Origin: an uncultured Ruminococcus sp.
GTDB taxonomy: Bacteria > Bacillota > Clostridia > Oscillospirales > Acutalibacteraceae
DNA: 39,043 nucleotides
Assembly: GCA_902768825.1 (NCBI GenBank)
Contig: CACXMR010000037.1
Location: forward strand, 1-39,043
Direction of reading: 5' to 3'
Under the pieces are notes generated by a model. It was given only the letters and a program-made list of their open reading frames with translations. It made no database searches and was not told the DNA's origin. Positions 1-39,043 of this stretch are shown piece by piece; position 1 is the first letter of the stretch, and every line of letters starts with the position of its first letter. A program made the translations under genes and the position numbers.

Positions 1-46
1 ACAGAGAATGATTGATTTTTCTTTCTCTGACGGTAAAATGGCATAA

Positions 47-103
47 AAAAAGAAGCCAACAGGGGACAAGACAATATGTCCTGTCTGACCTGTTGACTTC
101 TTA
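47..103 (-). terminator. Rho-independent terminator of the zeta-like gene
   Basis: Read on the minus strand, an arm ending in tcaacagg pairs with cctgttgg; a second nested arm pair (aggaca / tgtcct) lies inside, and a run of seven T follows. It sits a few bases after the stop of the minus-strand gene at 109-672, so it is the natural transcript end for that gene. Confidence 0.8.
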
Positions 104-108
104 AATAT

Positions 109-672
109 TTATTCTGATATAAAGCAGTTATAATACTCCACTATCCAATCGGGACGATAACCGTTTGTATAATGGAATGCTCCGTCCGTTATTTCTGCAA
201 CCTTGATGAAGCCGTTGTCGTTGTCATAAAATATGACTTTATCGCATAACGGTACAATTCTGTCGAGTGCTTCAAAACGATGTGTAAATCTCCTGATTAC
301 ATCATCAGGTGGTATATCGTGTCCGCCCTTTCTGACACGATTGGCAATACGATAGATACTTTCGTACTTCGTATTCAGACCAATATAATACATTACTATT
401 CTATAGCCTTGTTCTTTAGCTTTGATGATTGATTTTCTGACCTGATGACTTGACAAAGTTGTTTCCTGAGTTACGGTTTCACCGTTTTTTAGACAATTCT
501 GTATTTCTCTGACAGCCTGTTTTCCGGCAGCAAGCTCATTAAAACTGTTTTGCTTAGCAATAAGATCAGGATCAACGATATGACCCAAAGGAACTCCCTG
601 TCCTTCAAGTACACCTCTGAAGCTTGATTTTCCGGTGCCGTTTACTCCTGCAATAAGGATATACTCTTTCAA
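109..672 (-). CDS. Zeta-toxin-like P-loop kinase, 187 aa
   Basis: A small P-loop ATPase/kinase. The Walker A motif GVNGTGKS is at residues 9-16, followed by a region like zeta toxins (DPDLIAKQN near 34-42, and QETTLSS near 69-75, where the family carries its substrate-binding residues). Zeta proteins of the PezT type phosphorylate UDP-N-acetylglucosamine, but many chromosomal homologues are uncharacterised. The start is a TTG at 672, preceded at about nine bases by AGGAAG; no ATG lies near the P-loop. The gene stands alone: no epsilon/PezA-like antitoxin is on either side, and the bases upstream (673-870) hold no convincing reading frame. The fold call is firm; a toxin role is only inference, and a housekeeping or mobile-element kinase is equally possible. 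Confidence 0.8.
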   Translation of the reverse strand: MKEYILIAGVNGTGKSSFRGVLEGQGVPLGHIVDPDLIAKQNSFNELAAGKQAVREIQNCLKNGETVTQETTLSSHQVRKSIIKAKEQGYRIVMYYIGLNTKYESIYRIANRVRKGGHDIPPDDVIRRFTHRFEALDRIVPLCDKVIFYDNDNGFIKVAEITDGAFHYTNGYRPDWIVEYYNCFISE

Positions 673-707
673 CTCTGATCACTTCCTGTCATAAGTTTTA
701 TACTCAT

Positions 708-736
708 ATTATAACATCTTTATACGAAACAAGGAA
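708..736 (-). promoter_or_regulatory. Possible promoter of the zeta-like gene
   Basis: On the minus strand a perfect -10 (TATAAT, 708-713) lies 17 bases after a poor -35 (TTCCTT, 731-736), about 35 bases before the TTG start at 672. Only the -10 is convincing. Confidence 0.35.
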
Positions 737-832
737 CACCTGTAAGCAAAATTCAGCATAATACAATAGTTCCTTTGAGTTGATAATAGGTAAAAAACGA
801 ATAATAAAATTGTTGAATTTCAGATTTTTGTA

Positions 833-861
833 TTGACAAACTAATTTTGATGCTGTAATAT
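833..861 (+). promoter_or_regulatory. Strong sigma-A-type promoter with no gene behind it
   Basis: TTGACA (833-838), 17 bases, then TAATAT (856-861); a TATAAT at 859-864 overlaps with 20-base spacing. Transcription would begin near 868 and run right, into the hairpin-rich stretch that ends before tRNA-Arg. No convincing protein-coding frame follows, so this looks like the promoter of an untranslated RNA or of a leader whose gene has been lost. Confidence 0.6.
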
Positions 862-867
862 AATTAG

Positions 868-1455
868 TGGTTAGTTAAAATTACAAACACCAAAAGCCCA
901 TCGCTTAACCACCAATTAAACGACAGGCTCACTCGCAAAGGTATTCCCAGTACCTCCGACGAATTTCTGATGCCCAAACAGGCTATTTATGCCTTTTGGA
1001 TATATGTTTGTCAAGTCAATGCCTTTTTGCGTGGAAAGCTACTGGTATTGACTTGGCATTCTTTTTTGTTACACTTGCCTTTATGTCAGCGCATAGACCT
1101 CCGTCTGTGTTCTGACATAAGAGCAATGAACAACTTGACTCTTTGCTCTTAGACCTACAACTGAATACATAACACAAGCGAAAATACAACGGTATCATAA
1201 CAGTTTTGCCACGACACCATACTCAAATGGTCGAGCGAGCCAACAGATCGCCATTCTGTTGCTACCTTGACTACTTGGTAAGGCTAACAAACCTGTTCAA
1301 TACGATGTGGTGAAACCACCGGCGAGTACCCGACAGCACCCAACATCAGGATAAGGATAAGATAACCTGTGTTATTGAAGATAATCTTGGCAGAGATTAT
1401 CTTCTGATAGCTACACAACAATATTTATGTATCTATCAGAGGATAATCATCCTCA
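868..1455 (+). ncRNA. Putative structured RNA or orphan leader region
   Basis: A gene-free stretch containing a chain of well-formed hairpins: 1012-1023/1044-1055 (12 bp with one G-U); 1081-1089/1112-1120 with an inner stem 1092-1098/1103-1109 and a four-base loop; 1118-1126/1143-1151 (9 bp perfect, sharing bases with the previous arm); 1238-1246/1256-1263; 1307-1311/1315-1319; 1377-1387/1394-1404 (11 bp perfect); 1403-1415/1428-1440; 1439-1444/1449-1454. A 60-codon frame (970-1152) crosses the first hairpins but has no ribosome binding site. The first part is reminiscent, from memory only, of attenuator leaders before ribosomal-protection tetracycline-resistance genes; no such gene is here. 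It could also be the end of an element integrated beside the tRNA. Strand follows the promoter at 833. Confidence 0.35.
1012..1067 (+). terminator. Attenuator-like hairpin with U-run
   Basis: Arms 1012-1023 and 1044-1055 pair over 12 bp. The bases AATGCC (1018-1023) can alternatively pair with GGCATT (1055-1060), which directly precedes a run of six T (1062-1067). Two mutually exclusive pairings next to a U-run are the layout of an attenuator. The hairpin lies about 145 bases after the predicted start of transcription. Confidence 0.45.
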
Positions 1456-1542
1456 AAACGAGAAATCCAACTAAAATGGTAAAACAAAAGGCAAGAAAAC
1501 CTATTCAATTTCCTTGCCTCATGCTAAAACCATACATTAGTT

Positions 1543-1619
1543 TGGCGCGCCGGGAGGGACTCGAACCCCCGACCTACTGGTTCGTAGCCAGTCACTCTAT
1601 CCGGCTGAGCTACCGGCGC
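1543..1619 (-). tRNA. tRNA-Arg (anticodon ACG)
   Basis: On the minus strand the acceptor stem GCGCCGG pairs with CCGGCGC, followed by discriminator G and an encoded CCA (1543-1545). D-stem GCTC/GAGT, anticodon stem ACTGG/CCAGT around loop CTACGAA (anticodon ACG, reading CGU), and T-stem GGGGG/CCCTC with loop TTCGAGT all form. The 3' end faces the gene-free stretch at 868-1542; tRNA 3' ends are common integration sites, so that side could carry an inserted element. Confidence 0.96.
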
Positions 1620-1647
1620 ATATACCCTTGCTTTGAGGTACTCGTAT

Positions 1648-1676
1648 ATGATATCATAAGTTTTCTCAAAATGCAA
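1648..1676 (-). promoter_or_regulatory. Promoter of tRNA-Arg
   Basis: On the minus strand TTGCAT (1671-1676), a 17-base spacer, then TATCAT (1648-1653). The predicted start is about 20 bases before the mature tRNA 5' end at 1619. Confidence 0.65.
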
Positions 1677-1736
1677 GAGGTATTTTTAATTTTTTTCTTA
1701 TTTTGGGGTCACATTTGACGCTTATCATAATTTTTA

Positions 1737-1765
1737 TTGAAATTTGTCAAATCCTGGTATAAAAT
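1737..1765 (+). promoter_or_regulatory. Possible promoter of the YidC-fusion operon
   Basis: TTGAAA (1737-1742) and TAAAAT (1760-1765) are separated by 17 bases; TATAAA (1758-1763) overlaps. It is divergent from the tRNA promoter and about 60 bases before the ATG at 1828. Confidence 0.45.
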
Positions 1766-1827
1766 TATTAAGTGTTGTGTATAAACCACTATACACAGTG
1801 ATCAAAGTAACTGTCGAGGTGCTTATA

Positions 1828-4568
1828 ATGTCGTTTTCTCATATCCATAACCAGCTGCTTATCGCCCCTCTGCAGCTGATCTATGAGTTTGTATATTACT
1901 ATGCAAAGCTGTTTACTAACAGCACCGGTATGGCAATAATATTTCTCGGGCTGGTCATCAATCTCCTGCATCTGCCTCTCTATCGGCAGGCAGATGCCAT
2001 ACAGGACGCCGAACGTGCCAAAGAAAAACAGATGGAGCATTGGGTCCGCCACATAAAAAAACCTTCTCCGGCAACGAACGCTTTATGATGCTGCAGACCT
2101 ACTACCGTCAATGCGGATATAAGCCCTATCATGCGCTAAAAGGTATGCTGCCACTTGTGCTTGAGGTTCCTTTTTTTATTGCTGCTTACTCTTATCTGTC
2201 AAGTCTGGGTGATCTGAATACTTCATTTGCTTTTATCAGCGACATGAGCAAGCCCGATGGTCTGCTGACGATGGGCGGATGGACCATAAACATCCTGCCT
2301 ATCATAATGACCCTCATCAATATTATCTCCGGTGCGATCTATACAAGGGGACTGCGGGCAAAGGATAAAATCCAGCTTTATGCCATGGCGGCGCTGTTTC
2401 TCGTGCTGCTGTACGATTCACCCTCAGGATTGGTACTCTACTGGACAGTAAACAATCTCTTCTCCCTTGTCAAAAACCTTGTTACTAAGATCCACAACCG
2501 TAAGATCATAAATATAGCTATCATGTCAGTCAGTCTTGGGTTTATGATATGTGGCATCGTATTACCAAAGAAAACCTTCCGGGACGGAATGCCCCTGGTC
2601 GATATAGGTCTGCTTCTGCTTGTACCTGTACTCTTGCCCTTACTAAAGGGGCCTTTGGCAAAACTCAGGACCGGAAAAAAGGATCCTTCGCCCCACAACG
2701 GATTATTCCTTGCGGGCTGTCTGATAATGACAATTATCACCGGTCTGCTTACTCCATCAGCGGTTATCGCATCTTCACCTGAAGAGTTTGTGTTTTTCGC
2801 AGAATATAACGACCCTCTGCTCCACCTTGTAAATTCCTTTTTGCTTGCCTCAGGAATGTTCCTGATATGGTTCGGCATTTTCTACTATCTTATGAACCGC
2901 CGCGCAAGGTGGTTTGCAGGAATACTGATATGGGTCATGTCGGGATTTGCCGCTATCAACAGTGTCTTCTTCGGCACACGGCTGGGCACCATGTCATCAG
3001 ATCTGGAATATGATAATCCTCTTGTATTCAGCACCGCAGAAACCATCATCAATCTGCTTGTGCTCTCTGCAGCAGCCGTCCTGCTGCTCCTGATCCGGAA
3101 AAAGAACAAGCGGATCGTCAGAAGTATCTATCTTGTGCTTTGTCTGGCCGTCACCGGAATGACCATCAGCAATGTGATTCGTATACGTGCCTCTGACGAA
3201 AAGATACATAAGGCTGTGGAAAATGTAGGGCGCACCAACGACGCCCTTGAAGCGAATAACGGCAAACTGATAAATCTGAGCAAAACAAAGCAGAATGTTA
3301 TCGTGATCATGATGGATCGGGCCGTTGGATGCTTCGTGCCGTTCATGATGCAGGAAAAGCCCGAACTGAAGGAAATGTTTGACGGCTTCACTTATTACCG
3401 CAATGCTCTGTGCTACGCTCGAAACACCAATTTTTGCACGCCTCCCATCTACGGCGGCTATGAGTATACACCTGCACAGATGAACGCCCGCCCGGAGCTA
3501 TCCCTTATGGAAAAACAGAACGAATCCCTCCGTGTCATGCCCCTGCTGTTTGACGACAACAACTTTGACGTAACGGTTATAGAACCCACCTATGCAAATT
3601 ACGGCTGGGTCCCTGACCTGAGCATTTACGACGACAGCCCCTCCATAAAGGCCTATAATTCCGAACAGGGACAGTTTAACAAACAATGGCTCTCGGAAAG
3701 GTCAGAGGAGCTGGAAAGATCATGGGCAAGGAATTTCTTCTGCTACGGTATCATGAGATCTGCCCCCTGCTTCATGCAGGCATGGCTCTATCAGGGCAGC
3801 AAATACTATCAATCCTCCCTGACTCCGGAGGATGAAAAGAAGACCACAAACTATCACCTTGCCTTCCTCAACAGCTACAGTGTGCTGGAAGCCCTGCCCT
3901 CCATTACATCCGCAGAAGAAACCGAAAAAGGCACCTTCCTTATGATGAGCAACACCACGACACACGAGCCTGTGTTCCTCAGAGAACCCGACTATGTTCC
4001 CGACCCTTACCTTGACAATACAGAATACGACCTCACTCACAAGGATCGATTTACCCTAAACGGAGTATATTATGACATCGAGACCAGCGGGCATTTCACT
4101 ACTTACCATGTTAATATGGCCTCCATGCTGCGCCTGGGTGAATGGTTCAATGAGATGAGAAAGAACGGTGTCTATGATAACACGAGGATCATCATTATCG
4201 CTGACCACGCAGCGCCCATAGGAGTATTTGATGAACTGATACTTGATGACATCTACGATATCTCCTATTTTAACCCGCTGTTTCTTGTCAAGGATTTCAA
4301 CAGCAAGGGCTTTACCGTTGACGATACATTTATGACCGAGGCAGATACTCCCATCCTTGCCTTTAAAAACATTATCGAAAATCCGGTAAATCCGGCCACC
4401 GGCAAGCCCATTAACGACGATGCAAAAAAAGACCCACAGCTTGTCACTATGTCTGTGATAAGTGATATCAAAACAAATAACGGAAACACCTTTATTCCCG
4501 CAGAATGGTATTCTGTCCAAAAAAATATTTTTGATAAAAACAACTGGAAAAAGGCAGGCTTTCATTGA
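1828..4568 (+). CDS. YidC/Oxa1 domain fused to an AlkP/sulfatase-superfamily domain, -1 frameshift at A7
   Basis: Two overlapping frames together encode one membrane protein of about 913 aa. The first frame (ATG 1828, GAGGTG six bases upstream) gives the YidC helix and start of the cytoplasmic loop, up to HIKK. The second resumes in the -1 frame with TFSGNERFMMLQTYYRQCG and completes the YidC fold, including the family-typical SGLVLYWTVNNLFSL. Several further membrane segments follow to about 3130, then an extracellular alkaline-phosphatase-superfamily domain: NVIVIMMDRA for a metal site, NFCTPPIYGG for the likely nucleophile Thr, and IIIADHAAP for the DH metal pair. LtaS-type teichoic acid synthases belong to the same superfamily. 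The next gene resembles CDP-glycerol polymerases, so a role in a glycerol-phosphate-like envelope polymer is inferred. The break is at A7 2055-2061; an eighth A would restore the frame. It may be a mutation, a read error, or programmed. Confidence 0.85.
2055..2061 (+). other. A7 tract at the -1 frameshift in the YidC fusion
   Basis: Seven A in the phase A-AAA-AAA relative to the upstream frame, which is a canonical -1 slippery heptamer. After a -1 shift the next codon is ACC and the protein continues RHIKKTFSGN, matching the expected YidC loop. A GGAG lies about 19 bases upstream (2034-2037 area). No strong stem-loop is obvious just downstream, which weakens the programmed-frameshift reading. 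Confidence 0.6.
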
Positions 4569-4602
4569 CCTGTCCCTGTCCATTTGAAACGGAGCTGCTT
4601 AT

Positions 4603-5888
4603 ATGAACCTATACATAGATCCCGGCACCGGCAGTATGCTGTTCACTATTCTGATCGGCGCTCTCAGTGCAGGAATATACCTGCTTCGCAGCGCTTTTTC
4701 ACGGCTGCGCTTTTTTACCACAGGCGGTGCAAAAGCCGGAAAAAGAGAAAAAAAGCAGATATCTGTTGCGATATTTACCGACAGCAAGCGCTATTGGAAC
4801 CTGTTTGAACCTATATGTGATGAGTTTGAGAAGCGTCGGGAGCATATATCCTATTTTACCGCTTCGCCGGACGATCCTGCACTGCAAAAAAATACGAATA
4901 TGTCACCTGTGAGTTTATCGGAGAGGGCAACCGTGCCTATGCCAGCATGAACCACCTTAAAGCCGACGTGCTGCTTTCCTCCACCCCGGGAGTGGATGTT
5001 TACCAGTGGAAGCGCTCCAAGGGAGTGGGCCGTTATGTACATGTGCTCCACGCTCCCAGCGATGCCGCCATGTACAGGATGTTCGGACTTGATTATTATG
5101 ATGCTGTCCTGCTCTCAGGAGAGTATCAAAAAGCTCAGATAAGGGAGCTTGAGCAGAAGCGCGGTCTGCCGGAAAAAGAGCTGATACTGACAGGACTGCC
5201 ATCACTTGACAGCCTTCAGGCACGTCTCGAACAGTCCCCTCCTCTGCCCGAGCATCCCACTACCGTACTGCTGGCTCCTTCCTGGGGAAGCAGCAGCCTT
5301 TTTGGAAGATTCGGTGGAGACATCATCGCAGCCCTGTGCAAGACCGGTTACGACATTATTGTCCGCCCTCATCCTCAGTCCTTTGTGTCCGAAAAGGAAC
5401 TTATGGAAAAGCTCATGCAGGAATACCCGGAGAACGAACATCTCAGCTGGAACCGTGACAATGATAATTTTGAGGTACTGCGGCGATCTGATATAATGAT
5501 ATACGACTTTTCGGGAGTTATATTTGAATATGCCCTGATATTCGGAAAGCCGGTCATTTACGGCGATACGGAATATGACAAATCGCCCTATGACGCCTGC
5601 TGGCTGGACGATGAGCTGTGGACCTTTACCACCCTGCCAAAGATCGGCAAGCCTCTCACCGAAGATGACCTTGGTGATCTCAAGGCTCTTATCGACAACG
5701 TACTTCAGGACAGCTCCTTCCGTGAAGCTCTCAAAACAGCAAGGGACGAGACCTGGGCGGTAAGAGGAGATTCAGCCAAACGCATAGCCGACTACATAAT
5801 TGATTCAATCAAAAAAGACTCTGAACAGCCTGATGAAGACCCCACACCGGAAAATCAACAGACTTCCCCTGAAACCACCTCTGCATAA
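4603..5888 (+). CDS. CDP-glycerol glycerophosphotransferase-like (TagB/TagF family), -1 frameshift at A7
   Basis: Two frames make one protein of about 428 aa. It starts at ATG 4603 with GGAG eight bases upstream and 34 bases after the YidC-fusion stop. A short N-terminal LYIDPGTGSMLF segment and a membrane helix (about residues 10-30) precede the transferase domain. The first frame reads to DDPALQK; after a -1 shift in the A7 at 4886-4892 the text continues YEYVTCEFIGEGNRAYASMNHLKADVLLSS without loss. Family motifs are in the second part: VHVLHAP, RPHPQSF, and DFSGVIFEYALIFGKPVIY. Enzymes of this family move glycerol-phosphate from CDP-glycerol in wall teichoic acid synthesis; the acceptor here is unknown. 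The C-terminal 25 residues are rich in Pro, Glu and Thr. As it stands the gene is interrupted; an eighth A would repair it. Confidence 0.85.
4886..4892 (+). other. A7 tract at the -1 frameshift in the glycerophosphotransferase-like gene
   Basis: Seven A after CTGC, in the phase A-AAA-AAT relative to the upstream frame, which also fits a -1 slippery heptamer. Without the shift the upstream frame runs on for only about 19 foreign residues to a stop at 4950. The same direction and tract length occur in the preceding gene at 2055-2061. Confidence 0.6.
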
Positions 5889-5890
5889 AC

Positions 5891-5930
5891 AAACGGCCTG
5901 ATTTCCCAGGAAATCAGACCGTTTTTCTTT
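5891..5930 (+). terminator. Terminator between convergent genes
   Basis: Arms 5891-5906 and 5909-5924 pair over about 15 bp with one internal mismatch, followed by TTTTTCTTT on the plus strand. It lies two bases after the glycerophosphotransferase-like stop. The complementary strand has a weaker T-rich tail, so it may also end the opposing NCS1 transporter transcript. Confidence 0.85.
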
Positions 5931-5962
5931 ATCTGCCTAAAAAGGACTCTGTCGCACAAGGC

Positions 5963-7387
5963 TCAGTCCGTGGACGTAAGGTGCATATATTTTTTAAGAG
6001 GAGTGATGCTTGCTATCCAGTAGAGAAGGCCTCCGCATACGGCAGTAAAACCGCTGCCTGTCAGCGCAAGGAATATGGGGCTTTTGATGACCTGGTTCAG
6101 CGGGTCGTAAACAAACAGCACACAGCTCACAAAGCTTATGACTATGCAGGCAAGCCCTACTAAATTGAAGCCATGAGTAAAGTCATACTCGTGATGGTCC
6201 CCCAGCCCATAAAGCCCCCTCAGGGATATCTTCCGCCGCTTGACTATCAGGTAGTCAACCACGACCATTCCGATGATGGGCCCCTGGATGTATGCGGCGC
6301 AGGAGATAAAGCTTCCGAAATTGTCCATGACCCAGCCCCAGATCGTCAGTGCGCTTACATAGAACATGGCAAGTATCACCAGCAGCCGATAGCTGAGCCG
6401 AGGAATTCCGCTTTTGATTATCATGCAGTTAACATAGGAGCCGGTACCCTGAGTGCCAATATTTGCAAAGGCAACCATCAGCAGGCTGAGCAGTGATACA
6501 CCGGGACCTGCCAGTGTCGCAAGCATCTTTGTGGGATCGTCCACATAGGCACCTGTCTTGAGGAACATGGCAATAGCCATTACTCCGCCCGCCGCCACAA
6601 AGAATGGTGCTACTACTCCGTAGGCAAGGGATGTGGCCCAGTATCCGCTTCTTTCGGTTTTTGCAAGACGGGGCAGCACAAGAGCCTGTGTTGACCATGA
6701 AAAGGCAAAGGCTACATTACCCTCTGCCGACAGCATAAAATTGCCCAGCCTGGTGTCATAAATGCTCGCTGTGGGCTGATAGTTAAAGAAATCTCCCAAA
6801 GGAACACTGGTAAAGCATATCATCACCACAACAAATCCGACTATAAGCAGTGCCGTAACAAGAATACGGTTCGTCCACTTGATAACGGTGGGTCCCCCCA
6901 GAGCTATCAGTGTGCCCAGTACAACGCACAGCACACCAAGAGCCGGTATCCAAAAGCCTTCGTCCAGGGTAATGCCAAAGCCGCCGAAAAGATTTATCAT
7001 CGACATTCCGAAGAGCCTGGAATCCACCGCATACCAGCCGAAGTTCGCCATAGAAATGACCGTAGCCAGAATAGCAACGCCTTTTTTTCCAAGAACCGAG
7101 CGCAGCCATACCCAGAGGTCAATGCCATAGCGCACGGCAAAAAATACTGGGATACACTCGATCAGTATCCAGACAATATTGAAGCAGAAAATGTTGATCA
7201 GCATTTGCTGAAAGCTCAGATACTGAGCAACATAAGCCCCCTGAGTGTAGCACCAGGTGGCAATCGAAAAGCCGCTGGTGGTCAGAAACAAGTCCCAGAA
7301 GCCGTATTGACGTTCCTTCCGCAGCATGGGCACCGTTCCGGTGACGGTCTCCCGACGGATATATTCCGAATGAGACATCTTTGGCAT
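5963..7387 (-). CDS. NCS1-family nucleobase:cation symporter-like permease, 474 aa
   Basis: A polytopic inner-membrane transporter with about twelve hydrophobic segments, of the NCS1 family (CodB cytosine permease and Mhp1 hydantoin transporter type). The N-terminal SHSEYIRRETVTGTVPM and FWDLFLTTSGFSIATWCY, then SMANFGWYAVDSRLFGMSM and FAFSWSTQALVLPRL, follow the family pattern. The substrate cannot be told from sequence: purine, pyrimidine, hydantoin or thiamine are all possible. I place the start at ATG 7387 (MPKMSHSEY) because it overlaps the stop of the small gene before it as TAATG, a translational-coupling layout; an upstream in-frame start at 7432 would lie inside that gene. It is last in a minus-strand run of three genes. 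Confidence 0.88.
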   Translation of the reverse strand: MPKMSHSEYIRRETVTGTVPMLRKERQYGFWDLFLTTSGFSIATWCYTQGAYVAQYLSFQQMLINIFCFNIVWILIECIPVFFAVRYGIDLWVWLRSVLGKKGVAILATVISMANFGWYAVDSRLFGMSMINLFGGFGITLDEGFWIPALGVLCVVLGTLIALGGPTVIKWTNRILVTALLIVGFVVVMICFTSVPLGDFFNYQPTASIYDTRLGNFMLSAEGNVAFAFSWSTQALVLPRLAKTERSGYWATSLAYGVVAPFFVAAGGVMAIAMFLKTGAYVDDPTKMLATLAGPGVSLLSLLMVAFANIGTQGTGSYVNCMIIKSGIPRLSYRLLVILAMFYVSALTIWGWVMDNFGSFISCAAYIQGPIIGMVVVDYLIVKRRKISLRGLYGLGDHHEYDFTHGFNLVGLACIVISFVSCVLFVYDPLNQVIKSPIFLALTGSGFTAVCGGLLYWIASITPLKKYMHLTSTD

Positions 7388-7566
7388 TATACTATCACCC
7401 CAGTCATACACAAAACTATAAGCGCCAGACACACGACTATGCCCACAATGATAAATACTGCGTCGGCCTTTGTGGCACGGGGCGGATATTCATAGCCCTC
7501 CTGCTCCATTTCCCTAAGCCGTTGCTCGGTTTCCTCTGTGATCAGTTCTTCGATAGACTTTTCCAT
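7387..7566 (-). CDS. Small one-helix membrane protein, 59 aa, coupled to the NCS1 permease
   Basis: A short gene easily missed by length cut-offs. ATG 7566 is preceded by GAAGG at about eight bases. The product has an acidic, amphipathic N-terminus (MEKSIEELITEETEQRLREM), a GYEYPPRATKAD hinge, then one membrane helix (AVFIIVGIVVCLALIVLCM). Its TAA overlaps the permease ATG by one base (TAATG), so translation is likely coupled and the two proteins made in similar amounts. Small single-helix partners are known for other secondary transporters, for example MetS beside MetP, and this may be such a subunit. I know no named family for it. An N-in, C-out topology is suggested by the charged N-terminus. 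Confidence 0.75.
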   Translation of the reverse strand: MEKSIEELITEETEQRLREMEQEGYEYPPRATKADAVFIIVGIVVCLALIVLCMTGVIV

Positions 7567-7584
7567 TGTTTTGACCTTCGTTGT

Positions 7585-7800
7585 TTATTTTGACAGCGAA
7601 TACTCTTTTACAAGATATCCGGAATACCTTAATGCCATAAGCCGCCAGTTATAGAGACTCTCTCCCATTACCGCACCGCAGTGCTCACGGTAAAGAGCCC
7701 ACACATACCAAGAAAGTCCGCTGGCCGCCGACACTCCACGAAAAGGCTGTATACCCTGTTTAAAAAGGGTATACAGCAGTGTAAACTCATTTTTTGTCAT
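7585..7800 (-). CDS. Small hypothetical protein, 71 aa, first gene of the NCS1 operon
   Basis: I do not recognise this protein. ATG 7800 (MTKNEFTLLYTLFKQ) has AGAGG seven bases upstream, better than the longer frame that begins at 7947 inside the terminator region. The first 30 residues look like the start of a winged helix-turn-helix (MTKNEFxLLxxLxxxG...RxVSAASGLS), but the rest (SWYVWALYREHCGAVMGESLYNWRLM) is aromatic and does not match a recognition helix I know. It ends 18 bases before the small membrane protein gene, so it is likely co-transcribed. A regulator or another small subunit are both possible. Confidence 0.5.
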   Translation of the reverse strand: MTKNEFTLLYTLFKQGIQPFRGVSAASGLSWYVWALYREHCGAVMGESLYNWRLMALRYSGYLVKEYSLSK

Positions 7801-7910
7801 TGTCTCGCCTCTGTTGTTCATTTTTGTATATTGCACCACTATTTTTGAACATTGGCAAGTATTTATCACAAATGCGAGCACAGATTCCAAAGCTTTATTG
7901 TGTTTTGCCC

Positions 7911-7939
7911 AAAAAAACACCCTCCCGTAACAGGGAGGG
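7911..7939 (-). terminator. Terminator of the acyltransferase gene
   Basis: On the minus strand CCCTCCC (7933-7939) pairs with GGGAGGG (7920-7926) across a six-base loop and is followed by TGTTTTTTT. It lies about 37 bases after the acyltransferase stop. Confidence 0.92.
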
Positions 7940-7975
7940 CTAAACAAGCATGATACTCATGGAGAAAATATGCTT

Positions 7976-9007
7976 TTATTCTTTTTTGTCGTCCTGTCCC
8001 GCCTCTTCAGTCATCATAAGATAGCTTTCAGGCATACCGTCAAGATTTTCCCTGAGAGAGTTTGCTGACCAGGTGATGTCCTTCCTGATGACCCTGGCAG
8101 GAGTGCCGGCAACAATGCAGTTGTTGGGGTATTCACCCTTAACGAGAGAGCCTGCGCCCACCACGTCGCACTTGCCCAGGACGGTTCTGTTGAGGATAAT
8201 GGACCGCATACCCACCCAGACATGATCGCCTATGGAGATCACGTTTTTAGGTGAACCCTTGATCTGGGGGTTAAGGCGCTTCTTTTCCACAAGGTCAAAG
8301 ATGGAATGACCGTCACCGCAATAGATCTTGATCTCGAAGGAGAAAAGGCAATCCTTGCCGACGCTGAGCCTCATACCGCCAAGGACTATTATCTCCGTAT
8401 CCCTTACGAACCTGGTGCCTCTGCCAATGCTGATCTCTCCGTCAGAAAAAACAGTCATAGTCACGCCGTCCTCAAAGGCGCAGTTCTTTCCTATGTCAAC
8501 AGAACAGCCCCCATAGGTTTTTGCCACGATCCTTGCGTCCGTACCAAATTCGCAGGACTCATCCACATTGATCTGTGCGTTGCAGACATAGTCCTCCAGC
8601 ACGACCTCGCAGCTGGGAGCGCTCACATGATTGCCATAATTATCGGTATAGTCCTTTGTTCCCTTGGCTATCCATATCTTGCCGTGATTGAGGAAGAAGC
8701 AGCCCTCATAATCATCGTAGCCGTTTTTGAAAAGCCTTATCTGCATATCCAGATCCTTAGTAAACTTAGGAACTATGATATAATACTCATCACTCTGATC
8801 CTTTATGTCACCGATATAAGTAAGCTTTTCCCCGGCTTTCTTCCTGACGGTGGTTATCCTGATATAATCCGTTATACCGCAATATTTCTCAAGGAACTCC
8901 ATATAGCCCTTTGATTCTCCCAGGACAGCTATCCTCCTGCCCTTGCGGAACCTGTCGGTTATTACGGTTATCCTTTTGTAATATTCAAGTACCGTGTTGT
9001 TTTCCAT
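7976..9007 (-). CDS. Left-handed beta-helix (hexapeptide) acyltransferase, 343 aa
   Basis: The C-terminal half (about residues 140-320) is a hexapeptide-repeat beta-helix with the closing motif GDHVWVGMRSIIL, GAGSLVKGEYPNNCIVAGTPARVIRKDI, typical of CatB/WcaF/LacA-type O-acetyltransferases that use acetyl-CoA. The N-terminal 120 residues (RIAVLGESKGYMEFLEKYCG, then PKFTKDLDMQIRLFKNGYDDYEGCFF) look like a small nucleotide-binding-like or glycan-enzyme accessory domain. The start is ATG 9007, with GAAAGGATG just upstream, rather than an earlier frame start at 9034. It is a single-gene transcript with its own strong promoter and terminator. An acceptor sugar or polymer is likely but not identifiable. 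Confidence 0.85.
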   Translation of the reverse strand: MENNTVLEYYKRITVITDRFRKGRRIAVLGESKGYMEFLEKYCGITDYIRITTVRKKAGEKLTYIGDIKDQSDEYYIIVPKFTKDLDMQIRLFKNGYDDYEGCFFLNHGKIWIAKGTKDYTDNYGNHVSAPSCEVVLEDYVCNAQINVDESCEFGTDARIVAKTYGGCSVDIGKNCAFEDGVTMTVFSDGEISIGRGTRFVRDTEIIVLGGMRLSVGKDCLFSFEIKIYCGDGHSIFDLVEKKRLNPQIKGSPKNVISIGDHVWVGMRSIILNRTVLGKCDVVGAGSLVKGEYPNNCIVAGTPARVIRKDITWSANSLRENLDGMPESYLMMTEEAGQDDKKE

Positions 9008-9064
9008 AGTTATCATCCTTTCGGTCAGCAGCAAAATGCGGTCAAAGCCCCTGACACTGATTTA

Positions 9065-9093
9065 ATTATAAATTCTGACAGCACTTATGTCAA
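9065..9093 (-). promoter_or_regulatory. Consensus sigma-A promoter of the acyltransferase
   Basis: On the minus strand a perfect TTGACA (9088-9093), exactly 17 bases, and a perfect TATAAT (9065-9070). The predicted start is about 50 bases before ATG 9007. This is the closest match to consensus in the window, so strong unregulated expression is likely. Confidence 0.9.
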
Positions 9094-9139
9094 CAGCTTT
9101 GTACAGTGCCCCGAGTCATAAGGCGATATCATAAATTTA

Positions 9140-9168
9140 TTTACAAATGTTAAAAAATATGATAAAAT
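9140..9168 (+). promoter_or_regulatory. Promoter of the VWA-domain gene
   Basis: TTTACA (9140-9145), 17 bases, TAAAAT (9163-9168). It is divergent from the acyltransferase promoter and about 28 bases before ATG 9197. Confidence 0.65.
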
Positions 9169-9196
9169 AGTGCAAACAAAACGGAGGTGCAGCAGC

Positions 9197-11008
9197 ATGA
9201 CAAGAAATAAAAATAATTACAGCAAGTTCTACCGTATGAATGATAAACAATACGAGGAAATGAAGGTTTTTTACAAGACACTCGGCTACAGCGACGAGCA
9301 GACCGAGCTTCTCTGCTCAAGCTGCTTTAAGGCGGATATCGATGTGACCCCCGATGCGGGTTACTCCGAAAGCTGGAGGTTTCGCCTGAACTACCGCAGC
9401 TCTTTCAATGATAGCAGTCCCGCACCGGGAGGGCTCAGGGGATTCTTCCAGAGTATGACGGCAATGATGCACAGCTCTGCAAAATCCGGTGCCCCATCCA
9501 ACAGAGCCTTCATGGGCGGAGCAGCAGCCTGCGCCTCAGCTGAGGTAGTGGAGGATATGTGTGCGCCCATGGCCATGCAGGAAGCCCCCATGCCTGCTCC
9601 TTTACCGTTATCGAAGCCGGCAGAGTTTGATACCGCAGAGACAAATTCCCGCCCCGAAAACGAGATCCACAGTCCGCTGGATCAGGCACAGGTCATTTTC
9701 TCCGCAAACGTCAACACCGCCTCATGGACCTATATCCGCAGCAGAATTAACCGCAAAAAGCCTCTTGACAGCGACTTTGTCAGGGTCGAGGAAATAGTAA
9801 ACTCCTATTCCTACCAGCTGTCCCCACCCGCAGATGACTCGCTCTTCTGCGTCAGCACTGAGCATTGTCCCTGCCCCTGGAACAAGGATTCAGAGCTGTT
9901 GTTCCTTGGCTTCAAGGCAAGAAAAGCCGATGCGGGAGTCCGCCGCAACCTTGCTATGCTTGTGGATGTATCCGGCAGCATGGACGACGAATGGATACTC
10001 GTGCAGATGTCCATGGCTTCCATCATGGCTCAGCTGAGGGAGGGAGATATCCTCTCCATCATAGCCTACAGCGATGATACCACCACGGTAGTAAAGAAGC
10101 TTCCCTGCGGAAACCGTGACGAGCTTGTAAACGCCATACTCAGCATTGACGGCATAGGCGGCTGCACAAACGGCAGCAGGGGCCTTGAGGACGCCTACAC
10201 ATATCTTAAAGATAACTTCCGTGAGGAGGACATAAACCGTGTATTCATCTTCACCGACGGAGACTTCAATTTCGGCATAACCTCCACCGGCGGGCTGGAA
10301 AAATATATCTATGACAAACGTGAGACGGGCATATATCTCTCCATAGTGGGCTACGGCGAAAACAATTTCAAGGACAACAAGATGGAGGCTCTTGCCCGCA
10401 ACGGCAACGGCAACTATACCTTTGTGTCCTCACCGGGAGACATACTTGACTGCCTGTCAGAAAAGCTGCTTTCAAGCATGGTGACTATCGCAAAGGACGT
10501 AAAGATCTCCGTGGAGATGAATCCCGAATACGTCAGCGAATACCGTCTGATAGGCTATGATGCAAGGATGCTCACACAGCAGGAGTTCCACGACACAACA
10601 AAGGCCGTTGACGGCATTGGCTCAGAACACAATGTGGTCGCCCTCATAGAGTATAAACGAGGCAAGGCAAACCAGAAATACCAGAGCCGCTATGTAAAGA
10701 TAAGCTCAGACGGCTGGTCGGAGGAATTTGCCTTTATTGAGGTGCACTACAAATCTACGGATGACAAGAATCTTGTGATGACCCACTCCGTACAGCTCAG
10801 CGAGATTGACACAGCTCAGGCGGACAACGCTGACACTGCGGCACTGCTGGCGGCATTCGGTCTGCTGCTGAAAAAGTCAAAATACAGCGGCAGCCTGACA
10901 AAGGAAATGCTCAGAGAGCTGTATGATGCAGAGCTTGAGAAGCACAAGGCTTCAGAGATCACCCCCTACTCCCACTATGCGGTGATAGGAAAATATCTTG
11001 AGGAATGA
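9197..11008 (+). CDS. YfbK-like von Willebrand factor A-domain protein, 603 aa
   Basis: The central VWA domain carries an intact metal-ion-dependent adhesion site: DVSGSM at about residues 257-262, and FTDGDFNFG further on. Before it is the YfbK N-terminal module (VNTASWTYIRSRINRKK, FVRVEEIVNSYSY), and after it a beta-rich region like the DUF3520 C-terminus of that family. The first 170 residues are family-unlike: a short DEQ-type N-terminus, then an Ala/Met/Pro-rich linker. There is no signal peptide or lipobox, so unlike many YfbK proteins this one appears cytoplasmic. ATG 9197 has GGAGGTG seven bases upstream. The cellular role of the family is unknown. Monocistronic by its promoter and terminator. 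Confidence 0.85.
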   Translation: MTRNKNNYSKFYRMNDKQYEEMKVFYKTLGYSDEQTELLCSSCFKADIDVTPDAGYSESWRFRLNYRSSFNDSSPAPGGLRGFFQSMTAMMHSSAKSGAPSNRAFMGGAAACASAEVVEDMCAPMAMQEAPMPAPLPLSKPAEFDTAETNSRPENEIHSPLDQAQVIFSANVNTASWTYIRSRINRKKPLDSDFVRVEEIVNSYSYQLSPPADDSLFCVSTEHCPCPWNKDSELLFLGFKARKADAGVRRNLAMLVDVSGSMDDEWILVQMSMASIMAQLREGDILSIIAYSDDTTTVVKKLPCGNRDELVNAILSIDGIGGCTNGSRGLEDAYTYLKDNFREEDINRVFIFTDGDFNFGITSTGGLEKYIYDKRETGIYLSIVGYGENNFKDNKMEALARNGNGNYTFVSSPGDILDCLSEKLLSSMVTIAKDVKISVEMNPEYVSEYRLIGYDARMLTQQEFHDTTKAVDGIGSEHNVVALIEYKRGKANQKYQSRYVKISSDGWSEEFAFIEVHYKSTDDKNLVMTHSVQLSEIDTAQADNADTAALLAAFGLLLKKSKYSGSLTKEMLRELYDAELEKHKASEITPYSHYAVIGKYLEE

Positions 11009-11066
11009 GATTCACTGAAATAAAGTAAGCACTGACTAAAAGCGGTTACTAAAATAATGCAGCACG

Positions 11067-11112
11067 GCTCAGAGAGAGGCGGCAGATCATCCTCTCTTTG
11101 GGCTTTTGCTTT
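11067..11112 (+). terminator. Terminator after the VWA gene
   Basis: Arms 11067-11079 and 11091-11103 pair over 13 bp with two G-U pairs, followed by TTTTGCTTT. It lies about 60 bases after the VWA stop. Confidence 0.75.
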
Positions 11113-11184
11113 AAGCTGACACGGTTTCACATAAAAAATCCTGATGTTACCATATTTTTTGTCGTCACACCCTCCCCGCTGCTC

Positions 11185-11213
11185 TTGTAAAAGCTGCGAA
11201 AATGTAGTATAAT
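11185..11213 (+). promoter_or_regulatory. Promoter of the HPr gene
   Basis: TTGTAA (11185-11190), 17 bases, TATAAT (11208-11213). Transcription would begin near 11220, about 64 bases before ATG 11284. Confidence 0.75.
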
Positions 11214-11283
11214 TGATCGGAAAGACGTTTGTATGGCAAGCATGGCCTGCAGCAAAAAAGGAAAATGAAAAGAAGGGTGAGAG

Positions 11284-11544
11284 ATGGTATCGGAAACTAT
11301 GACAATAAAGTGCCCCATCGGACTGCATATGCGTCCTGCAGGGGTGTTCGCAAACGAAATGCTGAAATATGACAGCGACGTGACCATCGTTTTTAAGGAA
11401 AAACGGGTCAACGCAAAAAGCCTGCTCTCAATAATGGCAGCCAGCATCAAGTACGGCTCCGAGATCACCGTAGAGTGCAGCGGAGCAGATGAGACGGCTG
11501 CACTCCTCAGAGCTGAAGAGCTTATCGCAGCAGTGCTTCTGTAA
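11284..11544 (+). CDS. HPr-family phosphocarrier protein, 86 aa
   Basis: A full-length HPr-like protein. His15 in CPIGLHMRPAG is the site phosphorylated by enzyme I, and Ser46 in NAKSLLSIMAA is the regulatory site used by HPr kinase in Firmicutes; both are present at the expected numbers. It would pass phosphate from phosphoenolpyruvate to sugar-specific PTS enzymes or act in CcpA-type carbon control. No other PTS gene lies in the window, and the Met after His15 (Ala in the classic HPr) leaves room for a specialised paralogue such as a Crh-like protein, although Crh lacks His15. The next gene starts 85 bases downstream with no terminator between, so they may share a transcript. Confidence 0.92.
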   Translation: MVSETMTIKCPIGLHMRPAGVFANEMLKYDSDVTIVFKEKRVNAKSLLSIMAASIKYGSEITVECSGADETAALLRAEELIAAVLL

Positions 11545-11629
11545 AAACAGATGTATCCGCCCTGACAGTAGCTCAGAACATGATGACAAGAGCCGCATAA
11601 GCGCTCAGATCAAGAGGTGAAGTGCAACA

Positions 11630-14533
11630 ATGATAAGAATAGGACTGGATATCGGCTCCACAACGGTAAAATGCACCGCTCTGGACGAAAACGGCAAGCT
11701 AATATACAAGACCTATGAAAGACATTACTCACAGATAACGGAAAAGATCTCCGAGCTTCTCAGGCAGCTCCGCCGTGAGCTGCCTGAGGCTGACAATGCC
11801 CTTATAGCCATGTCGGGATCGGCAGGCATGGGTGTGGCGGACGTCTGCGGCATAGATTTCATACAGGAGGTCTACGCCACAAGGGTGGCTGCAAAGACCT
11901 ACATTCCGGAAACGGATGTCATAATCGAGCTGGGAGGCGAGGACGCAAAGATACTGTTCCTCTCCGGCGGCATGGAGGTCCGCATGAACGGCTCCTGCGC
12001 AGGAGGTACGGGTGCCTTTATCGACCAGATGGCGACCCTGCTGAATGTGCCGATAGAGGAGCTGGACGGTCTTGCCGAAAAGCATGAAAAAATATACACC
12101 ATTGCTTCCCGGTGCGGAGTTTTTGCAAAGACGGACATTCAGCCCCTGCTCAATCAGGGAGCAAAAAAGACCGACATTGCCGCAAGCATATTCGGCGCTG
12201 TTGTCAACCAGACCATTGCCGGGCTTGCTCAGGGCAGAGAGATCACGGGCAACATCGTATACCTCGGCGGCCCGCTGACCTTTATCCCCCAGCTTCGCAA
12301 AAGCTTTGACAAGTCCCTCAAGACCACCGGTCTTTGTCCGGAAAACTCTCTCTACTATGTTTCCATGGGCGCCGCCCTTTGTGCCGAAAAAACCATAGAC
12401 CTTGACAAGACCATTGAAAAGATCTCAGTTTACAGAGGCTCAGGCAACTTTGCCTTCAACAGGCCCCTGTTCAAAAGCCAGGAGGAGCTTGACGAGTTCC
12501 TTGCAAGACACGCAAAGGCCACCATCAAGCGAGGGGATCTCAAAACCTATACCGGCAAGACCTTTATCGGCATAGACGCAGGCTCCACCACGGTAAAGGC
12601 GGTGGTGACCGCCAAGGACGGCACCCTGCTTTATTCAGAATACCTCTCCAACAGCGGTAATCCTGTGCCCATAGTCAAGAGCTTCTTAGAGCACGTCTAT
12701 GAGATATCTCCGGATATCAGGATCGCAGGAGCCGCAGTCACCGGCTACGGCGAGGAGATCATCAAAAACGCCTTCGGCGTGGATATCGGCGTGGTAGAGA
12801 CCATCGCCCACCTGACAGCCGCCAAGAGCTTCATGCCCGACGTGGAATTTATAATCGACATAGGCGGACAGGATATCAAGTGCTTCAAGATAAGAAACGG
12901 CGCCATCGACAACATCTTCCTCAACGAAGCCTGCTCCTCAGGATGCGGCTCCTTCCTCCAGACCTTTGCAAACGCCCTGGGCTATTCCTCCGAGGAATTT
13001 GCAAAGTTGGGACTGCTTGCAAAGCAGCCTGTAGATCTGGGTTCACGATGCACCGTGTTTATGAATTCCTCTGTCAAGCAGGCTCAGAAGGACGGTGCGA
13101 CCATCGAGGATATTTCCGCAGGACTCTGTCTCAGCGTCGTCAAAAACGCACTCTATAAGGTCATCCGTGTTGCCAACCCCTCAGAGCTTGGCAAGAAGAT
13201 CGTGGTTCAGGGAGGGACCTTCCTCAACACTGCGGTGCTGAGAGCCTTTGAGCAGGAAATGGGCACCAATGTCATCCGTCCCGAAATATCCGGACTCATG
13301 GGTGCCTACGGTGCCGCCCTTTATGCAATGCAGAAAACCGGCTCCAAAAGCCGTTCCACCATACTCACCAGCGATCAGCTCAAGGCCTTCCGCCACGAGA
13401 TACGTTCCATCAACTGCGGAGGCTGCAGCAACAACTGCCGTCTCACCGTCAACACCTTCAACGACGGCAGAAAGTTCATCGCCGGCAACCGCTGTGAAAA
13501 GCCTGTCACCAAAAAATCCCCCGATGACAGCATGAACATCTATCAATACAAGCTCCGTCTCCTCAAGGAGTACACACCCGTAGAAGGCAAGCGGGGCAAG
13601 ATCGGCATACCTCTCGGACTGAATATGTTTGAGCTGCTTCCCTTCTGGCACACCTTCCTGACAAAGCTCAGCTTTGAGGTCATCACCTCTCCATTCTCCA
13701 ACAGGAAGCTTTATCTCAAAGGTCAGCAGACCATTCCTTCCGATACCGTATGCTTCCCGGCAAAGCTCATCCACGGTCATGTGCAGTGGCTCCTGGACAA
13801 CGGGCTTAAAAGCATTTTCTATCCCTGTATGTCCTACAATTTTGATGAGCACTTAGGCGACAACCATTACAACTGTCCTGTGGTGGCATATTATCCCGAG
13901 GTAATCTCCGCCAACGTGCGTGAGATCGAAAATATAAAGTTCTTCCACGAGTTTGTGGGCATACACAGGCCCAAGGACTTCCCGAAGAAGATATGTGCAG
14001 AGCTGCAGAAGCTCTATCCGGATATTACCCTGCGTGAGGTAAAGGAAGCCGCAGCCGCAGCCTATGCAGAATATGCAGAATATCTCAAAAAGATACGTCT
14101 CTACGGCCAGAAGATCATAGACAAGGCAAGAGCGGAAAAGAAGCGCATCATTGTACTTGCAGGCCGCCCCTATCACGCCGATCCTGAGATAAACCACGGC
14201 ATCGACAAGCTCATCACCAGCTTTGATGTAGCCATCGTATCCGAGGACGTAGTGAGCGTAAACGAAAAGAAGCGCACCACCGGAGTGCTCAACCAGTGGA
14301 CATATCATTCAAGGATGTATGCCGCTGCGGAGTATGTCAGCAGGCAGAAGGACATGAACCTGGTGCAGCTCGTATCCTTTGGCTGCGGAGTTGACGCCAT
14401 CACTACCGATGAAGTAAGAGCGATACTTGAGCGCCACAACAAGATATACACCCAGATCAAGATAGACGAGATCACCAACCTCGGCGCTGTAAAGATCCGT
14501 CTGCGCAGCCTCCTTGCAGCTCTCGACGAATAA
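11630..14533 (+). CDS. 2-hydroxyacyl-CoA dehydratase activase-like protein with two BadF/ASKHA domains, 967 aa
   Basis: Two tandem ASKHA ATPase domains: residues 1-260 start GLDIGSTTVKCTAL, and about 310-570 start GIDAGSTTVKAVV. Each has the cysteine pair that binds a [4Fe-4S] cluster in the activator family (NGSCAGGTGAF with ASRCGVF; EACSSGCGSF with GSRCTVF). A DUF2229-type region follows from about 590, opening with NCGGCSNNC and containing KLIHGHVQWLL and GRPYHADPEINHG. Classical activators use ATP to drive one electron into the dehydratase; the substrate of this large type is unknown. In many Firmicutes this protein and the next are one chain of roughly 1400 aa; here the chain stops at ALDE and the remainder is a separate gene after a repeat. 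ATG 11630 has AGAGGTGA nine bases upstream. Confidence 0.88.
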   Translation: MIRIGLDIGSTTVKCTALDENGKLIYKTYERHYSQITEKISELLRQLRRELPEADNALIAMSGSAGMGVADVCGIDFIQEVYATRVAAKTYIPETDVIIELGGEDAKILFLSGGMEVRMNGSCAGGTGAFIDQMATLLNVPIEELDGLAEKHEKIYTIASRCGVFAKTDIQPLLNQGAKKTDIAASIFGAVVNQTIAGLAQGREITGNIVYLGGPLTFIPQLRKSFDKSLKTTGLCPENSLYYVSMGAALCAEKTIDLDKTIEKISVYRGSGNFAFNRPLFKSQEELDEFLARHAKATIKRGDLKTYTGKTFIGIDAGSTTVKAVVTAKDGTLLYSEYLSNSGNPVPIVKSFLEHVYEISPDIRIAGAAVTGYGEEIIKNAFGVDIGVVETIAHLTAAKSFMPDVEFIIDIGGQDIKCFKIRNGAIDNIFLNEACSSGCGSFLQTFANALGYSSEEFAKLGLLAKQPVDLGSRCTVFMNSSVKQAQKDGATIEDISAGLCLSVVKNALYKVIRVANPSELGKKIVVQGGTFLNTAVLRAFEQEMGTNVIRPEISGLMGAYGAALYAMQKTGSKSRSTILTSDQLKAFRHEIRSINCGGCSNNCRLTVNTFNDGRKFIAGNRCEKPVTKKSPDDSMNIYQYKLRLLKEYTPVEGKRGKIGIPLGLNMFELLPFWHTFLTKLSFEVITSPFSNRKLYLKGQQTIPSDTVCFPAKLIHGHVQWLLDNGLKSIFYPCMSYNFDEHLGDNHYNCPVVAYYPEVISANVREIENIKFFHEFVGIHRPKDFPKKICAELQKLYPDITLREVKEAAAAAYAEYAEYLKKIRLYGQKIIDKARAEKKRIIVLAGRPYHADPEINHGIDKLITSFDVAIVSEDVVSVNEKKRTTGVLNQWTYHSRMYAAAEYVSRQKDMNLVQLVSFGCGVDAITTDEVRAILERHNKIYTQIKIDEITNLGAVKIRLRSLLAALDE

Positions 14534-14544
14534 CCTCCGGTCAG

Positions 14545-14820
14545 GGGGACTTTTGCGTAAAAAGTCCCCCTGCTCTCACCTGTCGGCTCGGTCGGCGCTT
14601 CTGCCGTCCGCAGAGGTCTCCACTGGAGACCCGCACCCCCGAAAACGGTGTTCACGGGGGCAGAATATCTGATCTCTTAGTTGACTGATCGCAGTTCTTG
14701 CTTTCGTATGGCAGAAAGTAAACTATCGAATCGAAGCAACTATCATTGCGAAGCAGGGAGCGCAGGCGCAGTGAAACAAGTGCCCTTGGGGTACTCAGCG
14801 CCGGCAGCTTGCCGCCGCTG
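14545..14820 (+). repeat. Dispersed repeat between the activase and dehydratase genes
   Basis: This spacer contains a hairpin (AGGGGGACTTTT, loop GCGT, AAAAAGTCCCCCT, about 14545-14572), then a block (about 14576-14664) that is the reverse complement, with changes, of 29590-29663, then a direct match of 27 bases ending CCCTTGGGGT (around 14765-14793) to 29665-29692; 23 bases of it occur inverted near 24196-24218. It is non-coding. The 14665-14760 part is unique in the window and I see nothing in it. Confidence 0.7.
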
Positions 14821-14837
14821 AATGAAAGGAGTATATG

Positions 14838-16151
14838 ATGGCAAAATTAGTATATGATAAATCAGGCAGACTTCTCTTTACCAAGGAAATGAAAAAGGAA
14901 TATACCATTCTTTTTCCCATGATGGCAAAGATACATTTCAATATAATCAAGAATATCTTCTCAAAGTTCGGCTACAAGGTGGAGCTGCTGGAAACAGACG
15001 GCCCTGAGATCGCCCAGGTAGGACTGAAATACGTCCATAACGATACCTGCTATCCTGCGATACTCACAATAGGCCAGCTCATCCACGCTGTCCAGAGCGG
15101 AAAATACGACGTCAACAAGATCGCCCTGCTGCTCACCCAGACCGGCGGCGGCTGCAGAGCCTCAAACTATATCCACCTGCTCAGGAAGGCTCTTATCAAA
15201 GCCGGATATGATAAGATACCCGTGATCTCACTCAATATGTCCGGCATGGAAAAGAACCCCGGCTTCAATATCACTCTGCCCCTGCTCAGAAGGATAGCCG
15301 CTGCAGGTCTCTACGGCGATCTCATAATGAGCATATATAATCAGGTGCTCCCCTACGAGGTCAACAAGGGCGACTGTGATGCCATGGTTGACCTGTGGAC
15401 AAAGCGGCTCACCATAATACTGTCTGAGGGGCATGGCTTCAAGAGGACGGAGCTTGCAAAATATCTGGACAAGATAGCCGAGGATTTCTCAAAGATCGAG
15501 AAAAACGTGACCCCGAAGATCAAGGTCGGAGTCGTAGGTGAAATATATGTCAAATACGCAGCACTTGGCAACAATAATCTCGAACGCTTCCTGCGTGAAC
15601 AGGACTGTGAGATAAATCTCCCCGGCATTCTCGGCTTTGCCATGTTCAAGGTAGATAACCGTCTGGAGGATTATAAGCTCTACGGCGGCAGCAGAGCAAA
15701 GTTTATCGTGGTCAAAAAGCTCATGGACTTCCTCACCGACTATGAAAATCTCGTCATCGATGCCCAGACCAAGCACGGCTTCAAGCCCATAACAAGATAT
15801 CAGCACACCAAGGAGCTGGTCAGGGGTGTAGTTGGCTATGGAAGCAAAATGGGCGAAGGCTGGCTCCTCACCGGAGAAATGCTGGAGCTTGTAGAGTCAG
15901 GCTTTGAAAACATCGTCTGCACACAGCCCTTCGGCTGCCTGCCTAACCACATAAACGGCAAGGGCATGATCCGCAGGATAAAGCAGCGTGACGAGCGTGC
16001 CAACATCGTAGCCATCGACTATGATCCCGGCGCACCGAGAGTAAACCAGGAAAACCGCATCAAGCTTATGCTTGCCGTGGCAAGAGAAAACCTCAATACC
16101 GCAGCAGACAACGCTGCCAAGACCGATAACAAGTCAGACAGCGCCGATTAA
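14838..16151 (+). CDS. 2-hydroxyacyl-CoA dehydratase-like protein, 437 aa (C-terminal partner of the activase)
   Basis: This matches the C-terminal third of the large activase/dehydratase proteins of Firmicutes: FTKEMKKEYTILFPMMAKIHFNII, then DTCYPAILTIGQLI, LTQTGGGCRASNYI, VISLNMSGMEKNPGF, and TQPFGCLPNHINGKGM. The cysteines in TCYP, GGCRAS and FGCLP are probable iron-sulfur ligands. It should work with the 967-residue protein upstream. AAAGGAG ends six bases before ATG 14838, and an ATG at 14835 is too close to it. The gene has its own good ribosome binding site, so it is a functional separate gene rather than a recent break. The last 20 residues are Asn/Asp/Lys-rich. Confidence 0.88.
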   Translation: MAKLVYDKSGRLLFTKEMKKEYTILFPMMAKIHFNIIKNIFSKFGYKVELLETDGPEIAQVGLKYVHNDTCYPAILTIGQLIHAVQSGKYDVNKIALLLTQTGGGCRASNYIHLLRKALIKAGYDKIPVISLNMSGMEKNPGFNITLPLLRRIAAAGLYGDLIMSIYNQVLPYEVNKGDCDAMVDLWTKRLTIILSEGHGFKRTELAKYLDKIAEDFSKIEKNVTPKIKVGVVGEIYVKYAALGNNNLERFLREQDCEINLPGILGFAMFKVDNRLEDYKLYGGSRAKFIVVKKLMDFLTDYENLVIDAQTKHGFKPITRYQHTKELVRGVVGYGSKMGEGWLLTGEMLELVESGFENIVCTQPFGCLPNHINGKGMIRRIKQRDERANIVAIDYDPGAPRVNQENRIKLMLAVARENLNTAADNAAKTDNKSDSAD

Positions 16152-16189
16152 GCTGTCCCAAGCAATCGTAACAATGGGGGTGACCGCCT

Positions 16190-16867
16190 GTGAAGAAATG
16201 GGAAAAGCTGCCGGAAGAGTTCCGCACCGAGGAGCTTCGTCCTTATTATGAGGCTCTGTCCCATAAGACCGTAAGTCTTGTCATCAAGAGGTGCTTTGAC
16301 TTCATAACAGCACTTATAATGACGGTGATATGCCTGCCCTTTATGCTGATAATTGCGATATGGATCAAGTGTGATTCCCGGGGCAGGGTGTTTTTCCTGC
16401 AAAAACGTGTCACCAAATACGGAAGAAGCTTCTATATCTTCAAGTTCCGCACTATGGTATCCGATGCAGAAAAGCAGGGCACTCAGGTCACTGTAAAAAA
16501 CGACAGCCGCATTACCCGTGCGGGCAGATTCCTGCGCAAATGCCGACTTGACGAGCTGCCCCAGCTGTTTAACGTCCTGAAGGGGGACATGACCTTTGTG
16601 GGCACCCGTCCGGAGGTTCCTAAGTACGTTGCCAGATATACTCACGAAATGTACGCCACCCTCCTGATGCCGGCTGGAATAACCTCCCTTGCAAGCATAA
16701 AGTTCAAGGACGAGGAAAAGCTGCTTGACGGCGCAGAAAATACCGATGACGTATATGTAAACACGGTTCTCCCGCAAAAAATGAAATACAACCTGGAATA
16801 TATTACACGCTTCAGCTTTTTCTATGATATCAAGCTGATGTTCATGACATTCTTTGCCGTGATCTGA
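16190..16867 (+). CDS. Bacterial sugar-phosphate transferase (PglC/WcaJ type), 225 aa
   Basis: A small monotopic phosphoglycosyltransferase that would start a surface polysaccharide by placing a sugar-1-phosphate on undecaprenyl phosphate. The family order is complete: KRCFDFITALIMTVICLPFMLII membrane segment (about 33-58), FFLQKRVTKYGRSFYIFKFRTM, then RKCRLDELPQLFNVLKGDMTFVGTRPE with the Asp-Glu dyad. It starts at GTG 16190 with GGGGGTGA nine bases upstream, 38 bases after the dehydratase stop, so it may be on the same transcript. No other glycan-assembly genes lie beside it, which is unusual since this enzyme normally heads a cluster. Confidence 0.9.
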   Translation: MKKWEKLPEEFRTEELRPYYEALSHKTVSLVIKRCFDFITALIMTVICLPFMLIIAIWIKCDSRGRVFFLQKRVTKYGRSFYIFKFRTMVSDAEKQGTQVTVKNDSRITRAGRFLRKCRLDELPQLFNVLKGDMTFVGTRPEVPKYVARYTHEMYATLLMPAGITSLASIKFKDEEKLLDGAENTDDVYVNTVLPQKMKYNLEYITRFSFFYDIKLMFMTFFAVI

Positions 16868-16890
16868 TGCTGATGGTACTGAAGCATAAA

Positions 16891-16926
16891 AAACAGCCTG
16901 GCTCGATCTGGAACCAGGCTGTTTTC
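16891..16926 (+). terminator. Terminator between convergent genes
   Basis: AAACAGCCTGG (16891-16901) pairs with CCAGGCTGTTTT (16914-16925). On the plus strand TTTTC follows; on the minus strand a T-rich tail (TTTTTTATG) also follows, so it can serve both the sugar transferase and the opposing GGDEF-EAL gene. Confidence 0.88.
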
Positions 16927-16964
16927 ATATATATAAGAGTTATGCGTCATTCCCTGCATCCTGC

Positions 16965-19070
16965 TTATGACTCCAACAGCAGAGGACTGTCAAGCTTTGT
17001 AACAATAGTCAGCACAGCTCCCGTCTCCGTCTTTGAATCATAGGCGATAAAGGAAATGTTGGCGGAGATCCTTACGTTGTTCTCCACAACATTGACTATG
17101 GTTTCGTTCTTGCGTGAGGCAATGCATTTCTTTACCGCATCCAAAAAGCCCTTTGCAGGAGTCCGATACCACTCATAATAGTCATTGTAGATCATGTCCT
17201 TGTCCTGACCTATTTCCTCCAGGAAGGACTTGTATGCGCTGTTTGCCTTCAATATGCGGAAGCTGGTCTTGTGAAATTCAAGCACTGCAACAGGAGTCGT
17301 GGCACTGTCTCCAAAGTAGCCTCCAAGCCCTGCCAAGAGCACATGAGGCTCCAGGCTGGCGGTGCATATCTTGTCATAGTATGTAGTCTTGTTCACATCA
17401 TCATATTGCAGACCGTTGTATATCCTCTCCTGATAGAAATGCTCGCAGGGCATGGGTTTGCCGAAGAGGAAGCCCTGAACCTTGTCACAGCCTGCGTCTC
17501 TCAAAAAGCGGAGCTGTTCCTTGGTCTGTACGCCCTCCGCAAGTGTGCTCACGCCTAACCTGGAGATCATGCTGATAACGTCTGACAGAATAAACCTGTT
17601 TTTGCCCGTAAGGCTGAAATTCTTCATAAAACGCATATCAAGCTTGATAAGGTCAAAGCTGTACTCCTGCAGGGTGTTGAGAGATGAATATTCGCTTCCA
17701 AAATCATCCATCCACACGTTAAAGCCTGCTTCTCTGAATCGGTTTATCTGGTTAGCTAAGAACTGCTGGTTTTTGATAAATGCGCTCTCGGTTATCTCCA
17801 CCGTCAGCAGATGATGAGCAATGTTATATTCGTTGACAATGGACAAAACCTCGTCAAACACGTCGCAGACCTCAAAATTTGATCTTGATATATTCACCGA
17901 AACAGGCACCAAGGGCATCCCCAGCTGCTTCTGCTTTGCAAGGCTTTCACAGATCTTTCTCAGCATATAGAAATCCAGCCTGTTTATGAGCCTGTTATCC
18001 TCCAGCACAGGAATAAACTGGGATGGCGGCAGCATGCCCTTTTCGGGGTCTATCCATCTGGCAAGGGCCTCCATATCGCAGATCTTGCCCGTGACAGTCC
18101 TGATGATAGGCATATAGTAAAGCTTTATATATCCGTTTTCGAGAGCCTCGTCAAAATGATTGAGGACGTGCCTTCTCTGGCGGTACTCCGTAAACATATC
18201 CCTGTCAAAAACATGATACTTGCGGGTATAGTCCACCTTGATGGCCTTGCAGGCGATCCTCGCCCTGTCGATGGCGGCAAAAATATCCAGCTCGCCCTTG
18301 TCGTCAATATATATTCCTGCGCAAAGCTGCACCGGAATGCCCATAGGATTGCGCAGCACCTGATCGTTTACCTGCTCGATCTTCTGCTCCAGGTGTCTTT
18401 TGCCGGTCATTACCACAAAATGGTCATCCGAGAACCTGGCCATTGCATCCTTATCAAACACATCCTTCAATACGGACGCCGTGCCCGAAAGGATGCCGTT
18501 TCCCCTTGAAAAGCCGTACTTCTCGTTTATCGCCTTCATGTCACGGATATCAAAGTATACAAAGGCAGGCACGATACCCTTTCTCTGCATTCTCCTGCGT
18601 TCCTGCTCGGCCAAGACCCCGAAGGCGGACATATTGGGCAGAGTCGTCAGCTTGTCGTAATAGGTGTTTATCTTTTCGGCATTGACTATATCCGTAACAT
18701 CACCGCACCAGATAGTGTGGAGCTTTTCACCCGAATCAGTCAGGAAGCTGCTTCCCTGGGCAAAAATAGAGCGAAATCCGCTGCCAATGCGCTTTCTGAA
18801 AACCAGATTGAGGGTTCCCTCAGCAAAAAACTTTGCCATGGCAGCAGAAACCTTTTCCGCATCCTCAGGATGCACCGTCGTAAAAATCCCGTTTTCGATA
18901 GTATAAGCAACCTGTGCCCGGTCCGTGGCATAAAGCTTGCACAGGCCGTCAGAAATAATTATAACGTGTATATCAGATTCTATCTTCTGCAAAATAATAA
19001 ACGGCATGACAGAGGTTTCCAGATCGTTCTTTTCACGGCCGTAGTATTCATATAAAATGTCAGTGGTCAA
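16965..19070 (-). CDS. PAS-GGDEF(degenerate)-EAL-PAS cyclic-di-GMP phosphodiesterase, 701 aa
   Basis: A soluble signalling protein. An N-terminal PAS-like region (about 20-130) leads to a GGDEF domain whose signature is ARFSDDHF, so it cannot be an active diguanylate cyclase and may bind GTP as a regulator. The EAL domain (about 310-560) keeps its catalytic set: DMEALARW, VSVNISRSNF, EITESAF, MDDFGSEYSSL, LIKLDMRFM, EGVQTKEQ, and QGFLFGKP. It should therefore hydrolyse c-di-GMP. A second PAS-like region closes the protein (about 600-701). The start is TTG 19070: GGAGGGG ends six bases upstream and no ATG lies nearby. It is transcribed alone from a good promoter. Confidence 0.9.
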   Translation of the reverse strand: MTTDILYEYYGREKNDLETSVMPFIILQKIESDIHVIIISDGLCKLYATDRAQVAYTIENGIFTTVHPEDAEKVSAAMAKFFAEGTLNLVFRKRIGSGFRSIFAQGSSFLTDSGEKLHTIWCGDVTDIVNAEKINTYYDKLTTLPNMSAFGVLAEQERRRMQRKGIVPAFVYFDIRDMKAINEKYGFSRGNGILSGTASVLKDVFDKDAMARFSDDHFVVMTGKRHLEQKIEQVNDQVLRNPMGIPVQLCAGIYIDDKGELDIFAAIDRARIACKAIKVDYTRKYHVFDRDMFTEYRQRRHVLNHFDEALENGYIKLYYMPIIRTVTGKICDMEALARWIDPEKGMLPPSQFIPVLEDNRLINRLDFYMLRKICESLAKQKQLGMPLVPVSVNISRSNFEVCDVFDEVLSIVNEYNIAHHLLTVEITESAFIKNQQFLANQINRFREAGFNVWMDDFGSEYSSLNTLQEYSFDLIKLDMRFMKNFSLTGKNRFILSDVISMISRLGVSTLAEGVQTKEQLRFLRDAGCDKVQGFLFGKPMPCEHFYQERIYNGLQYDDVNKTTYYDKICTASLEPHVLLAGLGGYFGDSATTPVAVLEFHKTSFRILKANSAYKSFLEEIGQDKDMIYNDYYEWYRTPAKGFLDAVKKCIASRKNETIVNVVENNVRISANISFIAYDSKTETGAVLTIVTKLDSPLLLES

Positions 19071-19106
19071 GCTGATCCCCTCCGTTGTTCATACTTATAC
19101 AGGTTA

Positions 19107-19135
19107 ATGATATTTTATTTCCGCTTGTTTGTCAA
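19107..19135 (-). promoter_or_regulatory. Promoter of the GGDEF-EAL gene
   Basis: On the minus strand TTGACA (19130-19135), 17 bases, TATCAT (19107-19112). The start of transcription falls about 30 bases before the TTG codon at 19070. Confidence 0.8.
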
Positions 19136-19419
19136 TAAACAAAATTATAAAACTTTATTAAAAATTTTTGTGAGTATCATCTCACGAAATATTCATTCTT
19201 GTCACAACCATATTATCCCTGTGCTTTTGCAAATAGTGCATAAATACCACTAAAATTCCCCGCCTGCGAGGATCACGCCTTCCGCTTTGTCTGCCCCGAC
19301 AGTGATTATTGTGAGAGAAAGCTTACCAATACCTTTGTATTGTTCAAAATAGGTAAATTTCAGATATAAAATTCGTGCAATATTTTACTATAATTTTTAT
19401 AGAATTTATAAGAAATTTA

Positions 19420-19645
19420 TTGAAAAAAACGATAAAAATTAGTATAATACTTATGTATTTACTATCATGAACTCCGTTGTACGGTGCTTGCAAGGTGTTT
19501 TTTGGGAAATTCGGATCCTCCGTTTTTTTAAAGACATCTTTTTTTTCCTGTACAATATCCTCTCTGGGGCGTCTGAGTATAGTTTCTCAGGCTTGAGATG
19601 TGTCACAGTAATCAATTTGAAGCTTTACATGATTTTTGGTATCAT
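19420..19645 (+). promoter_or_regulatory. Two candidate promoters and a long leader before the BspA-like gene
   Basis: Promoter 1: TTGAAA (19420-19425), 17 bases, perfect TATAAT (19443-19448), giving a leader of about 280 bases. Promoter 2: TTGAAG (19617-19622), 17 bases, TATCAT (19640-19645), about 95 bases before ATG 19738. The leader between them has several T-runs and only weak pairing; I see no known riboswitch. The rest of this gap (19136-19419) is AT-rich with nothing I can name. Confidence 0.6.
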
Positions 19646-19737
19646 CTGCCATCATCATTCAACCTGCTTCAGGAGGATCTCAAGGACAGGATCTGTTCAC
19701 TTGGTAGTTATAATTCCACAAAAGGCGGTGATATATA

Positions 19738-22428
19738 ATGCAGTGTAAAAAGTGCGGCAGTGAATGGAAAACAAATGCACGTGCCAGCCTTATTATACGA
19801 TGCCCTTTCTGCGGCGCCGAGCTTGAGGAGGAAAAGGAGGATAAGCTCACTTTCCAGGATGCAAAGGAGGCTTTGCGATATATCGTAAAGACCTACGGAG
19901 TGGATGTAATCATCGACGGTATTCAGCTCAAGGCTTTGCTCGATGAGTTTATTCCCGATCTCAAGCAGGAAAGAAAGGTTTTTCTCGATGCCTATGAACA
20001 GGGAATGTGTAATGCGCTGTATCTTGCCCACGATGAATCCGAGATCGACAAATGTATAGCGATCCTCCAGTCCATCAAGGTGCTGACGACCGACGCCTGT
20101 ATGGCTGAAAAATGGGCAAGCTATGTGGTTGAGTGCTTTGTCTATGCCCTCGATTGGAACGTACCCATGTTCGGCATAACGCCAAACATCCATATGCACC
20201 AGATGCCTGAAAATATCCATGAGACCAACAGAAGGCTTATCGGATCCGGCTTCCCCTCAGACGAGGAGGGCGACCAGGTTTATCCCGGGCAGGAAGAGGA
20301 AGAGAGAGAGACTCATTCAAACGTATTTAATTTCTTTCATAATAACGATTCAGACGACGATGGTGCGCCTCCCAAGGTGCCTGTAAGCACCAACGGAAAC
20401 GACGAGCCGGAGGAGGCTCCCGAAACAAAGGCTGCCGAGGAACCCGAAAAGCAGCCTGAGACCGAGCCGGAGAAGCCGGCCGAAGAGCAAGAGAGCACAC
20501 CTCACTTCTCCTTTACGGATGAAAGCGGCGAGCGCCATGCTCCGCCTGTGTTTGATTTCACAGACGAGGCCGATGATATTGAAGAGGAGAAGCCTGAGGA
20601 GAAGCCTGAAGAGAAGGCCGAAGAAAAGCCTGAAGAAAAGCCTGAAGATAAGGCCGAAGAGAAGCCTGAAGAAAAAGCCGAAGAGAAGGCTGAAGAAAAA
20701 GCCGAAGAAAAGACTGAAGAAAAGGCTGAAGAAAAGGCTTCTGAAACAGCCGAGGAAAAACCCGCTGAGACAGAGCAGGCAGCTTCCTATAAGGACGAGA
20801 GCGGCCGCTTGATATTTGACTTCAGCGAGGATGAAGAGCCTGAACCCGAGGAAGAAAAATCCGAGGACAAGGAAGAAAAATCAGAGGAGGTCGCTAAGGA
20901 AGAGCCTGAGGAAGAAAAGCCCGCAGAGGCTCCCGTAAGCGAGATCAGCTCCGAAGAAACTAAAGTTGCCGATCATAAGGATCAGGAAGAAAAACCAAAC
21001 CAGATAGCTACAGTGCAGAATCCCTGGATGCAGCAGATGATGCAAAACGGCGATATGCCTCAGCAGATGCCTTGGGGCTACAATCCCTGGATGCAGCAGA
21101 TGCCTCAGAACGGCGAAATGCCTCAGCAAATGCCTTGGGGCTACAACCCCTGGATGCAGCAGATGCCTCAGAACGGCGAAATGCCTCAGCAGATGCCTTG
21201 GGGCTACAACCCCTGGATGCAGCAGATGCCTCAGAACGGCGAAATGCCTCAGCAGATGCCTTGGGGCTACAACCCCTGGATGCAGCAGATGCCGGGTCAG
21301 CCTATGCCGGGTCAGCCCATGCCAGGTCAGCCTATGCCGGGTCAGCCTATGCCGGGTCAGCCTATGCCGGGTCAGCCTGTTCCAAGTCAGCCTGTGCCTA
21401 ACACCGCACCGGCAGATAAACAAGAGGCAAAGCCCGAAGTAAAGGCTCCCCAGCCTGCAGAGCCGGAGAAGCCCGCAGAGCCTGAGAAGCCTGCAGTTCC
21501 CGAAAAGCCCGCAGAACCTGAGCCGGAGAAAAAGCCTGAGGAAAAGCCGGCAGAGCCCGTTAAGGTACCCGCCAGCAGCGCCGGGGTCCCGGAATTATCA
21601 GATGCAAATCTTGTTATGTTCACGGCGGCAGAGGCAGCCACAAAGACCGGCGCCCGTGTCGTTATTCCCGAAGGCGTACAGGCTATCGAGGATTCTGCGT
21701 TTGCAGGAAACAAAACTCTACAGGCTATCGAGCTGCCATCCACACTGCTCAAGATCGGTGAAAGCGCATTTGAAAACTGCGATAAGCTGATTACCATAAA
21801 TCTCCCTGAGGGACTCATCGACATCGGCAGAGGTGCATTTGCAGGCTGCAAGTCCCTTGCAGGCATTGTGATCCCGTCAACCATCAAAAGGATCAGACAA
21901 AGCACCTTCAGCGGCTGCGAAAAGCTCAAGGACTTCCAGATTCCGGCGACTGTCCAGAGTCTCGGCAAGCACGCATTCCTCAACTGCGAGTCCCTGGTCG
22001 AGGTCACTGTACCTGACGGAGTCGAGGAGCTTCCTGAGAACGTATTCAGCGGCTGCCGTTCACTTGTAAAAGCAGTAGTTCCCGAGTCAGTCAAGGATAT
22101 CCGCAAGAGCGTATTCAGCTGGTGCGAGGCTCTTACCACCGTAAACATTCCTGAAGCCGTCACAGAGATCGGCGACGGTGCGTTTACAGGCTGCGGCTCA
22201 CTCAAGACTGTCAACATCCCGAAGAACCTTGAGGCTATTGGCTACGGAACCTTCAGCAAGTGCGGCACACTCAGAACTCTCATTCTTCCTGATACAGTTG
22301 CTAATATTGGTGAGAACGCATTTAATGGTTCAAACCGCACACTTGTAGTTTACTGCTCCGCAAATAACAATTACGTCAAGCGTTATTGCAGGATGAACAG
22401 AGTAAAGTGCAAGAATATAGAGAAATGA
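19738..22428 (+). CDS. Zinc-ribbon protein with Glu/Lys and Met/Pro/Gln repeats and BspA-type leucine-rich repeats, 896 aa
   Basis: Five regions in order. (1) Zinc ribbon C3-x2-C6 / C22-x2-C25. (2) A helical domain to about residue 160. (3) A long acidic linker, including near-perfect EEKPEEKAEEK repeats at about 281-341. (4) Four 21-residue units beginning NPWMQQMPQNGEMPQQ (428-511), then MPGQP pentapeptides (about 518-547) and a Pro/Glu/Lys linker. (5) About ten BspA/LRR_5 repeats (about 625-890; pattern IPxxVxxIGxxAFxGCxxLxxVxIP). No signal peptide or membrane segment is visible, so it seems cytoplasmic, unlike most BspA proteins, which are surface-bound. The repeats suggest a scaffold or protein-binding role, which is inference. 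GGCGGTG lies just before ATG 19738. Confidence 0.8.
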   Translation: MQCKKCGSEWKTNARASLIIRCPFCGAELEEEKEDKLTFQDAKEALRYIVKTYGVDVIIDGIQLKALLDEFIPDLKQERKVFLDAYEQGMCNALYLAHDESEIDKCIAILQSIKVLTTDACMAEKWASYVVECFVYALDWNVPMFGITPNIHMHQMPENIHETNRRLIGSGFPSDEEGDQVYPGQEEEERETHSNVFNFFHNNDSDDDGAPPKVPVSTNGNDEPEEAPETKAAEEPEKQPETEPEKPAEEQESTPHFSFTDESGERHAPPVFDFTDEADDIEEEKPEEKPEEKAEEKPEEKPEDKAEEKPEEKAEEKAEEKAEEKTEEKAEEKASETAEEKPAETEQAASYKDESGRLIFDFSEDEEPEPEEEKSEDKEEKSEEVAKEEPEEEKPAEAPVSEISSEETKVADHKDQEEKPNQIATVQNPWMQQMMQNGDMPQQMPWGYNPWMQQMPQNGEMPQQMPWGYNPWMQQMPQNGEMPQQMPWGYNPWMQQMPQNGEMPQQMPWGYNPWMQQMPGQPMPGQPMPGQPMPGQPMPGQPMPGQPVPSQPVPNTAPADKQEAKPEVKAPQPAEPEKPAEPEKPAVPEKPAEPEPEKKPEEKPAEPVKVPASSAGVPELSDANLVMFTAAEAATKTGARVVIPEGVQAIEDSAFAGNKTLQAIELPSTLLKIGESAFENCDKLITINLPEGLIDIGRGAFAGCKSLAGIVIPSTIKRIRQSTFSGCEKLKDFQIPATVQSLGKHAFLNCESLVEVTVPDGVEELPENVFSGCRSLVKAVVPESVKDIRKSVFSWCEALTTVNIPEAVTEIGDGAFTGCGSLKTVNIPKNLEAIGYGTFSKCGTLRTLILPDTVANIGENAFNGSNRTLVVYCSANNNYVKRYCRMNRVKCKNIEK
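21019..21270 (+). repeat. Four tandem 63-base units within the BspA-like gene
   Basis: Units start at 21019, 21082, 21145 and 21208 and a partial fifth at 21271. Units 2-4 are almost identical at the DNA level; unit 1 differs at several bases (MQNGD for PQNGE). The unit length is a multiple of three, so gain or loss of units keeps the frame. Confidence 0.92.
21289..21384 (+). repeat. 15-base tandem repeats coding MPGQP
   Basis: About six copies of ATGCCGGGTCAGCCT with a few silent changes, ending in the variants VPGQP/VPSQP. They follow directly on the 63-base array, and both are in frame. Confidence 0.88.
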
Positions 22429-22446
22429 GTCAATAATAAAACCATT

Positions 22447-22476
22447 AAAGCGGCAGGATATTTCCTGTCGCTTTTT
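22447..22476 (+). terminator. Terminator after the BspA-like gene
   Basis: AAAGCGGCAGG (22447 onward) pairs with CCTGTCGCTTT (22464-22474), followed by TTGATTT. The next ribosome binding site starts about ten bases later. Confidence 0.85.
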
Positions 22477-22496
22477 GATTTATGGAGGTGACACCC

Positions 22497-22766
22497 ATGA
22501 GGTATTTTTCAGATGAACAACTCAGCGCTATGAGAGAAAACGCCAGGCAGAATTATGATCCCAACCAGATAAACAAATATCTCACCTGTATTACCCGCAT
22601 AGAGCTGCTGGACAAGCGCAACGATCTCTACGGGGACTGCCGCTGCGAGCTAATGCAGGCCATCTCGGAGCTTGAAAGAGTGACCGAGCAATATGTCCAT
22701 CGTGGCAAGACAGACCCCAATGACGAGGATTCCGATGCCTTTGAGTATGAGAATTTTTCATACTGA
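22497..22766 (+). CDS. Hypothetical protein, 89 aa
   Basis: I do not recognise it. ATG 22497 is chosen because GGAGGTG ends about seven bases before it; the in-frame ATG at 22482 is part of that ribosome binding site. The product is mostly helical and charged: MRYFSDEQLSAMRENARQNY, then NKYLTCITRIELLDKRNDLYGDCRCEL and AISELERVTEQYV, with an acidic tail. No signal peptide or membrane helix. It lies between a terminator and the next gene, about 90 bases away, and may be expressed by read-through from the BspA-like gene. Confidence 0.7.
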   Translation: MRYFSDEQLSAMRENARQNYDPNQINKYLTCITRIELLDKRNDLYGDCRCELMQAISELERVTEQYVHRGKTDPNDEDSDAFEYENFSY

Positions 22767-22856
22767 TCAGAGCTGTTTTATGGAAGCAGACGATGTATCA
22801 TTTTCTCTCCCTTTGTCATAGTATAGGATATACGCACCAATAAGGAGGAAAATGTA

Positions 22857-23675
22857 ATGCCGGAAAATGTTCTCTGCAACGGCTGTGAAAGCTGCTATCC
22901 CAGCGATAAGATAAAAGAAGCCGTTTGCATTAACGCTTCAAGAATATATGATTCCTGCTCTGACAAGGACTGTCTGGAGGATCTGCCTCTGCTGCTCACA
23001 AAGCCCGGTCAGTGCATGATCGACAAAGCCGCCTCTGTCAGGCTCAACGACGTAAACGTAAGCACAGTTTCCATAGGTCTGCAGCCCATTCCATTCAACA
23101 AGGGCTTTTATGCCGTGGATATGACCTTCTACTTTGACGTATGCCTGGATGTGTTTATGGCTCCCAATTCACTCCCGATGCAGCTCAAGGGTCTTGCCAT
23201 CTTCTCCAAGAGAGCAGTGCTGTTTGGCAGTGACGGAAGCGTACAGGTTTTCAGTTCAGAGCACAGTGATGACTGTCCCGAGGGTCAGGTATCATCCAAC
23301 CGCACCTGTCCCAAGGCCGTCGTTCAGGTGGCCGAACCCATCCCGCTTTGTGCAAGGCTTGCCGACAGACATTCCTGCACCTGTATGCCGCAATACCGCA
23401 TACCTGAGAGCATCATGCGCAGATACGGCGGAGAATTCGTACCCTCTGAGACTGACAAGCAGGTGCTTGTTTCCATCGGACTATTCTCAATCGTCCAGCT
23501 TGAGAGGAATGTTCAGATGCTCATTCCCGCCTATGATTTCTGCATTCCCCACAAGGAATGTGTATCCAGCTCCGAAGATCCCTGTGAGCTTTTCAGCAGC
23601 ATAGAGTTCCCCACAAACGAGTTCTTCCCCTCGAGCGCAGAGCCTGCGCCGGCGAGCCATCGGCAGATAATCTGA
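22857..23675 (+). CDS. Cysteine-rich conserved clostridial protein of unknown function, 272 aa
   Basis: Sixteen cysteines are spread through the protein, beginning CNGCESC (7-13), with the conserved-looking core AVCINASRIYDSCSDKDCLEDL, then PFNKGFYAVDMTFYFDV and KRAVLFGSDGSVQVFSS. I recall proteins of this shape as common, uncharacterised products in spore-forming Clostridia, where a coat or spore-envelope role has been suspected; that is memory and inference, not shown here. The protein is without signal peptide or membrane segment, with many beta-strand-like stretches. AAGGAGG precedes ATG 22857 at about eight bases. It ends 33 bases before a dispersed repeat, which holds its likely terminator further down. 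Confidence 0.75.
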   Translation: MPENVLCNGCESCYPSDKIKEAVCINASRIYDSCSDKDCLEDLPLLLTKPGQCMIDKAASVRLNDVNVSTVSIGLQPIPFNKGFYAVDMTFYFDVCLDVFMAPNSLPMQLKGLAIFSKRAVLFGSDGSVQVFSSEHSDDCPEGQVSSNRTCPKAVVQVAEPIPLCARLADRHSCTCMPQYRIPESIMRRYGGEFVPSETDKQVLVSIGLFSIVQLERNVQMLIPAYDFCIPHKECVSSSEDPCELFSSIEFPTNEFFPSSAEPAPASHRQII

Positions 23676-23708
23676 TTTTTCAGATGGCCACTCGCGGCTG
23701 ACAGTCTA

Positions 23709-23875
23709 CCCAAAAACGACAACAGAAAAGTTTTGCTCAAGCTTTTTCAAAAGCTTGCGGGGTCCATGGGGCAGCGCCCCTGGTCGCTCTCCGCAGAGAG
23801 CGAAACCCAAAGGGGTTCGGGGGCGGAAGCCCCTGATTTATATGAATACAAGGCTGATTCCGGCAGGAATCAGGC
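23709..23875 (+). repeat. Dispersed repeat, family A copy 1
   Basis: A mosaic of short inverted repeats: AAAACGACAACA, AGCTTTTTCAAAAGCT, GGGGCAGCGCCCC, CGCTCTCCGCAGAGAGCG, and GGGGGCGGAAGCCCC, ending in CTGATTCC..GGAATCAG. Most blocks recur at 35708-35864 in the same order, and inverted at 36215-36331 and 38931-39043. Non-coding; the frames that cross it are shadows. Confidence 0.85.
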
Positions 23876-23922
23876 AAAATGCAGCTCAGACACACTAAAA
23901 ATGACATTAACACAAATAATTT

Positions 23923-23954
23923 GGACTGATTCCGAATGGAATCAGTCCTTTTCT
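23923..23954 (+). terminator. Terminator downstream of the cysteine-rich protein gene
   Basis: GGACTGATTCC (23923-23933) and GGAATCAGTCC (23938-23948) form a perfect 11-bp stem with a four-base loop, followed by TTTTCTG. Confidence 0.85.
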
Positions 23955-24016
23955 GTTGCTCTCCATGACTAAGTTGCTTTATTGCTCAGGACGGGAAGTT
24001 CGTCTGCAAGCCTATC

Positions 24017-24112
24017 GGCTCCCCATACTTGGCTCTGAATCGTCAGCATGGGGAGCCCTTTAGCGCAGGGCTCCCCCTCTTGAAAAAACCGTCCTCCGGA
24101 CGCTTTTTTCAA
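24017..24112. other. Two strong hairpins between convergent genes
   Basis: GGCTCCCCAT (24017-24026) pairs perfectly with ATGGGGAGCC (24048-24057). Next, TTGAAAAAA (24080-24088) pairs with TTTTTTCAA (24104-24112) around an inner CGTCC/GGACG stem, a possible terminator in either direction. A close relative of the second hairpin is at 36163-36192, also after a longer GC-rich hairpin. Confidence 0.7.
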
Positions 24113-24144
24113 TTCATCCCCCTTCTGGGCTCTTGTGCATAGAG

Positions 24145-24219
24145 TTTTTCGCTCTCTGGGGAGAGCGACCAGGGGCCCCGAGTCTCACCTGCCGGCACCC
24201 CAAGGGCACTTGTTTCACT
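24145..24219 (-). repeat. Fragments of dispersed repeat families A and B
   Basis: Bases 24145-24171 hold a version of the family A block (CGCTCTC...GAGAGCG). Bases 24196-24218 are the reverse complement of the 23-base core (ending CCCTTGGGGT) shared with 14770 and 29669. Confidence 0.65.
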
Positions 24220-24250
24220 AAAAAAACCGGAGCCATATCGGTTCCGGTTT
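24219..24250 (-). terminator. Terminator of the ymdB-spoVS-fakA run
   Basis: On the minus strand AACCGGAACC (24240-24249) pairs with GGCTCCGGTT (24225-24234) and is followed by seven T. It starts nine bases after the fakA stop. Confidence 0.9.
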
Positions 24251-24258
24251 GTTTTTTA

Positions 24259-25950
24259 TCATTCAACTGAAAGTATGAAGTAGTATACGGGCTGGCCGCC
24301 GTTAATGAGAGTGACCTCGACATCGCCGCCAACCTTGGCCTTGATGCCTTCAACAGCAGCGTTCGCCTGAGCCTCAGACACGCCTTCACCATAAATGACG
24401 GAAATATAGGATGTGTCACGGTCTGACATTTCCTTTGCAAGCTTGACAACAGCGTGTACGGGATCCTTGCCCTTGAGGGTAAGCTTGCCGTCGCTGAGAG
24501 CAATAATGTCGCCCTCTTTGATCTTTGTGCCGCCAAACTCAGCGTTCCTTGCGGCGTATGTTACCTGACCGGTAGAAACATTCTTGGCAGCGGTAAGCAT
24601 AAACTCTGCATTCAGCTCAGCCGTAGCATCGGGATCATAGGAAAGCATTGCCACAAGACCCTGAGGTATAGTCTTGGTCTGGAGCACAAATACGTTTCTG
24701 TCGGTTATCATCGGAATGACCTGCTTTGCAGCAAGAATGATGTTCTTATTGTTTGGCAGAACGAATACATTCTTAGCAGGGGTAGCCATGACAGCCTGAT
24801 AAATATCATCGGTTGAGGGGTTCATGCTCTGGCCGCCGCTGACAACGTGCTGGCAGCCCAGATCCTTGAATACATTTTCAAGACCCTCGCCGGCAGCTAC
24901 AGCCACAAAGCCTACTTCATCAACAGGCGAAACCGGCTTGAGCGCCTCCTTCTTTCTCTCCTCAGCCTCACGGAGAGCCTTTTCCTTCTCGTTCTTCTCG
25001 GCAGCCTTTCTGTGCTGCTCCTTCATGTTCTCTATCTTGACGGTAAGAAGCTGTCCGAAGGTCAGTGCCTCCTCTATCGCCTTACCGGGATGCTCTGTGT
25101 GAACGTGAACCTTTATTATATCATCGTCATCAGCAACAACAACGCAGTCACCCATGGTCTCAAGGAAGGCTCTCAGCTCCTGAGCGTCCTTGTCCAGATC
25201 GGGCGCCTTGCCGATGATAAACTCTGTGCAGTATGTGAAATTGATAACAGCGTCAAACTCAGCCGCAGCATTGCGGAAAAACTCGGCAGCCTTGTCCTCA
25301 GCCTCAGGAGACATTGATGAAGCCTGGTCCAGCTCCACCATCACTCCGTCACGGAGCAATGAAAGCATACCCTCAAGGATAACACACAGTCCCTTTCCGC
25401 CTGCATCCACAACACCGGCCTTTTTGAGCACAGGAAGCATTTCAGGAGTGCGGTTGAGGGCGTCGTTTGCGCCGGATACGATGGAACCGAAGACGATCAC
25501 CGGATCAGCCTCCACGTCGGAAGCCACCTTGCCAGCCTCATAGCACATCCTTGCAACCGTAAGGATGGTACCCTCTGTGGGATTCATTACAGCCTTGTAT
25601 GCAGTGTCAACGCCTACCTTGAAGGCATCCGCCAACTCCTTGCCGCTGACCTCGCTCTTGCCCTTAAAGCCGTTGGCAATGCCCCTGAACAGAAGGGAAA
25701 GAATAACACCTGAGTTGCCTCTTGCGGACTTGAGCATAGCAGAAGCCGCCTCTGAAGCCACCTCGTCAATGCTTGTGGCAGTTGACTCAGCCAGTGCCTT
25801 TGCCGCAGCCTCAATGGTTACAGACATATTTGTACCCGTATCGCCGTCAGGCACCGGGAAGATGTTGAGGGAGTTGATCTCCTCTTTGTGCCTTATAATA
25901 TTGTTTGCACCGGAAATTAGTGCGTTTTTGTAGTATGTACCGTTTATCAT
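24259..25950 (-). CDS. fakA: DhaL/DegV-like fatty acid kinase, FakA (YloV) family, 563 aa
   Basis: The N-terminal DhaL (DAK2) ATP-binding domain (1-200) holds NIFPVPDGDTGTNMSVT, whose aspartates bind magnesium and nucleotide, and ARGNSGVILSLLFRG. A middle region ends near 340 with a charged helix (KEKALREAEERKKEALK), and the C-terminal domain includes SGGQSMNPSTDDI and VFVLPNNKNIILAA. FakA, with a DegV-type FakB carrier not found in this window, phosphorylates exogenous fatty acids for phospholipid synthesis. ATG 25950 (MINGTYYKN) is used with AAGGAAG upstream; a GTG at 25962 is nearly on top of that site. It lies 24 bases after spoVS and is likely co-transcribed with it. Confidence 0.92.
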   Translation of the reverse strand: MINGTYYKNALISGANNIIRHKEEINSLNIFPVPDGDTGTNMSVTIEAAAKALAESTATSIDEVASEAASAMLKSARGNSGVILSLLFRGIANGFKGKSEVSGKELADAFKVGVDTAYKAVMNPTEGTILTVARMCYEAGKVASDVEADPVIVFGSIVSGANDALNRTPEMLPVLKKAGVVDAGGKGLCVILEGMLSLLRDGVMVELDQASSMSPEAEDKAAEFFRNAAAEFDAVINFTYCTEFIIGKAPDLDKDAQELRAFLETMGDCVVVADDDDIIKVHVHTEHPGKAIEEALTFGQLLTVKIENMKEQHRKAAEKNEKEKALREAEERKKEALKPVSPVDEVGFVAVAAGEGLENVFKDLGCQHVVSGGQSMNPSTDDIYQAVMATPAKNVFVLPNNKNIILAAKQVIPMITDRNVFVLQTKTIPQGLVAMLSYDPDATAELNAEFMLTAAKNVSTGQVTYAARNAEFGGTKIKEGDIIALSDGKLTLKGKDPVHAVVKLAKEMSDRDTSYISVIYGEGVSEAQANAAVEGIKAKVGGDVEVTLINGGQPVYYFILSVE

Positions 25951-25974
25951 TTTTAACTGCACTTCCTTAACAAA

Positions 25975-26235
25975 TTATCTTATTTCAACGATCAGCTTCA
26001 TAGCTGTCCGTTCTGTGCCCTCAATCTCGATACTTGTGAAGGCAGGAATACACACAAGATCAATGCCCATGGGGGCAAGATAACCTCTTGCAACAGCTAC
26101 TGACTTGAGCGCCTGATTGGTTGCTCCCGCACCAACTGCCTGAACCTCAACACAGCCGTAATCTCTCACGACACCAGCGATAGCCCCTGCCACCGAATTG
26201 GGTGCCGACTTTGATGAAACCTTCAATACCTCCAT
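25975..26235 (-). CDS. spoVS: Stage V sporulation protein S, 86 aa
   Basis: Near-textbook SpoVS: MEVLKVSSKSAPNSVAGAIAGVVRDYG, VQAVGAGATNQALKSVAVARGYLAP, and IDLVCIPAFTSIEIEGTERTAMKLIVEIR. It has an Alba-like fold and is needed for septation and coat assembly in Bacillus subtilis; homologues also occur in non-sporulators. ATG 26235 has GGGAGG seven to nine bases upstream; an earlier frame start at 26328 lies in the promoter and is rejected. It sits between ymdB and fakA; ymdB and spoVS are also neighbours in Bacillus. Confidence 0.97.
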   Translation of the reverse strand: MEVLKVSSKSAPNSVAGAIAGVVRDYGCVEVQAVGAGATNQALKSVAVARGYLAPMGIDLVCIPAFTSIEIEGTERTAMKLIVEIR

Positions 26236-26298
26236 AACGTCGTCCTCCCGAATAAAAAATGAAACTGTCAAATAATTCCAATTACAAATACACATTAT

Positions 26299-26328
26299 AT
26301 TATAATATGCAATATCAATATTATTCAA
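26299..26328 (-). promoter_or_regulatory. Promoter of spoVS-fakA
   Basis: On the minus strand TTGAAT (26323-26328), 18 bases, TATAAT (26299-26304); a second TATAAT overlaps at 26294-26299. It is about 60 bases before ATG 26235. Its presence suggests spoVS and fakA can be expressed apart from ymdB, which ends 133 bases upstream of the spoVS start without an evident terminator. Confidence 0.65.
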
Positions 26329-26368
26329 GTGGATAGTATAAAGAAAATGTTATAAATTTATGAATTTT

Positions 26369-27139
26369 TTATAAAATCTTTATCCTCTTTACGGAAACGG
26401 TCTTGCCTGAACGGTCATCCACCTCAAAAAGCACACAATCCATCTCGCAGGCACCGGCGGCAATCTCAAATCTCACAGGGAGCTTATCCCTGAATTTCCT
26501 GATAGCAAGCTCCGGCTTTATGCCCAAAACAGATTCCTGCGGCCCTGTCATTCCCACATCGGTGATATAGCCCGTTCCCTTAGGAAGTATCTTTTCATCT
26601 GCAGTCTGAACATGGGTATGGGTGCCGAAGATCGCCGATACCCTGCCGTCAAGATAATAGGCAAGAGCCAGCTTCTCAGCAGTGGCCTCAGCGTGGAAGT
26701 CCAGAACAGTGATCCTTGTGTCCGTTTCTGAAAGAATCCTGTCAATGGTCCTGTAGGGATCATCAAGAGCCTCCATAAACAAACAGCCCATCAGGTTAAT
26801 CACCGTCACCTGCTGCCTTCCGAGATCATAAACCGTATATCCCCGCCCCGGCGTGGTTGACTCAGGAAAATTTGCAGGTCTTATCAGATCGTGGCGCTGA
26901 TCAAACATATCATAGCTCTCACGTCTGCGAAAGGTATGATTGCCCGCCGTAATAACATCCACGCCGCTGCTGAAAAGAAACTCTGCAGACGATGGAGTAA
27001 TGCCGTTGCCGTCAGCGGAATTTTCTCCGTTAGCAATGACAAGATCTATTTTTTCCTTTTTTTTGAGCGCAGGCAGCCGTTCACGCAGAAAGCGGCAGCC
27101 CACCAGGCCTACAACGTCGCCTATAGCGAGAATATTCAC
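26369..27139 (-). CDS. ymdB: YmdB-family metallophosphoesterase, 256 aa
   Basis: The calcineurin-like di-metal site is complete: GDVVG (7-11), NGENSADGNG (about 37-46), GNHTF, DFHAEATAEK, and GTHTHVQTADE, with TDVGMTGPQESVLG closing the domain. In B. subtilis YmdB hydrolyses 2',3'-cyclic nucleotides and influences the switch between motility and biofilm. It starts at GTG 27139 with GGGGTGG five bases upstream. Length is typical for TIGR00282. Candidate promoter elements upstream (TTTACA and TATAAG, 16-base spacing) are only fair. Confidence 0.95.
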   Translation of the reverse strand: MNILAIGDVVGLVGCRFLRERLPALKKKEKIDLVIANGENSADGNGITPSSAEFLFSSGVDVITAGNHTFRRRESYDMFDQRHDLIRPANFPESTTPGRGYTVYDLGRQQVTVINLMGCLFMEALDDPYRTIDRILSETDTRITVLDFHAEATAEKLALAYYLDGRVSAIFGTHTHVQTADEKILPKGTGYITDVGMTGPQESVLGIKPELAIRKFRDKLPVRFEIAAGACEMDCVLFEVDDRSGKTVSVKRIKIL

Positions 27140-27251
27140 TTTACCACCCCTTATATTCAGAACATTATAATTGTAAAATTATTTTCCCGTTCTGTCAATC
27201 CAAAAAACAGAAAAATCCGCTTTTTATCGCAAAAAAATTTGTATATTTCTA

Positions 27252-27280
27252 TTTACTTTAGTCTCAGTTTCGTATAAAAT
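27252..27280 (+). promoter_or_regulatory. Promoter of the zinc-ribbon membrane protein gene
   Basis: TTTACT (27252-27257), 17 bases, TAAAAT (27275-27280). The leader to ATG 27353 is about 65 bases. Confidence 0.6.
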
Positions 27281-27352
27281 ATTAGTGTAGGGGTTTGTGC
27301 CCGTTCACAAACGATTAAATGTGGCAAATAATTCAAAAAGGAGATGTTTATA

Positions 27353-29110
27353 ATGTTTTGCCCTAATTGCGGAAAAGAAAACGACCCTTCCGTCCGTCAC
27401 TGTGCATCATGCGGCTCCTTTATTCCGGATTTTTCCTCTGACGCCGCATCCGACCAAGCGGGATCTCTGAATCTCTCTGAAACACCGGAAGCATCCCAGC
27501 CCATGTCATATCAGGCTCTCTCTCAGGAGGACCTCAAGGATCTCAACGACAATCAGTCAAGATATCAGGAATACTCAATGTCTGACGTAGTCGCCAAAAA
27601 GAGCAAGAAAAAGCTTATCATCACTCTTGTTGTAATCGCCGGCGTTATCGCTCTCGGCGTTGCTTCATTCTTTATCATCCGTGGCATTATGAGCGGAAAC
27701 GCTCTGAAGGGCATCAGCGAGGATCCCACAAAGTATGTTTTTGACTCGTACAAGACCACGGCTGAGACCATGACAACCGACAATACCCTCGTCAAGTCAG
27801 CCACGGCTTCCACCAACGACCAGAAGACCGTGCGTGTCAGCGTAACAGGCAATGATTTCTCCCAGACCAGCCTGTACTCAATCGATCTTCCCGCCAAGAA
27901 GCTCTATTACATGACCAATCAGAGCTGGACTGTCAGCGAGGAAATGAAGAAGTACTTTATGGGCCCGCAAAACGTAAAGGCAGAGCTTTATACCGACATG
28001 GACAAGGCAGTTGCCAAGGTCCAGCTTGACGACAAGAGCTTTGACGGCTATGTTAACCTGGGCAACCTCAGAGAGGACGCCGTTTCCTCCATGTTTGGTC
28101 CCAAGGGCGAAAATCTCTTCAAGATCGACCAGAAAACATACGACGTAGCAATGGACGTCTATGAGTTTATCTACAACAACCTCAAGAAGGACACCGATCC
28201 CTTCGGTCTGACGACCCTTGCCTCAAAGCTCAAGGATGACTTTGACAAGAGCGGCTCTGTGGCTGTTGCTCAGGAAAACGTGGATATCGACGGCACCAAG
28301 ACCGACGCCTTTGTTATCACTCACACCTTCAACAATACAGACGTAGTGGCAACTCTCCTTAACGATGTCAAGGATTGGGCAAAGACCAACATAAGGATCA
28401 ACGACGAGATCAATACAGCCATAGATCAGGCCCTTGAAAAAATGGACGTTGACCAGCTGGTTTCACAGCTCAACGCATCAATGAAGGACTTTGAGATCGT
28501 GCTCAAGCACTATGTCAACAAGGACAACGCCCTCATGCAGGCTGAGCTGATCGCAACCGTTAACGGTCAGAGCATCAAGCTGACTATCACCTTCGGTGCT
28601 GACCCTGCAAACTCCAAGAAGATCACCATCAAGGCTGCTACAGTAGGCGGTTCAGCCGAGTCCGTTCTCCAGTCCATCACCGTTACAAACGAGAGCACTG
28701 CTCAGCAGGACAAGTATGTAGCCACCTATTCAGGAATGCTCCTCGTCGGCAACACCACCTATACGAGAGACACCGCTACCGGCGACTTTACTATCACAAA
28801 CGATATGAGCAATCCCCTGAAGAGCATGATGAGTTCTTCAAGTCAGGGCGACATTGTTCCTTCCAACGAACAGTCACTGAACTTCAACGTCAGCGGCAAC
28901 CTCAAGACTACGGATGATTCATTGACGCTCACCTTCTCAGTACCGGTTTATGACGGCTACGAGGTGAAGTATGAGTATTATATTTCAGGCAAGGCCGAGA
29001 TAACGGAGCTTACCTCACAGAACAATCTTCTCACAGCAAAAAGCTCAGACTATAAAGAGCTTGGATCAATTTTAGGTTTCACCCCAAACGCAATAATAAC
29101 TGCAGATTAA
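27353..29110 (+). CDS. Zinc-ribbon, single-pass membrane protein with a large extracellular region, 585 aa
   Basis: The N-terminal zinc ribbon is C3-x2-C6 / C17-x2-C20 (CPNCGKEN...CASCGS). A polar linker, then KKSKKK and one membrane helix at about 88-111, so the ribbon is cytoplasmic and about 470 residues are outside. The outer region is Thr/Ser/Asp-rich, beta-strand-like, with no motif I know; it resembles the overall build of TcaA/YvbJ-type proteins, which is an architecture match only. ATG 27353 is chosen because AAGGAG ends nine bases before it, while the in-frame ATG at 27344 directly abuts that site. Monocistronic with its own promoter and terminator. Confidence 0.85.
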   Translation: MFCPNCGKENDPSVRHCASCGSFIPDFSSDAASDQAGSLNLSETPEASQPMSYQALSQEDLKDLNDNQSRYQEYSMSDVVAKKSKKKLIITLVVIAGVIALGVASFFIIRGIMSGNALKGISEDPTKYVFDSYKTTAETMTTDNTLVKSATASTNDQKTVRVSVTGNDFSQTSLYSIDLPAKKLYYMTNQSWTVSEEMKKYFMGPQNVKAELYTDMDKAVAKVQLDDKSFDGYVNLGNLREDAVSSMFGPKGENLFKIDQKTYDVAMDVYEFIYNNLKKDTDPFGLTTLASKLKDDFDKSGSVAVAQENVDIDGTKTDAFVITHTFNNTDVVATLLNDVKDWAKTNIRINDEINTAIDQALEKMDVDQLVSQLNASMKDFEIVLKHYVNKDNALMQAELIATVNGQSIKLTITFGADPANSKKITIKAATVGGSAESVLQSITVTNESTAQQDKYVATYSGMLLVGNTTYTRDTATGDFTITNDMSNPLKSMMSSSSQGDIVPSNEQSLNFNVSGNLKTTDDSLTLTFSVPVYDGYEVKYEYYISGKAEITELTSQNNLLTAKSSDYKELGSILGFTPNAIITAD

Positions 29111-29138
29111 TGCACAAACCCTTATAGATTCTCATTTA

Positions 29139-29179
29139 CAGCCCCTTTCGGATCATGCGACCCGGAAGGGGTTGTTTTT
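29139..29179 (+). terminator. Terminator after the zinc-ribbon membrane protein
   Basis: CAGCCCCTTTCGG (29139-29151) pairs with CCGGAAGGGGTTG (29162-29174) with two G-U pairs, followed by TTTTT. Confidence 0.88.
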
Positions 29180-29191
29180 GATAAATCTCCC

Positions 29192-29534
29192 CAAAAACGA
29201 CAACACAAAAGTTTTGGCAGCAAGCTTGCCGCCAGCGTGACGCCAGCTTGCCGCCAGCGTGACGCTGGACCCCTGTTCGCGGGGTGCGCTGCACTGCGTT
29301 CCGCTTTGTGTACGGACTCAAACTGCACCCTCGCGGTTGTTACTATCTTCTCGCGGAAACAGAATTATAATGCCACGATGACTTTCATCGCGAAATTGGC
29401 ACCGGCGGCTCGCCGGGCGCGGGGTGCGCTGCACTTCGTTCCGCTTTGTGTACGAACCAAAACTACCCTGATCGCGGTTGTTACTATCTTCCCGCGGAAG
29501 CTGAAGTGTAATACCAGAGAAACTTTCATCGCGA
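29192..29534 (+). repeat. Repeat cluster with a 140-base direct duplication
   Basis: 29192-29220 carries the AAAACGACAACACAAAAGTT start of family A. Then two diverged copies of one block begin GCGGGGTGCGCTGCAC at 29279 and 29419, 140 bases apart, and run through TTCCGCTTTGTGTACG, CGCGGTTGTTACTATCTTC and ACTTTCATCGCGA to 29534. A shorter relative lies near 35880-35955. Reading frames here (both strands) lack ribosome binding sites and read as repeat translation. Confidence 0.8.
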
Positions 29535-29589
29535 ACACGGGAGCGGCAGCTTGCCGCCGCGAGCAGCCAACTAAGAAATCAGATGCTCT

Positions 29590-29755
29590 GCCCCCGCGAA
29601 CAGCGTTTTCGGGGGGTGCGGGTGTCCGGTGGACACCTCTGCAGAAGGCAGAAGCACCGACCGAGCGCAGTGAAACAAGTGCCCTTGGGGTGCCGACAGG
29701 CGGGGGTGCCGACAGGCGAGACCGGGGGGACTTTTTCGTAAAAGTCCCCCCGACT
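29590..29755 (+). repeat. Dispersed repeat, family B copy
   Basis: GC-rich, non-coding. It matches the activase-dehydratase spacer at 14545-14820 in blocks: 29590-29663 inverted to about 14576-14664, a 27-base direct match at about 29665-29692, and the terminal hairpin GGGGGGACTTTT / AAAAGTCCCCCC (29726-29751) like 14545-14572. Confidence 0.75.
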
Positions 29756-29761
29756 GTATGG

Positions 29762-29789
29762 TTGAAAAAACAGACGGTTATGATATAAT
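29762..29789 (+). promoter_or_regulatory. Promoter of the uracil-DNA glycosylase gene
   Basis: TTGAAA (29762-29767), 16 bases, perfect TATAAT (29784-29789) preceded by an extended TGA. It begins directly at the edge of the family B repeat. Confidence 0.75.
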
Positions 29790-29818
29790 GGGATAGGAAT
29801 ATTAAGGGAGGTGTCGTG

Positions 29819-30421
29819 ATGACAACCAAAAATGAGGAATTTCAGAAGCTGCGTGAGCAGTGCCTTGAATGTAAAAACTGCGGACTGTGCAGCACCCGCA
29901 CAAATGTGGTGTTCGGCGTGGGAGTGGATAATGCTGAGGTAATGTTTATCGGTGAGGGTCCCGGCGAAAACGAGGATCTGCAGGGCGAACCCTTTGTCGG
30001 AAGAGGCGGACAGCTCCTTGATAAAATGCTTGCAGCCGTTGATCTTGACAGGCACAAAAATATTTATATAGCTAACATCGTAAAATGCCGCCCGCCCAAA
30101 AACCGTGATCCGCTTCCGGAAGAACAGGAGCAGTGCATTAAATGGCTCAGGAAACAGTTTGCGGTGCTGAGACCAAAGATCATCGTCTGCCTCGGAAGAA
30201 TAGCCGCAGCAAAGATCATCAAGCCCGACATAAAGATAATGAAGGAGCACGGAATGTTCTTTGAAAAGGGCGGGGTGCTGATGATGCCCATACTCCACCC
30301 GGCAGCCCTGCTCAGAAACCCCAACAACAAACCCGCAGCCTTTGAGGATTTCCTGAAGCTCAGGGACAAGATCAGGGAGATCTGTGACCATACCTATGAT
30401 GACCAGGGTACAGGGCAGTAA
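29819..30421 (+). CDS. Type-4 (Fe-S) uracil-DNA glycosylase, 200 aa
   Basis: Removes uracil from DNA to start base-excision repair. The family order is clear: Cys18 and Cys21 (CKNCGLC), motif [24 protein letters not shown], then [21 protein letters not shown] with the other two cluster cysteines, VCLGRIAA, and HPAALLRNP. Four cysteines for a [4Fe-4S] cluster are present. Most relatives read GEAPG where this one reads GEGPG. ATG 29819 has GGGAGG seven bases upstream; the GTG at 29816 is less well spaced. Confidence 0.95.
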
Positions 30422-30468
30422 TAGGCTTTGCCAAAGACTAAAAAATCTTTTTTTCTTGTCTGTGGATA

Positions 30469-30497
30469 TTTACTTTTCAGGCAATTCGTTGTAGAAT
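30469..30497 (+). promoter_or_regulatory. Promoter of pduL
   Basis: TTTACT (30469-30474), 17 bases, TAGAAT (30492-30497), leaving a leader of about 45 bases to ATG 30551. Confidence 0.6.
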
Positions 30498-30550
30498 AAA
30501 ATACAAGGCAGACATCACTGCAAGAAAACAAAAAAAGGGAGAAGATCACA

Positions 30551-31117
30551 ATGAAAATTCTTGTTGAAACATCAGCCCGTCATGTACATGTTACTCAGGA
30601 AGCTCTTGAGATCCTTTTCGGCAAGGGCGCAGAGCTCACCAATAAAAAGGATCTTTCTCAGCCCGGACAGTTCCTTTGCTTTGAAAAGGTAACAGTAGTA
30701 GGCCCCAAGGGTGAGCTGACCTGCTCTATCCTCGGTCCTGTAAGACCCGCCTGCCAGGTAGAGGTCTCTATGACAGACGCCCGCAAGCTCGGTATCACCG
30801 CTCCTGTAAGAGAGTCCGGCGACGTTGCTAACACTCCCGGCTGCAAGCTTATCGGCCCCAAGGGTGAGGTCGAGATCGCTGAGGGTGTTATCGCCGCTCA
30901 GAGACATATTCACTTTGACACCAAGACAGCTGAAGACAATGGCTTCAAAGACAAGCAGATCGTCAGCGTTGCTGTTGGCGGCGAGGGCAGAAAGCTCGTT
31001 TTTGGCGATGTAGTAGTAAGAGTAAGCCCCAGGTTTGCTCCCGCTATGCACATTGACACCGACGAGGCTAATGCTGCTGCTATCACAGGCAACACCGAAG
31101 GCGAGATCATAGTCTGA
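30551..31117 (+). CDS. pduL: PduL-type phosphate acyltransferase, 188 aa
   Basis: Moves an acyl group between CoA and phosphate (acetyl-CoA or propanoyl-CoA to the acyl phosphate), the first half of ATP formation by acetate or propionate kinase. Two PduL repeats with their zinc-binding histidines are visible: TSARHVHVT (7-15) and AAQRHIHFD (about 116-124), and FGDVVVRVSPRFAPAMHIDTDEANAA ends the domain. There is no N-terminal encapsulation peptide and no microcompartment gene in the window, so it is probably a cytosolic phosphotransacetylase replacing Pta. AAAGGGAGAAG precedes ATG 30551. Transcribed alone. Confidence 0.93.
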   Translation: MKILVETSARHVHVTQEALEILFGKGAELTNKKDLSQPGQFLCFEKVTVVGPKGELTCSILGPVRPACQVEVSMTDARKLGITAPVRESGDVANTPGCKLIGPKGEVEIAEGVIAAQRHIHFDTKTAEDNGFKDKQIVSVAVGGEGRKLVFGDVVVRVSPRFAPAMHIDTDEANAAAITGNTEGEIIV

Positions 31118-31173
31118 GTCTGATATCGGACGTCCCGGGGACAGTCCGCAGATTGTCTGTACCCTCGATCAAG

Positions 31174-31212
31174 AAACCGTTTGTCTCAGCAATGCAGGCA
31201 AACGGTTTTTCT
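31174..31212 (+). terminator. Terminator of pduL
   Basis: AAACCGTTTG (31174-31183) and CAAACGGTTT (31199-31208) form a perfect 10-bp stem followed by TTTCTG. Confidence 0.88.
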
Positions 31213-31231
31213 GTTATCAAAGCCAAAATAT

Positions 31232-31872
31232 AACACTCTGTATATTAATCCCAGGTCAAATACAGATAGTATATATTCTCCCACAGCCAACAACCAGACA
31301 ACTATTTGTATAATCATCGTTTATTATACGTTTAGTATATTACAATCCGGATAACGGGAGCATTATTTATCCAGATAGTATATTATTAATAGTGTTTACT
31401 GTTTGTATATAGTATACAATTTGTATATTATACGGTATGTATATTAGTATTCTACTCATCAAGGGAGCATTATTATACAGTTGGTAATATTATTACTGTT
31501 TGTATATTATCAATCACTCACTTTAAATACTATTTGTATATTTTTGATTATCACTACAACTTGTATTCTACTATCATGCTACAGCATTATTATTGCAGAT
31601 TGTATATTATCTTGGCTTTAATACAGTTTGTAATATCAGAAAGCACCAGTCATTACTATTTGTAATTATCACAACAACTATACCATTAGTATATTTACTA
31701 CAAGTAGTCTATTTTATAAATATATTACCGATTGTATTCTACTAAGAGTATGTTATTCTTTAACTATACAGTTTGTATAACAAATATATAGCCCAATCAA
31801 AATACAGCTTGTATAATCGCCAGGCATTTTACAGTTTGTATTTTTTACTTTAAGTATATTCTACTATAAGTA
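31232..31872. repeat. Array of 11-bp TAC-N5-GTA dyads before pncB
   Basis: An AT-rich, gene-free stretch of about 640 bases with 20 exact TAC-N5-GTA copies, starting at 31261, 31327, 31397, 31415, 31431, 31476, 31494, 31528, 31555, 31622, 31654, 31681, 31696, 31726, 31740, 31767, 31803, 31830, 31846 and 31862. Four more with one mismatch start at 31232, 31300, 31370 and 31594. The most frequent form is TACAGTTTGTA, often followed by TATTA or TAAT. Six neighbouring pairs are exactly 27 bases apart and three exactly 16. The ends TAC/GTA are reverse complements, so each copy is a short dyad, as expected for a dimeric DNA-binding protein. Candidates are operators of pncB-pncA or origin-like iterons. 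The array runs to 25 bases before ATG 31897. Confidence 0.85.
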
Positions 31873-31896
31873 TAATCCAGAAAGGACAGATAATAA

Positions 31897-33102
31897 ATGA
31901 AGTTAGAACCCATCGTCACCTCTCTGCTTGACACCGACCTGTATAAGTTTAATATGGATCAGGTCATTTTCCACAAACACACCGATCTCTGCGGCGAATA
32001 CTATTTCAAGTGCCGCAATAAGGGCGTCACCTTTTCTGAGGATGTTGTCCGAGAGATCAACGAACAGATAGATCACCTGTGCACCCTCAGATTTTCCAAA
32101 GCCGAGCTTGACTATCTGCGGTCCATACGCTTCATCAAGCGTGATTACGTTGAGTTTCTCCGTCTGTGGAGACCTATCAGGGAATATGTCAATGTGACCC
32201 GAAGCGACAGCGGAGAGCTGGAGATCGTTGTAAACGGTCCGTTGTTTTCGGCAATGCAGTTTGAGATATATCTCCTTGAGATCGTAAACGAGGTTTATTT
32301 CAGGATGAACTTTGATTATGATAGCCTCAAGCGGTCCGCTGAGGAACGACTCGACCAGAAGATAAAGGATTTCAACTCCGGCAAATACACCTTCAAGTTT
32401 GCAGAATTCGGGTGCAGGAGAAGGCTCTCCAGGGAATGGGAGGACACCGTGGTCAGGCGCCTTACCAGCGAGACAAAAAACTGCGTAGGCACGTCAAACG
32501 TATACCTTGCCATGAAGTATGACCTCACTCCTATCGGCACCTATGCCCACGAGTTTGTCCAGATGTATCAGGGCATCGATCAGATACCCCTTGCCTACAC
32601 TAACCAGTACGCCATGAATGACTGGTACGACGAATACAAGGGCGACAACGGTACTGCATTGACCGACACCATAACCACAGATCTTTTCCTGCTGGACTTC
32701 AACCGCTCCATGGTAAACAACTACTCAGGTGTGCGGCACGACAGCGGCGATCCCTATGAGTGGGGCGAAAAAATGATCCGCCACTATGAGAAATACGGCG
32801 TTGACCCGAAGAGCAAGCTTCTGCTGTTCAGCGACAGTCTTGATTTTGACAAGGCTCAGAACCTTTATGACCACTTTATCGGAAGAACAAAGGTCTCCTT
32901 CGGCATCGGCACCTTCTGCTCCAACGATACCAGCGAAAACGCCCTTAACATCGTGATCAAGCTCCAGTATGTAAACGGCAGACCTGTAGCCAAGCTCTCT
33001 GACAACCCCGAAAAGGCAATGTGCCGTGACGCTGATTATCTTGATTATCTGAAAAGCTCGGTTGCCTTCCGCATCAAGCGTGAGGCCGACAGAAAGGAGT
33101 AA
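31897..33102 (+). CDS. pncB: Nicotinate phosphoribosyltransferase, 401 aa
   Basis: Makes nicotinate mononucleotide from nicotinate and PRPP with ATP, the entry step of the Preiss-Handler route to NAD. The Escherichia coli-type length and motifs are present: LLDTDLYKFNMDQVI (10-24), KFAEFGCRRRLSRE (167-180), GTSNVYLAMKYDLTPIGTYAHEFVQM with the phosphorylated His at about 218, and GVRHDSGDPYEWGEK plus LLLFSDSLDF. AAAGGA precedes ATG 31897 at about ten bases. pncA follows after four bases, so they form an operon. Its upstream region is the TAC-N5-GTA array; no clear single promoter can be picked out within it. Confidence 0.96.
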   Translation: MKLEPIVTSLLDTDLYKFNMDQVIFHKHTDLCGEYYFKCRNKGVTFSEDVVREINEQIDHLCTLRFSKAELDYLRSIRFIKRDYVEFLRLWRPIREYVNVTRSDSGELEIVVNGPLFSAMQFEIYLLEIVNEVYFRMNFDYDSLKRSAEERLDQKIKDFNSGKYTFKFAEFGCRRRLSREWEDTVVRRLTSETKNCVGTSNVYLAMKYDLTPIGTYAHEFVQMYQGIDQIPLAYTNQYAMNDWYDEYKGDNGTALTDTITTDLFLLDFNRSMVNNYSGVRHDSGDPYEWGEKMIRHYEKYGVDPKSKLLLFSDSLDFDKAQNLYDHFIGRTKVSFGIGTFCSNDTSENALNIVIKLQYVNGRPVAKLSDNPEKAMCRDADYLDYLKSSVAFRIKREADRKE

Positions 33103-33106
33103 TGAC

Positions 33107-33640
33107 ATGAAAAACATACTTGTAGTTGTAGATATGCAAAAGGACTTTGTTGACGGCGCCCTCGGATCTGCGGATGCCGTTGCCATCGTTCCGGCTGTAG
33201 TTAAAAAAATAGAAGGCTTTGAGGGAGATATCTATGCGACACTGGACACCCATTATGAGGATTATCTCAGCACCATGGAGGGCAAAAAACTCCCTGTGCC
33301 CCACTGCATAAAGGATACGGAGGGCTGGAAGCTGGACAGTGCCGTGGCTGAGGCTCTGAGCAAAAAAGCCTACACTCCGGTGGAGAAGCTTACCTTTGGT
33401 TCGGTCACACTGCCGCTGCTCATAGAAAGGGCAGCCGGCGGCGATGAGCTGAACATAGAGCTAATCGGTCTGTGCACGGATATATGCGTTGTATCCAATG
33501 CACTGCTGCTCAAGGCTCATTTCTGCGAATCAGAGATCACCGTTGACGCTGCCTGCTGTGCAGGTGTCACACCGGAAGCCCACAAAGCCGCCCTTGCAAC
33601 CATGAAAAGCTGCCACATCAATGTTATCAACGAAGTCTGA
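33107..33640 (+). CDS. pncA: Nicotinamidase (isochorismatase-like hydrolase), 177 aa
   Basis: Deamidates nicotinamide to nicotinate, feeding PncB. The catalytic triad is Asp9 (VVVDMQKDF), Lys94 (EKLTFGS) and Cys127 (GLCTDICVVSNAL). The metal ligands Asp47, His49 and His66 (TLDTHYEDYL; VPHC) are those of true nicotinamidases, which separates it from other isochorismatase-like enzymes. ATG 33107 has AAAGGAG eight bases upstream and is four bases after the pncB stop; an earlier in-frame start at 33062 would lie in pncB. Confidence 0.93.
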   Translation: MKNILVVVDMQKDFVDGALGSADAVAIVPAVVKKIEGFEGDIYATLDTHYEDYLSTMEGKKLPVPHCIKDTEGWKLDSAVAEALSKKAYTPVEKLTFGSVTLPLLIERAAGGDELNIELIGLCTDICVVSNALLLKAHFCESEITVDAACCAGVTPEAHKAALATMKSCHINVINEV

Positions 33641-33666
33641 TCCAACCATTAAACACAGGAAAGGCG

Positions 33667-35703
33667 GTGAAGCCCTTGGCGTCTTTGTTCAGGCTCCCTC
33701 TGACCCGGCTTGATAAAATAGGCCCCAAAAAATCCGAACAGTTCCGCAAGCTTGGCATAGACAGCGTAGGCGCACTGCTGAGGTTTTATCCAAGGACATA
33801 CGAGGATTGGAGCAATCCCTGCAAAATAGCCGAGGCTCCCCCGGGTGAGAGCGTTTGTGTCCGTGGCACTGTGGAAAGCGTCCGTTCGCCTGCCCGCATC
33901 CGTGGCAATATGACAGTATTCCGGCTTGTGGTGACAGACGGGGACAGCTATATGACCGTCACCTTCTTTAACCAGAAGTACACCTTTGAGCGCATCAGGT
34001 CAGGGGGAGAGTTCATATTCTACGGCACTGTAAAAAAATCTCCCTCAGGCTATGAGATGACCTCGCCCCAGGTTGACGAGCCTTCAAATGCCGTCATCCG
34101 CCCGATTTATCAGCAAACCTCAGAGCTTGGCAGCCGTCAGATCGAAAGGGCTATGCGTCAGGCCGTGGCAATGCTTCCGGAACGGATCAACGACCCCATT
34201 CCCGAAAGCATCCGTGAGGAATACGGGCTTTGCGGGCTGGACTTTGCCATAAGAAACATCCATTTCCCGAAGGACCCCGCCGCCTGTGAGACGGCAAGGA
34301 AACGACTTGTATTTGAGGAGCTGTTTGTGCTGCAGTTAGGGATAGGTCTGAGGATCAGCGGCAGGCTGACCGTTTCCGGCCACAGGATAGAACGGGATCA
34401 CACCGAGGAATTCTTTTCACACCTGCCCTATTCCCCCACCGGCGCCCAGCGGAGAGTCATTTCCCAGTGCATAGCCGACATGACAGCGGGCACACGCCCC
34501 ATGAACAGGCTCATACAGGGGGACGTAGGCAGCGGAAAAACCGCAGTCGCCGCAGCAGTGTGCCATACCGCCGCCAAAAACGGCCTGCAATGCGCTTTTA
34601 TGGTGCCCACAGAGATACTTGCCGAACAGCATTATCATAGTCTCAAAGGACTTTTTGACGCCACAGGGCTGCACACCGCTCTCCTCACAGGCTCGACAAA
34701 GCGTTCCGAAAGGGAGCAGATACTAAGCGACCTGCAGAGCGGCAAAACAGACATACTCATCGGCACCCATGCATTGATATCAGATAATGTGGAGTTTCAT
34801 AACCTTGGCCTTGTGGTGACAGACGAACAGCACCGGTTCGGTGTTGCCCAGAGATACGCCCTGACCTCAAAGGGCACCCACCCCCATGTAATCGTAATGT
34901 CCGCCACGCCCATACCAAGGACCCTTGCGCTGATGATCTTCGGCGAGCTTGATCTCTCTGTCATCGATGAAATGCCGCCGGGGCGCCAGACCACAGACAC
35001 CTATCTTATCGACGGCGGGAAGCGCAGCCGGATGTATGGCTTTATCAGGAAGCAGATCGACAAGGGCAATCAGTGCTATATTGTCTGTCCCCTGGTGGAA
35101 CAAAGCGACAGCGACCTCTTATCCGCAGAGGAACACGCCTTAAAGCTGAGGGAGACAATTCTCTCCGATTGCCGGATCGACGTTTTGCACGGGCGCATGA
35201 AGCCGGCAGAAAAAGAGAGGATCATGGCTTCTTTTGCCGCCGGAGAAACGGACATTCTCGTGTCCACAACCGTCATAGAGGTAGGCGTAAACGTACCCAA
35301 CGCCACTGTCATGGTGATCGAAAACGCCGAGCGCTTCGGGCTTTCTCAGCTGCATCAGCTCAGGGGGCGTGTCGGCAGGGGCGCTGATAAGTCATACTGC
35401 ATTATGATATCCGACTCCTCATCTCCGGCGACGCTGGAACGTCTGCGAGTCATGTGCAGGACGAATGATGGGTTTGTCATTGCTGACGAAGATTTACGTC
35501 TGCGAGGGCCGGGAGATTTCTTTGGAACACGCCAGCATGGTCTTCCCGTACTACGCACCGCCAGGCTCACGGACATGGTATCGGTAGAATCCGCCCGTGA
35601 TGCTGCCCGCAGTCTGCTTGCCACTGACCCCACGCTTTCGCTAAAGGAACACGCCGCCCTGCGGTTTGAAGTCACCCGTCTCTTTAGCGGAGCCGGCTCG
35701 TAG
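33667..35703 (+). CDS. recG: ATP-dependent DNA helicase RecG, about 678 aa
   Basis: Branch-migration helicase that remodels stalled forks and Holliday junctions. The N-terminal wedge/OB domain (IGPKKSEQFRKLGIDSVGALLRFYPRTYEDWS; GTVESV...VTFFNQKY) is followed by the helicase core: GDVGSGKT Walker A near residue 285, TDEQHRFG box near 386, MSATPIPRTLALMIFGELDLS, and QLRGRVGRGADKSYC. The start is either GTG 33667 or TTG 33676; AAAGG at about 33659-33664 fits the TTG better by spacing. It follows pncA by 26 bases and may share its transcript. Confidence 0.96.
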   Translation: MKPLASLFRLPLTRLDKIGPKKSEQFRKLGIDSVGALLRFYPRTYEDWSNPCKIAEAPPGESVCVRGTVESVRSPARIRGNMTVFRLVVTDGDSYMTVTFFNQKYTFERIRSGGEFIFYGTVKKSPSGYEMTSPQVDEPSNAVIRPIYQQTSELGSRQIERAMRQAVAMLPERINDPIPESIREEYGLCGLDFAIRNIHFPKDPAACETARKRLVFEELFVLQLGIGLRISGRLTVSGHRIERDHTEEFFSHLPYSPTGAQRRVISQCIADMTAGTRPMNRLIQGDVGSGKTAVAAAVCHTAAKNGLQCAFMVPTEILAEQHYHSLKGLFDATGLHTALLTGSTKRSEREQILSDLQSGKTDILIGTHALISDNVEFHNLGLVVTDEQHRFGVAQRYALTSKGTHPHVIVMSATPIPRTLALMIFGELDLSVIDEMPPGRQTTDTYLIDGGKRSRMYGFIRKQIDKGNQCYIVCPLVEQSDSDLLSAEEHALKLRETILSDCRIDVLHGRMKPAEKERIMASFAAGETDILVSTTVIEVGVNVPNATVMVIENAERFGLSQLHQLRGRVGRGADKSYCIMISDSSSPATLERLRVMCRTNDGFVIADEDLRLRGPGDFFGTRQHGLPVLRTARLTDMVSVESARDAARSLLATDPTLSLKEHAALRFEVTRLFSGAGS

Positions 35704-35707
35704 TTGT

Positions 35708-35864
35708 TCCCAAAAACGACAACACAAAAGTTTTGGTCAAGCTTTTTCAAAAGCTTGCGGTTTCCAAAGGCAGAGCCTTTGGTCGCTCTCCGCAGAGAGC
35801 GAAATCCAAAGGGGTTCGGGGGCGAAAGCCCCTGACATCTTAATGCTCCAGCCTGATTCCGGAA
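35708..35864 (+). repeat. Dispersed repeat, family A copy 2
   Basis: Same order of blocks as 23709-23875 (AAAACGACAACACAAAAGTT, AAGCTTTTTCAAAAGCTT, CGCTCTCCGCAGAGAGCG, GGGGGCGAAAGCCCC). Bases 35765-35864 are identical, in inverse orientation, to 38944-39043 over 100 bases. It begins five bases after the recG stop. Confidence 0.92.
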
Positions 35865-35874
35865 ATTTTCTTGT

Positions 35875-36192
35875 CGGGTGCGCCCGACTTCGCATTGCAC
35901 ACTCCACTCCGTTCCGTTCTGTGTACAAGCCAAAACTGCACTCTTGTTTGCGGGGGCAGATAAGTACTCCCTCCGCCACGGCTTGCCGCCGTGCCACCTC
36001 CCTCAAGGAGGGAGGCAATCTAAGTCCCCCTCTTTGAGGGGATGTCAGCAAAGCTGACAGGGGAAGTTCCTCGGCAGCTTGCCGCCGTGCTTCCTCACGT
36101 CAGCAGAATAATTCGTCCAGGAACGTAACAAGGGGACGGCCTCTTTCCCAGGCCGTCCCCTCTTCAAAAACAGTCCACCGGACCGTTTTTTC
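35875..36192. other. Hairpin-rich repeat spacer between recG and the sirtuin gene
   Basis: Non-coding. 35880-35955 is a relative of the 140-base block at 29279. Then several short palindromes follow: CACGGCTTGCCGCCGTG, CCTCCCTCAAGGAGGGAGG, CCCCTCTTTGAGGGG and TGTCAGCAAAGCTGACA, like a repeat I recall as common in gut Firmicutes. A perfect 12-bp stem at 36131-36142/36150-36161 and an AAAAAC-AGTCC/GGACC-GTTTTTT hairpin at about 36165-36190 could end transcription in either direction. Confidence 0.7.
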
Positions 36193-36214
36193 ATTCACCC
36201 CTTGCCGAGGGATT

Positions 36215-36331
36215 CCCCATGCAAGAGCTTTTCGCTGTCTGCGGACAGCGAGCAGGGACGCCGTCCCTGCACCCTGCAAGCTTTTGAAAAAGCTTGAGCA
36301 AAACTTTGCTGTTGTCGTTCTTGGGCAGTAC
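36215..36331 (-). repeat. Dispersed repeat, family A partial inverted copy
   Basis: Read on the minus strand it starts AAGAACGACAACAGCAAAGTT, then AAGCTTTTTCAAAAGCTT and a diverged CGCTGTCCGCAGACAGCG. A GGGACGCCGTCCC hairpin takes the place of the GGGGCAGCGCCCC block. It begins about 20 bases after the sirtuin stop. Confidence 0.75.
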
Positions 36332-36351
36332 TATCAGCCGCTTCCGACAGA

Positions 36352-37068
36352 TCAATATGGCACTACGGCGTCCAACACCTGACCGATGGGGTCACGGATG
36401 ACGATATCCGCCTGATTGTCAAAGGATGTTGCGGACTTGTTTATCAGGACGATCTTGCTTCCGTTGAAATAATTCAGGAACCCTGCCGCAGGATAAACAT
36501 TCAGTGAGGTGCCGCCGATGATGATTACGTCAGCCTTCGATATGGCCCGGACTGCGCCGCTCACGGTCTTGTCGTCAAGCCCCTCCTCATAGAGCACCAC
36601 ATCGGGCTTTATGATGCCGCCGCAGGTACACTTGGGAATGTCCTTGGTGTCGGTGACGGCTGACAGATCGTAAAACTTGTGACACTTCATGCAGTAGTTT
36701 CTCAGGACAGAACCGTGAAGCTCATAGACCTTTTTGCTCCCTGCGGCCTGGTGCAGACCGTCGATATTCTGAGTGACTACGGCTCTGAGCTTGCCCTGCT
36801 GCTCCAGCCTTGCAAGAGCCAGATGAGCCTTGTTGGGCTTTGCCGAGGTGCAGATCATCTTTTCACGGTAAAAATCATAAAACTCCCCTGTTTTTGTCAT
36901 AAAGAAGCTGTGGCTCAGAATGGTCTCCGGCGGATACTTATACTTCTGGTTATAAAGGCCGTCAACGCTCCTGAAATCAGGAATACCGCTTTCCGTTGAC
37001 ACTCCTGCTCCGCCAAAAAACACAATGTTGTCACTCTTCTCGATCACCGTTTTCAGTTCATCATACAT
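36352..37068 (-). CDS. cobB: NAD-dependent protein deacylase, Sir2 family, 238 aa
   Basis: Removes acyl groups from lysines, consuming NAD and releasing nicotinamide and O-acyl-ADP-ribose. All core motifs are present: GAGVSTESGIPDFRS (20-34), TQNIDGLH (99-106), catalytic His118 in ELHGS, zinc cysteines 126/129 and 147/149, and GGTSLNVYPA. At the position where CobB/SIRT5 desuccinylases have Tyr-x-x-Arg this protein has Tyr64-x-x-Tyr67, so simple deacetylase activity is more likely. ATG 37068 has GGGGAGGG upstream and is 33 bases after the transglutaminase stop, so the two are probably one transcript. Confidence 0.95.
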   Translation of the reverse strand: MYDELKTVIEKSDNIVFFGGAGVSTESGIPDFRSVDGLYNQKYKYPPETILSHSFFMTKTGEFYDFYREKMICTSAKPNKAHLALARLEQQGKLRAVVTQNIDGLHQAAGSKKVYELHGSVLRNYCMKCHKFYDLSAVTDTKDIPKCTCGGIIKPDVVLYEEGLDDKTVSGAVRAISKADVIIIGGTSLNVYPAAGFLNYFNGSKIVLINKSATSFDNQADIVIRDPIGQVLDAVVPY

Positions 37069-37101
37069 TACGCTCGTCCCTCCCCTGAAATATTTACTCC
37101 G

Positions 37102-38832
37102 TCAGTTAACCATAACCTTTGCTTCCACAAGGAAATAACCGTTGATCTTCCATTCTGTGCTGCTCAGGCTCAGTCTATAGTCGCCCGCAGGCATATTGTC
37201 CTGCACCATCTGAAGCACCTTGCTGCTTGAATCGGTCTTATAGATAAACTTATAGGTCTGAGATACAGTCGCTGACATACTCTGTATTGAAAGCTTGAAT
37301 TTTGTGTCGGTATCGCACAGATAGGTTTTTGGGCAATCCTTCCTCTCCAGCTCGACAAGACCCGAAAGCAGCTTGTCTACAGGCTGGGCGGCTGTGCAGG
37401 TATTTTTGGTGCTTTGGGCCACATGGTCCTTGTTCATTACAGAGTCGGGAATGAGGAAGTAGTTATAATAGAGATTGTTCCCCGCTGAATTGCCCTCTGT
37501 AGGATCATCCCATGTCACATCAAGATTGTACCACTTGCCGTCAACCTTCACCTGGTTCCACGCATGGATTTCGGAGCCGGTAGAGCTGTAGCCTATGCCT
37601 GTCACACGGTTAACGCTAAGACCCGCTTGCTTTGCCATAGCCTCAAACGCCTTGGAGTAGCCGTCGCACACGGCAACGTGAGTCTCAAACAGTCCCTCCG
37701 CAGTAAAGGATGTTGCAGGTACTTTTCCTGTTATCACTCCGATTGTATCATACTGGGTGTTGTTGATTATCCAGTCGTGAATAGCCTTAACCTTTTCATA
37801 CTCACTCATTCCGGCTTTGATAATAGTGCTGTTGATCGCCGCCACCTTGCCCTCAAGACCTGCGACATTGACCGTTACCGTTAAGGTCTTGCTGACCACA
37901 TTGCCTGCGCTGTCCTTAGCCTTGACAAGCACCTGATAGGTTCCCGCATCGGGCATAGTCATCTTGTAGATTGTAGTGGTGCTGTAACCCTTTAACAGCA
38001 TCCAGGTCGTCTCGCCCTTAGCCCTGTAGGAATAGGAATAAGTATATCCGCCAAAGCCGCCTGTTGCAGCAGCCTTCACGCTGACAGTCCCGCCCTTTTC
38101 CACTACGGTCTTGCTGACCGTAGAGTTATTGACCAGCCTGTTAAGGACATTGAGCTTATAGGTCTTTTTGGCAATGCCGCCCACAGGACTCTTGACCTTT
38201 ATCATCAGGTCATAGTCGCCCTTTTCTGTGGGCTTGAATGTCGCCGTCTTGCTGTCAGAATACTTCTGCAGGGTCTTCCATGTTGTGGCTCCGGTCTTTT
38301 TGTAATAATATGCATATTCATAGCTGCCGCTTCCGCCGCTTGCATAGCCCTTCATGGTCACCGATGACCCAAGAGCTATCTTGTCCTTGGAAACCGTGCT
38401 CTTGTTGACCAGCGGTGCATAGACCTTCAGATAAAGCGTCTTGACGTAGATTTTTCCTTTTGCGTCCTTTGCATAAACCTTTATATCGTAGTTTGTTGCC
38501 GCCGCAGGGGTAATCTTCACGCTGGTTGTGCTGCTGTAGCCCTTAATTTTCATCCATGTATCGGACGAATGCTTCTTGTAATAGTACGCATAGTTATAAA
38601 CGCTGCCTGTGGTGCCCATCTTGCCATAAACAGTAACGCTTGAGCCTTTGGTTATTGCCGTTGCACTGAGAAAAGACTGATTTGCCAGAGTTGCCTTGGT
38701 CTGTGCTGTCGAAGTCTGTGCCGCACTCACCTCAGGAGAAACATTCCCATTGAACGCAGCGGCTCCTCCCATAACCACAAGCGCCGCCATGAGCACAGAA
38801 ACCGACCTCTTCACAAATTTACTTCTGACCAT
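37102..38832 (-). CDS. Secreted transglutaminase-like protein with three beta-sandwich repeats, 576 aa
   Basis: A signal peptide (MVRSKFVKRS then VSVLMAALVVMGGAAAF; cleavage probably near SAA, about 35-40) exports it. Three repeats of about 90 residues follow (about 50-325), each with the pattern YxYYYKK..TTWxxLKxYS and a closing DGxYxVxVKAKDxxG, similar to the Y_Y_Y or Ig-like folds. A transglutaminase/protease core has Cys about 389 in HVAVCDGYSKAFEAMAKQAG, His about 423 in EIHAWNQVKVDGKWYNLDVTWDD, and the Asp of LDVTW. The C-terminal 80 residues are a further beta domain. Such proteins may act on the cell wall or extracellular proteins; the substrate is unknown. AGGAGGGG precedes ATG 38832. 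Confidence 0.9.
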   Translation of the reverse strand: MVRSKFVKRSVSVLMAALVVMGGAAAFNGNVSPEVSAAQTSTAQTKATLANQSFLSATAITKGSSVTVYGKMGTTGSVYNYAYYYKKHSSDTWMKIKGYSSTTSVKITPAAATNYDIKVYAKDAKGKIYVKTLYLKVYAPLVNKSTVSKDKIALGSSVTMKGYASGGSGSYEYAYYYKKTGATTWKTLQKYSDSKTATFKPTEKGDYDLMIKVKSPVGGIAKKTYKLNVLNRLVNNSTVSKTVVEKGGTVSVKAAATGGFGGYTYSYSYRAKGETTWMLLKGYSTTTIYKMTMPDAGTYQVLVKAKDSAGNVVSKTLTVTVNVAGLEGKVAAINSTIIKAGMSEYEKVKAIHDWIINNTQYDTIGVITGKVPATSFTAEGLFETHVAVCDGYSKAFEAMAKQAGLSVNRVTGIGYSSTGSEIHAWNQVKVDGKWYNLDVTWDDPTEGNSAGNNLYYNYFLIPDSVMNKDHVAQSTKNTCTAAQPVDKLLSGLVELERKDCPKTYLCDTDTKFKLSIQSMSATVSQTYKFIYKTDSSSKVLQMVQDNMPAGDYRLSLSSTEWKINGYFLVEAKVMVN

Positions 38833-38862
38833 TTTTATCCCCTCCTTTTGTTGGTTATATTA

Positions 38863-38891
38863 ATTATATACAATAATTCTGATTATTTCAA
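38863..38891 (-). promoter_or_regulatory. Promoter of the transglutaminase-sirtuin pair
   Basis: On the minus strand TTGAAA (38886-38891), 17 bases, perfect TATAAT (38863-38868), with a short leader of about 25 bases to ATG 38832. Confidence 0.82.
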
Positions 38892-38927
38892 CAGGATTAT
38901 CCTTTCAGAGAAATATTTTCTTTCACA

Positions 38928-39043
38928 AAAAAAACCTGATCCCTTCCGGAATCAGGCTGGAGCATTAAGATGTCAGGGGCTTTCGCCCCCGAACCCCTTT
39001 GGATTTCGCTCTCTGCGGAGAGCGACCAAAGGCTCTGCCTTTG
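38928..39043 (-). repeat. Dispersed repeat, family A inverted copy, cut by the window end
   Basis: 38944-39043 is the reverse complement of 35765-35864 without a mismatch. On the minus strand its last part, CCTGATTCC, GGAA, GGGATCAGG and then eight T (to about 38929), forms a terminator for a minus-strand gene lying beyond the window. Confidence 0.93.

Follow-up and report, generated by a model that had tools for sequence, protein, structure and literature searches.

The window, by which we mean the whole stretch of 39,043 nucleotides analysed here (from the genome of an uncultured Ruminococcus sp., G000), carries on its plus strand a gene of the phosphate propanoyltransferase (PTAC) family (188 aa, 30551..31117), followed by pncB (31897..33102), which encodes a nicotinate phosphoribosyltransferase of 401 aa (NF003704, 498.5 bits against a cut-off of 379; PF04095 and PF17767), and by a gene for an isochorismatase-fold protein (33062..33640; PF00857, 73 bits), a probable nicotinamidase (pncA). 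The pncA product reaches only 19.5 bits with the NCBIfam PncA model, under the cut-off of that model, and shares 87% identity with its homologue in another genome of the genus, G041, the match beginning at 33107, which is the likely start. An inverted repeat at 31174..31208 (plus strand), with 13-base arms that are 92% complementary and a T-rich tail behind them, has the sequence features of a probable terminator of the preceding PTAC-family gene; the terminator scan did not report it. Between this repeat and pncB extends an AT-rich spacer (31222..31880, GC 0.269), in which a pattern search of the window places an array of 20 exact copies of the dyad TAC-N5-GTA (31261..31872); neither the spacer nor the dyads are assigned to a strand. 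Dyads 1 to 20 occupy, in order, 31261..31271, 31327..31337, 31397..31407, 31415..31425, 31431..31441, 31476..31486, 31494..31504, 31528..31538, 31555..31565, 31622..31632, 31654..31664, 31681..31691, 31696..31706, 31726..31736, 31740..31750, 31767..31777, 31803..31813, 31830..31840, 31846..31856, and 31862..31872, the final one before pncB, whose end is 25 positions from the start codon. The successive start-to-start spacings are 66, 70, 18, 16, 45, 18, 34, 27, 67, 32, 27, 15, 30, 14, 27, 36, 27, 16, and 16.

The recount agrees with the initial annotation in the number of exact copies, all 20 of which lie within 31261-31872, and extends it in the number of one-mismatch copies, four of which had been claimed; copies at 31232..31242, 31300..31310 (27 before dyad 2), 31370..31380 (27 before dyad 3), and 31594..31604, likewise without a strand, fit that description, while the region holds six in total. 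The spacing of 27 occurs four times among exact dyads alone and, as had been stated, six times when one-mismatch copies are included, with the spacing of 16 occurring three times on the same count. Dinucleotide shuffling of the 659-base region, repeated 5,000 times, left 0.66 dyads on average (sd 0.80, maximum 5) against the 20 observed, and 100 dinucleotide shuffles of the whole window gave a mean of 3.76 and a largest count of 12. Outside 31222-31880 the window has no exact TAC-N5-GTA, and within the region this is the most enriched of all 64 x 16 three-base dyads (20 vs 1.0 expected).

Several other features of the window may be recorded here. A gene for a Sir2 family NAD-dependent deacylase (NF001752, above cut-off; 36352-37068), another NAD-linked gene, lies about 2.7 kb past pncB-pncA. 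Within an 896-aa ORF (19738-22428), several nested tandem repeats occupy 20590-21522, and their periods (12, 36, 63, 15, 18, and others) are divisible by three. The stretch 29223-29718, upstream of a uracil-DNA glycosylase gene, contains a direct repeat of 141 bases in 1.8 copies (29278-29535), flanked by perfect tandem repeats (22 and 16 bases).

A genome-wide count of the dyad, as proposed in the initial annotation, finds pairs at the characteristic spacings only at the pncB array and at one other small cluster, and the dyad density is therefore, judged by these pairs, not a general property of the genome. Single sites in the 2.49 Mb of this genome number 291 against about 240 obtained by scaling the window shuffles, so there is no marked general excess; the reversed-pattern control gives 845 sites, the reversed pattern differing in sequence make-up. 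All three spacing-16 pairs are located inside the pncB array, as are four of the six spacing-27 pairs, the other two falling in a single cluster on another contig, and the two kinds of pair together define two array loci in the genome. The second cluster comprises four sites (G000:C35:6395-6529) and belongs to an operon with a frame of about 103 aa that starts MTRETAK and is here called ORF105 (G000:C35:6058-6363, locus L213; also L109:6062-6373).

Across 64 genomes of the genus, the arrays recur: 112 spacing-16 pairs were found against six in reversed-pattern controls and 155 spacing-27 pairs against 23, each kind being present in 45 of the 64 genomes. An even sample of 298 family genomes yielded a spacing-16 pair in 15, namely in three of the five that belong to the genus and in 12 of 293 others, these 12 having one match each where the reversed pattern matched about 30; spacing-16 pairs in other genera of the family thus stay at control level, the search outside the genus being confined to spacing 16, so that arrays built on other spacings could escape it. 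When a stricter 17-base pair pattern was applied to GTDB species genomes, 29 of the 73 stretches matched held a cluster of at least four sites. Two of these, from Phocaeicola (L156) and Chitinophaga (L199), were dropped because they lack the spacing pattern, and the remaining 27 lie in MAGs labelled Ruminococcus, Ruminococcaceae, Clostridiales, Clostridia, or Oscillospiraceae, several coinciding in coordinates with contigs of the genus set. A viral origin was considered and discarded: the 17-base pattern occurs in 12 viral contigs, none with an array at the match, and two loose clusters on one of them (L133) lie away from the match and were dropped. The arrays are so far seen only in one Ruminococcus-like genus.

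A census drawn in good part from the spacing-16 and -27 matches listed, together with loci collected by means of the ORF105 protein, comprises 72 distinct arrays of at least four sites, with a median of six and a maximum of 20. More than any other locus, the operon lepA - DUF3783 - GIY-YIG - (recQ) - (alkD) - ORF105 - ABC transporter contributes to it (38 of 72), a share that is inflated because loci were also collected by the ORF105 protein; five arrays precede pncB, four are found at tatD/M16 peptidase, four at prfC/DUF3592, and two at dnaJ, and 19 lie elsewhere or have no assigned locus. A function common to the adjoining genes is not evident. With frames of less than 150 aa ignored in the scoring, 50 arrays lie between tandem, seven between divergent, and six between convergent genes, nine of the 72 being without both neighbours assigned; 57 of the 63 that could be scored (the tandem and divergent ones) are thus placed upstream of at least one gene, and one of the convergent cases, L267, is doubtful in that, with a 325-aa frame that extends inside the array, it would count as tandem. 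In the ORF105 operon, one, two, or three successive spacers may be filled by arrays, often from the stop codon to the next gene, and three or more sites are found close to 21 of the 30 ORF105 loci. The arrays are nonetheless not needed there, because the ORF105-ABC stretch stands without nearby sites in six genomes (recQ-alkD-ORF105-ABC in G017, G061, and G066, alkD-ORF105-ABC in G050, and ORF105-ABC in G002 and G024).

The 267 sites used to define the motif give the palindromic consensus wATAC-N5-GTATw, in which the five inner bases vary, so that copies have in common six fixed bases and an A/T flank only. A histogram of start-to-start spacings has maxima at 14, 16-17, and 27 for the collected arrays, a biased set since many of these arrays were found, among the matches listed, through spacings 16 and 27. 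Because of this bias, the spacing census was repeated on loci collected independently of spacing (30 ORF105 loci and three pncB loci), where 177 consecutive spacings of at most 60 include 12 of 14-15, 53 of 16-18, five of 19-25, and 57 of 26-29. The spacing of 27 corresponds to about 16.5 plus one helical turn. Within the biased set, a spacing of 14 stands beside one of 16-18 in 49 cases against 25 expected, and never beside another 14.

The fixed bases are also conserved in two orthologous array pairs. In the well-diverged orthologous pair G014/G006 (79% identity, five sites), none of 30 fixed positions has changed, against four of 25 inner positions and 33 of 131 in the rest of the alignment; for G015/G071, which are closely similar and share 16 sites, the corresponding counts are 0/96, 4/80, and 9/315. 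Summed over both pairs, the six fixed bases show no substitution in 126 positions against 50 in 551 for other bases, with one-sided Fisher values of 0.0007 for G014/G006 (37/156 non-fixed positions changed), 0.057 for G015/G071 (13/395), and 0.0004 combined. The strongest of these tests rests on one diverged pair, G014/G006. Sites were marked when present in either member of a pair, so that the loss of a site would have counted, and the test took orthologous pairs only, alignments of non-orthologous arrays being left out.

The association with pncB depends on gene order. A pncB protein search extending over the own genome and 24 further ones of the genus found the order pncB-pncA with an array in G000 (20 sites), G008 (10), G041 (12), and G071 (16), and a further 16-site array at a contig end of G015, before a cut pncB. 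The pncB contigs of G015 and G071 are almost identical, a stray contig in either bin being possible, and were therefore counted as one lineage. The last array base lies 25, 26, 27, 27, and 36 positions from the pncB start in these five arrays, and the genes upstream of them are of three different kinds; because the distance is held at 25-36 despite the differing upstream genes, the array goes with pncB in the pncB-pncA order. An array before pncB in relatives, on which the initial annotation had staked its reading, is thus kept in G008, G041, G071, and, with the gene cut, G015, and is absent from G013, which has the pncB-pncA order, and from all five loci with the order pncA-pncB (G005, G006, G014, G016, and the other G015 copy). 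The accompanying proposal of an operator of NAD salvage proved too narrow, since pncB adjoins only five of the 72 arrays and NiaR is found in none of the 64 genus genomes. NiaR is the kind of regulator to be expected for a niacin-salvage gene; its 3H domain (PF02829) was detected in 0/64 genus genomes and, among 14 control genomes, in two, those of B. subtilis and T. maritima. The array looks less like a switch dedicated to pncB than like a landing platform for a DNA-binding protein.

On balance, we regard the array as probably, though by no means securely, a cooperative operator platform for a dimeric DNA-binding protein of this genus. A cooperative operator was among the possibilities raised in the initial annotation, and of that idea the quantised spacings, the base-specific conservation, and the lack of stem covariation support the cooperative binding of a protein, whereas the tie to NAD salvage as such is not supported. 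According to this proposal, a dimeric, sequence-specific protein of the genus would recognise the palindrome wATAC-N5-GTATw, and dimers on neighbouring dyads, whose starts are separated by 14, 16-17, or 27 bp, would bind cooperatively, as is suggested by the setting of sites at fixed helical offsets; alternating, quantised spacing is, we infer, what contacts between bound dimers would be expected to produce. Many dimers would coat the spacer before a small set of genes, pncB among them. The pncB promoter is probably situated inside the array, since the last dyad comes 25-36 bp before pncB in all five arrays, and a filled array would then block this promoter, or free it once the protein dissociates.

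Bacterial operators usually consist of one to a few sites, and no described counterpart of such arrays in bacteria was found in the open-access literature. The operator reading is opposed by the negative outcome of the searches for a binding protein, by the lack of an evident common function of the adjoining genes, by the six of 63 scored arrays that lie between converging genes (L267 being doubtful), by the filling of two or three successive spacers of one operon in several genomes, which is unusual for operators, and by the loci that do without arrays, pncB-pncA in G013 and ORF105-ABC in six genomes. A wider formulation, which we put forward tentatively and hold to be a lesser possibility, is that a protein restricted to the genus assembles extended, helically phased nucleoprotein arrays at a small number of chromosomal loci, in several spacers of one operon and in some convergent spacers, and thereby silences genes locally or organises the chromosome under a spacing code of its own (14 / 16.5 / 27 bp). 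Because they combine 4-20 sites and a strict spacing code with recurrence at the same genes in many species of one genus, the arrays would in any case offer a clean natural system for the study of cooperative DNA occupancy, and with motif and arrays so well defined, a single pull-down could identify the protein.

Some described regulators resemble parts of this proposal. DitR, a TetR-family repressor of Stenotrophomonas maltophilia, is reported to bind the inverted repeat CATACnnnnnGTATG, a homodimer being proposed, with three likely sites in one promoter (PMC9342713). The half-site ATAC, inverted across a 5-base gap, is that of wATAC-N5-GTATw, whereas three sites in one promoter stand against up to 20 here. 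ComK recognises K-boxes made up of two AAAA-N5-TTTT boxes lying 8, 18, or 31 bp apart (PMC3536758), and shares the palindromic AT-rich box, the 5-base gap, and the discrete helical offsets; it differs in its box gaps, which compare with 3, 5-6, and 16 bp in the present arrays, and in the half-site, which is TAC here.

The binding protein was sought among several candidates. A TetR-like dimer would be a fair guess by analogy, because the TetR repressor DitR binds CATACnnnnnGTATG; in contrast to the DitR case, the six TetR loci of the own genome (stretches of 2.5-3.1 kb) contain no exact dyad. ORF105 is close to genus-specific: it has matches in 57 of the 64 genus genomes, as one copy in 56 of these 57, and a sample of 120 family genomes yielded three with a match, of which one lies outside the genus. 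It belongs to no Pfam family, and its predicted model (mean pLDDT 88.7) has no PDB match at E <0.001. Its occurrence in G002 and G017, genomes 99 and 100% complete in which no spacing-16 or -27 pair was found, and the missing PDB match led to its not being accepted as the binder. An HTH_3 protein inserted in the ORF105 operon beside the array (L169:2174-2839), with a probable membrane part as judged by eye, was likewise rejected, being complete among the collected loci only in L169 and L226, partial in L250, and weakly matched in L120. With regard to NrtR, a Nudix-related regulator, two arrays lie near Nudix-domain proteins (174 and 144 aa), in which Pfam finds no DNA-binding domain.

Among the rival explanations, the one that survives best, though we consider it rather unlikely, casts the arrays as platforms of a centromere-like or nucleoid-organising kind that merely happen to sit before genes, for which parS clusters, RefZ motifs, and RacA sites provide models. 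The presence of only two array loci in the own genome, with single sites in no marked excess genome-wide, would suit such a role, as would the five or six of 63 arrays between converging genes and the recurrence of arrays at the same genes across species. RefZ is a TetR protein with few palindromes and a non-transcriptional role, its five RBM motifs in Bacillus occupying conserved positions relative to oriC (PMC6657595). RefZ differs from the present system, which has 4-20 sites per locus at varying loci. Against chromosome-organising platforms, the loci that bear arrays vary by species and some loci lack them, and a close fit to the pncB start codon would not be expected. In two complete genomes that belong to other genera, moreover, orthologous genes stand at differing distances from dnaA: in G085 (2.5 Mb, dnaA near 0.5 kb), lepA is found at 97 kb, recG at 412 kb, and tatD at 846 kb, and in G032 (3.0 Mb, dnaA near 0.8 kb), lepA is found at 1.77 Mb, recG at 0.21 Mb, and RF3 at 2.88 Mb.

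The dyads could instead be extragenic palindromes of the REP/BIME kind, non-regulatory elements spreading and persisting in spacers and perhaps bound by a general nucleoid protein. REP/BIME elements likewise place palindromic units in operon spacers and between converging genes, and the filling of spacers within operons, the arrays between converging genes, and the presence or absence of an array at the same locus depending on species all agree with this; we nevertheless judge it improbable. REP/BIME units are longer copies of one palindrome, whereas no longer unit has been copied here, the dyads having in common six bases and an A/T flank with varying inner bases; a whole-array search of the own genome found no second copy, the only hit being a 19-base match (E 0.78). 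The spacings are, in addition, quantised, and orthologues keep the fixed bases while the rest changes. The variation of the inner five bases also disfavours the iteron-like region put forward in the initial annotation. Plasmid iterons and parC/parS arrays are long sets of protein-binding sites and thus resemble these arrays in holding many sites, but their repeats are alike over the whole length, and neither a rep nor a par gene occurs among the adjoining genes run through Pfam (lepA operon, pncB, prfC, tatD, and others).

Very little credence can be given to an element acting at the RNA level, the dyads forming small hairpins in a transcript. The RNA of the 626-base array folds better than all 20 of 20 dinucleotide shuffles (z -2.8), as would be the case for any dyad-rich sequence, whereas compensated variants of the stem are at, near, or below chance with the exception of two AAC-GTT (2 observed vs 0.9 expected; TAA 21 vs 20.2, TAG 2 vs 2.6, TAT 83 vs 113, and none for CAC, GAC, TCC, TGC, and TTC). 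Inner and flanking positions pair about as independence predicts in the 267-site counts, and the arrays have no common orientation relative to genes over 61 clusters. An array of methyltransferase targets acting as an epigenetic switch is equally hard to sustain: Helicobacter pylori J99 has the methylation motif RTAY-N5-RTAY (PMC12679398), of which ATAC-N5-GTAT is one particular form, but methylation sites need no quantised spacing, the window has no sites outside the array, and the T at position -1 in about a quarter of the sites falls outside RTAY. That chance or the base composition of an AT-rich spacer produced the array is practically inconceivable, since nothing more than the AT-rich context speaks for it, 20 dyads are far beyond the shuffled maximum of 5, and the pair counts exceed their reversed-pattern controls genus-wide.

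A separate inverted repeat, TACGCATTGTATATT-N8-AATATACAATGCGTA, was observed with identical arms in G078 (L257:4926-4963), G076 (L258:5132-5169), and G001 (L259:4821-4858), and contains two dyads 27 apart. Inspection by eye found no obvious regulator gene adjoining it in these three genomes; in two of the three, it follows a 565-aa frame that appears, again by eye, to be isopropylmalate synthase-like.
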